From Mycobacterium sp. 155 (GTDB lineage: Bacteria > Actinomycetota > Actinomycetes > Mycobacteriales > Mycobacteriaceae): 64,000 nucleotides of DNA. This document shows positions 1-64,000 of the stretch, one piece after another. A program made the position numbers and the translations under genes. Location: positions 1,550,001 to 1,614,000 of the forward strand of contig NZ_KB892705.1 in NCBI RefSeq assembly GCF_000373905.1. The letters run 5' to 3'. Below the pieces are notes generated by a model. It saw nothing but the letters and a program-made list of their open reading frames with translations, was not told where the DNA came from and did not search any database. The first letter of the stretch is position 1. Every line of letters starts with the position of its first letter.

Positions 1-296
1 ATCTTGTCGACCTGTATCGGACCGCACGCGACGAGGAATACGCCGAGATCGTCGACAAGTGCCAGGACTTTCTCACTGAGATTCGCAACGAGACCGCGGA
101 TGAGCACTTCACTTACGCGGAACTCGAAGAAAACGAAGAAGACCTCAACAAGCTCAATAGCTGGTTTGTAAAAATCCAGTCGCGTGACTGTCTCGGAGCG
201 AAGGGCCGCGAGGCAGCCGAGGCCGCATTGCAAGAATGCGCCAGGGCCCTGGACGGATTCGCGAACGCCGTTTACGTTGTCGAGGATCAGCTCTAG
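1..296 (+). CDS. chrB: ChrB-type chromate resistance protein, C-terminal part (5' truncated by window edge)
   Basis: The reading frame beginning at base 3 is open to a TAG at 294-296 and encodes about 97 residues. The start lies outside the window. The sequence is acidic and helical, with blocks DEEYAEIVDKC, FLTEIRNET, YAELEENEEDLNKL and VKIQSRDCLGA. This pattern is typical of the end of the ChrB N-terminal family, found with chromate efflux or chromate-sensing genes. Family assignment is from remembered sequence patterns. The function (chromate-responsive regulator or resistance factor) is inferred. No ChrA transporter is visible in the window, so the rest of such a locus, if any, would lie to the left. 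Confidence 0.7.
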   Translation, partial: LVDLYRTARDEEYAEIVDKCQDFLTEIRNETADEHFTYAELEENEEDLNKLNSWFVKIQSRDCLGAKGREAAEAALQECARALDGFANAVYVVEDQL

Positions 297-480
297 CGAT
301 CATGACCACAGTCCAGTGCGGCGCGGCACCGGCCGAGTCATGAAGTATCCAGTGGCGGGTAAGTTGATACTGTTGCATTGCAGTCACTTTCGGCTGCACA
401 GAGACTGCCGGACGCGTGTCGACCGTCGCGCTGTCGGCGCGGTGGTAGCGTCAGAGCTGTTCTGGCGAGGAGTCGGCAAA

Positions 481-816
481 ATGCCTATCACGGCGTGGCG
501 AGTCACACGACGGACAACAGTATGCCTGTCAACGGTTGCGATGCTCGCGGCGATCGTCGGCTGCGATGCCGGATCGAGTCAGCCTGCCGCATCGGACGAT
601 GCGGTGACAACGTTGCCTGTGCCGGCGAATATTCCAGCTGTCCCCTTGCCCAGTGACATTCCGCCGGTGCCGTTGCCGAGTGCCGTCCCCGATGTGCAGA
701 TGCCAAGTGAACTCCCGAGGGTCGAGATTCCGGCAGACGTGCCTCGCGTCGAGTTACCCGCAGAGATCCCGCAGGTCCCGCTGCCCTCCGCGATCCCCCC
801 GATCTCCTTTCCCTGA
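481..816 (+). CDS. Small proline-rich repeat lipoprotein
   Basis: This encodes 111 aa starting at ATG 481. The frame is open further upstream to 184, but only this start places a basic n-region (MPITAWRVTRR) directly before a hydrophobic stretch. It ends in a plausible lipobox, IVGC, around residues 24-27, so the product is predicted to be acylated and membrane-anchored. After a short linker the whole mature part is a degenerate 8-residue repeat of the form x-IP-x-VPLPS (about ten copies), rich in Pro, Val and Leu. It probably forms an extended polyproline-like rod. No enzymatic domain is recognisable. It resembles other mycobacterial low-complexity lipoproteins only in style. Confidence 0.65.
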   Translation: MPITAWRVTRRTTVCLSTVAMLAAIVGCDAGSSQPAASDDAVTTLPVPANIPAVPLPSDIPPVPLPSAVPDVQMPSELPRVEIPADVPRVELPAEIPQVPLPSAIPPISFP

Positions 817-846
817 GTCGGCAATCTGTACCGCTATGAATCGTCG

Positions 847-1575
847 ATGCCGCGAGATACGTCACCTTCGACATCGTCCGGCAGTCTGGGTGATCATGGT
901 CCGGATACGGTGAGGAATCAAGGCGTGTTCGCATTGGCGTGGAAGTCGCTACTCGATACCGCCCAGCGGATCCCCGAGCAGGACTTTACGACGCCGTCGG
1001 GCTGCACAGGGTGGTTGGTTCGAGATCTTCTGTGTCATCTGGTGATTGACGCTCAAGACATTCTCATCACTCTGGCGACACCGAGCTCTGAAGAGCCGAC
1101 GCGCGATGCAGCGACATATTGGGAGGTCTCCCATTCCCCACCGACCGGGCACGATCCTCTCGATGCGCTCGTGGTCCGATTAGCCGCCGCGTACGAGCGG
1201 CCCCGTTTGCTCAAGCATCATCTCGATGATGTGGGTTCTGCAGCCGGGCGGGCGGCCCGATATGCCGCCCCGCAGCTTCGGGTCAGCACTCGCGGAGAAG
1301 TCCTCACCGCCGCCGATTATCTGGATGCCTACGTCCTTGAGGCCACCCTGCACCACCTCGACCTGACCGCATACGTCCCTGACGTATCCGGGCCTCCAGC
1401 ACAGACATTGGCGGCATCCCGGCAACTCTTCGAGAGGATCACCGGAGCAGCGTTTCCGGCGTGGATGTCGGACGGGGCCGTCCTGACAGTCGGAACGGGC
1501 CGGCGAGCCGCAACAGCATCCGAGCGGGATGCGCTCGGTTCTCTCAGAGACCGTCTGCCCTACGTTCTCGGATAG
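847..1575 (+). CDS. Mycothiol-dependent maleylpyruvate isomerase family protein (DinB-like MDMPI_N fold)
   Basis: This encodes 242 aa from ATG 847. A GTG at 910 is an equally possible start and would remove a poorly conserved 21-residue leader. The core starts with AWKSLLDTAQRIPEQDFTTPSGCTGWLVRDLLCHLVIDAQD. The spacing of Trp, the CTGW turn and the His on the helix match the TIGR03083/MDMPI_N family, whose histidines bind a divalent metal. A second helix, EATLHHLDLTAY (about residues 159-170), carries the other His pair. Members use mycothiol or are of unknown substrate, and the substrate here is unknown. It follows the lipoprotein gene by 30 bp on the same strand. Confidence 0.7.
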   Translation: MPRDTSPSTSSGSLGDHGPDTVRNQGVFALAWKSLLDTAQRIPEQDFTTPSGCTGWLVRDLLCHLVIDAQDILITLATPSSEEPTRDAATYWEVSHSPPTGHDPLDALVVRLAAAYERPRLLKHHLDDVGSAAGRAARYAAPQLRVSTRGEVLTAADYLDAYVLEATLHHLDLTAYVPDVSGPPAQTLAASRQLFERITGAAFPAWMSDGAVLTVGTGRRAATASERDALGSLRDRLPYVLG

Positions 1576-1765
1576 TGCGCCGCGGCGGCCCGCTCCGTCT
1601 GGACACTGCACCACAGCGGCCGTGGTTGATGGCTGTTTTGTCCAGTTGGCCGAGCGGCTCTGACGTGCACCTTCAGCGTAGGCGCGTAGCAGACTGCTGC
1701 CGCTGATTCATTCCTTGGCCAGCAAAAACGACGGTATTTCCATCCTCGTTTGTAGGCTCCAACAT

Positions 1766-3601
1766 ATGCCGTTCAACTCCGGTGACGTCTTCGCCGGCTA
1801 CTCCATTCAGCGGCTCCTCGGTGCAGGTGGCATGGGAGAGGTCTACCTCGCCCAACATCCCCGGCTGCCCCGTCTGGACGCGCTCAAGGTTCTGTCGACG
1901 GACGCCACCCGCGACGATGAGTTCCGCGCCAGATTTACCCGAGAGGCTGAGCTGGCCGCGACGTTGTGGCATCCGCACATCGTCGGTGTACACGACCGTG
2001 GCGAGTTCGAAGGTCATCTGTGGATCTCGATGGACTATGTGGAGGGCACCGACGCCCGTCACATGCTTGAGCAGCAGTTCCCGTCAGGCCTGCCCTATCA
2101 GGATGTGGTGGAAATCGTGACGGCGGTGGCCGAAGCTCTCGACTTCGCGCACGAACGACGGCTGCTGCATCGCGACGTCAAACCGGCGAACATCCTGGTG
2201 ACCACGCCGACGGCGAGCACCCGGCGTCGCGTCCTGCTCACCGACTTCGGCATCGCTCGCGAAGCTGACGACACCAATGGGCTCACCGAGACCAACATGG
2301 CTATCGGTACCGTCGCCTACGTTGCGCCCGAGCAGCTCATGGGCAAGATGCTCGACGGTCGGGCCGATCAGTACGCCCTGGCCGCGACGGCTTTTCATCT
2401 GTTGACCGGCGCGCCCCTGTTCGACGACGCCAATCGCATCGTGGTGGCCGGAAAACACCTCAACACACCACCGCCACTGCTGTCGGAGCGCCGTCCCGAC
2501 CTCGCGCACCTCGATGCCGCCATGGCCAAGGCACTGGCGAAGAACCCTGATCAGCGCTACGTGCGGTGCATCGACTTCGCCCAGGCCCTCGGCGGGCGCC
2601 TGGACGTGGCGACCGCACCCGAGCCGGCCCCGGAGCGGACTTCACGTGAGCCGGCTGTCCACACCGCACCGCTGGAGCCCTCTGGCGAAAGCGATCGGGG
2701 CAGTCCCCCGCACACCAGACGACTGACCGTGCTCACGGTGCTCGGTACCGCCCGTGCGGTGCAGAAGCTGCCGGCCGGGCCCGACGGTGACGAAGTCTGG
2801 TCCTTCCGGGTGGAGCGATACGACTCGACAGGGGCGGCCCACACCGTTGTGCCGGTCGAACTGCGTGGCAACGCCATCACAGGCGAACTGTCCGACGGTG
2901 ATGTAGTGGAGGCCAGCGGTTTCTGGGACGACCGGACACTGTTCGCCGACGCCGTAGTCAACCATTCGGGAGGTACGCGCGACCGCCGGCGACGCACGAC
3001 ATCCGGGGTGAAGCCAGGTAAGAGCTCTGCGTGGGCGTCCCGGCCGCTGCGCATCGTCGGGCTGGTGGTCGTGTTCGTAGTGGTGCTGGCCACGGCGGCC
3101 TACTTTGTCACCGGAGGCTTCGGGTTTTCATCGCACAGTGGACCGGGGCCGGTCGTGACGCCGGAACGGGCGACGGTGTTCTCCCCCGGCGGCTCACCCG
3201 ATCACCCGGACGAGGCAGGCAACGCCATCGACGGCAATCCCGATACTGCGTGGCCCACCGACGTCTACCAAGATGCCGCCCCGTTCCCCACCTTCAAACA
3301 GGGCGTCGGTCTGATGCTGCAATTGCCTGCGCCCACCGCGTTGAGCGAAGTGACCCTCGATGTGCCCAGCACAGGAACAGAGGTGCAGATTCGAGCGGCC
3401 GACAGCACCGACCTGAACAGCCTGGCCGACACGACCGAGCTGACCCCCAACGTGTCGCTGCAGCCAGGACAGAACACCATCACCATCGACGATCAGAAGA
3501 AAACCTCCAATGTGCTGGTGTGGATTTCGAAACTCGGCACCGTCGGCGGACAGAGTCGCACGGCCATCTCCGACATCACGTTGAGGGCGGCTCGGCAGTG
3601 A
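1766..3601 (+). CDS. PknF-like receptor Ser/Thr protein kinase with a discoidin-like ectodomain
   Basis: This encodes 611 aa using ATG 1766. The open frame extends to 1715, but MPFNSGDVFAGYSI is the typical PknF-type N-terminus. Residues 10-275 form a full Hanks kinase: GAGGMGEV glycine loop, catalytic Lys41 in ALKVL, HRDVKPANIL catalytic loop, DFGIA, activation segment with TNMAIGTVAYVAPEQ, and a GRADQYALAATAFHLLTG helix. A small beta-rich domain (about 325-405, starting LTVLTVLGTARAV) follows, then a basic linker. One membrane helix is near 430-452. The roughly 145-residue extracellular part (TVFSPGGSPDHPDEAGNAIDG to ISDITLRA) resembles the F5/8C-like ectodomain of mycobacterial MviN rather than the PknF ectodomain. 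All catalytic residues are present. Ligand and substrates are unknown. Confidence 0.88.
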   Translation: MPFNSGDVFAGYSIQRLLGAGGMGEVYLAQHPRLPRLDALKVLSTDATRDDEFRARFTREAELAATLWHPHIVGVHDRGEFEGHLWISMDYVEGTDARHMLEQQFPSGLPYQDVVEIVTAVAEALDFAHERRLLHRDVKPANILVTTPTASTRRRVLLTDFGIAREADDTNGLTETNMAIGTVAYVAPEQLMGKMLDGRADQYALAATAFHLLTGAPLFDDANRIVVAGKHLNTPPPLLSERRPDLAHLDAAMAKALAKNPDQRYVRCIDFAQALGGRLDVATAPEPAPERTSREPAVHTAPLEPSGESDRGSPPHTRRLTVLTVLGTARAVQKLPAGPDGDEVWSFRVERYDSTGAAHTVVPVELRGNAITGELSDGDVVEASGFWDDRTLFADAVVNHSGGTRDRRRRTTSGVKPGKSSAWASRPLRIVGLVVVFVVVLATAAYFVTGGFGFSSHSGPGPVVTPERATVFSPGGSPDHPDEAGNAIDGNPDTAWPTDVYQDAAPFPTFKQGVGLMLQLPAPTALSEVTLDVPSTGTEVQIRAADSTDLNSLADTTELTPNVSLQPGQNTITIDDQKKTSNVLVWISKLGTVGGQSRTAISDITLRAARQ

Positions 3602-3610
3602 AATCGGCAC

Positions 3611-4759
3611 TCATGATTCTCCTTGTCGGCTGGTGTCGATGACGTCGGCGGACACCGCGATGGTGCGTCCGATCCGGCGCAGCAGGTCTGCCGCATTCAC
3701 CATGGACGCGTGCGTGTCGGGCTCGAGTTCGGCGAGCGTATACGCCCGGGTGATTCCGGCGGCGCGCAACTCGATGTCGCGTAGTGAACTGCGGCCGGCA
3801 ACCGCGACGACGGGTACGCCCATTTTTGTGGCAACCGCAGCGACTCCAATGGGAGCCTTGCCGTGCAGGCTCTGTGTATCCAGTGACCCCTCGCCCGTGA
3901 TGACGATATCCGCCTGGATGAGCTTGCGCCGGAAGTCGATGAGGTCCAGTACGGTTTCGATGCCGGGCCGGGTTGTGGCGCCCAGGACCGACATGGCCCC
4001 GAATGCGGTCCCACCGGCCGCTCCCGCTCCCGGCGTACGGCTGTCGTCGCGACCGGTGGTGGTGCGGAGCAGATGGGCCCACCGCGTCATCGCGTCCTCC
4101 AGAAGCATCAGGTGCTCGGCTGTCGCGCCTTTTTGCGGTGCGTACACCGCTGTCGCACCGCTTGGACCGACCAACGGATTGTCCACGTCGCAGGCGAGCT
4201 GAAAATGCGCCGTACGGGCCGCTGGATGCAGATCGCTGAGATCGACCTTCGCGGCTTCGCGCAGTGCCGCGCCGCCGGGTCCGACCTCGTTGCCGTCGCC
4301 GTCGAGAATCCGTACCCCGAGGGCCTGCAACATCCCCGCACCACCATCGGTCGACGCGCTACCGCCGACCCCGACGATGATCTCACGTGCGCCCAGGTCG
4401 AGTGCGCGTCGGATCACAGTGCCTAGTCCGAATGTGCTGGCTCTCAAAGGATCCAGCACACCCGGTGGGAGCGTCACGAGGCCGACTGCCGCGGCCAGTT
4501 CCACCACCGCGACCGGCCCGCGGCGCGCGTAGAGAGCGGTACCGGGACGACCCGTCGGACCGGTAGTCTCTACCGCAACTGGCGTCCAGCCGGCGGCAAC
4601 GACCGCCGCCACCGTGCCGTCTCCCCCGTCGGCCACCGGGGCCGTGGTGACCGACCAGGAAGGGTTACCCGCCGTGAGTCCGTCGGCGAGCGCTTCGGCC
4701 ACCTCCGCTGCGGTCAATGAGCCCTTGAACTTGTCGGGCGCGACGAGCACGCGTGTCAC
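3611..4759 (-). CDS. Glycerate kinase (GlxK/GarK family)
   Basis: This encodes 382 aa and starts at GTG 4759. It phosphorylates D-glycerate with ATP (to 2- or 3-phosphoglycerate depending on subfamily), feeding glyoxylate or sugar-acid catabolism into glycolysis. Family hallmarks are VLVAPDKFKGSLTA at the N-terminus, PVADGGDGT at about 43-51, GLGTVIRRAL and GVGGSASTDGGAGMLQALG near 130-150, and ITGEGSLDTQSLHGKAP near 285-305. Length is usual for the family. It ends 9 bp from the convergent kinase gene. Upstream, only 6 bp separate it from a 53-codon acidic ORF on the same strand, suggesting co-transcription. Confidence 0.92.
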   Translation of the reverse strand: MTRVLVAPDKFKGSLTAAEVAEALADGLTAGNPSWSVTTAPVADGGDGTVAAVVAAGWTPVAVETTGPTGRPGTALYARRGPVAVVELAAAVGLVTLPPGVLDPLRASTFGLGTVIRRALDLGAREIIVGVGGSASTDGGAGMLQALGVRILDGDGNEVGPGGAALREAAKVDLSDLHPAARTAHFQLACDVDNPLVGPSGATAVYAPQKGATAEHLMLLEDAMTRWAHLLRTTTGRDDSRTPGAGAAGGTAFGAMSVLGATTRPGIETVLDLIDFRRKLIQADIVITGEGSLDTQSLHGKAPIGVAAVATKMGVPVVAVAGRSSLRDIELRAAGITRAYTLAELEPDTHASMVNAADLLRRIGRTIAVSADVIDTSRQGES

Positions 4760-4765
4760 GACGAC

Positions 4766-4927
4766 CTAGTCCAGCTCCAGGAGGGCCGTCGGGGCGAGTA
4801 CGGCGCTCATGACGAGCTCCTCGAACTCGGCGGCATTGTCGGTCTCGGTGCCCATGGCGTAATCCATGTCGACCGCGAGTTCTTCTTCCATGAACCGGAA
4901 ATCGTAGTCACCTGAGAGCGCAAGCAT
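4766..4927 (-). CDS. 53-aa acidic small protein upstream of glycerate kinase
   Basis: ATG at 4927, TAG at 4766-4768. The predicted product begins MLALSGDYDFRFMEEELAVD and ends APTALLELD. It is strongly acidic, with no Cys and no membrane helix. About four-fifths of codons end in G or C, like neighbouring real genes. The stop is only 6 bp before the glycerate kinase GTG, which argues for a translated, coupled leader gene. No family is recognised. The start lies about 70 bp from the divergent kmtR operator, so the promoter of this pair would share the same intergenic space. It could also be a chance frame. Confidence 0.45.
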   Translation of the reverse strand: MLALSGDYDFRFMEEELAVDMDYAMGTETDNAAEFEELVMSAVLAPTALLELD

Positions 4928-4992
4928 GGTCGCGTCCCGTGTCCCAGGATGATTCGTCCAAGCGTTGCTCGACGGCGCCTTCCCGCGAGGGT

Positions 4993-5017
4993 TACTATCT
5001 GCATATGAATGCAGATA
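4993..5017 (+). promoter_or_regulatory. kmtR-cdf promoter and palindromic operator; leaderless start
   Basis: A TACTAT hexamer (4993-4998) fits the mycobacterial -10 consensus and is followed after six bases by the kmtR ATG (5005), so the transcript is predicted to begin at the start codon. Overlapping it is a perfect inverted repeat, TATCTGCAT (4996-5004) - ATGA - ATGCAGATA (5009-5017), with 9-bp arms and a 4-bp spacer. An ArsR/SmtB dimer bound here would cover both the -10 end and +1. Autoregulation by KmtR is inferred from position and family behaviour. Confidence 0.7.
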
Positions 5018-5406
5018 ATGCTTCAGTGGGTTCCCTCGATGAGGAGCAGGCCGGTCTGATTGTCGAGGTGTTCCGAATGCTGGCCGATGTCACCAGGATT
5101 CAGGTTTTGTGGGCGCTCACCGGGGGTGAGTTGTCGGTCAACGATCTCGCATCGCGAGTGGGCAAACCGGCTCCTTCGGTGTCGCAGCACCTGGCCAAGC
5201 TCCGCATGGCGCGGCTAGTACGCACCCGTCGGTCGGGCACCACGATCTTCTACAGCCTGGAGAACGAGCATGTCCGCCAGCTGGTCGTCGATGCGGTGTT
5301 CAACGCCGAGCACGCCGGCCCGGGTGTTCCGCCACACCACCGCGACGATGCGCGGGTACGTGAACTGACCGTCGACCCCAATCCGCGGAAAGCTGCACGG
5401 CGATGA
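5005..5406 (+). CDS. kmtR: ArsR/SmtB-family metal-sensing repressor, KmtR ortholog
   Basis: This encodes 133 aa from ATG 5005. The frame is open to 4939, but 5005 coincides with a -10 at the right distance for a leaderless mRNA. The winged helix (about 20-95) contains VEVFRMLADVTRIQVLWAL and the recognition helix KPAPSVSQHLAKLRMARLVRTRR. The tail is rich in His, Asp and Glu (EHAGPGVPPHHRDD), as in KmtR, the Ni/Co sensor of M. tuberculosis (Rv0827c). Near identity through VSQHLAKLRMARLVRTRR and FNAEHAGPG supports orthology. KmtR represses the CDF exporter gene. Here that gene follows with an ATGA overlap, whereas in M. tuberculosis the two are unlinked (from memory). Confidence 0.9.
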   Translation: MNADNASVGSLDEEQAGLIVEVFRMLADVTRIQVLWALTGGELSVNDLASRVGKPAPSVSQHLAKLRMARLVRTRRSGTTIFYSLENEHVRQLVVDAVFNAEHAGPGVPPHHRDDARVRELTVDPNPRKAARR

Positions 5407-6428
5407 GTGGCTATCACCCGCATCACCACCATGAGCATGACCACGACCACGGGCACCCGAAAGGCATGCGCGGGCTGCTCCGGGAGATCTTCGCGCCACA
5501 CTCCCACGATGCTGCGGACAGCATCGACGGCGCGCTGGAGTCCAGCGCGGCCGGAGTCCGGGCGGTCAAGATCAGTCTGTTGGCGCTGGGACTGACGGCG
5601 ATCGCGCAGATCGTCATCGTCGCGCTTTCGGGATCGATCGCGTTGGCGGCCGACACCATCCACAATTTTTCCGACGCGTTGACCAGCGTGCCGCTGTGGA
5701 TCGCTTTTGCGCTCAGCGCCAAGGCTGCTACCCGCCGATACACCTATGGCTTCGGCCGCGCCGAGGACATCGCGGGACTGTTCGTCGTCGCGATGATCGC
5801 CTTGTCTGCGTTGATCGCCGGCTGGGAAGCGATACGTAGGTTGATCGAGCCGCAGCAGATCGAGCATGTCGGTTGGGTCGCCCTCGCGGGGTTTGTGGGC
5901 TTCATCGGCAATGAATGGGTCGCCTTGTTGCGCATCCGAGTAGGGCGCAGGATCGGTTCAGCTGCGCTGGTCGCCGATGGGCTGCACGCCCGCACCGACG
6001 GCTTCACCTCCCTGGCGGTGCTGATCGGTGCCAGCGGCGTAGCGCTTGGATTCCCGCTCGCCGACCCCATCGTCGGACTGTTGATCACGGTCGCGATTCT
6101 GGTGGTACTGCGCACGGCCGTTCGCGATGTGTTCCGTCGTCTCATGGACGGTGTGGACCCCGCATTCATCGACACCGCCGAGACCGTCCTGGCCGCACAT
6201 CCAGGAGTGCAAGCGGTGCGTAGTGTCCGCATGCGCTGGATCGGGCACCGTCTGCACGCCGACGCGGAACTCGATGTCGACCCCGACCTCAGCCTCACCG
6301 ACGCCCACCGGATCGCCCACGACGCCGAGCATGACCTCATCCATGCGGTGCCCAAGTTGAGCACCGCGCTCATCCATGCCTATCCCGCTGAGCACGTGGT
6401 TCTCGGTACTTCGCGGACAGGCTACTGA
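5403..6428 (+). CDS. cdf: Cation diffusion facilitator metal exporter (Rv2025c-like)
   Basis: This encodes 341 aa; its ATG overlaps the kmtR stop by 4 bp. The N-terminus is a His/Asp-rich cytosolic metal-binding tail (HPHHHHEHDHDHGHP), followed by six predicted membrane helices (about 45-225). CDF metal-site signatures are LAADTIHNFSDAL on TM2 and ADGLHARTDGF on TM5, with the D/H-x3-D pattern. A cytosolic C-terminal ferredoxin-like domain (about 235-330) contains GVQAVRSVRMRWIGHRLHAD. It would export Ni, Co or Zn by proton antiport across the cytoplasmic membrane. Control by KmtR through the upstream palindrome is inferred. It ends 10 bp before a convergent regulator gene. Confidence 0.93.
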   Translation: MSGYHPHHHHEHDHDHGHPKGMRGLLREIFAPHSHDAADSIDGALESSAAGVRAVKISLLALGLTAIAQIVIVALSGSIALAADTIHNFSDALTSVPLWIAFALSAKAATRRYTYGFGRAEDIAGLFVVAMIALSALIAGWEAIRRLIEPQQIEHVGWVALAGFVGFIGNEWVALLRIRVGRRIGSAALVADGLHARTDGFTSLAVLIGASGVALGFPLADPIVGLLITVAILVVLRTAVRDVFRRLMDGVDPAFIDTAETVLAAHPGVQAVRSVRMRWIGHRLHADAELDVDPDLSLTDAHRIAHDAEHDLIHAVPKLSTALIHAYPAEHVVLGTSRTGY

Positions 6429-6438
6429 GGTCGATCGA

Positions 6439-7860
6439 TTACCCGAGAACCTCGGCGAGGCGAATCGCGAAGCTGTTTGCCGACACTCGGTCGATGAGCG
6501 CGAAACCGACTGCCAGTCCGTTGATTTCGCGGTCTGCGGCACCTGGAAAGAGCGACAGGGCTTCGATGACGAATCCCTGTGCGGTGAGGAGTTCACTGAC
6601 GCGGCGGTCATCGTGTTCTCGGGGCAGCAGGATGGCGACGTGGAGACCGGCCTCGACGCCGAGTACGGAGAGCCCGGGGCAATGCGTGCCGAGTGCCGCA
6701 ATGAGCACGTCGCGGCGATGCCGGTATTCGCGTGCGGCTCGGGCCAAATGCCGCTGTAGATCACCGGCGACGATCAGTTCCGCGAGCGCATCCCGGGTGA
6801 TCACGGAGAGCGCGAGCCGACGCTCGCGCACGTAGGCCAGCACCGCATCGCGAAGCGGCCGCGGTGGTACCAGCCAGGCGGCACCCAGCCCGGGCGTGAG
6901 GATCTTCGATGCCGTCCCGATGTAGGCGACGCGCTCCCCCGCTCCCGGGACGGACCGAACCGCCGGGAGTGGTGCAACCCCATAGCGGAACTCGCCGTCA
7001 TAGTCATCCTCGACGATGATCGAGCCGGTCCGCTCGGCCCAGGCGACCAATGTGGCGCGCCGGTTGACCGACAATCGGTGTCCGAGCGGGTACTGGTGCG
7101 CCGGCGTGCAGTACACCAGGCCGGCGGCGTCGCCCAGCTGATCGACGCAAAGGCCGTCGTCGTCGACCGGCACAAAGACGGGGCGCAGCCCAGCACCTAC
7201 GAATTCCTCGTATGCGGCTGGATAGCAAGGGGACTCAAGATAGCACCGCGTGAGACCGCTCACGGCCGCGACCGCCTGAAAGGCTGCCCCGGAGCCGGGC
7301 ACGTCGATCACCGTGCCGGCATCGATCCCGCGATTCGTGCGCAGGTGATCGGTCAATGCCGTGACGAACAGCTCGCTCGTGTCCTGCCACGGTGAGGAGG
7401 TCGTCGGGGTCCGAGCCGCCGCCATGCGCCAGGCGCGAGTCCAGGCGCGCATATCGATCAACCCGGTGTCAGGATAGCCTGGGCGGAGATCAACCGTTGA
7501 GCCACGTTGGGGCGCAGCACTATTGGTCGGCGACGCACGCCGCTTGCGGTCGGTGCCAGGGTGGTCGGACGGGCGACTGGAGAGACCGGCGGCGGCCGCG
7601 GCCGCCGCGCCGGACGTCGTCCGGGTACCCGACCCGGGCACCCCTTCGAGAAAACCGGCGGCGACCAGCTCATCGTAGGCAGCCGCCACCATGGTGCGTG
7701 AACATCCGAGTTCGTCGGCCAGCGTGCGAGTGGAGGGCAGCCAGTCACCGTCGGCGAGTTGCCCGTCGGCGATCAGGGTCACCATCTGGGTGGCGATCGA
7801 CTTGGCGCTCAGATCGCTGGTGTCCAACGGGAGATGGACCAATCGGGTGTGCCGCGGCAT
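6439..7860 (-). CDS. MocR/PdxR-type regulator (GntR helix-turn-helix fused to aminotransferase domain)
   Basis: This encodes 473 aa from ATG 7860 (MPRHTRLVHLPL). A longer frame to 7923 is unlikely because it would use up the intergenic space. Residues 15-80 are a GntR winged helix with LPSTRTLADELGCSRTMVAAAYDELVAAGFL. After an Ala/Pro/Ser-rich linker there is a fold-type I aminotransferase domain: VEDDYDGEFRY, and the PLP-lysine context IGTASKILTPGLGAAWLVPP. Such proteins sense PLP or amino-group ligands. It is divergent from an FMN-binding pyridoxamine-oxidase-fold gene, a pairing common for MocR regulators, and probably controls it. Confidence 0.88.
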   Translation of the reverse strand: MPRHTRLVHLPLDTSDLSAKSIATQMVTLIADGQLADGDWLPSTRTLADELGCSRTMVAAAYDELVAAGFLEGVPGSGTRTTSGAAAAAAAGLSSRPSDHPGTDRKRRASPTNSAAPQRGSTVDLRPGYPDTGLIDMRAWTRAWRMAAARTPTTSSPWQDTSELFVTALTDHLRTNRGIDAGTVIDVPGSGAAFQAVAAVSGLTRCYLESPCYPAAYEEFVGAGLRPVFVPVDDDGLCVDQLGDAAGLVYCTPAHQYPLGHRLSVNRRATLVAWAERTGSIIVEDDYDGEFRYGVAPLPAVRSVPGAGERVAYIGTASKILTPGLGAAWLVPPRPLRDAVLAYVRERRLALSVITRDALAELIVAGDLQRHLARAAREYRHRRDVLIAALGTHCPGLSVLGVEAGLHVAILLPREHDDRRVSELLTAQGFVIEALSLFPGAADREINGLAVGFALIDRVSANSFAIRLAEVLG

Positions 7861-7937
7861 CTCCACACAATACTGGCATCTGATATCCACCTTTTCTGGC
7901 CATTTCGATAATGCCGCAATCATGGTGTTGTTTAAGC

Positions 7938-8618
7938 ATGGAGAAGCTCACCCGCAAACAAGGTCGACAGCCCACCGAGCGTGCCGCATTGGAGGAATTC
8001 CTCGATGGACAGTGGTGGGGAGTGCTGACCATAGGCAGCGTCGAACGACGTGACGGCAGAACGCGGCCCCTCGCGGTACCGACGCTGTTCGTCCGGCATG
8101 AGGACCGGATTCTCATGCACGGTTCGACTGGCGCCGGTGCGATGGGACCTGCCGAGACGGTAACGTCTGCAGCCTTCTGCGTGACGGCAATGGACGCGCT
8201 CGTGGTCGCACACAGCACGTTCGACTCGACGGTGCATTACCGCTCGGCGGTGCTCTACGGTGATCTGCAGGTCGCCCACCGCGAGGAACGAGCCATGCTC
8301 CTGGACCGCTTCAGCGATCTGCTGCTGCCCGGGCGCACGGCCGAAGTCCGTGGGATGACACCCAAAGAGATCGCCGCCACCAACGTTGTCGCGATGCCCA
8401 TCACCGATGGAGACTGGGTGTACAAGGTCAACGACAGTCCGGTCAAGGAGCCCGACGAGGATACCGACGTGTGGGCGGGGACCGTCCCGTTCATCGTCAA
8501 TTACGGAACTCCGCACCGGGCTTCGTGGTCATCGGCCGAATTGCCGGACTCCGTGCGGACGTTGGTCGCGGCGGGACGTGTGTCCGACCGGAATCACGAC
8601 CCCTCACTCAACTGCTGA
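7938..8618 (+). CDS. Pyridoxamine 5'-phosphate oxidase-fold (NimA-like) flavoprotein
   Basis: This encodes 226 aa from ATG 7938 (MEKLTRKQGRQPTERAALEE), chosen over a short upstream ATG at 7911 because it matches the family N-terminus. The split-barrel FMN fold is suggested by FLDGQWWGVLTI, PLAVPTLFVRHEDRILMHGSTGAGAM, and AFCVTAMDALVVAHS with YRSAVLYGDLQVAHREE. The family includes FMN- or F420-dependent reductases and NimA-like proteins; the substrate cannot be told. It is divergent from a MocR gene with 77 bp between, and is probably its regulatory target. Confidence 0.8.
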   Translation: MEKLTRKQGRQPTERAALEEFLDGQWWGVLTIGSVERRDGRTRPLAVPTLFVRHEDRILMHGSTGAGAMGPAETVTSAAFCVTAMDALVVAHSTFDSTVHYRSAVLYGDLQVAHREERAMLLDRFSDLLLPGRTAEVRGMTPKEIAATNVVAMPITDGDWVYKVNDSPVKEPDEDTDVWAGTVPFIVNYGTPHRASWSSAELPDSVRTLVAAGRVSDRNHDPSLNC

Positions 8619-8783
8619 CATTGTTGCAGTGAGCCTGGCAGTCCGATGGGAACATCGCGCTACCGCATGTCGCAACGCTCGCGATGCGCCGAGCCGGGGT
8701 AGACCAGCTGATTGTGGGTGTCGGCAGGCGGCGACAGCAACCGCACAGGTTCTCGTCTGCAAGATATAACCGTGGCGGTTGAG

Positions 8784-10181
8784 ATGGCAGAGCCTTTGCG
8801 CCACCGCATCGCACAACTGTCACTGGTCGACGGGTGGGTGCCGATCGCGGTGCAGGTGCTGGCTGCGCTGCTTCTGCTGTACGTGGTGTGGGCGCACGCT
8901 GATCGCCGGGGCTGGCGGCGGCTGGCGATCGCCGCTCTGACCGGGATGCCGCTCGCGGTGTGGGCGCACCACTACATCTCCTCGATCGGGGTCTCCGGTG
9001 AGGCGGCGCCGCGCCGATTATGGCTGTGGATCGGCCTGATCGGCGTGGCTCTCAGCCTCATCTTCCTCACCTGGAGGCGTGCATCGTGGTGGCGGCGCGG
9101 TGCGTCGGTGCTGGTTGTGCCCCTGTGTGTGGTGTGCGCGGCGCTGTCGGTAAACACCTGGGTCGGCTACTTCCCGAAAGTGCGCACGGCGTGGAACCAA
9201 CTCACCATTAGCCCGCTACCTGATCAGACCGACCGGGTGGGCGTCACCGCCATGCAATTGTCGAACGCAAAGCCGGACCGAGGCGTTGTGGTTCCGGTGC
9301 GGATCAACTCCAGCGCGTCTGGGTTCGCCCATCGTCGAGAATTCGTCTACCTGCCGCCGATATGGTTCGCGAGCAAGCCGCCGCCTCGATTACCCACGGT
9401 GATGATGATCGGGTCGGCGTTGAACACGCCGGCCGACTGGCTGCGGGTAGGTAATGCGGTCGCCACCATCGACGACTTCGCCACCCAGCACGAGGGCAGC
9501 GCGCCTGCGGTGGTCTTCGTGGACGCGACCGGAGCGTTCGACAACGACACCGAATGCGTCAACGGACCCCGCGGGAATGCCGCCGATCATCTGACCAAAG
9601 ATGTCGTCCCATTCATGGCTTCGAATTTCGGTGTCAGCGCCGAGCGTGCGCACTGGGGCGTGGCTGGATGGTCGATGGGCGGCACGTGCGCGGTCGACTT
9701 GGCTGTGATGCACCCGGACCTGTTCAGCACGTTCGTCGACATCGCCGGTGACATCGGCCCCAACACCGGCAACCGGGAGCACAGCGTCGCCACGCTGTAC
9801 GGCGGTGACGCCGACGCGTGGGCCGCGTTCGATCCCACCACGGTCATGAAGAAGCACGGCCGCTACACCGGCGTGACGGGATGGTTCGAGGTGCCCGGCT
9901 CGCCCGACGGCACGCCGCATGATCCCGCGTCGAATCCGGAGGGCCAGGACCTCGCCGCGCGTTCGCTGTCGGCTACTGCCGCGACACAGGGCATCACGTC
10001 GACGGTGGTGACGCGGTCCGGCAAACATGACTGGTTGTTCGCCTCCCAGGCGTTCGGTGATGCGTTGCCCTGGCTGGCGGCGCAACTCGGAACCCCTGCG
10101 GTACCGCGGGTTGCGATGCCGAATTCGACCACTGACGCGTCGGGACCGACCGGCATTCCTAGCCTGGCTCAACGTCATTGA
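8784..10181 (+). CDS. Membrane-anchored esterase (alpha/beta hydrolase, Ag85/esterase-D-like)
   Basis: This encodes 465 aa using ATG 8784. A GTG at 8772 is an alternative and the frame is open to 8712. Residues 10-140 hold four hydrophobic helices (VPIAVQVLAALLLLYVVW first). A periplasmic alpha/beta hydrolase domain follows. The nucleophile elbow is GWSMGG (G-x-S-x-G), and FVDATGAFDNDTECVNGP and HDWLF near the end give candidate Asp and His residues. The layout of a four-helix anchor plus an extracellular esterase matches mycobacterial and corynebacterial PF00756 proteins. Substrates may be cell-envelope esters, but this is inference. A palindrome 53 bp downstream may end the transcript. Confidence 0.78.
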   Translation: MAEPLRHRIAQLSLVDGWVPIAVQVLAALLLLYVVWAHADRRGWRRLAIAALTGMPLAVWAHHYISSIGVSGEAAPRRLWLWIGLIGVALSLIFLTWRRASWWRRGASVLVVPLCVVCAALSVNTWVGYFPKVRTAWNQLTISPLPDQTDRVGVTAMQLSNAKPDRGVVVPVRINSSASGFAHRREFVYLPPIWFASKPPPRLPTVMMIGSALNTPADWLRVGNAVATIDDFATQHEGSAPAVVFVDATGAFDNDTECVNGPRGNAADHLTKDVVPFMASNFGVSAERAHWGVAGWSMGGTCAVDLAVMHPDLFSTFVDIAGDIGPNTGNREHSVATLYGGDADAWAAFDPTTVMKKHGRYTGVTGWFEVPGSPDGTPHDPASNPEGQDLAARSLSATAATQGITSTVVTRSGKHDWLFASQAFGDALPWLAAQLGTPAVPRVAMPNSTTDASGPTGIPSLAQRH

Positions 10182-10234
10182 TCCAGCGGTTCGTCCCGGT
10201 CACGCAACCACCTCCGGAAAGTCTGCCGGATAGG

Positions 10235-10257
10235 TGCCGTCAATAACATTGACGGCA
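10235..10257. promoter_or_regulatory. Perfect 10-bp inverted repeat between the esterase and a secreted-protein gene
   Basis: TGCCGTCAAT (10235-10244), AAC, ATTGACGGCA (10248-10257). The stem is 10 bp with a 3-base spacer and is followed shortly by a TTTT run (10262-10265), so it could be an intrinsic terminator for the esterase. It could equally be a dimeric repressor site, since its right arm contains TTGACG and lies about 150 bp before the next gene start. The sequence alone does not decide between these. Confidence 0.5.
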
Positions 10258-10406
10258 AACAGTTTTCGAATCGTTACCCGGTGTCCGAACCGTTATCGCT
10301 TCCACAGCTCAACCACACCGCCGGCACAGTAGCGGCAAAAATCCGGGCCATAGCTTTACTTCGCATCCGGCTAAGAAGCCGTAACACGAAGAAACGGAGC
10401 AAAGCT

Positions 10407-10733
10407 ATGAGTTTCAAGCGAACCCTGGGTGTTTCGGCGCTGGCCGCCGGCATCGGAGTGGCTGGGCTGCTCGGAGTCGGCCTGGGTACGGCAAGCGCGG
10501 ACCCGGGCTGGGGCTGCGACCGTCCCGGAGCCCCGCCGTGTGACAACCACCGCGACGACCGTGGGCCCGGCCGCGGACCTGCTGGTCCTGTCGACTGGCA
10601 CAACCGTGGCATCGACCAGGGCCGCTACGATCACCAACCGTTCAACTGGAACGGACAGCAGGTGACACCGATGCAGGCAGGGGACGGCCACGGGTGGGGT
10701 TTCTGGTTCCTGAACAACTGGATTCCGATGTAA
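10407..10733 (+). CDS. Small secreted protein, function unknown
   Basis: This encodes 108 aa from ATG 10407, with GGAG 8-12 bases upstream. A Sec signal peptide (MSFKRTLGVSALAAGIGVAG, h-region to LGTASA) is followed by an Ala-Asp cleavage site, ASA|DPG, typical of mycobacteria. The mature part (about 75 aa) contains a probable disulfide pair (WGCDRPGAPPC). It has an Asp/Arg/Gly/His-rich middle and an aromatic end, GWGFWFLNNWIPM. No family is recognised. A strong hairpin terminator follows 18 bp after the stop. The gene appears monocistronic. Confidence 0.75.
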   Translation: MSFKRTLGVSALAAGIGVAGLLGVGLGTASADPGWGCDRPGAPPCDNHRDDRGPGRGPAGPVDWHNRGIDQGRYDHQPFNWNGQQVTPMQAGDGHGWGFWFLNNWIPM

Positions 10734-10751
10734 AGTCCACTGAAATCGATT

Positions 10752-10779
10752 GCGGGCCGCCCCTTTTGGGGCGGCCCGC
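10752..10779. terminator. Strong bidirectional hairpin terminator
   Basis: A perfect 12-bp GC-rich stem (GCGGGCCGCCCC, 10752-10763) with a TTTT loop (10764-10767) and matching right arm (10768-10779). It lies between the ends of two convergent genes (stops at 10733 and 10819). There is no long U-tract, which is usual for mycobacterial terminators. Confidence 0.85.
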
Positions 10780-10818
10780 CTGGCATCCCAGGGCCGTGAC
10801 CGGTCCGGAAAGTTGGAG

Positions 10819-11214
10819 TTATCTGGCGTTGCCGCGCTCGTGGGTCGGGCGCGGCGCGAACGGATTGAACTTCGACAGACCCGGGATGTTCGACAGCATC
10901 CGGAAGACATCGTTTCCCGTGGCGACAAGCGCCTCCAACTGCGGCAGAAGCCGATCCATCGTGCGGAACATCGGGTCAGCCATCGCCAGATAACGCTCGG
11001 TGCGGTCGATCGTCGTATTCAGCCGTTCGGTTGCAACCGCCAGGTTCTCGATCAGATCGGGCAACTGCGCGGCAAGTTGAGCCGAGGCCGGTGGAATGCG
11101 CAGGGCGCTATTTGCGACAGCCTGCGCGGTCTCGACCGCCGACTGAGCAGTCTCCACCGCAGCCTGCGCGGCCGACTTGAGGTCACTCGGTTTGGGAAGC
11201 TTCGGACTGGTCAT
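10819..11214 (-). CDS. Helical mycobacterial protein of unknown function
   Basis: This encodes 131 aa from ATG 11214. The first half is Ala-rich amphipathic helix with an internal near-repeat (AAVETAQSAVETAQAVANSA). A longer helical region follows (LPDLIENLAVATERLNTTIDRTERYLAMADPMF), giving a likely coiled coil or helical bundle. The C-terminus (NPFAPRPTHERGNAR) is basic and unstructured. There is no signal peptide and no Cys. It resembles helical proteins found across mycobacteria, but no function is known to me. It is convergent with the small secreted-protein gene and separated from it by a strong terminator. Confidence 0.65.
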   Translation of the reverse strand: MTSPKLPKPSDLKSAAQAAVETAQSAVETAQAVANSALRIPPASAQLAAQLPDLIENLAVATERLNTTIDRTERYLAMADPMFRTMDRLLPQLEALVATGNDVFRMLSNIPGLSKFNPFAPRPTHERGNAR

Positions 11215-11413
11215 GTCGGTAACTGTGCCGCACCGCGACCTCGATGTCAGCAGGTTTGGTCCGGGGTGTCCTGGTCGCGGCAGATCCGATGATGCCCGTA
11301 CGGGTTAGGCTATCGGCAGCCGCAGATCTTTTGAGTCTGAGCCAACCGCCAAAGATGCTGCCTGAGAGGTCAATCCGCGCTGCACAGTGTCACTTCCGGA
11401 ATGAGGGTGCGAT

Positions 11414-12259
11414 ATGGAGCAGTTCCGCCGCGACGGCCTGGTTTTTGACGTCATCGACGACGGTCCCGCCGATGGCGCCGTCGTTGTTCTCCTACACGGA
11501 TTCCCGCAACCTAACACCAGTTGGGCGGCCGTGATGGCTCGGCTGACCGCACGCGGATATCGCTGCCTGGCACCGAATCAACGGGGCTACTCCCCCGGCG
11601 CACGCCCTCCGCGCCGCCGCGACTACCGAATGGCCGAATTGGTCGACGATGCGCTGGCCCTCATCGATGCCAGCGGAGCCGATCGCATCCATCTCGTCGG
11701 ACATGACTGGGGTGCGGCCGTTGGCTGGGGTGTTGCGACGCGGGAGCCGGCGCGACTGGCGTCATTTTCGGCGCTTTCGGTGCCGCATCCGGTGGCATTC
11801 CTGAGAGCGATACCGACCAGCCGCCAGGGACTGGCGTCCTGGTACATGTACGTCGCCCAACTTCCTCGGTTGCCTGAGCGGCTGCTGCTCGGTCGGGATG
11901 GTTCCGGTATCAGGATCACCGATGCCCTGCTCCGCAGCGGGCAGTCCGTCGCGCACGCGGAACGCGACACCGAAGCGATGCTCGAACCCGGCGTGCTGAC
12001 CGCCGCACTCAACTGGTACCGCGCGATGCTGCTGTCCGATTCGCGCCAGGTCAAGCACCGGGTGCGGGTGCCGACGATGTACATCTGGAGCGACGGGGAT
12101 ACCGCGATCACCGCCAAACCGGCCCACGACACTGCGAAATATGTGAAAGGGCCGTACCGATTCGAGACCATTCGGGGAGCCTCGCACTGGCTCCCCGACG
12201 AAAAGCCCGACACCATGGCGGACCTGCTCCTGGAATGGTTTGCCGCGCACCCGGTCTGA
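11414..12259 (+). CDS. Epoxide-hydrolase-like alpha/beta hydrolase
   Basis: This encodes 281 aa from ATG 11414. It is a soluble alpha/beta hydrolase: oxyanion-hole motif LLHGFPQPNTSW (about 27-38), NQRGYSPGARP, nucleophile elbow VGHDWGAAVGWG with Asp as nucleophile (the epoxide hydrolase or haloalkane dehalogenase pattern), and a general-base His in GASHWLPDEKPD near 257. A cap domain lies between (about 125-200). Substrate is unknown; mycobacteria carry many paralogs for lipid-derived epoxides and esters. It is convergent with the permease gene. Confidence 0.85.
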   Translation: MEQFRRDGLVFDVIDDGPADGAVVVLLHGFPQPNTSWAAVMARLTARGYRCLAPNQRGYSPGARPPRRRDYRMAELVDDALALIDASGADRIHLVGHDWGAAVGWGVATREPARLASFSALSVPHPVAFLRAIPTSRQGLASWYMYVAQLPRLPERLLLGRDGSGIRITDALLRSGQSVAHAERDTEAMLEPGVLTAALNWYRAMLLSDSRQVKHRVRVPTMYIWSDGDTAITAKPAHDTAKYVKGPYRFETIRGASHWLPDEKPDTMADLLLEWFAAHPV

Positions 12260-12284
12260 AGTGCGCACCGATCATCTGTCGCGA

Positions 12285-13673
12285 CTACAGCTGCCGGCGC
12301 TTGACCCGCATCAACCGATAGCCGCCGTAAAGCAGCAGCGCCACACCGAAATTCACGAAGTACGCGATGTCTGCGCCATGCCACGCCGTCGCCACCGCGC
12401 CATGGATCAGCGTCGTGTTCATGAACGGCATCGCCACCACATACGCGATGACGAAGGTGGCCAATGCGGCCACCGCATCGGAACGGTCAGTCTCTTCGAC
12501 CGACGGGTCAAGCGTGTTGCGCCCCTGTATCCGCACTACCCAGTCCACCGTGACCACGGCCACGAATGCCGGAATCCAGTAGCTGACCAACAGCAGTACA
12601 TCGGTGAACCGGCTGGCGGTGTCGGCGGCGTGCAGCCATAGGATCAAGAAGAAGGCCAGAGTCGTGACGATGACAGCGGATACGGGGCGCCGCACCCGCA
12701 CCCCGATGGTCTGCAAGGCCAGAGACCCGCTGTAGTCGTTCATCACTCCTGAGCCGACCGCGGCGAGCGCGATGATCAACAGGGCCAGGCCGCCGAGCCA
12801 CCCGCCACCCATCACGGTCCGCACGCCCTCGGCGGTCTGTTCACCGATCGCAGCGGCGCCCGCGATGCCGATACCCTGAACAAAGATGTACGCCGACGCG
12901 ATTCCGGCGAATGTGTACCCGAAGACCTGCGTCCGGGGTGCGGTCGCGGGTAGGTACCGGCTGAAGTCGGCGGCATAGCTGGCCCACGAGATCGCCAGGC
13001 TCAACGCGATCGTCACCTCGAAGACGAAGGCGCCGACCAGTGCCGGACCGTGTACACCGGCAGGGGTGATGACGTCCTGACCACGGACCAACTTGATGGC
13101 GAATACCACGAACGTGACGAGCAGGACGATCGTGAGTACCGCCTGCAATCGGTGGATGAGCTCGTAACCGAAGAATCCGACCACGCCTTGGACGCCGAGC
13201 ACTATGAGTACCGCGAGCCAGAACGGGATGCCTACCAAGACAGCCAGGGCCTCGCCGCCGAACAAACCGACCAGGGCGTCCCATGCGATCGACGATCCCC
13301 ACTGCAGCACCCCGGGCACGACCACGAAGCCACCGAACGCCATTCTGGCGTTGGGCAACTGACCGGCGCCGGTGCGCGGCCCCCACGTCGACAAATAGGC
13401 CACCACCAGTGACCCCAGCACTGTTCCGATCACCATGGCCAGCATTCCCAGCCAGAATCCGAGACCCAGCGCGATGGCCAGTGTCCCGGTGAAGACGCCC
13501 GTCATGTTCACCTGGGGCGCGAACCACACGGTGAACAACCTGGCCGGACTGCCGTAACGCTGGTCTTGAGCAATCGGTGCGATACCGTGCGTTTCGACCA
13601 CAAGGTCGCCGGCGCCCGTAGGGCGGCGACCGGTGAAGGCCGTGGAATTGAGCACGTTAGGTCGAGAAGGCAT
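12285..13673 (-). CDS. NCS1-family purine/cytosine permease
   Basis: This encodes 462 aa from ATG 13673. The N-terminal motif VETHGIAPIAQDQRYGSPARLFTVWFAPQVNMTG is the conserved start of NCS1 (purine-cytosine permease) transporters. About 12 hydrophobic helices follow, with the TM3 region LPNARMAFGG and SYAADFSRYLPA in the substrate/cation region. It would take up a nucleobase, hydantoin or related compound with H+ or Na+. No catabolic gene is adjacent, so the substrate cannot be assigned. The upstream 575 bp (13674-14248) has no convincing gene. Confidence 0.88.
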   Translation of the reverse strand: MPSRPNVLNSTAFTGRRPTGAGDLVVETHGIAPIAQDQRYGSPARLFTVWFAPQVNMTGVFTGTLAIALGLGFWLGMLAMVIGTVLGSLVVAYLSTWGPRTGAGQLPNARMAFGGFVVVPGVLQWGSSIAWDALVGLFGGEALAVLVGIPFWLAVLIVLGVQGVVGFFGYELIHRLQAVLTIVLLVTFVVFAIKLVRGQDVITPAGVHGPALVGAFVFEVTIALSLAISWASYAADFSRYLPATAPRTQVFGYTFAGIASAYIFVQGIGIAGAAAIGEQTAEGVRTVMGGGWLGGLALLIIALAAVGSGVMNDYSGSLALQTIGVRVRRPVSAVIVTTLAFFLILWLHAADTASRFTDVLLLVSYWIPAFVAVVTVDWVVRIQGRNTLDPSVEETDRSDAVAALATFVIAYVVAMPFMNTTLIHGAVATAWHGADIAYFVNFGVALLLYGGYRLMRVKRRQL

Positions 13674-14248
13674 AGCCTATTTGATCACGTCGACTGCCGC
13701 CAACTCAGAGTCACCTGAAAAGGCCGACCAGGGGTCGGCGCGCCGTGGGCGCGATCTCGGCCCTTTCCAGGACGCTCGGTTTCAGCGGGGCGCCGGGCTC
13801 GTCGAGACGGAGTCACACGCGACGAACGATGAATGGTGGCTTGCCGTGGCCACATGCGCCCTGCGTTATCGGATTACACGTAATAACTGCCTTCAGACGA
13901 GGGATTCCATTGCACAACTGTCAGATTGTTGCGGGATCGCTTGTGAACGTCGGCTTGATCCGCAGTGGTTTATCCATGGCATCATGCGGCCACGCCGACC
14001 GGTTGGTGTCGTCGAGATTGACGTCAGGGCTGTGAATCTCTGCTTTTGACAGCCCTGGCATCAATCTCGACGGCCGGCGCCTCCGCAATGCGCACAGTAC
14101 TGAGCGCGAACATGTTGAGCGGCTTAGTATCTGACCGATCACCGCGTCGATGGCCTATGCCTGTAAGGTCAAAGTTCATGGTTTTTCATCCCCTGTACCC
14201 GCTCGAGTGTCGCGACGCCGATTGCTCGTCGTGCCGGTGACAGACGAC
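13674..14248. other. 575-bp intergenic region with a long imperfect palindrome
   Basis: No convincing coding frame is seen: small frames on both strands have no recognisable sequence, no ribosome-binding site and mixed codon use. Local AT content is higher than in flanking genes. The only strong structure is the 63-bp inverted repeat at 14010-14072. The promoters for the divergent permease and thioesterase genes must also lie here. Confidence 0.6.
14010..14072. repeat. 24-bp-arm imperfect inverted repeat (stem-loop)
   Basis: Left arm 14010-14033 starts CGTCGAGATTGA and ends CAGGGCTGT. Right arm 14049-14072 is its reverse complement at 22 of 24 positions (mismatches at 14022 and 14024). The loop is 15 bases (14034-14048). 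It lies between two divergent genes, so it terminates no annotated transcript. It may be an interspersed palindromic element, a small RNA or a remnant of a mobile end. Confidence 0.75.
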
Positions 14249-15094
14249 ATGACCGAAACAGTGACCAGTACCCGCCCGTTCACCGATCTGACGAAGCTGG
14301 AGCCCGTCGGCCACGGAACGTACTCGGCTTCCGTCGATCCGATCTGGACCATCGGGCGCAAGGTGCACGGCGGCTGCATGATGGCACTGTGCGCGGCTGC
14401 AGCGTGCAGAGCACTCGGCGCAGAGACCGATCTACAGCCAATTGCCGTGAGCGCCAACTACCTTCACGCACCCGAGCCGGGCAGCGTCACCCTCGCCACT
14501 GCGGTGCGCAAGAGGGGACGCCAGGTCAGCGTCGTCGACGTCGAGCTGTCCCAAGGCGATCTGGTGGCGGTCTCCGCCGCAGTAACCCTTGGTCATCTGG
14601 ATATCGCCGAGCCGCGCCACCAGGGGCCGCTGGCCTTGTCCGACATGCCTGACGAACCGTCCGCCGATGCTGTGCACGTCACCCCGGCCCACCCCATAGG
14701 GCAGATCGTGCATGTCGCACGGGGTTGCGATCTGCGGATCGACCCGTCGGCGGCGCTGTTCCTGACCGGACAGCAGGGTGAACCGGTCAACCGGATGTGG
14801 CTGCGGCCGTTCGCGCACGACGAGGCCGACCCTGACACGGCGCTGCTGTTCGCGCTGATGGCCGGTGACATCAGCGCGCCGGTGACGATGAACCGGGGCA
14901 TGTCCGGCTGGACGCCGACCGTTCAGCTCACTACCTACCTGCGCCGCCGACCGGTACCAGGCTGGATGCGTGTCATGGCGAGCGCAACCGTCATCGGCGC
15001 GACCCTGTTTGAGGAGGACCATCTCGTCCTCGACGCGACAGGGCAAGTCATCGTCCAGAGCCGGCAGCTCGCAATGATCCCGAAGGGCAACTAA
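14249..15094 (+). CDS. Acyl-CoA thioesterase (double hotdog, TesB-like family)
   Basis: This encodes 281 aa from ATG 14249; in-frame GTGs at 14231 and 14237 are possible starts. The N-terminal hotdog includes DPIWTIGRKVHGGCMMALCAAAACRAL, where the G-G turn precedes the hotdog helix. It also has PIAVSANYLHAPEPGSV and RKRGRQVSVVDVELSQGD. The C-terminal hotdog holds the conserved LLFALMAGDISAP and PTVQLTTYLRR with TLFEEDHLVLDATGQVIVQSRQLA. This matches the two-domain acyl-CoA thioesterases that hydrolyse acyl-CoA to acid and CoA. The specific substrate is unknown. It is convergent with the MBL gene. Confidence 0.82.
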   Translation: MTETVTSTRPFTDLTKLEPVGHGTYSASVDPIWTIGRKVHGGCMMALCAAAACRALGAETDLQPIAVSANYLHAPEPGSVTLATAVRKRGRQVSVVDVELSQGDLVAVSAAVTLGHLDIAEPRHQGPLALSDMPDEPSADAVHVTPAHPIGQIVHVARGCDLRIDPSAALFLTGQQGEPVNRMWLRPFAHDEADPDTALLFALMAGDISAPVTMNRGMSGWTPTVQLTTYLRRRPVPGWMRVMASATVIGATLFEEDHLVLDATGQVIVQSRQLAMIPKGN

Positions 15095-15126
15095 CGCCGG
15101 GGCGCGGCTACCGGTCAGCATGCGGA

Positions 15127-15822
15127 TCAGCGCGACGCTCTTGCACGCAGCCATTGCTGTTGCCGCCAAACGAAATCCGCGTCCACGACGGCACCGTGAC
15201 CCGGCACCAACAGTGCGTCGGGACCCGCAGCGGAGAGCATCACATCCAGCGTCGACGGCCATGCCGTGATGTCCGAGTGCTCATCGATCACCGGATCACC
15301 GGACTCCTCGACGAGATCCCCGCAGAACGCCACGGTGCGTTCACCCGGAACGACGACGATGAGGTCGTGGTCGGTGTGCCCGCGCCCGGGGTGCGTCACC
15401 GTGACCGAACGACCGAGATCCAGTGTCGTATCGCGGGTCCGGTGGGGCGAGACACGCAAGGCACGAATCGCCCGATCCACCTCGGCCGGATCGGCGCCGT
15501 GGCTGATCGCGTCGGCGCGCAGGTCGGCTCGGCCGACCGCAAGGGTTTCGGCGACCTCCGGCGCGCAATGGATGCGTGCCGCGGGAAACTCGGCGATACC
15601 GAGTACGTGGTCGAAATGATTGTGAGTCAACACAATATCACCAACCGGCTGACCGGTGAGGGCACGAACGTCCGCGTCGACGGCCTGCGCCTCGGCCAGA
15701 GTCGTCCCAGAGTCGACCAACAGCGCACCGCGGTCCCCCGATACAAGGCCGACGGTCACATCCAGGAACGGGAGACGGACCCGCCACACGCCCTCCGCCA
15801 GTGGCTCCCAGTCAAAGTTCAT
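15127..15822 (-). CDS. Metallo-beta-lactamase-fold hydrolase
   Basis: This encodes 231 aa starting at ATG 15822, whose ATGA overlaps the xylulokinase stop. The frame is open to 15948, but those residues lie inside xylB. MBL motifs are [11 protein letters not shown] (HxHxDH, near residue 68), Asp in [10 protein letters not shown] (near 147), CGDLVEE and a final VPGHGAVV. They provide a dinuclear Zn site. No signal peptide, so cytosolic. The substrate is unknown. Translational coupling to xylulokinase suggests a role in a carbohydrate or carbonyl pathway rather than antibiotic resistance. Confidence 0.87.
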
Positions 15823-17216
15823 TGACCGAGCGTCAGCGGCTGGGCGGCGCAATACTGCTCGAACACCTGCGGAGTCGGCGGCGCCGTGTACGGAGTAACG
15901 GGGCCCAGGCTCCACGCCGGCGGCACATCCTGCTTGCTCAACACCCACGCCGCCTGCCGGGCGGCACCGAGCGCGACATATTCGGCAGGCGGTGGGACGT
16001 GCACGGGTCGGCCCCAGATGGCTGGAGCGATCCGCCGCACCGCTTCCGAACGGGCGCCGCCACCGACGAGGATGATCCGGTCGACGTCGATGCCGTAACT
16101 GACGATCTTGTCGATGCAGTATGCCATCGACGCCAACAGTCCCTCCACGCCTGCGCGGGCGAGGTTGGCGGAGTTGAAGTTTCGCGTTGTCACACCGTGG
16201 AGCGCACCGCGGGCCTGCGGAAGGTTGGGCGACCGTTCGCCTTCGAGGTAGGGCACCAGGGTCAGACCGTCGGATCCAGGCGGTGCCGACAGGGCCAACT
16301 GGTCGAAGTCGTCGTAGCCCACCCGCAGCATGGCGGCGGTGGCGGCCAGCACAGGTGCCCCGTTGAGTGTGCAGACCAGCGGCAATTGCCTGCCCGTGGC
16401 GTCGGCGAAGCCGGCCACGATACCGTCGGGATCATGTGGCGCAGCATCGCCGACGGCGCTGACCACACCTGATGTGCCGAGCGAGACAACACAATCCCCC
16501 GGTCCTGCGCCCAGCCCCAGCGCGGCGGCGGCATTGTCGCCGGCGCCAGCGGCCAGTAACGCCCCACCGGGCAGCGTCCCCGCGATCTCGGCCGGAGCCA
16601 GCACGGTGGGTAGTTCGGGCCGTCGCCCGCGCATCGCCAATTCCAGCAGATCCACGCGGTAGCTATCGGTCTCTGCCGAGAAGTAGCCGGTACCGCTGGC
16701 GTCGCTGCGGTCGGTGCGCAAGTCGGCGATGTCGGTCGAGCTACTCAAGCGCCAGGTGAGCCAGTCGTGCGGCAGGCACACAGCGGCCGTGGCATCGGCG
16801 TGCGTCGGCTCGTTGTCGACCAACCACCGCAATTTGCTCGCAGTGATCGCCGCGACGGGTACCACACCCACGCGGTTCGCCCATTCCGCAGGCCCACCCA
16901 GCTCGTCGACAAGTTGGGCTGCGCTGGCGGATGAACGGGTGTCATTCCACAGCAAGGCATCTCGCACCACTGCACCGGACTGGTCCAGGCACACCATGCC
17001 GTGTTGCTGGGAGCCCACGGCCACTGCCTCGACATCGTCGAGTCCGCCGGCCGCGGTGATCGTCGTCTGCAGAGCTGCCCACCAGCGCTGTGGGTCTATC
17101 TCGGTTCCGCCGGGGTGCGGGGTAGATGCCGAGCGCAGTATCGCGCCGCTCCCCGCGTCGCAGACCACGACCTTGCACGATTGGGTGGATGAATCGATGC
17201 CGGCAACAAGAGCCAC
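15819..17216 (-). CDS. xylB: Xylulokinase (FGGY family)
   Basis: This encodes 465 aa from GTG 17216 ([18 protein letters not shown]). The frame extends to 17333 without plausible sequence. FGGY kinase hallmarks are [32 protein letters not shown], the [26 protein letters not shown] phosphate loop, EGERSPNLP and [15 protein letters not shown] near the C-terminus. GSQQHG followed by WNDTR is characteristic of xylulokinase within the family. It phosphorylates D-xylulose to xylulose 5-phosphate. No xylose isomerase or transporter is adjacent, so the sugar source is unknown. The downstream MBL gene overlaps by 4 bp. Confidence 0.9.
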
Positions 17217-17340
17217 GCCCGCGAAGCTACACCGATGAGGCGGTTTCTGGTCCGTGCTTCGGGCACTGTTGCCAGACCCGCCGGCCAGCCGGTTTTGCGC
17301 GGTAGGTTTGCGGTACCGCCGCTGCGGAAACACCTAGGGC

Positions 17341-18090
17341 ATGCTGATCAGACGAATTGCCCGGCCCATGCTGGCGACCACCTTCATCGCCCGCGGCGTC
17401 GATGCGCTGCGGAGCCCCAAACCGGCCGCGGACGCGGCCCGGCCCGTGGTGGGAGCCGTGCGCAAACTGCCGACTCCTGTAATGCCGGACTCGATGCCCA
17501 GCGCCGAGACCGTGGCCCAAGTCAATGCCGCGGTGCAGATCGGCGGAGGTTTGTTGCTCGCGACCGGCAGAATGCCCCGACTCGCCTCGGGATTGCTCGC
17601 GCTCAGTGTGATCCCAGGCGGCCTCGGCGCGCACGCGTTCTGGTCTGAGCCCGATCCTGAGAGACAGGCCGAGCAGCGGCGCGCGTTTCTTGCCGACATC
17701 AGCCTCATCGGTGGGCTCATCATCGCCGCGGCGGACACCGCCGGCAAACCTTCGCTGGTATGGCGCGGCCGAAGGGCGGCCCGTGCCGCCTCCGCCACAG
17801 TCGCCGCAGCATTGCCGCTCGGAGAATCGGCCGGGGAGTCATTGGCCGACAGTGTCATCGCCGAGAAGATCGGTCACGGCCTACAGGCCGGCGCCGAACG
17901 TGGCCGAGAAGTTGCCGAAGCGGCCCGCGAGCGTGCAGTCGATCTGGCCCAGGTGGCCCGCGAGCACGGTCCCGACCTTGCTCAGGCCGCCAGCGAGCGG
18001 GCAGCCACGGTAGCCGACCTTGCCCGTGAACGTGGCGCGGAACTGGGCGAGAAGGTCCGGACCCAGCTGAACGAGCGCCGCGGACGGTAA
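17341..18090 (+). CDS. DoxX-family membrane protein with a helical repeat tail
   Basis: This encodes 249 aa from ATG 17341. Residues 1-140 resemble mycobacterial DoxX proteins: IARPMLATTFIARGVDALRSP, then AAVQIGGGLLLATGRMPRLASGLLALSVIPGGLGAHAFW and a further helix, FLADISLIGGLIIAAAD, giving a four-helix membrane domain. Residues about 160-249 form a soluble Ala/Arg/Glu-rich helix with repeated ARER/AREH/SERA blocks, probably a coiled coil. DoxX proteins are tied to redox or oxidative-stress membrane complexes; the role here is unknown. The RDD gene starts 10 bp downstream, so the two are likely co-transcribed. Confidence 0.82.
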   Translation: MLIRRIARPMLATTFIARGVDALRSPKPAADAARPVVGAVRKLPTPVMPDSMPSAETVAQVNAAVQIGGGLLLATGRMPRLASGLLALSVIPGGLGAHAFWSEPDPERQAEQRRAFLADISLIGGLIIAAADTAGKPSLVWRGRRAARAASATVAAALPLGESAGESLADSVIAEKIGHGLQAGAERGREVAEAARERAVDLAQVAREHGPDLAQAASERAATVADLARERGAELGEKVRTQLNERRGR

Positions 18091-18100
18091 CTTGGATGGC

Positions 18101-18586
18101 ATGACAACGGGTGATTTCCAACCGAGCCAGTACGGCCAACCGGGGTTTCCCCCGGCGTACGGCGCCCAGCAGCCGGGCGGGCTGGCCGCGCGATTCTTCG
18201 CTCGCGTCATCGACGGTGTCCTGGTGGGCATCGCTTCGATCTTCCTGTCGTTTGTCACCGACTCGCTGTCGAGCTATTGGGTGACCGGGTTGTTCACGGG
18301 TCTACTGAGTTTCGTCTATTTCGTCGTGTTCGAGACCACCACCGGCTGGACGCCGGGCAAGCGGCTGCTCCGGCTGGCAGTCCACGGGCCCGGCGGTGCT
18401 CCCAAGCCCACCGCCGCACAGTCGGCAATCCGAAATGCGTTCACCCTGTTGCCGGTCATCCCACTGGTCGGTGGATTCCTCGGCGTGGTGGCCATCATCG
18501 TGATCGCGGTGACCATCAGCAGCAGCCCGACCAAGCAGGGTAAACATGACCAACTCGCCGGCGGCACACAGGTTGTCAAGGGCTGA
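18101..18586 (+). CDS. RDD-family membrane protein
   Basis: This encodes 161 aa from ATG 18101; an ATG at 18092 is an alternative. A Gln/Pro/Gly-rich cytosolic start (QPSQYGQPGFPPAYGAQQPGG) is followed by the RDD motif region LAARFFARVIDGVLVGIASIFLSFV. Then come TTGWTPGKRLLRLAV and SAIRNAFTLLPVIPLVG, with three or four membrane helices. RDD proteins are widespread and mostly uncharacterised; some act in cation or proton exchange or as insertion partners. It lies directly downstream of the DoxX gene and is convergent with gntP (5 bp apart). Confidence 0.88.
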   Translation: MTTGDFQPSQYGQPGFPPAYGAQQPGGLAARFFARVIDGVLVGIASIFLSFVTDSLSSYWVTGLFTGLLSFVYFVVFETTTGWTPGKRLLRLAVHGPGGAPKPTAAQSAIRNAFTLLPVIPLVGGFLGVVAIIVIAVTISSSPTKQGKHDQLAGGTQVVKG

Positions 18587-18591
18587 GCCCG

Positions 18592-20019
18592 TCAGACCAC
18601 CAGGCTGAGCAAGAGCACGAACAGCAGCCCGGTGACCGACAGCACGGTCTCCATCAGCGACCAAGTCTTGATGGTCTGGCCGACGCTGAGCCGGAAGTAC
18701 TGGTTCACCAACCAGAAACCGGCGTCGTTGACGTGTGAGAAGAACAGTGAGCCCGCGCCGACCGCAAGGACGACGAGCGAGGTCTGACCCGTGCTCATCC
18801 CCTCGACTAGACCCAGCACCAGCGCTGAGGCGGTAATGGTCGCCACCGTTGCCGAGCCAGTGGCGAGCCGGATGAGAACTGCAAGGACCCACGCCAACAG
18901 GATCACCGAGATACTGACATTCTCGGCCCAACGCGCCAGCATCGTCCCGATGCCACTGTCGACGAGCACCTGCTTGAATCCTCCACCGGCCGCGACGATC
19001 AGGATGATTCCAGCGACCGGAGGCAAGCCCGACTCGACGCACTTGGTGATCGCTGCCCGCGACATCCCCGCGCCTCTGCCGAGCGTGACCATGCCGACAA
19101 TCACGGCGATGAGCAGCGCTACCAGCGGCGTGCCCAGCAGATCGAAGGTGGCCCGCAGCCACTGATTCTTGTTGTCGATGAAGATGTCGCACAACGCTTT
19201 CCCCATCATCAGCACGACGGGGAGCAGAACGCTGAACATCGTGATACCGAACGACGGGCGTTGACCGGTTCCCGCGTCGGGCCGGTCACCTTCGAAGGTG
19301 TCGGGGGCCTCGACGACGACCCAGCGCCCGGCCAGCTTGCCGAACAGCGGACCGGCCACCACCACGGTTGGCACCGCTACCAGCACACCGAGCGCCAGTG
19401 TCACGCCGAGATCGGCATGCAGCAGATCGATCGCGGTGAGAGGGCCGGGGTGCGGGGGCACGAACCCGTGCATTGCCGACAAGCCGGCCAGCGCCGGGAT
19501 GCCGACGGTGATGAGCGACAGTTGCGAGCGCCGTGCCACCAGATAGATCACCGGCATGAGCAACACCAGACCGATCTCAAAGAACATCGGCAGCCCGATG
19601 ATGGCGCCCACCAAGGCCATCGCCCACGGCAACATCCTGGGTGAGGCGTGCCCGATGATGGTGTCGACGATCTCGTCGGCACCCCCGGAGTCGGCCAGCA
19701 GCTTGGCGAACATGGCGCCGAGCGCGATGAGGATACCGACACCGGCTGCAGTGGATCCGAATCCGTCGCTGAACGACTTGAGTACCGCGGTCAGGCTCTG
19801 GTTGACCGTGTCACCGGTGAACAGGCTGAGCACGAGTGGTACGACACCCACGGTCAAGGCGCCGAAGATAAGCGCAAGGAACGGATGCAGTTTCACCCAC
19901 GAGATCAGCACGACGATGACGGCGATACCGACCAGGAACGCCACGACCAATTCCCAGCCCGGTGCGACCGGCTCGGGTAGCTTCGCGTCCTCGGCGAGGA
20001 GCGTCAGTGCGGGGCTCAT
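18592..20019 (-). CDS. gntP: Gluconate:H+ symporter, GntP family
   Basis: This encodes 475 aa from ATG 20019. About 12-14 hydrophobic helices are seen, with GntP signatures LHPFLALIFGALTVG, GFGSTAAGVGILIALGAMFAKLLADSGGA, MHGFVPPHPGPLTAIDLLHADLG and ATGSATVATITASALVLG, and SHVNDAGFWLVNQYF near the end. Length is typical for the family. It imports gluconate by proton symport. The start overlaps the gntK stop by 4 bp (ATGA), so uptake and phosphorylation are translationally coupled and probably controlled by the divergent FadR-type regulator. Confidence 0.94.
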   Translation of the reverse strand: MSPALTLLAEDAKLPEPVAPGWELVVAFLVGIAVIVVLISWVKLHPFLALIFGALTVGVVPLVLSLFTGDTVNQSLTAVLKSFSDGFGSTAAGVGILIALGAMFAKLLADSGGADEIVDTIIGHASPRMLPWAMALVGAIIGLPMFFEIGLVLLMPVIYLVARRSQLSLITVGIPALAGLSAMHGFVPPHPGPLTAIDLLHADLGVTLALGVLVAVPTVVVAGPLFGKLAGRWVVVEAPDTFEGDRPDAGTGQRPSFGITMFSVLLPVVLMMGKALCDIFIDNKNQWLRATFDLLGTPLVALLIAVIVGMVTLGRGAGMSRAAITKCVESGLPPVAGIILIVAAGGGFKQVLVDSGIGTMLARWAENVSISVILLAWVLAVLIRLATGSATVATITASALVLGLVEGMSTGQTSLVVLAVGAGSLFFSHVNDAGFWLVNQYFRLSVGQTIKTWSLMETVLSVTGLLFVLLLSLVV

Positions 20020-20525
20020 CGGTCGTTCCCAGCCGGTGCAGAGGTGGTGGCGATGTAAGCGTCGACGATGGCATCGATGTTCTGGTCGACATCGATGACG
20101 ATCCCTGCCTCATCGGTGCCCAGCGGCTCCAGGGTGTCGAACTGGGAGGTCAGCAAGGTCGCCGGCATGAAGTGCCCGGGACGGCTGGCCTGCCGCCGAG
20201 CGATCACTTCCGGGGTACCGGTGAGGTGCAGGAAGTGCACGTCCGGGCAGTGCCGACGTAACTGGTCACGGTACTTGCGCTTGAGTGCCGAGCAGCTCAT
20301 GACGCCGCCGTCGTGGTGGTCGGCCAACCATTGGCCGATCGTTTCCAGCCACGGGTAGCGGTCATCGTCATCGAGTGGGTGGCCGGCCGACATCTTTGCG
20401 ATGTTGGCGGGCGGGTGGAAGTCGTCGGCATCACCGAACGACACCCGCAGTCGCTGCGCCAGCGCAGCACCCACAGTCGATTTCCCTGAACCTGAAACGC
20501 CCATGACGACGATTGGTGATCCCAT
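20016..20525 (-). CDS. gntK: Gluconokinase
   Basis: This encodes 169 aa from ATG 20525 (MGSPIVVMGVSGSGKST), which begins right before the P-loop; a longer frame to 20564 is less likely. P-loop GVSGSGKST at about 8-16, DADDFHPPANIAKMSAGHPLDDDDRYPWL, CSALKRKYRDQLR, and LTGTPEVIARRQASRPGHFMPATLLTSQFDTLEP are diagnostic for the GntK family. It converts gluconate plus ATP to 6-phosphogluconate, which enters the pentose phosphate pathway. It is first in the gntK-gntP operon and divergent from a GntR-family regulator. Confidence 0.95.
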   Translation of the reverse strand: MGSPIVVMGVSGSGKSTVGAALAQRLRVSFGDADDFHPPANIAKMSAGHPLDDDDRYPWLETIGQWLADHHDGGVMSCSALKRKYRDQLRRHCPDVHFLHLTGTPEVIARRQASRPGHFMPATLLTSQFDTLEPLGTDEAGIVIDVDQNIDAIVDAYIATTSAPAGNDR

Positions 20526-20649
20526 CCACTCCACCTCACGATTGTGTTTGATGTCACGTAGCATGCCTTAAAAATCATACGTTTGCAAGATCTTCTCAAA
20601 GATAATCAGTTTTTATTTCGTGGTGATCTATTTATGACACGATGTAAGC

Positions 20650-21366
20650 GTGTCCTCGCCATCAAACGTCGGTGCGTTGCATGGCAATCTGCTGACCGCG
20701 CTCGGTACCGGGATTGTCTCCGGCGAACTCGCCCCGGGCCAGGTCCTCACCCTTGACGCGGTCAGCGCCGAGCACGGCGTCTCGCGCAGTGTCGCGCGCG
20801 AGGCCATGCGGGTGCTGGAGTCAATGGGCATGATCGCATCACGGCGCCGGGTCGGCATCACCATCCAACCGGCGAGCAAATGGAATGTATTCGACCCCAG
20901 GCTGATTCGCTGGCGCCTGGAAGCCGGCGACCGAGCCGCCCAACTGGTGTCCCTGTCGGAACTGCGCCGAGGAATCGAGCCGGCCGCTGCGGCATTGGCC
21001 GCCCGCCGAGCCAATCCCGACCAGTGCCGCATCATGGCTGCTGCGGTGTCCGACATGGTGGTACATGGCCTCTCCGGTGATCTCGCGGCATACCTGCTGG
21101 CGGACAAGATGTTTCATCAGACCCTGCTGGAAGCCAGCGGCAACGAGATGTTCCGGGCACTCAACGACGTGGTGGCCGAGGTGCTGACCGGACGCACGCA
21201 CCACGGGCTGATGCCGGTGCAGCCCAATCCGGCCGCGATCGAACTGCACGATGAGGTCGCCCGCGCGATCCGGCTGCGTGACGAGGATGGTGCCGAACGG
21301 GCGATGCGCGCAATCATCGACGAAGCGGTCACCGCGGTTGATCCCCATGACAAGCCCGGCGATTAA
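20650..21366 (+). CDS. FadR-subfamily GntR regulator of the gluconate operon
   Basis: This encodes 238 aa from GTG 20650. The N-terminal winged helix (about 10-75) has IVSGELAPGQVLTLDAVSAEHGVSRSVAREAMRVLESMGMI. The C-terminal all-helical FCD ligand domain (about 90-225) carries candidate metal/ligand residues in ADKMFHQTLLEASGN (the D-x3-H pattern) and IELHDEVARAIRLRD. The position, divergent from gntK-gntP across 124 bp of unusually AT-rich DNA (20526-20649), suggests it represses them and is released by gluconate or 6-phosphogluconate, as for known GntR proteins. No clear palindromic operator could be picked by eye. Confidence 0.88.
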   Translation: MSSPSNVGALHGNLLTALGTGIVSGELAPGQVLTLDAVSAEHGVSRSVAREAMRVLESMGMIASRRRVGITIQPASKWNVFDPRLIRWRLEAGDRAAQLVSLSELRRGIEPAAAALAARRANPDQCRIMAAAVSDMVVHGLSGDLAAYLLADKMFHQTLLEASGNEMFRALNDVVAEVLTGRTHHGLMPVQPNPAAIELHDEVARAIRLRDEDGAERAMRAIIDEAVTAVDPHDKPGD

Positions 21367-21433
21367 CTGCCCACCCTGAGCTGTTCACCGTCGTTGGCGC
21401 GATCTTGCCGACTGCGCGTATCTGGGGTGAGGG

Positions 21434-21763
21434 TCAGCGCGGGCCGTACATGATGAAGCCGACGCCACCCAGACATATCAGTGCCCCGATGACGTCCCAG
21501 CGGTCCGGCCGGAAGCCGTCGGCAATGACGCCCCAGATCAACGACCCGGCGATGAACACGCCTCCGTAGGCGGCAAGAACCCGGCCGAAGTGGGAGTCAG
21601 GCTGGAACGCCGCCACGAATCCGTAGGCGCCCAATGACACCGCACCCGCGCCGATCCACAACCATCCCCGATGCTCACGCAAGCCTTGCCACACCAGCCA
21701 GGCACCGCCGATTTCGAGCAGTGCGGCCAATACGAACAGGACGATGGATTTGAGAACCATCAC
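21434..21763 (-). CDS. YnfA/UPF0060 small membrane protein
   Basis: This encodes 109 aa. The start is GTG 21763 or ATG 21760, both overlapping the livF stop. Four membrane helices are seen with family motifs [46 protein letters not shown] and [17 protein letters not shown]. YnfA proteins are small drug/metabolite-transporter-like membrane proteins; a multidrug efflux role has been proposed for some. Its coupling to livF is probably transcriptional convenience, and a role with the Liv transporter is not established. Confidence 0.9.
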
Positions 21764-22509
21764 GCCACACCGAGGTAAGCCGCCCGAACAGCGTCGTCGG
21801 CCAACAGTTCTCGGGCAGGGCCGGTGCGGGTGACGTTGCCGGTTTCGAGAATGTAGGCCCGGTCCGACCGGCTCAGTGCCTGTTGGGCGTTCTGCTCCAC
21901 GAGCAACACCGTGGTGCCCTGGTTGTTGATCTCGGAGATGATCCGGAAGATCTGCGAGATCACCATGGGGGCCAGACCCATCGACGGCTCGTCGAGCAAC
22001 AGCACGCGGGGTCGTGCCATCAACGCCCGGCCGATCGCGAGCATCTGCTGCTCTCCGCCCGACAATGTGCCGCCCACCTGACTGCGCCGCTCAGCTAGCC
22101 TCGGAAAGGTCTCCAGCACCCAGTCCAGCCGCTCGTCATGCTCGGATTTGGCGGCGAACTTCCTTCCATAGCAACCCATTTCCAGATTCTCCAGGACCGA
22201 CATGCCCGGGAACACCCCGCGGCCCTCCGGTGCCTGGATCAGGCCACTGACGACTCGGAGATGCGCCTTGACGCGAGAGATGTCCTGGCCCTCGAACCAC
22301 ACCGAACCCGAGGTCAGCGCGCGCAGACCCGAGATCGCGCGCATCATCGTGGTCTTGCCGGCGCCATTCGAGCCCAGTAGCGTCACCAGTTCACCCTCGT
22401 GTACCACCAGCGAAACCCCGTGCAGCGCCTGGATCCTGCCGTAGTGCACGACGACATCGCGGACCTCGAGCAGGACCCGGCGGTTGCCGGTGTCAGCCGA
22501 GCTCGTCAT
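21760..22509 (-). CDS. livF: Branched-chain amino-acid ABC transporter ATPase LivF
   Basis: This encodes 249 aa from ATG 22509, overlapping livG by 17 bp. Walker A is [11 protein letters not shown] (about 40-50), the Q-loop region [20 protein letters not shown] is characteristic of LivF, the signature is [15 protein letters not shown], and Walker B is [13 protein letters not shown] followed by the H-loop. It is one of two nucleotide-binding subunits powering import of Leu/Ile/Val or related substrates through LivH-LivM. It is the last transporter gene of the livK-H-M-G-F set. Confidence 0.95.
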
Positions 22510-23347
22510 CAGGCACCCCCAGGTAGGCGGCGATCACCTTCGGGTCCTCCCGGATTACCGAGGGCAGGCCATCGGCGATCTTGCGGCCGAATTCCAGCAC
22601 CACGATACGGTCGGTGACTCCCATCACCAGCCGCATATCGTGCTCAATGAGCAGCACGGTGTATCCGTCGTCGCGAATCTTGCGAATCAACTCGATGAGT
22701 GCGGCCTTCTCACTCGGGTTGAACCCCGCGGCGGGTTCGTCGAGACACAGCAGCTTCGGCTCGGTCGCCAGTGCGCGAGCGATCTCGAGCCGGCGCTGAT
22801 CCCCGTACGGCAGGTTCTTGGCCTTCTCTTCACCGCGATGCGCGATCCCCACAAAATGTAAGAGCGCAGCGGCGCGCTCGATCGCAGAACGCTCTTCGCG
22901 GCGGTGCCTCGGTGTCCGGATCAGCGCGCCCGGCACCGAAGTCCGGTGGCGCGCGTCCGTGCCGACCACGACGTTCTCCAGGGCTGTCATCTCGCCGAAC
23001 AGGCGGATGTTCTGAAACGTGCGGGCAATTCCACGTCGCGTGATCTGATGACGTTTGATCCGGCCCAATGGAACACCGTCGAACAGCACCGATCCCGAAC
23101 TGGGCCGGTACACACCCGAGATGGCATTGAAGCAGGTGGTCTTGCCTGCGCCGTTGGGCCCGATCAGGCCGAGGATCTCGCCGCGGCGGATATCGAAGGT
23201 GACCTTGTCCAACGCGACCAGGCCGCCGAACTTGACCGTCAGATCCACAGTCCGCAACAGCACTTCGCCCTCGGCGGCATTGATTTCGCGGTGGACTCCG
23301 GACAGCTCCTCGATGGTCTCCGTCGTCCCGGTTATGTCCTCGGTCAT
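22493..23347 (-). CDS. livG: Branched-chain amino-acid ABC transporter ATPase LivG
   Basis: This encodes 284 aa from ATG 23347 (MTEDITGTTETIEELSG), whose ATGA overlaps the livM stop. The open frame runs much further upstream, but that part is out of phase with livM and is rejected. Walker A is GPNGAGKTTCFNAISG (about 60-75). TRRGIARTFQNIRLFGEMTALENV is typical of LivG, with signature LPYGDQRRLEIARAL (degenerate, as usual for LivG) and Walker B LLCLDEPAAGFNP. The N-terminal extension of about 25 acidic residues is slightly longer than usual. It pairs with LivF. Confidence 0.95.
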   Translation of the reverse strand: MTEDITGTTETIEELSGVHREINAAEGEVLLRTVDLTVKFGGLVALDKVTFDIRRGEILGLIGPNGAGKTTCFNAISGVYRPSSGSVLFDGVPLGRIKRHQITRRGIARTFQNIRLFGEMTALENVVVGTDARHRTSVPGALIRTPRHRREERSAIERAAALLHFVGIAHRGEEKAKNLPYGDQRRLEIARALATEPKLLCLDEPAAGFNPSEKAALIELIRKIRDDGYTVLLIEHDMRLVMGVTDRIVVLEFGRKIADGLPSVIREDPKVIAAYLGVPDDELG

Positions 23348-24543
23348 GGCGCCGACCTTTCCACCGGGCCGGCACGCAACAATTGCCGTGCCGCGCCGCC
23401 GTAGGTGAGCAAGAATTGACGTGCCGGGAACAGGCCCTGCGGCCGGAAGATCATCAGTATCACCAGTGCCAGCCCGAAGAACAGATACTTCAGATCCCCC
23501 AGGTTGATGCCGAACACCTCGACACCCAACAGTCGGTTGGGCAGATACACGATGATGAACGCACCGAATATCACGCCGAGCTTGTTGCCCTGGCCACCGA
23601 GCACCACCGCGCACAGGAACAACATCGAGTTGATGATGTTGAACGTCGGGGGTGCGACAAACTGGACCTGCCCGGCGTACAACGCACCGGACAACCCGCC
23701 GATGGCTGCCCCGATGACGAACGCCCACAGCTTGAACCGGAAAGTGTTGACGCCCATCACCTCCGCGGCATCCTCGTCCTCGCGGATCGCGACCCAGGCC
23801 CGACCCACGCGACTGCGCTCCAGATTGCCGACGATCAGCAGGATCACCACGATCAACAATAGGCTCAGCCAGAACCACCAGGTGCCATAGTTGTCCTTGC
23901 CCATCGAGTTGCCATGGGAGAAAACACCGTTCGGCGGTTCCTGAGCTTCCCGGAACCGCGGGTAGGCGAGTTCGTTGAGACCGCGCGGGCCGTTGGTGAC
24001 TCCAGCCAGGTTGTCGGCGAGCAGTCGGATGATCTCGCCGAAACCGAGGGTCACGATGGCAAGGTAGTCTCCGCGCAGCCGCAGCGTGGGAATTCCCAGC
24101 ACCAGACCGGCCATGGCGGTGACGGCCATCGCCAGCGGCACACAGGCCAGCCACGCCCAGTGGCTGCCGAGAAGTCCGTTGGGCCCCACCTGATTCCACG
24201 GACTGCTGGGGCTGGTCAACAACGCCACCGTGTAGGCACCGACTGCATAAAAGCCGACGTAGCCGAGATCGAGCAGACCGGCTTGGCCGACAACGACATT
24301 CAGGCCGATGGCGATGACGGCGACCATCGCGAACTGTGCCATGGTGCCGCCGAAACTCACACCGGGGGTGTCGAGGAACTCCGGGGGGCTCAGCGGCAGC
24401 AGTGCCAGCAGCACGAAGACCGGTACGCCGACGATCCACTTCGCTTGGCGTGGCAGCGCCGACCACCGGTCGCGGATGGCATCACCCGGTGCCAAGAATG
24501 CCCGACTGATCGATCGATGCGAGGGTTCTTGCCGATTGGTCAT
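23344..24543 (-). CDS. livM: Branched-chain amino-acid ABC transporter permease LivM
   Basis: This encodes 399 aa from ATG 24543, overlapping the livH stop by 4 bp. The N-terminus is cytosolic and charged for about 35 residues. It is followed by about 8-10 membrane helices with the LivM signatures VVVGQAGLLDLGYVGFYAVGAYTVALL, LRGDYLAIVTLGFGEIIRLL, the cytosolic EAA-type loop GRAWVAIREDEDAAEVMGVN, and RPQGLFPARQFLLTYGG at the end. It forms the heterodimeric membrane channel with LivH. All reading-frame overlaps in this operon suggest strict translational coupling. Confidence 0.95.
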   Translation of the reverse strand: MTNRQEPSHRSISRAFLAPGDAIRDRWSALPRQAKWIVGVPVFVLLALLPLSPPEFLDTPGVSFGGTMAQFAMVAVIAIGLNVVVGQAGLLDLGYVGFYAVGAYTVALLTSPSSPWNQVGPNGLLGSHWAWLACVPLAMAVTAMAGLVLGIPTLRLRGDYLAIVTLGFGEIIRLLADNLAGVTNGPRGLNELAYPRFREAQEPPNGVFSHGNSMGKDNYGTWWFWLSLLLIVVILLIVGNLERSRVGRAWVAIREDEDAAEVMGVNTFRFKLWAFVIGAAIGGLSGALYAGQVQFVAPPTFNIINSMLFLCAVVLGGQGNKLGVIFGAFIIVYLPNRLLGVEVFGINLGDLKYLFFGLALVILMIFRPQGLFPARQFLLTYGGAARQLLRAGPVERSAP

Positions 24544-25577
24544 GCCCGCGCCTTTCCGAGGCTCTCCCCCAGGATGCCGGTGGGCCGGAACAGCAGCACC
24601 AGCACCAGCAATGCGAACGCGACGACATCACGCCATTGAGTGCCCAGCACCGCCTGCCCGTAGTTCTCGATGATGCCGAGCAGCAAACCTCCCAGCAGCG
24701 CACCGCGCAGATTGCCGATACCGCCGAGCACGGCCGCCGAGAATGCCTTGATACCGAGAATGAACCCGCCCCAGTACACGATGCCCTGCGGCACCTTCAG
24801 GGTGTAAAGCAGTGCCGCGGCCCCCGCCAGCAGACCACCGATGAGGAACGTCGCCATGATGATCCGTTCCCGTGACACGCCCATCAATGTCGCGGTGGTC
24901 GGATCCTGGGCCACCGCCCGAATACCGCGACCGAACTTCGTCCGGTTGATCGCGATGTCGGTGAGCACCGCGAGGATCACCGCGGCGACGATGACCACCA
25001 CCGTGACGTTCGAAACACTCGAGTTGAACACGTGAAACTGAGTCTTGGGCTGCACCAGGATGATCGGTGGCTGGGCATTGCTGCCGCCGTAGCCCCTCAA
25101 CAGCTGCGGCAACACGAAATGCACCACTTCCTGCAGCACAAAGGACATGCCGATAGCCGTGATGAGGAAGGTCAATGGCCGCGCGTTGCGTCTTCGCAGC
25201 GGCCGGTAGGCGATCAGCTCCAACCCCACGGCCGCTGATCCTGAGACCAGCATCGCGAAGATCATCGCGATGCCCAGGTACATCACCGTCAACCCGATCC
25301 CCACGTTGTAGGCATTGCCGTTGGCGCTGAAGCCCAGTATCACGTCGAGGCAGAAGTAGGCACCGAACATGCCGAGCATGAATATCTCGGAGTGTGCGAA
25401 ATTGATCAGGCGCAGTACGCCGAAAACGAGGGTGTACCCCACTGCGACCAATGCGTAGATCGAACCCCACGCCAGACCGTCGATAGTCAGCTGCCAGAAC
25501 CCGTGCAGCAGGTTCTCGACATTGAAGTTGATGTCGGCGGCCGTGCATACGTAGCCCTCGACGCAATCCGGCGTCAT
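24540..25577 (-). CDS. livH: Branched-chain amino-acid ABC transporter permease LivH
   Basis: This encodes 345 aa from ATG 25577, with a GAGGAG ribosome-binding site about 12 bases upstream. The first ~25 residues (TPDCVEGYVCTAADINFNVEN, two Cys) are an unusual N-terminal extension probably facing outside. Then come LivH motifs LAWGSIYALVAVGYTLVFGVLRLINFAHSEIFMLG, FVLQEVVHF, the loop GRGIRAVAQDPTTATLMGVS, and GIENYGQAVLGTQWRDVVAF-type end sequences. It is separated from livK by 87 bp that contain a 12-bp-stem hairpin, so its expression is probably lower than that of livK. Confidence 0.93.
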   Translation of the reverse strand: MTPDCVEGYVCTAADINFNVENLLHGFWQLTIDGLAWGSIYALVAVGYTLVFGVLRLINFAHSEIFMLGMFGAYFCLDVILGFSANGNAYNVGIGLTVMYLGIAMIFAMLVSGSAAVGLELIAYRPLRRRNARPLTFLITAIGMSFVLQEVVHFVLPQLLRGYGGSNAQPPIILVQPKTQFHVFNSSVSNVTVVVIVAAVILAVLTDIAINRTKFGRGIRAVAQDPTTATLMGVSRERIIMATFLIGGLLAGAAALLYTLKVPQGIVYWGGFILGIKAFSAAVLGGIGNLRGALLGGLLLGIIENYGQAVLGTQWRDVVAFALLVLVLLFRPTGILGESLGKARA

Positions 25578-25618
25578 CCGGGTGCGGCTCCTCTTCGCTT
25601 GGCGTTACCGACGAAGAA

Positions 25619-25647
25619 CGCGTCCGGAACTGGTTGTTCCGGACGCG
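25619..25647 (-). terminator. Intercistronic hairpin between livK and livH (partial terminator or processing stem)
   Basis: A perfect 12-bp stem, CGCGTCCGGAAC, with a 5-base loop (25631-25635). On the minus strand it is followed by TTCTT. It sits 17 bp after the livK stop and 41 bp before the livH start. Such stems commonly lower readthrough or protect the upstream message, giving excess binding protein over membrane subunits. Confidence 0.75.
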
Positions 25648-25664
25648 CTTCCGCTGTCAGATCG

Positions 25665-26879
25665 TCACTGAACCTTGTACACCCAAATCAGCGTGTTGGT
25701 GAGTTCACCGGTGTCGGTCCACTGATATTGACGGGCCACGCCAGGCGCGTTGTAAGTCCGCACGTACTCCAACATTGCGGGCCGGTCCTTGATGCCGGAA
25801 TCGATGCCCTTGAGCAGGATGGTGGCCAGGTCATAGCCCTCCGTGCTGTAGGTACCCGGCTCCTGATGGAACTTGTCGTTGTACTCCTTGGCGAACGCCT
25901 CCGGCGCGGGGCTGCACGGGCAGCTCAGGATGGCATCCTTGGACGACTGGCCGGCCTGCTTGACGAACTCCGGATCCTTGGTGCCGTCGGCGCTGACGAA
26001 CGTCGCTGTGACTCCGCCGTCGCGCAGCTGCTGCACGAACGGGGCTGCCTGCGAGTAGTAGCCGCTGTAGAAGATGGAGTCCGGATTGACACCCTTGATC
26101 TGGGTCACCGCGGCCGACAGGTCCTTGTCCTCTTTCTTCACCGAGATGTTGCAGCCCGAATCAGCCACGGGCCCAAGAGTTTCCCGCACCACGGTGGCAA
26201 GACCGATGCCGTAGGCCGACTGGTCGTCGACGACGCACACCTTCTTGTTGCCGAGGGTGTTCTTCAGGTAGTTGGCGATCGCGGTGCCCTGACTGCCGTC
26301 GTTGCCGAGGCCGCGGAAGAACGTGCGCCACCCGTTGTTGCTGAGATCGACGCGGGTCGCCGATGCGGTGGTCGCGACCAGGCCCGCCTGGTTGAACAGA
26401 CCACCGGTGGCATCGGTCTCGCCGGAGAATGCGGGGCCGATCAGGCCGATGATCTCCTGGGTGTCGACAACCCGCGGCGCGATGCCGTTGGCCTTGTTGG
26501 GATCACCTTCGGTGTCGAACTTCTCAAGTGTCACCTGGCAGCCGGGGTTGGCCGCATTGTGCTTGTCGACCGCCAACTGCGCACCGTTGAGAATGTTGAT
26601 GCCCAGGGCGGCATCCGGGCCGGTGAGCGCGCCCATCATGGCGAGCTTCACGGGCCCGCACGTGGCCTTGCCGTCACCGGCCGGATCGGCCGCCGCCGCG
26701 GTGTCAGGCGGCGTGATCTGGGCGCCGTTTTCATCGATCGGGAATTGCTCGACGATCGTCAGATCCGTCTGCGCCGCCTGTTGCTCGGGCGACGACTGCT
26801 TCTGACAGCCGGCCATGCCGAGCACAATCAGCCCGGCACTGCCGAGAACAAATGCTTTTCGTGCCATGCCACCGCGCAC
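25665..26879 (-). CDS. livK: Branched-chain amino-acid ABC transporter substrate-binding lipoprotein
   Basis: This encodes 404 aa from GTG 26879. A GGAGG lies 6 bases upstream of this GTG, whereas the nearby ATG 26867 would be 18 bases from it. A signal sequence with lipobox GMAGC gives an acylated, membrane-tethered protein. Two Rossmann-type lobes of the type I periplasmic binding fold follow: VKLAMMGALTGPDAALGINILNGAQLAVDKHN, TQEIIGLIGPAFSGETDATGGLFNQAGL, VCVVDDQSAYGIGLATVVRETL and DSIFYSGYYSQAAPFVQQLRDGG. It captures Leu/Ile/Val or a similar ligand for LivHMGF. Confidence 0.93.
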   Translation of the reverse strand: MRGGMARKAFVLGSAGLIVLGMAGCQKQSSPEQQAAQTDLTIVEQFPIDENGAQITPPDTAAAADPAGDGKATCGPVKLAMMGALTGPDAALGINILNGAQLAVDKHNAANPGCQVTLEKFDTEGDPNKANGIAPRVVDTQEIIGLIGPAFSGETDATGGLFNQAGLVATTASATRVDLSNNGWRTFFRGLGNDGSQGTAIANYLKNTLGNKKVCVVDDQSAYGIGLATVVRETLGPVADSGCNISVKKEDKDLSAAVTQIKGVNPDSIFYSGYYSQAAPFVQQLRDGGVTATFVSADGTKDPEFVKQAGQSSKDAILSCPCSPAPEAFAKEYNDKFHQEPGTYSTEGYDLATILLKGIDSGIKDRPAMLEYVRTYNAPGVARQYQWTDTGELTNTLIWVYKVQ

Positions 26880-27063
26880 GCTCCACCTCCGGGTCAGTGT
26901 TGTCAGCGGCGCCGACGACCATGCCCGACCAGGCAGGTGCCGGTGCTTAGGGGTAGAACATAGCCAAAGCATCGCCACAGTGCGGGATGTTGACCGATGC
27001 CGGTCGCGTCGGCACTAGTCGAATGCGATCCTCCGCAACATCAGAAACCCGGAATTGACACCG

Positions 27064-27690
27064 CTAGCTGTCGTCGTCGGCGGTGTGTTCCGGTTCGTCG
27101 AGGGATTCCAGGACCACTTCGGCGACCCGTTTCATGGTGGTCCGGCGATCCATCGCAGCCCGCTGAATCCACTTGAACGCCTCGGGCTCGGTCATCTGGT
27201 GCTTGCTCTGCAGCAGGCCTTTGGCGCGCTCGACCAGCTTGCGAGTCTCCAACCGGTCCGACAGGTTGGCAACTTCGGATTCCAGTGCCGTGATCTCGCC
27301 GAAACGGCTGACCGCAACTTCGATAGCCGGGATGAGGTCGGTGACATTGAACGGTTTCACGAGGTAGGCCATGGCACCGGCGTCGCGGGCCCGCTCGACC
27401 AGCTCGCGCTGGCTGAACGCGGTGAGCACGACGATTGGGGCGATGCGCTTGCTGGCGATCTCGGCGGCGGCGTCGATCCCGTCGCGACGCGGCATCTTGA
27501 CGTCCATGATCACCAGGTCCGGCCGCAGCTTCTCGGCGAGGTCGACAGCTTCCTGCCCGTCACCGGCCTCGCCGACCACGTCATAGCCCTCCTCGCGCAG
27601 CATCTCGGCGAGATCGAGCCGGATGAGTGCCTCGTCCTCGGCGATGAGGACGCGGTGGGGCTTGCCAGTGTGAGTCGGTGACCCGGTCAT
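27064..27690 (-). CDS. pdtaR: Response regulator with ANTAR RNA-binding output domain, PdtaR ortholog
   Basis: This encodes 208 aa from ATG 27690 (MTGSPTHTGKPHRVLIAEDE); the frame is open to 27762 but M. tuberculosis Rv1626 is about this length. The receiver domain (about 13-130) has the acidic pocket AEDE, phospho-acceptor Asp in LVIMDVKMPRRDG, Thr/Ser switch in VVLTAFS and Lys in YLVKPF. The ANTAR domain (about 145-200) has LETRKLVERAKGLLQSKHQMTEPEAFKWIQRAAMDRRTTMKRVAEVV. When phosphorylated by PdtaS it binds paired-hexaloop RNA and acts on transcription termination or translation. The PdtaS kinase is not in the window. Confidence 0.95.
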   Translation of the reverse strand: MTGSPTHTGKPHRVLIAEDEALIRLDLAEMLREEGYDVVGEAGDGQEAVDLAEKLRPDLVIMDVKMPRRDGIDAAAEIASKRIAPIVVLTAFSQRELVERARDAGAMAYLVKPFNVTDLIPAIEVAVSRFGEITALESEVANLSDRLETRKLVERAKGLLQSKHQMTEPEAFKWIQRAAMDRRTTMKRVAEVVLESLDEPEHTADDDS

Positions 27691-27775
27691 GGAGATATTG
27701 TGTCGCGGCAGCCGCTGGCGAGCGACCGCGGGGCCATCCTCTATGGTGGTAGGCCGCAGCATCCAACGGAGCGAC

Positions 27776-27852
27776 GCCCTCGTATCCCAACTGGCAGAGG
27801 AAACGGATTCAAAACCCGTCCAGTGTGAGTTCGAATCTCACCGAGGGCACCA
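27776..27852 (+). tRNA. tRNA-Leu (anticodon CAA), class I-like shape, CCA encoded
   Basis: Acceptor stem GCCCTCG/CGAGGGC (7 bp) with discriminator A and encoded CCA (27850-27852). D-arm TCC...GGA with GG in the loop. The anticodon loop TTCAAAA gives CAA. T-arm GTGAG-TTCGAAT-CTCAC is perfect. The variable region is only about 5 bases. Leucine tRNAs normally have a long variable arm, so the identity from the anticodon is less certain than the tRNA call itself. A 5-bp hairpin (27869-27882) follows. It is divergent from pdtaR. Confidence 0.85.
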
Positions 27853-28016
27853 AAAACGCCAGGTAGAAGCAGGTTTTCCTGCCAGTGTGGCAGCAAGCTG
27901 AACCGTCCAGTAAGCAGGGCCCGCGCACTATGCGGCCCCTGAGAGCCCCAACGCGCAGCTCGCAAAAGTTTTTGACCGCGGCAAGCGCTGGCCGCCCGAC
28001 GACGATGAATCCGGGG

Positions 28017-28706
28017 CTATGGGGCCGGCGCGTCCACCGGCGGGGCCGGCTCAGGGAGCCGCGGACCACCCTCGACCGGCGCGGTCCCGTACAGCGGGAC
28101 GCTGGCAGCCCCGGGGTCGTCAAGGTTGCCGACCGGGCCGACCGGGATGTTGGTGCCCGCCGGCGGGGCGGTCCCCGGCAGCGGTTCGGACAGCTGCGGC
28201 GCCGGCATCCGGCCGAGCGCACCGTGCAGCATCGCGTGCGTGCCCTTTAGCCCGTCGACCCGGGCGAACGGGCCGGGTGCACCCGGCTGCAATTGGTACT
28301 GATTGGCGGCGCCGTCGCCGGGCACCCGGTACTGGGTCGGGTTGAGGAACTGGCCCGCCGACAGCAGGTCGGTATTGGGCGCCGATGCACCCGGGTCGCC
28401 GGAGGGTATGCGCTGGCCCAGCAGGAACTGGTCCATCGACAGTCCCGCCGCACCCAGTGGCCCGAGGCCCTGCACCTGTGGCGCGGCCGGATCCAGCGGG
28501 GCCGGCTCGGCTGGTGCGCCCGGATCGGGCGACGATGTGACGTCCGGAGCCGCCGCGGCGGCGGCCGGGTCCAGCGGAGTCGGATCACCTGCGTCGGCCA
28601 CGGCTGTCGCAGCGGTAACGACGGGGAGCGCGCACAGCAGCGCCCCGCCGAGCACGCCGGCGACCCGCCGCCGCGCCGAGCGTCGATCGTTCGACTGTGA
28701 GGCCAC
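28017..28706 (-). CDS. Pro/Ala-rich exported protein linked to an MspA-family porin
   Basis: This encodes 229 aa from GTG 28706, 2 bp after the porin stop; the frame is open to 28811 but that part lies inside the porin gene. A signal peptide with basic start (SNDRRSARRR) and h-region GVLGGALLCALPVVTAATAV precedes a cleavage site near VADAG. The mature part is rich in Pro, Ala, Gly and Asp. It has an ordered-looking centre, LSMDQFLLGQRIPSGD, FLNPTQYRVPGDGAANQYQLQPG and VDGLKGTHAMLHGALGR. No known domain is recognised. The tight coupling to the porin suggests a periplasmic or outer-layer accessory role. Confidence 0.65.
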   Translation of the reverse strand: MASQSNDRRSARRRVAGVLGGALLCALPVVTAATAVADAGDPTPLDPAAAAAAPDVTSSPDPGAPAEPAPLDPAAPQVQGLGPLGAAGLSMDQFLLGQRIPSGDPGASAPNTDLLSAGQFLNPTQYRVPGDGAANQYQLQPGAPGPFARVDGLKGTHAMLHGALGRMPAPQLSEPLPGTAPPAGTNIPVGPVGNLDDPGAASVPLYGTAPVEGGPRLPEPAPPVDAPAP

Positions 28707-28708
28707 GA

Positions 28709-29413
28709 TCAGAACGTCTTGGTGATGCCGTAGTACGCGACGATGTCGTCGGCGTCGGTCCCCGAGCTGGTCAACACCGCATACGACCGCAGCGACGAGG
28801 CGCCGACGCAATTGTCGATCTTGATGTGGATGTCACGGACCGTGACGCGGGTCTTGTTTCCCTTGAACGACTTCTTGTCGACGACGACGTTGGTGACGGT
28901 GCCCGGGCGCGGCTCGACCTCGATCTGGCCTTGGATCGGCATGGTGAACACCGACCCCACCCGGCCGCTCGGGTCGCTGAGCGACGGATCGAAGGCGAAG
29001 TTGCCGGTGCCCAGACCGATGGATCCGTTGAGCTTGACCTTGTCCATTTCGATGCCGCAGCCGATCTGGTATCCGGTCTCCAGGGTGCCGCCCTTGACGT
29101 CGCTCATCCCCTCGCCGGTGAAGGTGGCGCCCACCAGCCACTCCCGCGACGACAGCGACGTGGTCAGTGGCGCGATCGGCAGCTGGGTCTCGTCCTTGGC
29201 GGTGACGGTGAGGGTGCGGCCGTCGGGGGTGTGCGCGATCCCCGGCGGACCGGAGATCACCGCACCGGTGTCCGGCGGCGGACCGGCGTCCGGTGCCGCG
29301 GCGTCAGGCGCCGGAGCGGTATCTGCGGCGGCCGGTGGGTCGGCAAGGGCGGGTGGGGCTGCGGCCACCGCGACGAGCAGGGCAGCGGCGGGGATGCCGA
29401 AGCGATGCAACAT
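28709..29413 (-). CDS. MspA-family porin, copy 2 of a tandem pair
   Basis: This encodes 234 aa from ATG 29413. The signal peptide MLHRFGIPAAALLVAVAAAP has a probable cut at ALA|DPP. A Pro/Ala/Asp-rich spacer of about 30 residues follows, then the MspA fold: DGRTLTVTAKDETQLPIAPL, SSREWLVGATFTGE, LETGYQIGCGIEM, IEVEPRPGTVTNVVVDKKSFKGNK, and VRDIHIKIDNCVGASSLRSYAVLTSSGTDADDIVAYYG. The two Cys residues (in IGCGI and DNCVG) may pair. Octameric MspA pores sit in the mycolate outer membrane. The spacer makes it longer than MspA. It follows the first copy by 31 bp. Confidence 0.9.
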   Translation of the reverse strand: MLHRFGIPAAALLVAVAAAPPALADPPAAADTAPAPDAAAPDAGPPPDTGAVISGPPGIAHTPDGRTLTVTAKDETQLPIAPLTTSLSSREWLVGATFTGEGMSDVKGGTLETGYQIGCGIEMDKVKLNGSIGLGTGNFAFDPSLSDPSGRVGSVFTMPIQGQIEVEPRPGTVTNVVVDKKSFKGNKTRVTVRDIHIKIDNCVGASSLRSYAVLTSSGTDADDIVAYYGITKTF

Positions 29414-29444
29414 ATCTGACGTTCCTTGTCTCGGGTGGGGTGGG

Positions 29445-30179
29445 CTAAACGGCCTTCGTCACACCGAGGTAGGTGATGACGTCGTCGGTGTTGTCGGTGG
29501 AGCTGGTCAGTGTGGCGTAGGACCGGATGAACGACTGCCCGGCGCAACCGTCGATCTTCACCCGGAACCCGGTAATGGATATGCGCGGTTTGGTGCCCTT
29601 GAACGACTTCTTACCGACCGGGACGATGTTGACCGTGCCGGGCTTGAGGTCGATCTTGATCTGCTGGTTCAGGCTGGCCGCGATGCCCGCGGGGAAAATG
29701 CCCTTCGAGTCCAGCGACGGCGTCGGGAACAGGTGGATCGGCGAGGAGATGAACGGCGTGATGCCGCCACTCGTGATCGACTCGATATCGTCCTGGATGA
29801 TGCCGCAGCCGATCTGGTAGCCAGCCTCCAGGGTTCCGCCGCCCAACTCGGTGTTGCCGGTACCGGTGACTGCACCGACGAAGGTGCCGTCGACCAGGTA
29901 TTCGCGCGAGGTCGGCGAGCCGGTCAGCGATGCCACCGGCTCCATCGACTCGTCGAGGCCGACGACGTTCAGTTGCCAGCCGTCGGGGGTCATCAGCTGG
30001 CCGGGTGGGCCGGAGGGCACCGGTCCGGCCGGTCCGCCCGGCGCCGGGGCGTTCGGTGCGGCATTGGCGGCCGGGACGACGTTTGCGTCGTTCGACGGAT
30101 CGGCTGCCGCCGACCCGGCCAGCACCACCGGGACTACCAGCAATGCGGCCGCGGACACCGCGGCAAGTCGTTGCATCAT
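29445..30179 (-). CDS. MspA-family porin, copy 1 of a tandem pair
   Basis: This encodes 244 aa from ATG 30179 (second Met 3 bases on). The signal peptide MMQRLAAVSAAALLVVPVVL is cut near AAA|DPS. An Asn/Ala/Pro/Gly-rich spacer of about 40 residues precedes the MspA fold: DGWQLNVVGLDESMEPVASL, TSREYLVDGTFVGA, LEAGYQIGCGIIQDD, IKIDLKPGTVNIVPVGKKSFKGTK and FRVKIDGCAGQSFIRSYATLTSSTDNTDDVITYLGVTKAV. It is clearly paralogous to the next gene. The 5' leader contains three 10-bp tandem repeats and a hairpin further upstream. Confidence 0.9.
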   Translation of the reverse strand: MMQRLAAVSAAALLVVPVVLAGSAAADPSNDANVVPAANAAPNAPAPGGPAGPVPSGPPGQLMTPDGWQLNVVGLDESMEPVASLTGSPTSREYLVDGTFVGAVTGTGNTELGGGTLEAGYQIGCGIIQDDIESITSGGITPFISSPIHLFPTPSLDSKGIFPAGIAASLNQQIKIDLKPGTVNIVPVGKKSFKGTKPRISITGFRVKIDGCAGQSFIRSYATLTSSTDNTDDVITYLGVTKAV

Positions 30180-30200
30180 GACGGTTCGATGCCTCTCGTT

Positions 30201-30230
30201 TGTTATCTCGTGTTATGTCGTGTTATGTCG
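30201..30230 (-). repeat. Three 10-bp tandem repeats just upstream of the porin genes
   Basis: Read on the minus strand the units are CGACATAACA, CGACATAACA and CGAGATAACA, in exact 10-bp register, ending about 21 bp before the porin ATG. The region is in the predicted 5' untranslated leader or core promoter. The 10-bp spacing is close to one helical turn. The copy number could vary and tune expression. Confidence 0.7.
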
Positions 30231-30294
30231 GCGTGACTTGTCCGCCCAGAATCGTCAGCCAATCGGATTTCAGTTCGGTAAACGCTAGAACAAC

Positions 30295-30323
30295 TCCCGA
30301 CGGCGCACCGGCCACCGTCGGGA
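30295..30323. promoter_or_regulatory. Inverted repeat in the porin/secreted-protein divergent region
   Basis: TCCCGACGG (30295-30303) and CCGTCGGGA (30315-30323), with an 11-base spacer. It lies 116-144 bp upstream of the porin start, in a 359-bp gap (30180-30538) between divergent genes. The rest of this gap is AT-rich with no gene seen. It cannot terminate either annotated transcript; a repressor site or a leader stem-loop is possible. Confidence 0.45.
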
Positions 30324-30538
30324 ATATGGCTGTGAGATACCTGTCAATTCATTGAAATCTGCTGCTCAGCGGCATTATTCATACTCGCGCCGAGTCCGAA
30401 TCACGCTGATTGGAACGGCGTCGAATTATTTAATTCCTGTTTACCGTACGGACACGTCATTTACCGATCATTGCGCTGACCCGCCCCAGGCCCGTCGGCG
30501 AAATCGACGCGCAGGCCGATGAAAGGAACTTTGCTGCC

Positions 30539-31117
30539 ATGACTTTCTCGATCACTCGGGGCTTTCACGCCCTGCTAGTGGCCGTCTGCGTCGGCCTTTC
30601 GGCCGCTCCGATCGCCGCAGCCGACGCGGAAGACAACCTAGTGTCCACGGGCGCGGCGGCAGCTCCGCAATCCACTGACGCCGAAACCCCTGCCCAGCTG
30701 CCGGACGCCGCCGCACCCGTCGCCGACGACGGCGGTGCCGACCCGTCGGTAATGGCATGCAAATCATTCTCCGGCGCAATGAATTTCGCCGCCAGCAACT
30801 ACGAGGACTTCGCCTACGACAGCGCGGGCAACGGCAACACCGTCAACTGGTCCGACCCGAACGTGCAGAGTTCGAACTTCACTGGGCGGACAGCGCTGCG
30901 GATGGCCGCCGGCACCGCGATGAATGCTGCCGACACCCCCGGCCTGGACCCGGCGATATCCGAGCCGATGCGGTCATGGTCGATGCGAGCGACCAAGCTG
31001 CTGATCATCATGGGCCTGCACGCCGGCGGCGAGCGGCTCAACAACACCGCGACCGATATGAACACCGACGCACGCAACGTTCAAATGGTCTGCGCTGCTG
31101 CGGGGACCGCTGTGTGA
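30539..31117 (+). CDS. Exported protein of unknown function
   Basis: This encodes 192 aa from ATG 30539, with a GAAAGGAA ribosome-binding site upstream. A Sec signal peptide (FHALLVAVCVGLSAAPIAAADA) is followed by an Ala/Pro/Asp-rich spacer to about residue 68. A compact C-terminal domain follows: MACKSFSGAMNFAASNYEDFAYDSAG, NWSDPNVQSSNFTGRTALRMAAGTAM, MGLHAGGERLNNTATDMNTDARNVQMVCAAAG. Two Cys residues at the ends of the domain could form a disulfide. The layout recurs in mycobacterial exported proteins, but no function is known to me. It is divergent from the porin pair. Confidence 0.72.
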   Translation: MTFSITRGFHALLVAVCVGLSAAPIAAADAEDNLVSTGAAAAPQSTDAETPAQLPDAAAPVADDGGADPSVMACKSFSGAMNFAASNYEDFAYDSAGNGNTVNWSDPNVQSSNFTGRTALRMAAGTAMNAADTPGLDPAISEPMRSWSMRATKLLIIMGLHAGGERLNNTATDMNTDARNVQMVCAAAGTAV

Positions 31118-31171
31118 CGCCGCGAGCCCAGCGCCTCGGCGGTGATCACCGCGTCGTTGATGCGATGGTGC

Positions 31172-31429
31172 TCAGAGGCCGGGGCGCCACGGACCATTAC
31201 CGTGCCAGTGCCACTGGTCGCGGGGTTCGCCGTCGTAGTACCAGTCATCGTGACATCTACGGAAGTCCCAGTTGAAGCCCCATTCGGGATGCCAGAATTC
31301 ACCCGGGCACCAGTGGTAGTCGGGTATTGGCGCTACCGGTGCAGCCTGTGCTACAGATCCACCGATACCGGCGAGTCCGATACCTGCTGCTAATATTGCG
31401 GCAATAGTTGTAATCCGCATTTTGGTCAT
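31172..31429 (-). CDS. Small exported aromatic-rich protein
   Basis: This encodes 85 aa from ATG 31429; ATG 31420 is an alternative. The signal peptide (MRITTIAAILAAGIGLAGIG) ends at VAQAA|PVAP. The mature part is about 55 residues and is very rich in Trp, His, Asp and Pro: DYHWCPGEFWHPEWGFNWDFRRCHDDWYYDGEPRDQWHWHGNGPW. Its single pair of Cys may bond. This composition resembles a group of short mycobacterial exported proteins without known role. Its stop lies 54 bp from that of the convergent exported-protein gene. Confidence 0.72.
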   Translation of the reverse strand: MTKMRITTIAAILAAGIGLAGIGGSVAQAAPVAPIPDYHWCPGEFWHPEWGFNWDFRRCHDDWYYDGEPRDQWHWHGNGPWRPGL

Positions 31430-31691
31430 CAATTCATGAGACCACGTGATTCCCGGCGGACACCTGACAAAAAACTTCGGGTCTACTGCCGTTGCTCGCT
31501 CAATTCCTTCGCGATACACCGACCATAATTTTCGCAACTGTAAAATTTGTAATTCCTATGTTCGGCGACAAGACTGGCCGAATTTTCGCGCAGCCTACAA
31601 CTGGTCGAAGTGTGGGAGTCGGGTCACGCACGAATTGGCATACCCACATTGGACTCTAGCCAGTCGACGACAAAGATTCGCCGACGTCGTG

Positions 31692-32729
31692 CTACGGCAT
31701 GAAGCGGGCGATTTGCGGCGGCTGCAGCGCGCGTACCGCGCGCGCCTGTCGGATACCTAGGGCGCCCCCGGTCGCGGTGAGCAGAACAATCCCGGCAAGC
31801 CCAGGCAGTACCGCGAACAGCAGGCCCGGTGTGTTGGCCACACGCAGGTAGTTGGGGTAGCCGGCACGGAACGTCTCAGGAACTGCGCCGATCACCGGCG
31901 TGGCCGGCTGCAAAGCCTGCACAGTGGGCACGGTGGCCTGCGGCGCGCTCGGTATAGCCGGTGACGCAGCGGGCACCCCACCACCTGCCGCGGCCGGCGG
32001 AACGACGACCGACAGGGACGGAAGCTCGACTGGGGCCGGCGGAACGACCACCGGGACCGACGGAACGACCACGGGGATCGACGGCGTAGCCAGCACCGGA
32101 GACTGCGCCTCGGATCCCGCTTCGGCAGGTACCGACAGTGTCCCGGGCAGCTGGGGGCGGACCACGATCTGGAGACTGCTCGGGGCGGTTGGCACGGGTG
32201 CGAGGCTCGGCGACCGGCCGATGCGCCCGCTCATGGTGGCTCCGCCGCCGATCGAAGAGATGTTTGACCGGATCTGCGGAACGCTCACCTGCCCCTCGGA
32301 AGCGGCGACCGACGTTTCCGAGGGGCCCACTCCCGTGCTCAAGGTCGAGGTTGTGTTCGCTGACTGCATCGACCGACTTGCGCCGACTCTGTCGGCACCG
32401 ACAGACTTCTGACTAGCGGATTCACCGCTCACACTCGTCTTCTGCTTGACGGTAAGGCCAGATCTTCCGGTCTTCTGGTTGTCACCTTGGCCGAGCCGGC
32501 CAGTTGTCGTTGCGCCACCGTTCTGCCTACCGTCCGTGCCGGCACGGCGGTGTGAACCCTTTTTGTTGTCCTTGTTGTGACCGGGGATGCGGAGCACGTC
32601 GGCGCCGGGACCGAACAGATCAGCGTGCGCGACCGGAGTGCCGGAGACCCCGGGCCCACCGACCATGGCGCCGCAGGCAATTGCCGCACCGATCGCGGTG
32701 TTCCGTACCCATACCCGGTCCACGTTCAC
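31692..32729 (-). CDS. Low-complexity exported protein with C-terminal membrane anchor
   Basis: This encodes 345 aa from ATG 32729. The N-terminal signal (VRNTAIGAAIACGAMVGGPG) ends near AHADLFG. A polar Ser/Thr/Gly/Lys region (about 40-150) is followed by a Val/Pro repeat region, where PVVVPSVPVVVPPAPVELP-type blocks run from about 215 to 250. A single hydrophobic helix (LLFAVLPGLAGIVLLTATGGALG) near the C-terminus is followed by a basic tail, RQARAVRALQPP. This suggests a protein spanning the periplasm and held in the membrane. No enzyme domain is seen. Upstream and downstream gaps (32730-32940; 31430-31691) show no gene. Confidence 0.68.
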   Translation of the reverse strand: MNVDRVWVRNTAIGAAIACGAMVGGPGVSGTPVAHADLFGPGADVLRIPGHNKDNKKGSHRRAGTDGRQNGGATTTGRLGQGDNQKTGRSGLTVKQKTSVSGESASQKSVGADRVGASRSMQSANTTSTLSTGVGPSETSVAASEGQVSVPQIRSNISSIGGGATMSGRIGRSPSLAPVPTAPSSLQIVVRPQLPGTLSVPAEAGSEAQSPVLATPSIPVVVPSVPVVVPPAPVELPSLSVVVPPAAAGGGVPAASPAIPSAPQATVPTVQALQPATPVIGAVPETFRAGYPNYLRVANTPGLLFAVLPGLAGIVLLTATGGALGIRQARAVRALQPPQIARFMP

Positions 32730-32940
32730 ATTCCCTCAGAGGTCCACGACACTGGCGCCGCACTCGCTGGACGATGCCCCATTCTGACACATGAACATCA
32801 CAAAAGAGTTTGCTGACGCTGGATCGGACCGTCGTCGCGCCGGAACAACCGCAGCAACCGGGCTCACGACGGCGTCGCCGGCGTGAGACGCTGTGCGAAT
32901 GTCGACCGACTGACCGGTCGGCGACGATACGCTCTCAATC

Positions 32941-34224
32941 GTGGCAGTCAGCGAGTTTCGACGCTCGATATGCATGCCCGAGCTGGCGTTGAACGGTCAG
33001 CTGCCCGCGCGGACCGCGCACTACGCGGAGAGCCTGTCCAGTCGGTTGCGGGTGCTGACCATCGCAACGTGGATCGCCGCTTCGGTATCCGGCTTTTTCG
33101 GCCTGTTCCAGCTAATTGTCGGTGGGGCCATCTGGCGAGTCGGGTTTCTCAACCTCGGGTTCGCAGCCCTGTTCGTGGTGGTACCGCTGCTGTACCGATT
33201 TGGTGAGCTCGTCGCACCGTTGACCTTCTTCATCATCGCCTACGTCTCGGTGTCGTTGATGTGTTATCAGGTGGGCACGGGGTCCGGCCTACAGCTCTAT
33301 TTCCTGGTGTCGGCCTCGTTGGTGGTGCTGGTGCTGGGTATTGAGCGCATCGGCCTCGCTGCCGTGCTCGTCGGGCTGGGCGTCATCGCATCGATCGCGC
33401 TGGCATTCTTGGCCCCGGTCGACCGTGGCCTCGGCCCGTCGTGGACGTTGCGCTTCGGCTTCGTGGTTACGGCGATTTCGTCGACCGTCATGGTCTTCGC
33501 CACGGTGTGGTTGGTGTTGCGCGAGAATGCCCGCGCCGAAGCGGCTATGGAAGCCGAATACCAGCGCTCCGAGCAACTGTTGGCCAACATCCTGCCGGCC
33601 ACCGTCGCCGCCCGCCTCAAGGATCCGGCCCGCACGATCATCGCCGACAAATACGACGATGCGTCCATCCTGTTCGCCGACATCGCCGGCTACACCAGCC
33701 GCGCCAGCGACACTTCGCCTGCCGACCTGGTGCGCTTCCTCGACCGGCTCTACACCGACCTCGATGCGTTGGTGGACAAGCACGATCTGGAGAAGGTGAA
33801 GACCAGCGGCGACTCATACATGGTGGTCTCCGGTGTGCCCAACCCAAGGACCGACCACGTCGAGGCGTTGGCGTGCTTTGCGCTCGACATGGCCGACGCC
33901 GTCGCCGATCTCAAGGATCCGCAGGGCCGGGCCGTACCACTGCGTATCGGATTGGCGGCCGGCCCCGTCGTGGCCGGTGTGGTCGGTGCCCGCAAATTCT
34001 TCTACGACGTGTGGGGCGATGCCGTCAACATCGCATCTCGGATGGAGACCACCGACGTCGAAGGGCGAATTCAGGTGCCGCAGAACGTCTATGAGCGCAT
34101 CAGCGACCGCTTCGTGCTCGAGGAACGCGGAGAGGTCGACATCAAGGGCAAGGGCGTAATGCGGACCTGGTACCTGGTCGGCCGCCGCGACGACGATGTG
34201 CGTGCGGCGGTCGAGACCAGCTAG
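32941..34224 (+). CDS. cya: Class III adenylyl cyclase with six-helix membrane domain (Rv1625c ortholog)
   Basis: This encodes 427 aa from GTG 32941. Six membrane helices (about 38-195) are followed by a linker helix and a catalytic domain (about 235-410). Metal-binding Asp residues occur in ILFADIAGYTSRAS and KTSGDSYMVVSG. The adenine-specifying Lys is in LEKVKTSGDS and Asp in FFYDVWGDAVNIASRMET, the latter also providing the Asn and Arg that stabilise the transition state. All required residues are present in one chain, so it should work as a homodimer, like half a mammalian cyclase. In M. tuberculosis the ortholog adjoins pdtaR; here an envelope cassette separates them. Confidence 0.95.
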   Translation: MAVSEFRRSICMPELALNGQLPARTAHYAESLSSRLRVLTIATWIAASVSGFFGLFQLIVGGAIWRVGFLNLGFAALFVVVPLLYRFGELVAPLTFFIIAYVSVSLMCYQVGTGSGLQLYFLVSASLVVLVLGIERIGLAAVLVGLGVIASIALAFLAPVDRGLGPSWTLRFGFVVTAISSTVMVFATVWLVLRENARAEAAMEAEYQRSEQLLANILPATVAARLKDPARTIIADKYDDASILFADIAGYTSRASDTSPADLVRFLDRLYTDLDALVDKHDLEKVKTSGDSYMVVSGVPNPRTDHVEALACFALDMADAVADLKDPQGRAVPLRIGLAAGPVVAGVVGARKFFYDVWGDAVNIASRMETTDVEGRIQVPQNVYERISDRFVLEERGEVDIKGKGVMRTWYLVGRRDDDVRAAVETS

Positions 34225-34270
34225 TCCTTGCCGTCGTGCACCCCACGCAGGGTGTTCACTACGGCGGGGA

Positions 34271-36079
34271 TCACATCTGCGATTCGGTGAGCTGCTCATC
34301 GTTCTTGTCCTGCTGGCTCAGCAGCCGGGCGTATCCGGCGCCCATTCCCAGGAGCGTCAGCCCTACGACGATGAACACCGCAACCCGGAAGATACCGTCG
34401 AGGGTGCCCAGGTCGAATAGGAAAAGCTTGGCCATCGCTGCAGCCACCAGCGCGAGTCCGCCACCGATGGGCAGTGATCGCTGCAGCCTCGGTCGGCTCG
34501 CGGCGTAGTGGAACAAACCGGCTGCCAACACGATCCAGCAGATGGTCGCCGCCATGTGCCCACCGAAGAACCCGGCACCGGTCCCGCCGACGAGCACCCC
34601 GACTGTCACGGTGAAGGTCGTCACCGCGTAGCCGATCACCGCCGCCGCGACCACCCACAGCAATCGAATCGAGTCGTCGTGTACCGGTCTGCCAACTCTC
34701 CACGACCACACGATCGTCACTGCGGCGGCGATCGCCAGGATGCTCGACGTCAACACCGACGCCGCGACACCCCCACTGAGTTCGGTTGCGTGCATGAGGG
34801 TTTCCGGTGGCGCGTAGCTCAGGAAGTACAGGCCACCGACCACCGCGAACCCGACCGCCGCCCACCTTCCGATGTCACTGCGCGGGGCGGTGATCGCAAC
34901 CGCGACCGCCATCGCCAGTAGTACCGGACCGGCTACCGTGCCCTCGAAGGCCACGGTGACCGCGATCAGGGCCGCGACTGCCGAGAGCACCGACCACACC
35001 TGTCGCACCACAGCCGTGACGCCGGGCACCTGATTACCTATCGCGGCGATTCCGACCAGGGCTGCGGCCAGCACCCCGATCATCAGAGCGGCCACCGCCC
35101 GATCCACCGCGGCCGAAACACACAGCAGCGGGATGGTTCCCGCGGCCGTCGTGAGCGCCATCCCAGCCTTGTTGGCAGTCCAGCGCAACAACAGCACCCC
35201 CGAGGCAACGGCCAGCACCGCACCTATCGCGCAGGCCAACGCCAACCGCAGATCGTTGTGGTCGCCGAACGTCGCCCCCATCAACGCAACCAGAAGCGGC
35301 ACCGTGCCCGCAGTAATCCGTGCGACGTGCAATGTCATCCAGTCGCGCCCCCACTGCACGGGCAGTGTGGCCGCCGACAACGCCAGCATGAATCCGATCA
35401 GAAGCAGCGTGACACCGTCGGTGACGACCGGTGCCAACACGATCAATGGCACCAGAACCAGAAGGCCCAGATGCTCGGAGTCCCACATGCGGGCCAACGT
35501 CAGCCCGGCACCGCCGATGACCGCGGCGATGGTCAGCCCCACGGGGGCCGAGACCCAGTGGTAGATCGCCGTCACGGCGATCACATCTATGTAGGCCGCG
35601 GCGATCCCGGTCGCGGCCAGTGCGATCGCGCCTATGCGCCCACCGGGCCGCGCCTGCTGCCACCAGGCCACCGCGATCAGTGCCACCGCCAGCACCGCGC
35701 CCGCTGCGACGCGGAATCCGGGCCGCAGAATGCCCGCCTGCGCGGCCAGTACCACGAGCAGCACGACACCGACAAGGGTGACGGCCACACCGGCGACAGC
35801 CAGGACCTTGCCGATCCAGCCTTCGGGGCGTTCGCGACGCGGAGGCGGAGCTGCGACCGGGGGCGGAGCGGGTACGGCCACCGGGGGTGCGACAGCGACG
35901 GGCGCTGCGACCTGTGGAGCCGCAGGGTAGGGGCCGGCAGCCCAGTGTGGAGCGACAGGTTGGTAGGCCAGCAGGCGGTCCAGCTGCGCCAGGTCCGCCG
36001 ACACCCGGCCCGTGTAGGCGTTGATCGCAGAGATGTCCGCAGCCAACCGGGAGATGAGGGCACGATGCGGTTCGGTCAT
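34271..36079 (-). CDS. DUF2339 polytopic membrane protein
   Basis: This encodes 602 aa from ATG 36079. An N-terminal soluble helix (MTEPHRALISRLAADISAIN) leads to a Pro/Ala/Val-rich stretch (about 45-85) and the conserved WIGKVLAVAGVAVTLVGVVLL entry into the membrane. More than 15 hydrophobic segments follow to the end. The pattern matches DUF2339 proteins, which are large, widespread and uncharacterised. The gene starts 45 bp after the response-regulator stop on the same strand and may be the distal member of the same operon. It is convergent with cya. Confidence 0.85.
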   Translation of the reverse strand: MTEPHRALISRLAADISAINAYTGRVSADLAQLDRLLAYQPVAPHWAAGPYPAAPQVAAPVAVAPPVAVPAPPPVAAPPPRRERPEGWIGKVLAVAGVAVTLVGVVLLVVLAAQAGILRPGFRVAAGAVLAVALIAVAWWQQARPGGRIGAIALAATGIAAAYIDVIAVTAIYHWVSAPVGLTIAAVIGGAGLTLARMWDSEHLGLLVLVPLIVLAPVVTDGVTLLLIGFMLALSAATLPVQWGRDWMTLHVARITAGTVPLLVALMGATFGDHNDLRLALACAIGAVLAVASGVLLLRWTANKAGMALTTAAGTIPLLCVSAAVDRAVAALMIGVLAAALVGIAAIGNQVPGVTAVVRQVWSVLSAVAALIAVTVAFEGTVAGPVLLAMAVAVAITAPRSDIGRWAAVGFAVVGGLYFLSYAPPETLMHATELSGGVAASVLTSSILAIAAAVTIVWSWRVGRPVHDDSIRLLWVVAAAVIGYAVTTFTVTVGVLVGGTGAGFFGGHMAATICWIVLAAGLFHYAASRPRLQRSLPIGGGLALVAAAMAKLFLFDLGTLDGIFRVAVFIVVGLTLLGMGAGYARLLSQQDKNDEQLTESQM

Positions 36080-36124
36080 GCCTGTGATCGTCGCAGCAAA
36101 CCCAGACCGTCCGGATGAGTAGGA

Positions 36125-36781
36125 CTACTCGTCGAGCCCGTGCTCAATCGCGTACCGGGCCAGTTCGACCCGGTTGGCCACCTGCAATTTACGGAACGTC
36201 GCCTGGACGTGGTTCTCGACGGTCCGGTGGCTCAGCGACAGCCGCGTGGCAATCTGCTTGGCGGTCAACCCTTTTGCCACAAAGCGCAGCACCTCGGTCT
36301 CGCGTTCGGTGAGACTCGGTGTGGCCGCGTCCCGGTCCGGCCGCGCTGCCATGCGCCGATACTCCCCCAGCACCAGACCGGCCAGACCAGGTGTGAACAC
36401 GGCCCGCCCCTGCGCGGTCGCCCGAACAGCTTCGCCCAGTTCGGCTTTCGATGCGCTCTTCACCAGGTAACCGGTGGCTCCCGCCTTCACCGCCTCAAGC
36501 ACGTCGTCGCGCTCGTCGGACGCCGACAACACCAAGACCTTGGTATCCGGGGATACCGCCAACACTTCCGCGGTGGCCTGCGCGCCGGTGCCGTCAGTCA
36601 ACCGCATGTCCATCACCACCACGTCGGGGCGGACAACTGCGGCGCGGCGCCGGGCCGCGGCGACCCCGTCGGCCGTCGCGACCACCTCGAAGCCGTCGTC
36701 GGCAAGATCACGGGCCACCGCATCCCGCCAGATCGGGTGGTCGTCCACCACCATCACCTTCGGTACAGACTCAACCATCAC
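36125..36781 (-). CDS. NarL/LuxR-family response regulator
   Basis: This encodes 218 aa; start at ATG 36781 or 36778, both overlapping the sensor gene. The receiver domain (about 5-125) has VVDDHPIWRDAV, phospho-acceptor Asp in VVVMDMRLTDGTGAQ, LVLSASDERDD and Lys in GYLVKSASKAEL. The LuxR helix-turn-helix (about 150-212) has PSLTERETEVLRFVAKGLTAKQIATRLSLSHRTVENHVQATFRKL. It is the partner of the MacS-type kinase encoded immediately upstream with an 11-bp overlap. Targets are unknown. The upstream transporter and sulfurtransferase genes are obvious candidates. Confidence 0.92.
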   Translation of the reverse strand: MMVESVPKVMVVDDHPIWRDAVARDLADDGFEVVATADGVAAARRRAAVVRPDVVVMDMRLTDGTGAQATAEVLAVSPDTKVLVLSASDERDDVLEAVKAGATGYLVKSASKAELGEAVRATAQGRAVFTPGLAGLVLGEYRRMAARPDRDAATPSLTERETEVLRFVAKGLTAKQIATRLSLSHRTVENHVQATFRKLQVANRVELARYAIEHGLDE

Positions 36782-37952
36782 CGTCCCCCTCCTTGCGCGG
36801 CACCGTCAGTTCCCATTCCGTGCCGGCGCCCGCTGCAGTGGTCAACTGGGCCGTGCCACCCAGCCAATCCATCCGCCCCACAATCGATTTCGATATACCC
36901 AAGCGACCCTGCCGGACTGCCTCGGCCAGCCGGCCACCGGCGATGCCCACGCCGTCATCGCGGATACTGACCGTCACGGTCTCCCCCAGATCCTCGACGA
37001 GGACGAACGCCCGGGCGTTCGGCCCGGCGTGGGCGGCTACATTGTCGAGAGCATTGCCGGCCGCCGCGAACAATTCCCGGGCCACCGCATCTTCGAGCAG
37101 CACGGGCTGCGCAGGCAGACTGACCGAAACCCAATCGCTGGCCCGGCTGCGCAGCAGTGCACCGATATCGGTCAGTGTTCCCACGGCAACTTCGGTATCG
37201 GGCGCACTGACCAGCCGGCGCAGCGCCCGCTCTTGCTCCCCGGCAAGCTCTGCGAGCGCCGCGGTCTCACCACCGATTTCACGGCCCCGCCTGGACACCA
37301 GCGCCAACACCTGGATGGCCCCGTCGTGCACCCGGCGAGACAGCCGTTCCCGCTCCTCCAGGGCCGCGGCCATTCGGACCGCCCGCTCGAGTTCGGCGTG
37401 GGCACGCCGGGCGGTCTGAGCCGCCATGCCGACCGCGAACCCAACCGCCACCTCGATGACGATCGTGGCGTTGCGACCGAGGTTAGGGCTCACATACCCC
37501 TTCAATGTCGCTGCAGCCGCCACCACCGCCAGTCCGGTCGCCATGCCGCCAACCGGGCCAAACTGAAGAGCCGCCGAGATGGTGGCGTTCGTCGCCCACA
37601 GTGTGGTCGGCCACGATTGGTTGTCGGCCGCCCAGTGATCGGACGCGACAACCTCCGTCGACAACATCAGGGCCAGCACGATCACGATTTCGGTGATCAC
37701 CCAGGCCGGCCGGCGACCAAACCCTTTTAGATAGGCGACTGCGCACGCGATACTCCAGAGCAGCAGCACAGCAAATAACAGCCAGGCCAGAATCGGCCGG
37801 CTCAGATCGTCGTTGATCGCGATCTGGAAGCCAGATGCGTAAATGCAGCTCAGCAGCCGGAAGCCCTGCGCCGCCCGCCACAGCGGGGTGACCGGATCCG
37901 AACGGCGCTGCACCTGCTCAGCATAAGGTCGGCGGCGCGACCGGTGTGGCAC
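36771..37952 (-). CDS. MacS-family sensor histidine kinase (DUF5931 input domain)
   Basis: This encodes 393 aa from GTG 37952 (VPHRSRRRPYAEQ). The frame is open to 38087 inside the sulfurtransferase gene, which is less likely. Input domain with about five membrane helices (55-205), beginning PVTPLWRAAQGFRLLSCIYASGF as in actinobacterial DUF5931 sensors. HisKA_3-like segment LEERERLSRRVHDGAIQVLALVSRRG has the phosphorylatable His in RVHDG. ATPase domain has N-box AAAGNALDNVAAHAG, G1 box IRDDGVGIAGG and G2 GRLGISKSIVGR. It senses an unknown membrane signal and phosphorylates the downstream LuxR regulator. It starts 13 bp after the sulfurtransferase stop. Confidence 0.9.
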   Translation of the reverse strand: MPHRSRRRPYAEQVQRRSDPVTPLWRAAQGFRLLSCIYASGFQIAINDDLSRPILAWLLFAVLLLWSIACAVAYLKGFGRRPAWVITEIVIVLALMLSTEVVASDHWAADNQSWPTTLWATNATISAALQFGPVGGMATGLAVVAAAATLKGYVSPNLGRNATIVIEVAVGFAVGMAAQTARRAHAELERAVRMAAALEERERLSRRVHDGAIQVLALVSRRGREIGGETAALAELAGEQERALRRLVSAPDTEVAVGTLTDIGALLRSRASDWVSVSLPAQPVLLEDAVARELFAAAGNALDNVAAHAGPNARAFVLVEDLGETVTVSIRDDGVGIAGGRLAEAVRQGRLGISKSIVGRMDWLGGTAQLTTAAGAGTEWELTVPRKEGDGDG

Positions 37953-37965
37953 CAGCTCAGCGCGA

Positions 37966-38820
37966 CTAGGGTCCGACCGCGACCGGACGAGTGGGATCGC
38001 TGACCCACTCTGACCACGATCCGGGGAACAGTGCAGCATCCACGCCGGCAGCCGCGAGCGCCGCGACTGTGACAGCTGCGGTGACACCCGAGCCGCAATA
38101 GGCGCCGATCTCGGTGATGTCGATCAGCCCTTGTTCAGTGAGCAACTCGCGGAGCTCGGAATGCGGCAGCACGGTGCCGTCGGCCGCGAGGACCCGGGTG
38201 CTGGGCAGATTCACCGCACCCGGGATGTGGCCGGCAGCCGCATCCATCGGTTCGACGTCGCCGCGGAACCGCTCCGGCGCACGGGCGTCGAGCAACACAC
38301 CAGCATGGGCTCCCGCCTCGTCGGCGGTGATCGTGCGACGGCCTCCGTGGTACAGGTCATCGTGGGTGACGACGACATCGCCCGGCACGGGCTCGACCGG
38401 TCGGGTCTGCAAGGCGCCACCTGCGGCAGTCCACGCTGCAAGTCCGCCATCGAGGATGCGGACGTCGGCGATGCCGGCTGCGGTCAGCACCCACCAGGCC
38501 CGGCCGGACCCAGCCCGGTTCCAGTCGTCGTAAACCACGACGGGCACCCCGGTGCGCAGGCCCCAGCGGCGTGCTGAGGCCTCGAGGTTGCGGCCGGAAG
38601 GCAATGGATGGCGCCCCTTTCCGACGACACCGTGGTCGGTCAGCTCGTCATCGAGGGACACGTACACCGCGCTTGGCACGTGGCCGGCCAGATACGCGGC
38701 AGTGCCGTCGGGCTCAGGCAGTGTCCACCGCACGTCCAGGACCGTGACGGGATCCCCGGACTCGATGAGTCGTCGCAGTTCGGCGGCGGTGACGAAAACG
38801 TCTGTTCGTACTGCGCTCAC
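37966..38820 (-). CDS. sseA: Thiosulfate/3-mercaptopyruvate sulfurtransferase (two rhodanese domains)
   Basis: This encodes 284 aa from GTG 38820. The N-terminal rhodanese domain (about 8-135) includes LDVRWTLPEPDGTAAYLAGHVPSAVYVSLDDEL and VVVYDDWNRAGSGRAWWVL (inactive, Asp in place of Cys). The C-terminal domain (about 150-275) has LLDARAPERFRGDVEPMDAAAGHIPGAVNLP and the active loop AYCGSGVTA with catalytic Cys. C-G-S-G-V-T-A favours 3-mercaptopyruvate as sulfur donor. The enzyme transfers sulfane sulfur to a thiol or cyanide. It sits 10 bp downstream of an amino-acid ABC transporter and upstream of a two-component system. Confidence 0.92.
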   Translation of the reverse strand: MSAVRTDVFVTAAELRRLIESGDPVTVLDVRWTLPEPDGTAAYLAGHVPSAVYVSLDDELTDHGVVGKGRHPLPSGRNLEASARRWGLRTGVPVVVYDDWNRAGSGRAWWVLTAAGIADVRILDGGLAAWTAAGGALQTRPVEPVPGDVVVTHDDLYHGGRRTITADEAGAHAGVLLDARAPERFRGDVEPMDAAAGHIPGAVNLPSTRVLAADGTVLPHSELRELLTEQGLIDITEIGAYCGSGVTAAVTVAALAAAGVDAALFPGSWSEWVSDPTRPVAVGP

Positions 38821-38830
38821 CGCATCGAAG

Positions 38831-39595
38831 CTACATCACCTTCGATAAAAACGCTTTCGTGCGTTCATGTTTCGGGTTGGCCATCACCTCGCGGGGATTA
38901 CCGCTCTCGACGATGACGCCACCGTCCATGAACACCAGCTTGTCGGCGACCTCACGGGCGAAGCCCATCTCATGGGTCACGACCACCATGGTCATCCCCT
39001 CGCTGGCGAGGTTCTTCATCACCGCCAGCACCTCTCCGACGAGCTCGGGATCCAACGCCGAGGTCGGCTCGTCGAAAAGCATCAGCTTGGGACTCATCGC
39101 CAAGGCGCGCGCGATGGCCACGCGCTGCTGCTGACCACCGGATAACTGCGCAGGGTATGCGTCGGCTTTCGCGGACAACCCGACCTGCCCCAGCAGATCC
39201 TTGGCCCGCGCCACCGCCTGATCTTTCTTGACCTTCTTGACGTGGATGGGCGCCTCGATGATGTTCCCCAGCACCGTCCGATGCGGGAACAGATTGAAGT
39301 GCTGGAACACCATGCCGACCTCGCGGCGCTGTTTGGCGGCTTCTTTGGGGCGCAGCTCGTGCAGCTTTCCACCGCGCTCCCGGTAACCCACCAGCTCACC
39401 GTCGATGTACAGACGACCCGCGTTCACCTGCTCCAGGTGGTTGATGCACCGCAGGAACGTCGACTTTCCCGAACCCGAAGGCCCGACCATGCAGAGCACC
39501 TCGCCGTGGCCGATATCGAGTGTCACGCCCTTGAGAACGTCCAGCGCACCGAAGCTCTTACACACACTCTGGGCGCGGACCATGGGTTCAGTCAT
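38831..39595 (-). CDS. Polar amino-acid ABC transporter ATPase (GlnQ/TcyC-like)
   Basis: This encodes 254 aa from ATG 39595, overlapping the permease stop by 4 bp. Walker A is [15 protein letters not shown] (about 36-50), followed by Q-loop region [23 protein letters not shown], signature [15 protein letters not shown], Walker [17 protein letters not shown] and H-loop [13 protein letters not shown]. This is the PAAT family used for Gln, Glu, cystine, His or Arg. Substrate cannot be read from the ATPase. All catalytic motifs are intact. Confidence 0.94.
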
Positions 39596-40497
39596 GGATG
39601 TGGCTCTCCCATCTGTGCCTTGGCCAGTGTCTCGAGCTGTTTCGTCGTCAACTTCCGGGATGCGCCCCTGGCGTAGTGACGCTCCAGATAGAACTGGCCG
39701 ACCATCAGCACACTCGTGACCGCCAGATACCAGGTGGACGCCACCAGCAGCAGCGGAATCGGCTGAAACAGCGCGACGCCGATGTCTTTCGACCGACCGT
39801 ACAACTCGAAGCTGTACGGGACTGCGGTGACCAGCGAGGTGGTCTTGAGCATGCTGATGAACTCGTTACCGGTCGGCGGGATGATGACCCGCATCGCCTG
39901 TGGCAGAACAATTCGGTGCATCGTCATCCACCACGACATGCCGAGGGCAGTCGATGCCTCGGACTGCCCCTCCGGCACCGAACTGATGCCGGCCCGGATG
40001 ATCTCGGCCATGTAAGCCGCCTCGTTGAGACCCAGTCCCAGGATCGCCAGCATGAAGAAATTCGGTTCGCTGAGACTGAATTTGAAGAGGGTCGGACCGA
40101 ACGGGACGCCGAGCTGAATGTTCTTGTAGATCACCGGGACCAAGCCCCAGAGCACCAACTGCACGTACACCGGTGTGCCGCGGAATATCCATAGATAAAG
40201 CCACGACACCGACTTGAGCACCGGGTTCGGCGACAGCCGCATCACCGCCAAGGCGACCCCGAGGACCAGTGCGAGCACCATGGAGAAGATCGTCAGCTGC
40301 AGGGTGTTCCAGGCGGCCTGCGAAATCCGTTGATCAAACAGGTATTTCCCGTACGTATCCCACCGGTAGGCCTCGTTCGTGGCCGCGCCGTAGACGAACA
40401 GCGCGAGACCGCAGATGATGAGGACGGCCGTGATCCACCGCCACGGATGTCTCAGCGGGACAGCATCGATGGCGGGTGGCGGCGACGCGTCGGCCAT
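39592..40497 (-). CDS. Polar amino-acid ABC transporter permease
   Basis: This encodes 301 aa from ATG 40497. A short cytosolic start is followed by about six membrane helices. The PAAT (HisMQ) signature is present: [108 protein letters not shown] (EAA loop), and [17 protein letters not shown]. It is a single permease gene, so it is probably a homodimer. It lies 7 bp downstream of the binding-protein stop. Confidence 0.94.
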
Positions 40498-40504
40498 CGC
40501 CGGC

Positions 40505-41422
40505 TCAGCTGGTCGCGCCGTTGATGACCGGCTTGTCGATCAGTCCGTTTTCGGCGCCCCAGTTGGCTGCCACCTGCTTGTACGCTCCGGTTTGAATAAG
40601 GTGCTCGAGCGCCTTCTGCAGCGACTCGGCCAGTGGCGAGCCCTTCTGGACGACCCAACCGTACGGGGCCGAATCGAAGATCTTGCCGACCTGTTCGAGT
40701 TTGCCGTCACTCTGCTTGACCGCGTAGGCCGTCACCGGTGAGTCCGCCGACATCGCGTCCGCCTGGCCCAGCAGGACCGCGTTGGTGGCTGCCGACTGAT
40801 CATCGAACTTGAGGACGGCGATGGCGGGCTTACCCTCCTTGACACACTTGTCGCTGCGCGCGGGCAACTCCTTGGTGTCCTGCACGGTTGCGGTCTGGAC
40901 CGCGATTCTCTTCCCGCACGCGTCGTCCGGGTTGATGCCCGCGCCGACCTTCTGCGCCCACGCCGAACCTGCCTCGAAATAGGTGACGAAGTCCACCTGC
41001 TCTTCACGCTCTTTCGAGTCGGTGAACGACGACATGCCGACGTTGTAACTGCCGCCCTGGACCGAAGGGATGATCTTGTCGAACGCCGACGGTCGGTACT
41101 CCGGCGCCAGCCCCAGTGTCGCAGCGATCGCGTTCATCAGATCGACATCGAAGCCGATGATCTTGCCGTTGGGATCCTTGAACTCGTTCGGCGCGTAGGT
41201 CGGGTCGGTGCCGACGATGAGCTTGCCGCTCGACTTGATCGCATCCGGCACCGTGTCGGCGATGGCATCGACCTTCTCAGCCGTTGCCGCAGTCGTCGCC
41301 GTGCCCGATGTGCCGCTGTCACTGTTATTTGCGCACCCCGAGAGCATCAGGGCGCCACTTGCCGCAATCACCCCTGCAACACGCCACATTTTCCCCCGAC
41401 GGACGTGACATCCAGCTTTCAC
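40505..41422 (-). CDS. Polar amino-acid ABC transporter substrate-binding lipoprotein
   Basis: This encodes 305 aa from GTG 41422, preceded by an AGAAGAGG ribosome-binding site 6 bases upstream; an internal ATG 33 bases on is less well placed. The lipobox MLSGC places Cys near residue 30. A Ser/Thr/Ala linker is followed by the SBP_bac_3 fold: AIKSSGKLIVGTDPTYAPNEFKDPNGKIIGFDVDLMNAIAATLG, DKIIPSVQGGSYNVGMSSFTDSKEREEQVDFVTYF, and LGQADAMSADSPVTAYAVKQ. The Arg/Asp ligand pattern fits an amino acid. Coupling to a sulfurtransferase hints at cystine or another sulfur amino acid, but this is inference. Confidence 0.92.
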   Translation of the reverse strand: MKAGCHVRRGKMWRVAGVIAASGALMLSGCANNSDSGTSGTATTAATAEKVDAIADTVPDAIKSSGKLIVGTDPTYAPNEFKDPNGKIIGFDVDLMNAIAATLGLAPEYRPSAFDKIIPSVQGGSYNVGMSSFTDSKEREEQVDFVTYFEAGSAWAQKVGAGINPDDACGKRIAVQTATVQDTKELPARSDKCVKEGKPAIAVLKFDDQSAATNAVLLGQADAMSADSPVTAYAVKQSDGKLEQVGKIFDSAPYGWVVQKGSPLAESLQKALEHLIQTGAYKQVAANWGAENGLIDKPVINGATS

Positions 41423-41600
41423 AGTTGCCTCTTCTCTCTGCCTAGGGCCGTTTTGGGTCTGTTGTTCCAAACCGGCGACATCAACGGGCCGTGGATCCAA
41501 CGCGTAGTGCCGGTAACGAAACATTAACGACCGCAGTACGACACCACAGCCGTACTGTAAAATCCGGCTTAGGCGCTATTTGTTGTGTCAAACTGCCGGC

Positions 41601-42185
41601 ATGGAAACCACTACTGCCCCAAGCCTCTTGCCTCATCTGTGGAAGGCAAGTCTGGCGACCGGCGTCCTCGCAGTCATCTTGGGCATTCTCGTGTTTGTCC
41701 GCCCGGGCGCGGCGATCATCGTGACCGCGGCCTTCTTCGGCGCGTACCTCTTGGTGACTGGTATCTGGCAGGTCGTACTCGCCTTCAGCCTGCGTTCCAC
41801 GGCCGGTAGCCGTGTGCTGCTGTTCATCACCGGTGCCGCGTCGCTCGTTCTGGCGGTGCTGTGTTTCGTAAACCTGGACAACTCGATTCAGCTGCTGGCC
41901 ATCTGGATCGGTGTCGGCTTTATCTTCCGCGGTGTGGCCACGGCGATGTCGGCGATCGGTGATCGGTCTCTGCCCGGCCGTATTTGGGAGATCATCATCG
42001 GCATTCTCAGCGTCATCGCCGGCATCATCATGTTCGTCGCGCCGCTCAATGGCCTCGTCGCCCTCACTCAGGTCACCGGCATCATCCTGATCGTGCTCGG
42101 CGTGGCCGAGGTCATTTCCGCCTTCGGCATCCGCAGCGACGCCAAGAAACTGAGGGCCGCTTTCAGCCCGGAACCTCGCCAGTGA
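41601..42185 (+). CDS. HdeD-family (DUF308) membrane protein, Rv1624c ortholog
   Basis: This encodes 194 aa from ATG 41601. Six short membrane helices are arranged as a pseudo-threefold repeat: LATGVLAVILGILVFVRPGAAIIV, LLFITGAASLVLAVLCFV, IIIGILSVIAGIIMFVAPLNGLVAL, with conserved Gly and Trp residues. HdeD proteins are linked to acid or membrane stress in enterobacteria; the mycobacterial role is unknown. The ortholog lies next to cydA in M. tuberculosis as here (101 bp upstream of cydA). The conserved linkage suggests a shared envelope or respiratory context. Confidence 0.88.
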   Translation: METTTAPSLLPHLWKASLATGVLAVILGILVFVRPGAAIIVTAAFFGAYLLVTGIWQVVLAFSLRSTAGSRVLLFITGAASLVLAVLCFVNLDNSIQLLAIWIGVGFIFRGVATAMSAIGDRSLPGRIWEIIIGILSVIAGIIMFVAPLNGLVALTQVTGIILIVLGVAEVISAFGIRSDAKKLRAAFSPEPRQ

Positions 42186-42196
42186 CGTAACACACT
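42181..42196. promoter_or_regulatory. CRP-like 16-bp site upstream of cydA
   Basis: AGTGA-CGTAAC-ACACT matches the mycobacterial CRP pattern TGTGA-N6-TCACA at 7 of 10 defined positions and has perfect AGTG/CACT ends. Its centre is about 98 bp before the cydA start. cydAB is known to be under CRP control in M. smegmatis. The site overlaps the stop of the preceding gene. It is a weak match and not proven. Confidence 0.3.
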
Positions 42197-42235
42197 GTCC
42201 TGACCACGCCGGGACGCGGTCGTCGGAGGGCGATC

Positions 42236-42256
42236 GCTACTACACTTCGTAGTAGC
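42236..42256. promoter_or_regulatory. Perfect 8-bp-arm palindrome in the cydA leader/promoter
   Basis: GCTACTAC (42236-42243), ACTTC, GTAGTAGC (42249-42256), ending 30 bp before the cydA ATG. It overlaps a TACACT -10-like hexamer (42241-42246). The TACTAC/GTAGTA half-sites are reminiscent of BlaI/MecI-type operators, which have TAC/GTA cores. As RNA it would form a stem just upstream of the ribosome-binding site GGAAG. It is a candidate repressor site or 5' UTR stem. Confidence 0.5.
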
Positions 42257-42286
42257 TCGCCCGAGCGACCTCGGAAGTAGGGTCAG

Positions 42287-43771
42287 ATGGATGCGTTGGA
42301 TGTGTCTCGGTGGCAGTTCGGAATCACCACTGTCTACCACTTCATTTTTGTTCCGCTGACCATCGGGTTGGCACCGCTGATCGCCATCATGCAGACCGTA
42401 TGGGTGATCACGGGGAACGACAGCTGGTACCGACTCACCCGATTCTTCGGCAAGCTCTTCCTGATCAACTTCGCGATCGGGGTGGCCACCGGAATCGTGC
42501 AGGAATTCCAATTCGGCATGAACTGGAGCGAGTACTCACGATTCGTGGGCGACATCTTCGGCGCTCCACTGGCCATGGAGGGGTTGGCCGCGTTCTTCTT
42601 CGAATCCACGTTCATCGGCCTGTGGATCTTCGGCTGGACGCGACTGCCCCGCCTGGTGCACCTCGCCTGCATCTGGATCGTCGCCATCGCGGTGAACATG
42701 TCGGCGTTCTTCATCATCTCGGCCAATTCGTTCATGCAGCATCCGGTCGGGGCCGTGTTCAACGCCGAAAAGGGGCGCGCCGAGCTGACCAGCATCGTCG
42801 CGCTGTTCACGAACAACACTGCGATCGCCGCGTTTTCGCATGCTGTCGCCGGAGCATTCCTGACCGCCGGGGTGTTCGTAGCGTGTGTGTCGGCCTGGTG
42901 GATGGTGCGCTCACACCGGGCGGGCGCCGCTGACCACAAGACCGCCGGAACGGCCGTCGATGATGCGGTGCACATGTACCGGCCCGCCACCATCCTCGGC
43001 TGCCTGGTCACACTCGTCGCCGCCATCGGACTCTTCTTCACCGGCGATGCCCAGGGCAAGCTGATGTTCCAGCAACAGCCGATGAAGATGGCCTCTGCAG
43101 AATCGTTGTGTCACAGCCAAACCGACCCGGATTTCTCGGTGCTCACCGTCGGGACCCACAACAACTGCGACAGCGTCGTGCACGCCATCGAGGTGCCTTT
43201 CGTCCTGCCGTTCCTGGCCGAGGGCAAGTTCACCGGCGTGCACCTGGACGGCGTGCAGGATCTGCAGCAGCAGTATGAGCAGAAGTTCGGGCCCGGTGAC
43301 TACCGGCCCAACCTGTTCGTCACCTATTGGTCGTTCCGCGCGATGATCGGATTCCTCGCAGCCCCCGGCCTTTTCGCACTTGTCGCGCTGTGGCTGACCC
43401 GCGGCGGCCGGATTCCGAACCAGCGCTGGTTCTCCTGGTTCGCGCTGCTGACCATCCCGACACCGTTCCTGGCCAACAGCGCGGGCTGGGTGTTCACCGA
43501 GATGGGCCGCCAGCCCTGGGTCGTGGCGCCCAACCCAACCGGTGATCAGGATATTCGGCTGACCGTGGCCCAAGGCGTGTCACACAACTCGATGACCGTC
43601 GTGGTGCTGTCCCTGGTGACCTTCACGTTGCTCTACGCCGTGCTTGCGGTCATCTGGTTCTATCTGCTGCGCCGCTACATCGTCGCCGGGCCGCTGGAAC
43701 ACGACTCCGAACCGGCGCCGCCGGTACCGCCGGGTGCCGACGACGTCGCGCCGTTGTCGTTCGCCTACTGA
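42287..43771 (+). CDS. cydA: Cytochrome bd quinol oxidase subunit I
   Basis: This encodes 494 aa from ATG 42287, with GGAAG 9 bases upstream. Heme b595 ligand His is in FGITTVYHFIFVPLTIG (residue 18), b558 ligand His in FSHAVAGAFLTAG (near 185), and Met in the later helix. The conserved GRQPW motif is in FTEMGRQPWVV (near 407). Nine or so membrane helices are seen, with the Q-loop between TM6 and TM7 of the short type expected in actinobacteria. CydA binds quinol and the three hemes and reduces O2 to water at low oxygen. It is first in the cydABDC set, 29 bp before cydB. Confidence 0.97.
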   Translation: MDALDVSRWQFGITTVYHFIFVPLTIGLAPLIAIMQTVWVITGNDSWYRLTRFFGKLFLINFAIGVATGIVQEFQFGMNWSEYSRFVGDIFGAPLAMEGLAAFFFESTFIGLWIFGWTRLPRLVHLACIWIVAIAVNMSAFFIISANSFMQHPVGAVFNAEKGRAELTSIVALFTNNTAIAAFSHAVAGAFLTAGVFVACVSAWWMVRSHRAGAADHKTAGTAVDDAVHMYRPATILGCLVTLVAAIGLFFTGDAQGKLMFQQQPMKMASAESLCHSQTDPDFSVLTVGTHNNCDSVVHAIEVPFVLPFLAEGKFTGVHLDGVQDLQQQYEQKFGPGDYRPNLFVTYWSFRAMIGFLAAPGLFALVALWLTRGGRIPNQRWFSWFALLTIPTPFLANSAGWVFTEMGRQPWVVAPNPTGDQDIRLTVAQGVSHNSMTVVVLSLVTFTLLYAVLAVIWFYLLRRYIVAGPLEHDSEPAPPVPPGADDVAPLSFAY

Positions 43772-43800
43772 GCCCAACGCACGAGTCGAGGAGCGATTCG

Positions 43801-44961
43801 ATGGGATTACAAGAACTCTGGTTCATTCTGCTGGCCGTGCTGTTCCTCGGGTTCTTTGTGCTCGAGGGATTCGACTTCGGCGTCGGTATGCTGATGAGCT
43901 TCTTCGGCCGGGCTGCGGGCGCGAGGAGCACATCAGACACAGCGGACGCGAGGAGCAGATCAGACACTGCGGACGCGAGGAGCACATCAGATCCGGCGGA
44001 CGCGAGGAGCACATCAAACCCCGCTCACGGCCGCACCGGAACCGACGCCGAACAGCACCGCCGTGCGGTACTCAACACGATCGGTCCGGTGTGGGACGGC
44101 AACGAGGTGTGGCTCATCACCGCGGGCGGTGCCATGTTCGCGGCGTTCCCCGAGATGTACGCCACTGTCTTCTCTGGTCTGTATCTGCCGCTGTTGGCGA
44201 TCCTGTGCTCGATGATCGTGCGCGTCGTCGCCATCGAATGGCGCGGCAAGATCGATGATCCCGGCTGGCGCCGATGGGCGGACATAGCGATCGGCATCGG
44301 GTCGTGGGTGCCCGCGATTTTGTGGGGCGTCGCGTTCGCCGGGCTCGTGCACGGCCTGCCCGTCGACGCAGACGGACAGATGCACGCCGGAATCACCGAC
44401 GTCCTGAACCCGTACACCCTGTTGGGTGGGCTGGCCACCGGCGCATTGTTCGCCTTGCACGGTGCGGTGTTCGTGGCGCTGAAGTCGAGCGGAGCCGTTC
44501 GTACCGACGCTTTCGGTTTCGCCGCCAAACTGGCGATTCCGGCGACGGTACTGGTCGCCGGCTTCGGACTGTGGACCCAGCTGAGCCACGGAAAGAACTG
44601 GACCTGGCTCGTGCTGGGCGTCGCGGTGGTTGCGCAGCTGGCCGCCGTCATCCGGGTGTTCAGCCGCAGCGGCGAGGGTTGGGCGTTCATCTACACCACG
44701 ATTGTCGTTGCCGCCGTGGTGGTTCTGCTGTTCGGCGCGCTATACCCGAACCTGGTGCCGTCCACGCTCGACCCGCACTGGAGCCTGACCATCTACAACG
44801 CCTCGTCGTCGCCGTACACGCTGAAGGTCATGACGTGGGCGGCGCTCGCGTTCGCACCGCTTGTGATGCTGTACCAGGCGTGGACGTATTGGGTGTTCCG
44901 CAAGCGGATCTCGGCTGATCGGATTCCCGAGCCAATCGGACTCTCCCGGCGGTCGGACTGA
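43801..44961 (+). CDS. cydB: Cytochrome bd quinol oxidase subunit II with an inserted tandem-repeat segment
   Basis: This encodes 386 aa from ATG 43801, with GAGGAG upstream. The start LQELWFILLAVLFLGFFVLEGFDFGVGMLMSFF is normal CydB TM1. Residues about 40-76 are four copies of a 9-residue unit, ARSTSDTAD. Then the usual sequence resumes at HRRAVLNTIGPVWDGNEVWLITAG. The M. tuberculosis protein has only a short loop here (from memory about 346 aa). The rest, eight helices with FAGLVHGLPVDADGQ and GALYPNLVPSTLDPHWSLTIYNASSSPYTLKVMTW, is intact. The insertion lies in a loop, so the oxidase may still assemble. Confidence 0.95.
   Translation: MGLQELWFILLAVLFLGFFVLEGFDFGVGMLMSFFGRAAGARSTSDTADARSRSDTADARSTSDPADARSTSNPAHGRTGTDAEQHRRAVLNTIGPVWDGNEVWLITAGGAMFAAFPEMYATVFSGLYLPLLAILCSMIVRVVAIEWRGKIDDPGWRRWADIAIGIGSWVPAILWGVAFAGLVHGLPVDADGQMHAGITDVLNPYTLLGGLATGALFALHGAVFVALKSSGAVRTDAFGFAAKLAIPATVLVAGFGLWTQLSHGKNWTWLVLGVAVVAQLAAVIRVFSRSGEGWAFIYTTIVVAAVVVLLFGALYPNLVPSTLDPHWSLTIYNASSSPYTLKVMTWAALAFAPLVMLYQAWTYWVFRKRISADRIPEPIGLSRRSD
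43921..44028 (+). repeat. Four 27-bp tandem repeats inside cydB
   Basis: Units start GCGAGGAGCACATCAGACAC and are at 43921-43947, 43948-43974, 43975-44001 and 44002-44028. The first 9 bases are identical in all four copies and the copies diverge mainly near the end of each unit. 27 bp keeps the frame, encoding ARSTSDTAD-like peptides. This is a minisatellite (VNTR-like) within a coding sequence, with no spacers and so not CRISPR. Confidence 0.95.
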
Positions 44962-45026
44962 ATCTCTGGCGCGCCCTCGGCATCCGCGGCGGTACGGGAT
45001 CCGGCACGGCCCTGCGCCGCTACCTC

Positions 45027-46559
45027 GTGGCCGCGGTGGCGTGTGGTGTGGTGATCGCCGGCAGCACCATCGCGTCGGCGGTGGTGCTGGCGCACCTGGT
45101 CGCCGGAATTGTCGTCGCCCCGAACTCCGGTGCGCGGTGGGGCTCGTCGCTCGTCGCACTGGGCGTGGTCTGGACCGTCCGGACCGTCGCGCAATGGTTG
45201 CAGGGCAGGCTCTCGCAGCGCGGTGCCACCGCGGTCATCGGCGAATTGTCCAGCCAGGTCCTACGTTCGGTGACAGCGCAGTCACCACGGCAACTGACGG
45301 CCGACCGGGCCGCGGCCGCCGCGGTGGTGACGCGCGGCCTCGACGGCCTGCGACCGTATTTCAGTGGCTATCTGCCGGCCGTGGTGCTCGCCGCTGTCCT
45401 TACTCCGGCGGCTCTGGTGGTGATGGCATGCTACGACCTCCAGGCCGCGGCGATCGTGATGATCGCGCTCCCACTCATCCCCGTGTTCATGGTGTTGATC
45501 GGGCTGCTCACGGCGGAAAGGTCGGCGGCCGCGCTGAGCGCGTTGACCACCCTGCAGAGCCGGCTTCTGGATCTGGTGGCCGGAATCCCCACTCTGCGCG
45601 CCCTCGGCAGGGCCGGAGGATCGGTCCAACGCATCGCCGAACTGTCTGCCGCACATCGGCGTTCGACGATGGCGACACTGCGGATCTCGTTCCTGTCGGC
45701 ATTGGTCTTGGAACTTCTGGCCACGCTCGGGGTGGCTCTGGTGGCGGTCAGTGTCGGTCTACGGCTGGTATTCGGCGATATGACACTGGCAGCCGCCCTG
45801 ACCGCGTTACTGCTCGCGCCCGAGGTCTTCTGGCCGCTGCGGCGGGTGGGTGCCGCATTCCATGCCGCGCAGGACGGTAAGACTGCCGCAGAGGCAGCCT
45901 TCGAGCTGTGTACACCGGCCACCCGGCCGAACGGTAGCCGGATCCCGGCGACGGCAGCACCCACGATCGAGGTCGACGGACTCGACCGCACGATCGAACC
46001 GGGGCGCGTCACCGTCCTGACCGGACCCAACGGCGCCGGGAAAAGCACGGTACTACAGGCGATTCTCGGCCTCACCGACACGCCGAGAGTGCTGGTGGAC
46101 GGCATCGCGGCCACCGAACTCGATCTGAGCGCCTGGTGGCGGCAGATCGCGTGGCTGCCGCACCGCGCGGTGCTGATCCCCGGCACGGTTCGCGCCAACC
46201 TGGAGTTGCTCGGCCCGCTCCCGGACCTCGAGGGTGCCTGCCGTGCAGCAGGATTCGACGAGGTCTACGACAACCTGCCAGACGGGTTGGACACAGTCGT
46301 CGGCCGCGACGGGGTCGGCCTGTCCCTAGGGCAGCGGCAACGGCTCGGGCTGGCCCGCGTGCTCGGATCCCCGGCCCCGGTACTGCTACTGGACGAGCCC
46401 ACCGCGCATCTCGACGCCGAGCTCGAGGCCCGGGTCCTGGCCACGATCGCGGCCAGGGCCCGGACCGGCGCAACGGTGGTCGTGGTCGGACACCGAGATC
46501 CGGTTCTGGCCATCGGCGATATCGTTCTCACGGTGAGTGATTCACGTGTTCGGTCCTGA
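45027..46559 (+). CDS. cydD: CydD, heme/thiol ABC exporter subunit for cytochrome bd assembly
   Basis: This encodes 510 aa if GTG 45027 is used. The frame is open and looks coding back to CTG 44958, which overlaps the cydB stop as CTGA and would give 533 aa, nearer the usual length. Six membrane helices (about 5-300 of the GTG form) precede the ATPase: Walker A GPNGAGKST, signature LSLGQRQRLGLARVL (Leu for Gly in LSGGQ), Walker B VLLLDEPTAHLD, H-loop VGHRDPV. With CydC it exports glutathione/cysteine-like thiols or handles heme for cytochrome bd maturation. Confidence 0.9.
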   Translation: MAAVACGVVIAGSTIASAVVLAHLVAGIVVAPNSGARWGSSLVALGVVWTVRTVAQWLQGRLSQRGATAVIGELSSQVLRSVTAQSPRQLTADRAAAAAVVTRGLDGLRPYFSGYLPAVVLAAVLTPAALVVMACYDLQAAAIVMIALPLIPVFMVLIGLLTAERSAAALSALTTLQSRLLDLVAGIPTLRALGRAGGSVQRIAELSAAHRRSTMATLRISFLSALVLELLATLGVALVAVSVGLRLVFGDMTLAAALTALLLAPEVFWPLRRVGAAFHAAQDGKTAAEAAFELCTPATRPNGSRIPATAAPTIEVDGLDRTIEPGRVTVLTGPNGAGKSTVLQAILGLTDTPRVLVDGIAATELDLSAWWRQIAWLPHRAVLIPGTVRANLELLGPLPDLEGACRAAGFDEVYDNLPDGLDTVVGRDGVGLSLGQRQRLGLARVLGSPAPVLLLDEPTAHLDAELEARVLATIAARARTGATVVVVGHRDPVLAIGDIVLTVSDSRVRS

Positions 46560-48078
46560 CCCGCTGCTGCGGTATTCCGTGCGACTGCTCCGTCCCCGGG
46601 TCGGACGGCTGGCGCTGGCAAGCATGCTCGGTGTCCTTTCCCTCGGCAGCGCGCTGGCGTTGGCCGGGATCTCAGCCTGGCTCATCACGCGGGCCTGGCA
46701 GATGCCCCCCGTGCTCGACTTGTCGGTGGCCGTCGTCGCAGTCCGCGCTCTGGGTATTTCCCGGGGGCTGCTCGGCTATTGTCAGCGACTGGCATCACAC
46801 GACACTGCACTGCGGGCGGCGGCCAGCGCCCGCACCGGGCTGTACCGCCAACTTGCGGACGCCGCCGCAGATGACGTGATGCGCATGCCCAGTGGTGAAC
46901 TGGTGGCCCGAATCGGTGGATCGGTCGACGATCTGGCCGAGGTACTGGTACGCGCACTGCTGCCGATCGTGGTGGCCGTGGTGCTGTCGGGTGCCGCGGT
47001 CGGCGTCATCGCGGTGATTTCCCCTTCCGCAGCAGCGGTGCTCGCCGTCTGCCTGCTGATCGCGGGTGCAGTTGCTCCGGCTGTGGCGGCCCGCTCCGCA
47101 GCCACGGCCGAAGCTGTTGCCGCACAACATCGCTCCCAGCGGGACACGGCAACGATGTTGGCTCTCGAATATGCCCCGGAGCTACGGGTCAGCGGACGCC
47201 TGGACGCAGTGATCGCCGAGTCCGAACGGCAGCACCACTCGTTGGGCCGCGCCGTCGACCGGGCCGCGGCCCCCGCCGCCGTGGCCGCTGCCATGCCCAG
47301 TGCCGCGATCGGTGTGAGCGTGCTGGGCGCTGTGATCGCAGCAATCGCGTTGGCACCGACAGTCGCGCCGACCACCTTGGCGATCCTGATGCTGCTGCCG
47401 CTCTCGGCATTCGAGGCGACCACCGCACTTCCGGAAGCCGCCTTGCAGCTGAGTCGGTCGAGGATCGCTGCACACCGGTTGCGGGAACTGACCGAGCCCG
47501 GGGAGAACACTCGGCGACGTCCCCCCGCCCGATCGGTGAATCTGGAACCGGGGGCGCGGCTGGCGGTCATCGGCCCGAGCGGTTCGGGCAAGACGACGCT
47601 GTTGATGGCGATCGCCGACCGCTACTCCGAGAAGCCGCAACGCGCAGCATTTTTCGCAGAGGACGCGCACCTGTTCGACACCACGGTGCGCGACAACCTG
47701 CTGGTGGCCCGGGGTGACGCCACTGACGACGAACTGCTGGCAGCTCTGTACCGCGTGGGTCTCGGAACATGGTTCGCGGCGCTTCCCGACGGGCTGTCCA
47801 GCGTCCTCGCGGGCGGAGCCGCTGCGGTGTCAGCCGGCCAGCGCAGGCGGTTGCTACTGGCCCGCGCGCTGATCTCCAGTTTCCCGATGGTGCTGCTCGA
47901 CGAACCGACCGAGAATCTCGACGCGGCCGACGCCGAGCGCATCCTGACAGAACTGCTCGTCCCGGACGGCCTGTTTCCCGCGGACCGGACCGTCGTTGTG
48001 GCCACGCATCATCTGCCGGCCGATGTCGATTGCCCGACCATCCGCTGTCCCGAACTGCAGTACCTGCCCGGCGGGTAG
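46537..48078 (+). CDS. cydC: CydC, heme/thiol ABC exporter subunit for cytochrome bd assembly
   Basis: This encodes 513 aa from GTG 46537 (23-bp overlap with cydD); GTG 46546 is an alternative. Membrane domain (about 20-310) begins LLRPRVGRLALASMLGVLSLGSALALAGISAWLI, with the CydC-typical AWLITRAW. ATPase: Walker A GPSGSGKTT (about 349-357), Q-loop FFAEDAHLFDTTVRDNL, signature VSAGQRRRLLLARAL (altered from LSGGQ) and Walker B MVLLDEPTENLD, H-loop ATHHL. Both subunits have altered signature motifs, suggesting asymmetric ATP sites. It completes the cydABDC operon. Confidence 0.93.
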   Translation: MIHVFGPDPLLRYSVRLLRPRVGRLALASMLGVLSLGSALALAGISAWLITRAWQMPPVLDLSVAVVAVRALGISRGLLGYCQRLASHDTALRAAASARTGLYRQLADAAADDVMRMPSGELVARIGGSVDDLAEVLVRALLPIVVAVVLSGAAVGVIAVISPSAAAVLAVCLLIAGAVAPAVAARSAATAEAVAAQHRSQRDTATMLALEYAPELRVSGRLDAVIAESERQHHSLGRAVDRAAAPAAVAAAMPSAAIGVSVLGAVIAAIALAPTVAPTTLAILMLLPLSAFEATTALPEAALQLSRSRIAAHRLRELTEPGENTRRRPPARSVNLEPGARLAVIGPSGSGKTTLLMAIADRYSEKPQRAAFFAEDAHLFDTTVRDNLLVARGDATDDELLAALYRVGLGTWFAALPDGLSSVLAGGAAAVSAGQRRRLLLARALISSFPMVLLDEPTENLDAADAERILTELLVPDGLFPADRTVVVATHHLPADVDCPTIRCPELQYLPGG

Positions 48079-48088
48079 CCTCACTCTC

Positions 48089-48697
48089 ATGACCGATGCG
48101 CGCGACGGTGCCAACGAGTCGGACAAGCCCGTCGCACCGGGCGCACCACCGGCGCCACGGATACCGTACGGGCCTTACCCGGGCCCCTACCCACCCCCGT
48201 ACGGCGCCTATCAACCTCCGCCGCCCTACGGGGGTGGCTATCCTCCGCCGTCGTACGGCGGCTATCCCGCGCCGCCCCCGGTTCAGGTTCCACACGGACT
48301 GGTCGGTCCCCGCAACGGTCTGGGTATCGCCGCACTGGTGACGGCCATCGTCGGGCTGGTACTGGTGTGGTCGGTCGTCGGGGGTATCGCGCTCGGACTT
48401 GCCGCGATAGTCATTGGATTCGCGGCGCGGGGTAGGTGCAAACGCGGTGAGGCCGACAACATGGGCATCGCCACCAGTGGCATCGTGCTCGGAGTCATCG
48501 CCGTGCTGGTCTCGATGGTCTTCATCTGGATCTGGATCAGCGTGGGACAGCGCTGGTACGACGAATTCGGCGGCCACGAATACATGGACTGCATGCGGCG
48601 GGCCGGCAGCGATCGCGCCGCTCAGCAACAGTGCGAGGACGCCTTCCGCGACCGGCTAGAAACCGGCCTCGGCGTCACCCCGAATTCGACGCGCTAG
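48089..48697 (+). CDS. DUF4190-type membrane protein with Pro/Tyr/Gly-rich N-terminus
   Basis: This encodes 202 aa from ATG 48089, 10 bp after cydC. Residues 20-70 are a PYG/PPP-rich disordered segment (YPGPYPPPYGAYQPPPPYGGG). Two membrane helices with the DUF4190 pattern follow: GLGIAALVTAIVGLVLVWSVVGGIALGLAAIVIGFAARGR, then NMGIATSGIVLGVIAVLVSMVFIW. A short charged C-terminal part has two Cys (MDCMRRAG, QQCEDAF). Function is unknown. Close spacing suggests readthrough from the cyd operon. It is convergent with tesB (7 bp apart). Confidence 0.8.
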   Translation: MTDARDGANESDKPVAPGAPPAPRIPYGPYPGPYPPPYGAYQPPPPYGGGYPPPSYGGYPAPPPVQVPHGLVGPRNGLGIAALVTAIVGLVLVWSVVGGIALGLAAIVIGFAARGRCKRGEADNMGIATSGIVLGVIAVLVSMVFIWIWISVGQRWYDEFGGHEYMDCMRRAGSDRAAQQQCEDAFRDRLETGLGVTPNSTR

Positions 48698-48704
48698 AGC
48701 CGCG

Positions 48705-49571
48705 TCACTTCGACGCCGGGAAGTATTTGACGATGCCTTCCTGCACGACGGTCGCCAACAGCTGTCCCGACTCGTCGAAGAAATGACCAGTACCCAGGCC
48801 ACGGGACTCGGCGGCCACCGGCGAGGTAGTGGAATACAGCACCCATTGGTCGAACCTGATGGGACGGTGAAACCACACCGAGTGGTTCATCGTCACCGCG
48901 AAGATGCGGTCGAAGCCCCACGACAGCCCGTGCGTGGTGATGATCGAGTCGAGCACAGTGGTATCCGACGAGTACACCAGGGCCGCCGCGTGCAGTACCG
49001 GGTCGTCAGGCATGGTGCCCTCGGCCTTGAGCCACACCCGGTTGTGTGCGAGCCGCTCCCCTTTATCCCGCATCACCCACGCCGGATCGTTGGTGTAGCG
49101 CCACTCGATCGGCCGCAACGCGTTGACGAACAGCGGCACGGTCTCCTCGTAACCCCGCAGCAGCTCGTCGATCTTCGGCAAGGTGTCGGGGTGCGCAACA
49201 TCAGGTGCGGCCACGCTGTGTTCTAGGCCGCGCCCGGCATTCATGTAGGAGAGCATCACCGTCGTCAGCAGTTGACCGCCCTGCATGACATCCACCCGGC
49301 GATTGGCGAAACGCTTCTCGTCGCGCAGTCGCACGACGTGGAACTCGAGATCCTTCTCGGGGTCACCGCCGGCGATGAAGTGGGCGTTGAGTGCACTTGG
49401 CTGTTGCTTGTGCTCGAGCGACCGTCCGCCGGCGACGAACGCCTGCGCGATCATCTGGCCGCCGAACGTCCGCACCGGGTTCTTACTCGGATGCGTCCCG
49501 ACGAAAAGGTTGTCGTCGGCGCGCTTGAGGTCGAGAACCGCCAGCAGCTCCTCGAAATCCGAGTGCGACAC
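48705..49571 (-). CDS. tesB: Acyl-CoA thioesterase II
   Basis: This encodes 288 aa from ATG 49571. The double hotdog fold is shown by LFVGTHPSKNPVRTFGGQMIAQAFVAGGRS, HVVRLRDEKRFANRRVDVMQGGQLLTTVMLSYM, YSSDTTVLDSIITTHGLSWGF (catalytic Asp region), NHSVWFHRPIRFDQWVLYSTTSPVAAESRGLGTGHFFDESGQLLATVVQEG with the conserved Ser/Thr and Gln. It hydrolyses medium- and long-chain acyl-CoA. In M. tuberculosis the ortholog (Rv1618) also follows pyruvate kinase. It lies 17 bp downstream of pyk. Confidence 0.95.
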   Translation of the reverse strand: MSHSDFEELLAVLDLKRADDNLFVGTHPSKNPVRTFGGQMIAQAFVAGGRSLEHKQQPSALNAHFIAGGDPEKDLEFHVVRLRDEKRFANRRVDVMQGGQLLTTVMLSYMNAGRGLEHSVAAPDVAHPDTLPKIDELLRGYEETVPLFVNALRPIEWRYTNDPAWVMRDKGERLAHNRVWLKAEGTMPDDPVLHAAALVYSSDTTVLDSIITTHGLSWGFDRIFAVTMNHSVWFHRPIRFDQWVLYSTTSPVAAESRGLGTGHFFDESGQLLATVVQEGIVKYFPASK

Positions 49572-49588
49572 TGCGCCGCTTTCCTCGC

Positions 49589-51007
49589 CTAGACGTCTTC
49601 CTCGCCGATGCGGTGCACGTGGATCAGGTTTGTGGAGCCTACTGTGCCAGGAGGGGCACCTGCGACGATGACCACCAGTTCGCCGCGTTTGTACCGACCG
49701 AGTTCCAGCAACGATTTGTCGACCTGCCGGATCATGTCGTCGGTGCTGGTCATCTGCGGGACGATGAACGTCTCGGTCCCCCAGGTCAGCGCCAGCTGGC
49801 TACGAACCTCGGGCAGCGCGGTGAACGCCAGGACCGGCAGCGGCGTATGCAGCCGCGCCAGTCGGCGGACCGTGTCCCCGGACTCGGTGAACGCGACCAG
49901 CGCCTTGGCGTCCAGCCGCTCACCGATGTCGCGCGCCGCGTACGAGATGACGCCGCGCTTGGTGCGCGGGACGTGCGTCAGCGGTGGCACGACGACAGAA
50001 TTCTCCTCGACCGCATGGATGATGCGGGCCATTGTCCGCACCGTTTCCAGCGGGTACTTGCCCACCGAGGTCTCACCGGAGAGCATCACCGCGTCCGCAC
50101 CGTCGAGCACCGCGTTGGCCACGTCGGATGCCTCGGCCCGAGTGGGCCGCGAACTGTCGATCATCGACTCCAGCATCTGGGTCGCGACGATGACGGGTTT
50201 GGCGTTCTCCCTTGCCATCTGGATCGCGCGCTTCTGCACGAGAGGCACTTCCTCCAGCGGCAGTTCCACACCCAGATCACCGCGGGCCACCATGATCGCG
50301 TCGAATGCCAGCACGATCGCCTCGAGGTTCTCGACGGCCTCGGGCTTTTCCAGCTTGGCGATCACCGGAACCCGACGGCCGGCGCGGTCCATCACCTCGT
50401 GCACCAGCTCGACATCGGCTGGCGAGCGCACAAACGACAGGGCGACCAGGTCGACGCCGAGCTGCAGCGCGAACTCCAAGTCTTTGATGTCTTTTTCCGA
50501 CAGTGCCGGGGCCGAGACATTCATGCCGGGCAGCGACATACCTTTGTTGTTGCTGACCCGGCCACCCTCGGTGACCTTGCAGATGACGTCGTTGCCTTCG
50601 ATGCTCTCGACGGTCAGACCGACGTTGCCGTCGTCGACAAGTACCCGATCCCCCGGTGCCGCGTCCTCGGCCAGTCGCTTGTAGGTAGTCGACACCCGGT
50701 CATGGGTTCCGGCGCAGTCGTCGACGGTGATCCGCACAGTCTCGCCGGTCGCCCAGACCGTCGGCCCATCGGCGAAGCGACCGAGGCGGATCTTCGGTCC
50801 TTGCAAGTCGGCGAGGATACCGACGGCCTGACCGGTGATGTCGGAGGCTGCCCGTACCCGACGGTAGGCGGCCTCGTGATCCGAATAGTCGCCGTGGCTG
50901 AAGTTCAGCCGAGCGACATCCATGCCAGCTTCCACCAGCAATCTGACGACGTCTTCAGTGCCGGTAGCCGGACCAAGGGTACAAACGATCTTCGCGCGTC
51001 TGTTCAC
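49589..51007 (-). CDS. pyk: Pyruvate kinase
   Basis: This encodes 472 aa from GTG 51007. TIM-barrel: RRAKIVCTLGPATG, LNFSHGDYSDHEAAYR, LADLQGPKIRLG with a small B domain (about 70-170). Catalytic and metal-binding segment IAKLEKPEAVENLEAIVLAFDAIMVARGDLGVELPLEEVPLVQK follows. Substrate loop: ATQMLESMIDSSRPTRAEASDVANAVLDGADAVMLSGETSVGKYP. C-terminal allosteric domain about 340-472. It converts phosphoenolpyruvate and ADP to pyruvate and ATP. It lies 27 bp downstream of gltD on the same strand, linking glycolytic output to the nitrogen-assimilation genes in position, though not necessarily in regulation. Confidence 0.97.
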   Translation of the reverse strand: MNRRAKIVCTLGPATGTEDVVRLLVEAGMDVARLNFSHGDYSDHEAAYRRVRAASDITGQAVGILADLQGPKIRLGRFADGPTVWATGETVRITVDDCAGTHDRVSTTYKRLAEDAAPGDRVLVDDGNVGLTVESIEGNDVICKVTEGGRVSNNKGMSLPGMNVSAPALSEKDIKDLEFALQLGVDLVALSFVRSPADVELVHEVMDRAGRRVPVIAKLEKPEAVENLEAIVLAFDAIMVARGDLGVELPLEEVPLVQKRAIQMARENAKPVIVATQMLESMIDSSRPTRAEASDVANAVLDGADAVMLSGETSVGKYPLETVRTMARIIHAVEENSVVVPPLTHVPRTKRGVISYAARDIGERLDAKALVAFTESGDTVRRLARLHTPLPVLAFTALPEVRSQLALTWGTETFIVPQMTSTDDMIRQVDKSLLELGRYKRGELVVIVAGAPPGTVGSTNLIHVHRIGEEDV

Positions 51008-51034
51008 GGATTCAGAGCATAGTCGTTAATCGAT

Positions 51035-52537
51035 TCAGACGACGGCCAGCGGCAGAGCACCGGGACGCACCGGCGCGGGCAGGTCAGAGTCACCCATCAG
51101 ATAGGCGTCCACCGCATGCGCTGCGCTGCGGCCTTCGGCGATGGCCCACACCACCAACGAGGCCCCGCGGTGTGCGTCACCACAGACGAATACCCCCGGT
51201 GCATCGGTCTGCCAGTCCGAACCGCACGACAACGCGCCGCGCCGGTTGAGCCGCAGGCCGACATCGTCGAGCAATGCCATGTGCTCGACACCCTCGAATC
51301 CGATCGCCAACAAGGCCAGGTCGCACGGAATCTCCAGTGATTCGCCGACCGGGGTGATCTGTCGTCGGCCTTCGGCGTCGCGGGTGACCCGCACCTCGGC
51401 GATCTCCAGCGCCCGCAGGTGCCCTTCCTCGTCGCCGACGAACCGCTGGACTGCCACCTCGAAGTGACGGGCTCCGCCCTCCGCGTGCGCCGGTGACGTT
51501 CGTAACACCAGCGGCCACGTCGGCCACGGGGAGAGAGAAATGTCACGCATTTCGGGCGGTTCGGGGTTGTAGTCCAACTGGGTCACCGACTTTGCCCCTT
51601 GCCGGTGCGCGGTGCCCAGACAGTCGGCACCGGTGTCGCCGCCACCGATGATGACCACATGCCGCCCGGCGGCCGATATCGGTGACGGTCCGTCGCCTTC
51701 ACATTCCCGGTTGGCCGGCACCAAGTGGTCCATCGCCAGATGCACACCCGCAAGTCCGCGTCCGGGCACGTCGTAGTCGCGGGCCCGCAGGGCGCCGACG
51801 GCCAGCACGACCGCCTGGTACCGAGCCCGCAGCTGCTCGACGGTCAGGTCGACACCGACCTCGCACTCGGTGACGAACCGGGTTCCCTCGGCCCGCATCT
51901 GAGCCAGCCGCTGATTGAGGGTCGCCTTCTCCAGCTTGTACTCGGGGATGCCGTAGCGCAGCAGCCCACCGATCCGGTCGTCGCGTTCGTAGACAGTGAC
52001 ATCGTGGCCGGCCCGGGTGAGTTGTTGTGCCGCAGCCAATCCCGCGGGGCCGGAGCCCACCACCGCGACACTCTTGCCGGTAGTGACGGCGGCGGGCTGC
52101 GGCTGGACCGTGCCATCCATCCAGGCTTCGTCGGCGATGGTCTGCTCGATGCGTTTGATCGTGACGCTGCCGCCGGTCTGCTCCTCGGCGATCGACAAGA
52201 CGCATGCTGCCTCACAAGGCGCCGGGCACAACCGCCCGGTGAATTCCGGGAAGTTGTTGGTGGCATGCAGCCGGTTGCTGGCCGCGTCCCAGCGGCCGCG
52301 CCGCACGAGGTCATTCCACTCCGGTATGAGGTTGCCGAGTGGGCACCCCGCAGTTCCTGAGTGGCAGAACGGGATACCGCAGTCCATGCAGCGTCGGGCC
52401 TGTTGGGACACCTCACCGGCGCGCTCGTGCGGATCCTGCTGTTCGTATACCTCACACCAGTCGCCGACGCGTTCGTCGACGGGGCGTTTGACGGCCTCGA
52501 CCTTGGCTACTCGCAGGAACCCAGTTGGATCAGCCAC
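51035..52537 (-). CDS. gltD: Glutamate synthase (NADPH) small subunit
   Basis: This encodes 500 aa from GTG 52537 ([20 protein letters not shown]), overlapping gltB by 8 bp; a longer frame to 52567 lies inside gltB. Cys-rich N-terminal domain for two 4Fe-4S clusters: [29 protein letters not shown] and [18 protein letters not shown]-binding [28 protein letters not shown] and NADPH-binding [23 protein letters not shown] with final [21 protein letters not shown]. It supplies electrons to GltB for making glutamate from 2-oxoglutarate and glutamine. It is intact, in contrast to gltB. Confidence 0.96.
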
Positions 52538-55500
52538 GGCTGGCCTCCATGATCGCGTTGTCGACATCGCGGCCCTCGGCCTTGGCCATCCGGGTGGCCT
52601 GTAGCACGCGCTGATAGTCGGTGGGCATGATCTTGGTGAATTGGGTACTGCGCCTTGGCCAATCGGACAACACCGACTTGGCCACCGTGCTGTCGGTGTG
52701 TTCGGCGTGCCGGGCCACGACTGCGTGCAGCCAGGCGAGGTCCTCGGGTTCCAGGTTCTGCAGTTGCACCATCTCGGTGTTGACTTTCGCAGGATTCAGG
52801 CCGAGCACGTAGGTGATACCCCCGGACATGCCCGCTGCCATGTTGCGCCCGGTGGGGCCCAGCACCACTACGCGGCCTCCGGTCATGTATTCACAGGCGT
52901 GGTCGCCGACCCCTTCGACAACAGCCAGCGCGCCGGAGTTACGTGCGCAGAATCGCTCCCCGACCCGGCCGCGCAAGAAGACCTCACCGGAGGTGGCCCC
53001 GTAAAGCACGGTGTTGCCGGCGATCACGTTGTCCTCTGGTAGGAACAGCACGTCGTCGGGCGGCCGGACGATGACTCGGCCGCCGGAAAGTCCCTTGCCC
53101 ACATAGTCGTTGGCGTCGCCGATGAGGTCGAGAGTGACGCCGCGCGGCAGGAAGGCGCCGACCGACTGCCCGGCGGATCCGGTCAGGGTGACATGGATGG
53201 TGTCGTCGGGTAACCCGGTGGCACCGTAACGGCGAGTCACTTCAGAACCCAGCAGGGTGCCGACAGTACGGTTGACGTTGCGGACCGGCAGTTCCAACCG
53301 GACTGGGTGGGCGTCTTCCAGAGCGCCCTCGGCAAGCTGGATCAGCGTGCGGTCCAGAGCCTGCTCCAGTCCGTGTTCTTGACCGCGCAAGCGGCGGCGC
53401 TGGGTCAGCTTGGCGCCGTGCGCGTCGGTGGGCAGCGCAAAGATCGGGCTCAGGTCCAGACCCCGGCTCTTCCAGTGCGCGACGCCCGGTACGGTGTCGA
53501 GCACCTCGGCGTGGCCGATCGCCTCGTCGATGCTGCGGAAGCCCAGTTCGGCCAAGTAACGGCGGATGTCTTCGGCGATGAAAGTGAAGAAGTTCTCCAC
53601 GAACTCGGGCTTGCCGTTGAAGCGGGCTCGCAGTTCAGGATTCTGGGTCGCCACGCCGACCGGGCAGGTATCCAGGTGGCATACCCGCATCATGATGCAG
53701 CCCGCCACCACCAGCGGCGCGGTTGCGAAGCCGAACTCCTCGGCGCCGAGCAACGCCGCCACGATGACATCGCGTGCGGTGCGAAGGCCGCCGTCACACT
53801 GCACGGTAATGCGATCACGTAAACCATTGAGCACCAACGTCTGCTGTGCATCGGCCAGACCGATCTCCCACGGTGCCCCGGCATGCTTGAGCGAGGTGAG
53901 CGGCGCCGCGCCGGTACCGCCGTCATAGCCGGAGATCAGCACCACATCGGCGTGCGCCTTGGAGACGCCGGCCGCGACGGTACCGACCCCCACACTGCTG
54001 ACCAGCTTGACGTGGATGCGCGCATCGGCGTTGGCATTCTTCAGGTCATGGATGAGCTGCGCGAGGTCCTCGATGGAGTAGATGTCGTGGTGCGGTGGCG
54101 GTGAGATCAGTCCGACACCAGGCGTGGAGTGCCTGGTCTTGGCGATCTCCGGGTACACCTTATATCCCGGAAGCTGGCCGCCCTCACCAGGTTTGGCGCC
54201 CTGAGCCATCTTGATCTGGATGTCCGTGGCATTGACCAGGTAGACGCTCGTGACGCCGAACCGGCCCGACGCGACCTGCTTGACCGCGCTGCGCCGGAGC
54301 GGATCGTAGAGCCGCTCGACATCTTCACCGCCCTCACCGCTGTTGGACCGGCCGCCGAGCTTGTTCATGGCGATGGCCATGGTCTCGTGCGCCTCGGCGG
54401 AGATCGAGCCGTAGCTCATCGCGCCGGTGTTGAATCTCGTGATGATCGATTCGACCGACTCGACTTCATCCAGAGGCACGCGCGCACGCAGCCCCTGCTT
54501 GAACTCGAAGAGGCCACGCAGCGTCCCACCGTCGCGCGACAGCCGGTCGACCTCCTCGGAATAGCGGGCAAATATGTCGCGCCGGCCGGTCCGGGTCGAA
54601 TGCTGCAGCAAAAAAACCACTTCCGGAGTGAACAGATGCAGTTCGCCTTCCCGCCGGAACGCGTACTCGCCGCCGACCTCCAACCGGCGGTGCACACGTT
54701 CGGTCGGGTTCTCCGGGTAGGCGCAGCGATGACGCAGCTTGACTTCCTCGGCGAGCACATCCAGGCCGACACCTCCGAGCTGGCTGGTGGTGCCGGTGAA
54801 ATACTCCTCCACCAGCTGGTGGTCGAGTCCGATCGCCTCGAAAACCTGTGCCGCGGTGTAGGAGCCAACGGTGGAAATACCCATCTTGCTCATCACCTTC
54901 ACCACGCCCTTGCCAAGGGCCCTGACGTAGTTGTGCACCGCGGCCGCAGGCTCGATACCGGTCAGCTCACCTTCGCGGATCAGGTCCTCGATCGACTCGA
55001 ACGCCAGATAGGGGTTGACCGCGGCCGCGCCGAACCCGATGAGCATCGCGATGTGGTGGACTTCGCGGGCGTCACCACTTTCCACCACCAGGGCCACCTT
55101 CGTGCGGTCCTTGGTACGGACCAGATGGTGATGTACCGCCGACACCGCGAGCAACGATGGGATCGGCGCGCGGGTGTGGTCGGAGTCACGGTCGGAAATC
55201 ACCAGGGTCCGAGCGCCGTTGGCGATCGCCTCGCTTGCCCGCAGGCGTAGGTCCTCGATCGCGTCGGCCAGTCCTTCTCCGCCGCGTTCGACCTCGTAGA
55301 GACCGCGCAACACGGTCGAGCGCAGACCGGGATGTTCCCCGTCATCGTTGATGTGGACGATCTTGCTCAGCTCGTCGTTGTCGAGAACCGGCCACCGCAG
55401 CAGGATCTGACGGCAGGACGCGGCACCGGGCTCCAGCAGATTCTCCTCGGGCCCCATCACCCGGGACATGGAGGTGACCACTTCCTCGCGAATAGCATCC

Positions 55501-56997
55501 AGCGGCGGGTTGGTCACCTGCGCGAACAGTTCGACGAAGTAGTCATACAGCAGCCGGGACCGCGAGGAGAGCACGGCTGTCGGCGTATCGCTACCCATCG
55601 ACCCGAGCGGCTCCCCGCCCGACGCCGCCATCGGAGTGAGCAGGATGCGCAGCTCTTCCTCGGTGTACCCGAAGGCGATCTGCCGCCGGACCACCGATTC
55701 GTGGTTCGGCTGCAGGCGAGTGCGATCAGGCAGGGCGGCAAGGTCCAGCAATCCTGCGTGCAGCCACTCACCGTACGGTTCGGCCTGGGCCAACTGGTCC
55801 TTGATCTCGTCGTCGGAGACGATGCGGCCCGCGATGGTGTCGACGAGGAACATCTTGCCGGGCCGCAACCGGCCCTTGGCGACGATCTCCCCCGACGGCA
55901 CATCCAGCACGCCGCTTTCGCTGGCCAGGATGACGCGGTCGTCAACGGTGCGCCACCACCGGCCCGGTCGTAAGCCGTTGCGGTCCAACACCGCTCCCAC
56001 CAACGACCCGTCGGTAAACGTCACGCAGGCCGGACCGTCCCACAGTTCCATGAGTGAGGAGTGGAACTGCCAGAACGGCCGTTCCGCGGGATCCATCGTG
56101 ATGGCGTTCTCCCACGCCTCGGGAATCATCATCAGCACCGCATGCGGCAGGCTGCGGCCGCCGAGGTGGAGCAGTTCGAGTACCTCGTCGAACGAAGCGG
56201 AATCGGAGGCGTCGGCCGTGCCGATCGGTGACAACCGGCTCAGGTCACCGGAGATGTACGCAGTGGCGAGCTTCGCTTCGCGGGCGTACATGCGGTTGCG
56301 GTTACCGCGAACCGTATTGATCTCGCCGTTGTGCGCGACGAACCGGAACGGGTGAGCCAGCGGCCATGATGGGAAGGTATTGGTGGAGAACCGGCTGTGC
56401 ACGATCGCGATGGCACTCCGACAGTATTCGTCGCGCAGATCCGGAAAGTATTGCGGCAGCTGCACTGTCGTCAGCATGCCCTTGTAGACCATCGTGCGGC
56501 TGGACAGGGACGAAAAGTAGACGTCCGAGCGCTCGGCACGCTTTTGCAGCGGGTAGACGCGCCGGTCCAGGTGGATTCCGCCGGGCCGGGCACCCTCAAC
56601 TTCGGGCGCGGCGACGAACAACTGCGCCATGTACGGCATACAGCTCAGCGCCGTTATGCCGATACCGGCACCTTCGGGGTCGACCGGCACCGCGCGCCAG
56701 CCCAGAACTTCCAGGCCTTCCTCCGCGGCGATGGTTTCGACCCGCTCGCGCGCTACCTGTCGGGCCACGGGATCCTGCGGCAGAAAACAAATTCCGGCGG
56801 CGAACGTGCTGGTGCCGTCGGCGGCGGGCGCAGGCAGAGCGAAATCCACCCCGTGGCTCAACAGTTCGACCGGCAACTGCAGCAGGATGCCTGCGCCGTC
56901 GCCCGTGAACATCGGCGATCATCGCCACACCACAGGAATCGGCTTCGTTGGCAGGGTCGTACAAACCCTGAGCGTTCGGCAATACCGAGAAGAGCAC
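52530..56997 (-). pseudogene. gltB: Glutamate synthase large subunit, N-terminal frameshift/deletion
   Basis: From GTG 56997 (GGAG upstream) the frame reads LFSVLPNAQGLYDPANEADS, then [13 protein letters not shown], the GltB N-terminus with the glutaminase nucleophile Cys (TGT 56934-56932). It then runs into unrelated sequence and stops at 56596. The rest of GltB is open in another frame from [16 protein letters not shown] (ATG 56912) to TGA 52530, 1,460 aa. It includes the FMN domain, the 3Fe-4S cysteines [15 protein letters not shown] and the C-terminal beta-helix. About 30 residues normally between HGRR and NTGDGAG are missing. The junction (56896-56907) is the word CACGGGCGACGG, which would encode both HGRR and, in another phase, TGDG. 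As given, no intact GltB can be made. Confidence 0.85.
56896..56907 (-). other. Deletion scar in gltB at a 12-bp word
   Basis: The single remaining copy of CACGGGCGACGG. Read in the upstream frame it gives H-G-R-R; read in the downstream frame it is part of T-G-D-G. Both peptides are conserved in intact GltB, roughly 30 residues apart. This suggests that two copies recombined or were collapsed, removing the intervening DNA and shifting the frame. Confidence 0.65.
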
Positions 56998-57078
56998 GGG
57001 GATTGCATCTCCACAGTCCGGAACATCCTGGCTCCGGGACTGCACCGGCCCGAGCATGGGTGTATCAGTGCAGGTCAG

Positions 57079-57492
57079 CTATCCGCCGACGAATGTCGGG
57101 ACCAACGGGAAGCCCGGGAGGTTTCGGACCACGGTCCAAATGATGGCAGTGATCAGGATCGTGACGATGGCAGGCACCGGAAAGAGTGGCTTGCCCAGGC
57201 GCCACCGCACCAGAATCCAGGCGGCCAGTAGCGGAAGCCCCACGAGAGCGAACGCATTGTCGACGACGGCTGCACCCAGGTCTGCGTGCAGCACATCGTG
57301 CGTCATCCGCAGACCGCCGCATGCCGGGCAGTTCCAGCCGGTGATCAGCTTGAACGGGCATGTCGGGAACAGGAATCCGGGGCGATGCGGATCGGCCACA
57401 CCGGTATAGGTGACAGCCCCGGCCAGCACGACGCCGGCGCCGAACGCACCGTAGCGCCTCGCCCTGACGCTGAGTTCCGAGCTAGGTCCCAT
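57079..57492 (-). CDS. DUF2752 membrane protein
   Basis: This encodes 137 aa from ATG 57492 (MGPSSELSVRARRYGAFG), overlapping the TM2 gene by 11 bp. Three membrane helices are seen, with the DUF2752 core PHRPGFLFPTCPFKLITGWNCPACGGLRMTHDVLHADLGAAVVDNAF. The Cys in FPTCPFK and the CPACG motif are the family hallmark and may bind metal or undergo redox change. Function is unknown. The ortholog keeps this place, next to a TM2 protein downstream of lgt, in M. tuberculosis (Rv1616, from memory). It ends 81 bp before the gltB GTG. Confidence 0.88.
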   Translation of the reverse strand: MGPSSELSVRARRYGAFGAGVVLAGAVTYTGVADPHRPGFLFPTCPFKLITGWNCPACGGLRMTHDVLHADLGAAVVDNAFALVGLPLLAAWILVRWRLGKPLFPVPAIVTILITAIIWTVVRNLPGFPLVPTFVGG

Positions 57493-57925
57493 CGCGCAGC
57501 GGACGTCCGTTCGGGTCGCGGACCTTGTCGGTGAAGATGAGGATCGCATCGATGATGCCCCAGATCCAGGCGCCGATTCCGCACGTCAGGATGCCGACGA
57601 CGAGTTGGATCACGCCCATGGTGGTGTCGCCGAGATAGATGCGGCCAATCCCCACGAGGCCGAACAAACCCAACAACTGCAGCAGCCCGGCGGTGGTCTT
57701 CGATTTGTCCGAGAACGGCTCCCCGGTCAGCGGATGACGTCCGTATGGAGCGGCCGGATCGACATACATCGGCGGCGGATAATAACCCTGGGGCTGCTGT
57801 CCGTAGCCAGGCGGCGGGTACCCGGGCGGGGGCGCATAGCCGGGCGGCGGCGGGTATCCGGCAGGCGGCGGGAACGGCGGTACCGAGCCTTCAGCACTGG
57901 CGCCGGGATCCGGGCGATCGGTCAT
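57482..57925 (-). CDS. TM2-domain protein with Pro/Tyr/Gly-rich N-terminus
   Basis: This encodes 147 aa from ATG 57925 (MTDRPDPGASAEG). The first 65 residues are rich in PPPGY repeats. The TM2 domain (about 72-138) follows: SDKSKTTAGLLQLLGLFGLVGIGRIYLGDTTMGVIQLVVGILTCGIGAWIWGIIDAILIFTDKVRDPNGRPL, two helices joined by the D-x-F/T-type turn. Its role in bacteria is unknown. It lies between lgt (56 bp upstream) and the DUF2752 gene with which it overlaps, so it is probably part of the same transcript. Confidence 0.9.
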   Translation of the reverse strand: MTDRPDPGASAEGSVPPFPPPAGYPPPPGYAPPPGYPPPGYGQQPQGYYPPPMYVDPAAPYGRHPLTGEPFSDKSKTTAGLLQLLGLFGLVGIGRIYLGDTTMGVIQLVVGILTCGIGAWIWGIIDAILIFTDKVRDPNGRPLRDGT

Positions 57926-57981
57926 GCTCTCAGCATGCCAGAACATGACCCAGCTGAGCCGCCATCATCTTCCGGCGTCGG

Positions 57982-59655
57982 TCAGCGCCGGCGTCGCCAC
58001 CAACGACGGTGTTCGGGCGCTGATGCTGCCGGCGGGCTCGGGACAGCAGCGGCATCTTCTGACGCTTCGTCCTTGACCTCGGCTTCGGCCGGTTCGGCGG
58101 GCTCGTCTACTTCCGTCGGCTCCGAATCAGCCGAATCATCTTCTGCGACTTCCGATTCGGTACCCTCAGAGTCGGCTGTGTCCTCGTCCACCGACTGCTC
58201 GTCCGTCTCGGCCGCTTCGTCGACAGGCTCGGGCTCTTCGGCCGCGGGCTCGGACTCTGGCTGTTCAGTGTTGGCAGCAAGCTCGGCGGATTCGGCCTTT
58301 TCGCTTGCACTCTCGGCTGATTCGTCGGTCTCGGGTTCTTCAGTCGCTACCTCAGCGACCGAACCCTCTTCCGCGGTTGTATCCGCTTCAGTCTCGTCGT
58401 CTTCCGCCTCGGCCTCTTGCTCGCCCTGCTCGGTGACAGCGACGTCCTCGTCCTCGGCAACCACCGCATCTTCGGCTTCGAGCTCTTCGCTTGCAGCCTC
58501 CGGTGATTCCTCTTCAGGCTCGGCGCCTTCCGCAGCGTCTTCGGCGGGTGCGTCTTCGGCGGTATCAGTTTGCGGGACGATCGCCTTCAATTCGACCGCG
58601 GCGGCGGCATCGGCCCCGTCGTCCTCCGTCACCGCATCCGGATGCATGTCCTCGGAATGTTCATCGGAGACATCGTCGACAGTGTCGGAATCCCCGGCAG
58701 CCTTCGCGGCAGCCACCACACCCGTTGTGGCGGCCACACCGATCACTTCTTTGCCGAACTCGTCGATCACCGTTTCGGCGGTGTCGCCACGCCGGTGACC
58801 TGACAGCGTGGCTGGGTCCTCACGACCCTTCGGCGCCAACATGATGTAGACGACGGCGCCGATGAACACGAACGTGGAGGTGAAGGTGTTGATGCGGATA
58901 CCCGCCAGGTGCGTGGCGGCGTCGCTGCGCATCAGCTCGACCCAGAATCGACCCACGCAGTACCCGGCGACATAGAGTGCGAACAACCGGCCGTGGCCGA
59001 TCCGAAAACGGCGGTCCGCCCAGATCAGCAGCGCGAAAATCAGCAGGTTCCACAGCAGCTCGTAGAGGAAGGTGGGATGCACAACGGCCAGCACCGTGCC
59101 GTTGGAGACACCGTTGAGTTGATCGGGCAGGCCCGCGGCATTGCGCCGGTCGTAGATCTCCAGGCCCCACGGCAGCGTGGTGGCGCGGCCGTAAAGCTCC
59201 TGGTTGAAGTAGTTGCCGAACCGGCCGATCGCCTGGGCGAGCACGATTCCTGGTGCGATCGCGTCGGCGAACGCGGGCAACGGAATTCCGCGCCGGCGAC
59301 ACGCGATCCAGGCACCGACACCACCGAGCGCGACGGCACCCCAGATGCCGAGGCCGCCTTCCCAAACCTGGAAGGCTGCGGCCAGGCCTTTACCCTCGGG
59401 ACCGAAGTAGGTACGCCAGTCCGTCATCACGTGGTACAGCCGGCCCCCGACCAGACCGAAGGGGACAGCCCACAGCGCGATGTCGTAGATGACACCCGGC
59501 TCACCGCCGCGCGCCGCCCACCGTCGGTCCCCGATGACAAGCGCGGCGACGATGCCGCCGATAATGCAGAGGGCATACGCGCGGATCGGTACCGGACCCA
59601 GATGCCAGACGCCCTGAGATGGGCTGGGCAGGTACGCGAGGACAGCTGTGGTCAA
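57982..59655 (-). CDS. lgt: Prolipoprotein diacylglyceryl transferase with a long acidic C-terminal tail
   Basis: This encodes 557 aa from TTG 59655, overlapping the trpA stop (TTGA). The core (about 1-285) has seven membrane helices with LGPVPIRAYALCIIGGIVAAL, GGRLYHVMTDW and the Lgt signature AIGRFGNYFNQELYGRATTLPWGLEI (catalytic Arg and Asn), and HPTFLYELLWN. It adds diacylglycerol from phosphatidylglycerol to lipobox Cys residues. Residues about 300-545 are an extreme Glu/Asp/Ala/Ser-rich tail, probably disordered and cytosolic, ending in a basic cluster EHRRWWRRRR. Mycobacterial Lgt proteins often have tails, but this one nearly doubles the protein. Confidence 0.96.
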   Translation of the reverse strand: MTTAVLAYLPSPSQGVWHLGPVPIRAYALCIIGGIVAALVIGDRRWAARGGEPGVIYDIALWAVPFGLVGGRLYHVMTDWRTYFGPEGKGLAAAFQVWEGGLGIWGAVALGGVGAWIACRRRGIPLPAFADAIAPGIVLAQAIGRFGNYFNQELYGRATTLPWGLEIYDRRNAAGLPDQLNGVSNGTVLAVVHPTFLYELLWNLLIFALLIWADRRFRIGHGRLFALYVAGYCVGRFWVELMRSDAATHLAGIRINTFTSTFVFIGAVVYIMLAPKGREDPATLSGHRRGDTAETVIDEFGKEVIGVAATTGVVAAAKAAGDSDTVDDVSDEHSEDMHPDAVTEDDGADAAAAVELKAIVPQTDTAEDAPAEDAAEGAEPEEESPEAASEELEAEDAVVAEDEDVAVTEQGEQEAEAEDDETEADTTAEEGSVAEVATEEPETDESAESASEKAESAELAANTEQPESEPAAEEPEPVDEAAETDEQSVDEDTADSEGTESEVAEDDSADSEPTEVDEPAEPAEAEVKDEASEDAAAVPSPPAASAPEHRRWWRRRR

Positions 59656-60440
59656 GCCGAGACCCTTTGCCGAACACCGGTGGCCAGTTCTTCGGTGAGT
59701 GTGCGCACGGCGTCGAGCCCGTTGCCTAGTGCCGAGACCAGTGCCGAGCCGACGATCACACCGTCCGCGAAAGACCCGATCTCCGCCGCCTGCCGGCCCG
59801 ACCGCACGCCGAGGCCGACACCGACCGGGATATCGGAGACCTCGCGGACCCGGCTCACCAATTCGGGCGCGGCGCTGGAAACGGCGTCGCGGGCGCCGGT
59901 GACACCCATAGTCGAGGCGGCGTAGACGAACCCTCGGGACGCTTGCACGGTGGCGACCAGCCGCTGCGGGGTCGACGACGGCGCGACGAGGAAGATGCGA
60001 TCCAGCTGGTGGGCATCGGAGGCCGCCAGCCAGTCGTCAGCCTCCTCCGGAATGAGGTCGGGGGTGATCAGACCGTAGCCGCCCGCTGCGGCCAGATCAC
60101 GCGCGAACGTGTCAACTCCCTTGCGCAGCACAGGGTTCCAGTAGGTCATCACGACCGCCCGGCCGCCGGCATTGCTGATCGCCTCCACGGCGGCCAGGGT
60201 GTCGCGGACCCTGACTCCACCGGCCAGCGCGGTTTCGGTCGCGGCAGCGATGGTGGGGCCGTCCATCCCGGGATCCGAATACGGCACACCCACTTCGACC
60301 AAATCACAACCGGATTCGACCAGTGCGGTCATCGCTGCGATCGACGTCGGCACATCGGGAAATCCGGTTGGCAGGTAGCCGATAAGGGCCGCCCGTCCTT
60401 CTGCTCGGCACCCGTTGAACAGTTCCGCCAACCGGCTCAT
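59652..60440 (-). CDS. trpA: Tryptophan synthase alpha subunit
   Basis: This encodes 262 aa from ATG 60440, overlapping trpB by 4 bp (ATGA); the frame extends to 60473 within trpB. TIM barrel with catalytic Glu and Asp in [61 protein letters not shown], and the phosphate-binding [29 protein letters not shown]. It cleaves indole-3-glycerol phosphate to indole and glyceraldehyde 3-phosphate and passes indole to TrpB. Confidence 0.97.
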
Positions 60441-61702
60441 CGGGCGCCTCCCTCGTCGAGCAGGCCGAACCACTTGGCTGCTGTCTCCACATCCTTGTCA
60501 CCACGGCCGGAGACATTGACCAGGATGATCGCCCCCGTGCCGAGTTCGTTCCCGAGTTTCAGCGCGCCCGCCACCGCGTGTGCCGACTCGATGGCGGGGA
60601 TGATGCCCTCGGTCCGACACAACAACGAGAACGCATCCATCGCCTCGGTGTCGGTTATCGGCCGGTAATCGGCCCGCCCGATGTCCTTCAGAAACGCATG
60701 CTCCGGTCCGACACCCGGGTAGTCCAGACCAGCTGAGATGGAATGTGACTCGATGGTCTGACCATCCTCATCCTGCAGCAGGTAAGAGAACGAACCCTGG
60801 AACGCCCCCGGCGAACCGCCCGAGAAGGTCGCGGCGTGCCGCCCGGTTTCCACACCGTCGCCGGCCGCCTCGAAACCGACTAGTTTCACGCCGGGATCGT
60901 CGATGAACGCGTGGAAGATACCGATCGCGTTCGACCCGCCACCGACGCATGCGGTCACGGCGTCGGGCAGCCGTCCGGCCTGGTCCTGGATCTGCGCACG
61001 CGCCTCCAACCCGACGACGCGCTGGAAATCGCGCACCATGAGCGGGAACGGATGCGGGCCCGCAGCGGTCCCGAAGCAGTAGTACGTCTCGTCGGCATTG
61101 GTGACCCAATCCCGGAACGCCTCGTTGATAGCGTCCTTGAGCGTCTTCGACCCGGCCTCCACGGAGACCACCGTGGCGCCCAGCAGGCGCATCCGCGCGA
61201 CGTTGAGGGACTGCCGCTGCGTGTCGACGGCGCCCATGTAGATCACGCACTCGAGGCCGAGAAGGGCGCACGCGGTGGCGGTCGCGACACCATGCTGGCC
61301 GGCACCGGTCTCGGCGATCACCCGGGTCTTGCCCATCTGACGGGCCAGCAACGCCTGCCCGAGGACATTGTTGATTTTGTGAGAACCGGTGTGGTTCAAG
61401 TCTTCCCGCTTGAGAAAGAGGCGGGCCCCACCGGCATGCTCGGAGAGCCGGGTGGCCTCGTAGAGCGGTGACGGCCGACCGGTGTAGTGCCGCTGCAGCC
61501 GGTCGAGCTCGTCGAGGAACGACTGCTCGCCGCGGGCCTTCTCGTAGGCCGCGGTCACTTCTTCGATCACCGCCATCAAGGCTTCCGGAACGAGTCGGCC
61601 ACCGTAAGAACCGAAATGGCCGCGCGCGTCGGGATCATGGACAGTGGGTTCGGCCACGGCTGCGCTGGACCGCGGCAGCTCGGGACCGGCGATATCCGCC
61701 AT
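60437..61702 (-). CDS. trpB: Tryptophan synthase beta subunit
   Basis: This encodes 421 aa from ATG 61702. PLP-binding Lys is in [23 protein letters not shown]. Other motifs are [27 protein letters not shown], the phosphate-binding [13 protein letters not shown], and [20 protein letters not shown]. It condenses indole with serine to tryptophan. The N-terminal ~20 residues are longer than in enterobacterial TrpB, as usual for mycobacteria. It sits 36 bp after trpC and overlaps trpA. Confidence 0.97.
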
Positions 61703-61738
61703 CAGTGTGCCTCTTCGTGCCAGCGGCTCATTGACGAT

Positions 61739-62557
61739 TCAACGAGCCGGTTTCGGGCAGGACGGGTGTGTCCCGGCGGTGACCAGATCGGCTACCGCAC
61801 TTCGGGGGTCACCACTGGTGACCAGCCCTTCGCCTACGAGGACCGCATCTGCGCCCGCGCCGGCATACGCCAACAGGTCGGCCGTTCCGCGGACGCCGGA
61901 CTCGGCGACCCGAATGACGTTGCTGGGCAACCCCGGTGCAATTCGTCCGAAGCAATCGCGGTCAACCTCGAGGGTCTTGAGGTCCCGTGCGTTGACCCCG
62001 ATCACGCTGGCGCCGGCCTGCAACGCACGGTCGGCCTCCTCTTCGGTGTGCACCTCGACCAGAGCCGTCATTCCCAGAGACTCGGTGCGCTCCAACAGCG
62101 ATTCCAGTATCGACTGTTCGAGCGCGGCGACGATGAGCAGCAGCATGTCGGCGCCGTGCGCGCGGGCTTCGTGAATTTGGTACGGCTTGACGATGAAGTC
62201 CTTGCGCAGCACGGGAATTGAGACCGCGGCGCGCACCGTGTCCAGATCGGCCAACGATCCGTTGAACCGGCGCTCCTCGGTCAACACGCTGATCACCCGG
62301 GCGCCGCCGTCCTCGTAGGCCCGGGCCAGCTGCGCCGGGTCGGCGATGTTGGCGAGCGCCCCGCGCGACGGGCTGGCCCGCTTCACCTCGGCGATGACGC
62401 CGATACCGGGCTCGCGCAACGCCGCCATCACGTCCAGCGGTGCGGGTGCATCCAGGGCGCGCGCCTTGATTTCGTCAAGACTTACGACGGCCTCGCGAGC
62501 GGCAACGTCGGCGCGGACTCCCTCGATGATGGAGTCGAGCACAGTGGCCGAACTCAT
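61739..62557 (-). CDS. trpC: Indole-3-glycerol-phosphate synthase
   Basis: This encodes 272 aa from ATG 62557 ([22 protein letters not shown]); the frame extends to 62716 but the TrpC family starts here. TIM barrel motifs are [15 protein letters not shown] (catalytic Lys and Ser), [81 protein letters not shown] and [15 protein letters not shown]...AVLVGEGLV. It closes the indole ring from CdRP. The 82 bp between it and the upstream membrane-protein gene contain no gene. Confidence 0.97.
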
Positions 62558-62639
62558 CGCCGTCGATTCCTTTCCGGTACGCCCGGGACGATCCCGGTGG
62601 ACCTCACTCGAAGGGTAGCCGCCGCCGTACCTTCTGCTG

Positions 62640-63257
62640 TCACCGACCCTTGTTGTCCGGATCGGTGTGCTCGCCCTTCTGCTCACCTGTCGGATCGTGT
62701 CCTTCGTCGAGCGCATCCCAGATCATTCGTTCCGACATCGAGGCGTCGCCCTCGTCGCTGTGTGCGGCGGCTCGACGGGCACTTGGCGCCGCATAGCGAG
62801 AGGCCACCGCGCGCGCCCCGGTCGCCGACCTCATGAGCAGTATCGCCGCGGCGAGCGAAGCCACCGCGGCGGCCAGCGTCAACATGGCTCCGCCGTAGTA
62901 CTGCTGGGTACCGGTCAGTTGCGCCACCGGCACCAACGCCAGGTCCGCGGCGCGCACAGCGATGTCCTTGGCAACCCACAGGCTGATGCCCAGGTAGCCC
63001 ATCCCGGCGCTGGCGACGGCGACGAGCAGCGCCAAGAGTCGCAGCAGCCAGCCCCGCAAGGCCAGCACGGCGACCGCGGCCGCCAACACCAGTAAGGCGA
63101 GCGGTATCAGCGCCGTGGACCACATGGCACCCGTCAGCACCGTGTTCTTGGGCTGCCCCAATCCGTCGAATGACGACACCTGCACCCAGGACATCCGCGA
63201 CGCGCCCCACAGGGCCGCCGCGGCGGCCACGAGCAATACCTGTGCGATCCGCATCAT
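62640..63257 (-). CDS. Trp biosynthesis-associated membrane protein (TIGR02234)
   Basis: This encodes 205 aa from ATG 63257, overlapping the trpE stop by 4 bp. Four membrane helices are seen ([87 protein letters not shown]). A charged cytosolic tail follows, containing [17 protein letters not shown]. Actinobacterial trp operons carry this gene between trpE and trpC (Rv1610 in M. tuberculosis). Its function is not known; a transport or enzyme-tethering role has been guessed. Confidence 0.92.
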
Positions 63258-64000
63258 GGTTCGGTGAGCGTGTCGGCGGCAGCAATCGCGTTGAGTACCG
63301 CTTTGGCCTTGTTCGCCGACTCGTTGTATTCGTAGGGACCATTGGAATCGGCAACGACTCCCCCGCCGGCCTGCACATAGGCGGTGCCGTTGCGCATCAG
63401 GGCCGTGCGGATGGCGATGGCGAAGTCAGCGTTGCCGGCGAAGTCGAGATACCCCAGCACACCACCGTAGAGGCCGCGTCGGGTCTTCTCGACTTCCTCG
63501 ATCAGCTCCATGGCCCGCACTTTGGGGGCGCCGGAAAGGGTGCCCGCCGGGAAGCAGGCAGTCACCGCATCGAGTGCGGTTTTCCCGTCGGCGAGCTCGC
63601 CGGTCACGGTGGACACCAGGTGCATGACGTGGCTGTAGCGCTCGATGTGGCTGTAGTCCTCCACCCGCACGGTGCCGGGGCGGCACACCCGGCCCAGATC
63701 GTTACGCCCGAGATCGACCAGCATCAGGTGCTCAGCGCGTTCCTTGTCGTCGGCCAGCAACTCCTTCTCCAGAAGGAGGTCTTCCTCGTCGGTGGCCCCA
63801 CGCCACCGGGTTCCGGCGATGGGGTGGGTGGTGGCGCGCCCGTCGGTGACCGTAACCAGCGCCTCGGGACTGGAACCCACGATTGAGAAGTCCAGTCCGC
63901 CTTCGGCATCAGGGACGTTGAGCAGATACATGTACGGGCTGGGGTTGGTGACCCGCAGCAGTCGATACACATCAAGAGGATCCGCACTGGTCGTCATTTC
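63254..64000 (-). CDS. trpE: Anthranilate synthase component I, C-terminal part (truncated by window edge)
   Basis: The frame is open through 64000, so only the last ~248 residues are seen. The chorismate-binding domain has [16 protein letters not shown], the substrate-loop region [61 protein letters not shown] and the strongly conserved [25 protein letters not shown]...YGGVLGYL, and finally [21 protein letters not shown]. It makes anthranilate from chorismate with ammonia from TrpG. The gene's promoter and feedback-regulatory N-terminus are outside the window. Confidence 0.96.

Follow-up and report, generated by a model that had tools for sequence, protein, structure and literature searches.

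The 64,000-nt stretch of DNA analysed here (the window, to which coordinates refer unless a contig is named; its source genome is labelled G000) carries, on the minus strand, a glutamate synthase (GOGAT) operon whose large-subunit gene, here called gltB2, is split between two reading frames. The following features were located in and around this operon:

49589..51007, minus strand: pyk, conserved downstream neighbour, which served as synteny marker and rate control
51035..52567, minus strand: gltD, small subunit; intact open frame overlapping the end of gltB2
52530..56912, minus strand: 3' part of gltB2, 1,460 codons open from the ATG at 56912; GATase_2 (without its first 39 profile positions), Glu_syn_central, Glu_synthase and GXGXG domains
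56896..56907, minus strand: junction word CACGGGCGACGG, site of the frame switch, with 89 nt fewer than in relatives
56934-56932, minus strand: catalytic Cys codon of gltB2, codon 22, the same as in the related protein P0007 by alignment
56596..56997, minus strand: 5' fragment of gltB2, with a GTG start at 56997; in the GltB frame to the junction, then off-frame to the stop at 56596
57011..57052, minus strand: conserved leader hairpin upstream of gltB2
57079..57549, minus strand: upstream neighbour open reading frame, presumably DUF2752-like, also conserved across relatives, the sister species G063 included

Results

Reading frames and domains of gltB2

The frame starting at GTG 56997 encodes the beginning of a GltB protein, including the catalytic Cys, and reaches the HGRR motif, after which it departs from GltB; the 1,460-codon frame that carries the remainder of the protein is out of phase with it, the switch falling at 56907–56896. 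This confirms the frame break proposed in the first-pass annotation of this DNA, as well as its statement that one copy of a 12-bp word marks the switch, since CACGGGCGACGG occurs only once in the window, at 56907-56896 (chance expectation 0.05). The N-terminal Cys is not in one frame with the rest of GltB, and the proposed uncoupling of this residue from the synthase is supported both by the frames and by the 89-nt offset described below.

The class-II glutamine amidotransferase domain (PF00310) is incomplete in gltB2, where positions 40-420 of 420 are matched, as against positions 1-420 in both the relative P0007 and the paralogue P0002. The central, FMN-binding (Glu_synthase) and GXGXG domains are all present in the long product, which scores above the NF008730 cut-off, and gltD adjoins it, intact as had been claimed (the open frame matches TIGR01317). 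To judge from its sequence, the gltB2 product would be inactive.

The frame of the window copy is disrupted where its orthologues are intact. Among 148 genomes of the genus there are at least 65 gltB2 matches at 84% identity or more, and 62 of the 65 listed run from residue 1-2 to 1518 with no stop, the exceptions being the window copy and two others that are partial, come from highly fragmented drafts and are assumed to be contig edges. This count is a lower bound, with three candidates scored per genome: the gltB2 of G056 falls outside it, and the gltB2 remnant of G063 falls below the identity cut. A separate gltB2 survey, in which the G056 copy did appear, scored 197 of 396 genomes, the 199 with too many candidates being left out. 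At the level of titles and opening lines of abstracts, the literature names no loss of gltB2 in mycobacteria, which leaves the absence of such losses unproven.

An 89-nt gap at an imperfect short repeat

In 57 of 57 distinct related loci (those with the Cys and GDGAG words recognised by our script, identical ones removed; L031, for example, is excluded) the distance between these two landmarks is 89 nt greater than in the window, and in the comparison with four intact relatives a single gap is found inside gltB-gltD, also of 89 nt. The loss of about 90 bp, not a multiple of three, that had been predicted is thereby borne out.

The earlier proposal that this loss ran between two copies of the 12-bp word held in part. 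With the relatives taken as proxies for the parent sequence before the deletion, imperfect copies of the word were found at a spacing of 89 nt, but two exact copies occur in none of the 57 loci, in which the two repeat sites have 5-10 of 12 bases in common and the longest exact run, seen in one locus, is 8 bp. In the close relative G213 (taken as Mycolicibacterium brisbanense, the source of protein P0007) the 8-bp exact pair, 89 nt apart, exceeds every other direct repeat of a 300-bp region (spacing 20-200) in length and is the sole 12-mer pair with at least 10/12 matches among 32,399. The other three nearest relatives have a weaker pair (9/12, with a 6-bp run), which is one of 16-20 such pairs among 32,399, and in two of these three there are 7-bp repeats elsewhere in the region.

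Deletions between short direct repeats arise in bacterial genomes by slippage or short-homology repair. The window resembles them in that one copy remains at the junction, the other copy and the spacer being gone, and differs in that the two copies present in its intact relatives are imperfect (at most 10 of 12 bases, 8 bp exact). Since imperfect copies of the word lie at 89-nt spacing in the relatives, a deletion of this type is the likely origin of the loss, in which slippage or short-homology repair between the imperfect repeats would have removed the 89 bases. A literature search on short-repeat deletions in mycobacteria, at the level of titles and the starts of abstracts, returned no relevant match.

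Two other origins were considered and rejected. Programmed frameshifting is ruled out: what the window lacks is 89 nt of conserved amidotransferase coding sequence, lying in the stretch from the Cys to the GDG motif, and a shift of frame cannot restore it. The idea that the junction word was acquired from the paralogue by gene conversion found no support in a by-eye comparison, the paralogue having another word at the matching site. As a separate observation, three of some 15 bases just left of the junction (56896-56915) set the window apart from G063, G109 and G087, one of the three being shared with G213.

Selection on gltB2 and the age of the lesion

The dN/dS ratios between the 1,458 codons of the window gltB2 and ten relatives range from 0.064 to 0.125, and those of nine pairs of intact orthologues from 0.054 to 0.095; the highest value, 0.125, belongs to the pair with G241, a genome absent from those control pairs. 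The picture for gltD is similar. Relative to the nearest intact clade, the omega excess of the window is 0.004 (CI -0.008 to 0.014). The dN excess of the window branch is above zero (0.0077, CI 0.0023-0.0151), with a dS excess alongside, and the unambiguous changes number 39 nonsynonymous and 49 synonymous on the window branch versus 9 and 25 on the stem of the intact clade (p = 0.10). At most, these values hint at a slight relaxation of selection on the window branch. Neither relaxed selection nor further lesions were otherwise found in gltB2, as expected for a young lesion, and the absence of omega relaxation was therefore set aside as an argument against a pseudogene and taken as a sign of youth. 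Since gltB2 evolves like its intact orthologues and contains no other gap, either the event is of recent date or, with lower probability, the assembly is in error; the lesion, if real, is thus likely young.

The main rival explanation is precisely such a sequencing or assembly error, in which the gltB2 of the strain would be intact and the 89 bases would have been dropped in assembly. It keeps this place because the rest of gltB2 is so clean: the remaining gene and gltD evolve like intact genes, with no further gap, and among the best 120 proteins listed the 1,460-aa form is found on a single contig, none falling between 93% and 100%. Nevertheless, the genome consists of two contigs with 100% completeness, the long neighbours gltD, pyk and lgt are open, and the junction coincides with the strongest short repeat seen in a near relative, G213. 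Moreover, an imperfect 12-bp repeat at 89 nt would be shorter than usual reads, so that its collapse seems implausible. We therefore regard an error as unlikely.

Normal dN/dS values fit a very young lesion and a shortened, still working protein alike. The latter would require the 1,460-codon product to be made from ATG 56912 and retained as a GltB without the Cys that uses ammonia or has a structural role, a reading compatible with the open long frame and its divergence under purifying selection, with the ATG at its start and with the intact gltD. We consider it very unlikely: the glutaminase domain is partly gone besides the Cys (GATase_2 is matched from position 40), a single ATG is weak evidence, the operon of the sister species is wrecked, and a young lesion alone accounts for the selection signal.

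The same operon in the sister species

G063 is the nearest species found. Its pyk and lgt products are 98.7% and 99.6% identical to those of the window over the full query length. Of the intact relatives, the four closest have genomes of 7.4–8.1 Mb, as against 4.5–4.6 Mb for G063 and the window genome. The G063 gltB2-gltD2 operon, with its neighbours conserved, is deleted in the same gltB stretch, but its decay is further advanced: there is a 72-nt in-frame gap together with a TAG, about 4.2 kb have gone from between gltB and gltD, and gltD itself is short of about 250 bp.

That gltB2 is broken in both species, with both gaps in the same stretch, could suggest one old, ancestral loss. Had the window copy drifted neutrally ever since it parted from G063, however, 4.8-8.3 stops would be expected in it (from the pyk and lgt dS of 0.10–0.15 to G063, halved) and none is observed, the gap lengths (89 versus 72 nt) and the breakpoints differ, and omega is as for intact genes, all of which makes a common loss highly improbable. 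Given this deficit of stops, the losses are most likely independent, and the window deletion would have followed the split from G063, separately from the lesions seen there.

Other GOGAT genes in the genome

The same genome contains further GOGAT genes, on contig C1:

C1:3923768–3928192: gltB1 (extent of the match), its amidotransferase domain starting at 3923651
C1:3928158–3929645: gltD of the gltB1 pair
C1:3726648-3732197 of G000 (L231:649-6198): third GOGAT-like open frame

The second gltB, gltB1, has the N-terminal Cys in frame within a 1,584-aa open frame, comprises all four GltB domains and is directly followed by its gltD. It resembles gltB2 in this adjoining gltD and in its GltB family domains, and differs from it in protein sequence (63% identical), in its neighbourhood and in the lack of a significant match to the gltB2 leader model (see below). 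Both gltB types are present in 8/8 intact relatives searched. All four GOGAT domains (GATase_2, Glu_syn_central, Glu_synthase and GXGXG) are encoded in the third frame, which is 1,850 codons long, and a gene of the glutamate dehydrogenase type (ELFV family) is also present. The broken gene thus has a redundant intact copy, and because an intact gltB–gltD pair exists elsewhere in the genome the loss of gltB2 is likely tolerated; gltBD1 would now supply the glutamate of the cell.

The window operon can be related to that of M. smegmatis, where MSMEG_3225, 3226 and 3227 are consecutive tags in the order gltB-gltD-pyk (a table of PMC4881515). From this gene order and the 88% protein identity to M. 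smegmatis GltB, gltB2-gltD2 appears to be the orthologue of MSMEG_3225/3226; the domains after the junction are also the same, whereas in the window copy the Cys segment is off-frame and 89 nt are missing. According to PMC4881515, MSMEG_3225/3226 is the most expressed GOGAT of M. smegmatis, and PMC6039565 reports an increase of about 30-fold in biofilm, dependent on GlnR.

One gltB being broken, and its syntenic M. smegmatis counterpart being the most expressed, the first-pass annotation had supposed that the strain lacks normal GOGAT and depends on another route to glutamate. This is contradicted by the intact gltB1-gltD pair and the third GOGAT-like frame. We take the gltBD operon of M. bovis BCG to be the orthologue of the surviving pair (gltBD1). 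Without gltBD, BCG is a glutamate auxotroph that fails to grow on ammonium alone and is not helped by extra ammonium (PMC3868603), a phenotype which shows that GOGAT is needed in at least one mycobacterium, and which further argues against a strain devoid of it. We find such a strain hardly credible.

A conserved hairpin in the gltB2 leader

Upstream of gltB2 lies a conserved leader element that begins with CGGGCCG and contains a GCAGTC/GACTGC hairpin, which immediately precedes the ribosome-binding site. After one of its 58 rows had been dropped, the leader alignment comprised 41 distinct sequences. Pairing holds in 93% of the cells of these 41 sequences, versus 18–40% when the pairing is slid, and two-sided changes are found in 11 cells, as compared with a shuffled mean of 3.1 (0 of 500 shuffles as high), values that are tilted towards the hairpin in that the structure was chosen on the same alignment used for testing it. 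The two-sided changes fall in three pairs, and 48 of the 500 shuffles reach that number. Of the inner pairs, two are broken in 13/41 and 8/41 sequences, respectively, and the RNAalifold prediction omits one of these two weak pairs.

A model of this leader has one significant site in the window genome, before gltB2 (E = 1.1e-7; the next at 1.2). Among 60 genomes it finds one site each in 27, all of them, by position, no more than about 300 bases ahead of gltB2, and none elsewhere at E ≤ 0.01; 27 of the 29 gltB2 carriers have the hairpin, and the two without it are partial gltB2 copies. The leader has no Rfam match (one chance-level hit, E = 4.4). On these comparative grounds the hairpin is a candidate for a cis-regulatory RNA element that acts on the main GOGAT of mycobacteria.

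The cyanobacterial glnA motif was rejected as its identity, given that this motif is in Rfam and the leader has no match there. It is tied to nitrogen genes including glutamate synthase, gltB not being named in the passages of PMC2864571 that were searched. Among the papers listed, no other published RNA motif was a candidate by title. Two further observations concern this region: the Shine-Dalgarno-like GGAGG of five aligned relatives reads GGAGA in the window (57001-57014), and a second class of gltB2 leaders (L014, L017, L025, L026 and others) is markedly longer, with an extra GC-rich block before the start codon.

Discussion

We conclude, with good though not complete confidence, that gltB2, the gltB copy in the order lgt-gltB-gltD-pyk, has probably been recently inactivated in this strain, is redundant, and lost 89 bases by deletion between short imperfect direct repeats. 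The case is most likely a real, recent and ordinary loss of a redundant GOGAT paralogue.

Beyond this loss, a 12-bp insertion creates an imperfect tandem repeat about 100 bases upstream of gltB1 (G000 L176; G063 L186). The insertion is present in both species with a broken gltB2 and in 0/8 intact relatives examined, and as it probably arose once, on a single stem, it is no more than suggestive. It is conceivable, though we hold it as tentative, that one primary enzyme of ammonium assimilation is being exchanged for another, in which case the stem insertion would have let gltBD1 replace gltBD2, the GlnR-controlled, leader-bearing GOGAT that fast-growing mycobacteria express strongly, and the two small-genome species would be discarding gltBD2 by separate deletions.

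The locus also calls for caution in annotation, as the 1,460-aa product passes NF008730 and would be named a glutamate synthase despite its missing glutaminase start. As for the organism, the window genome is seemingly at the onset of losing what in M. smegmatis is the main GOGAT, with G063 far further along, and the two together make the order of events testable, that is, whether the backup took over first or the main copy broke first.
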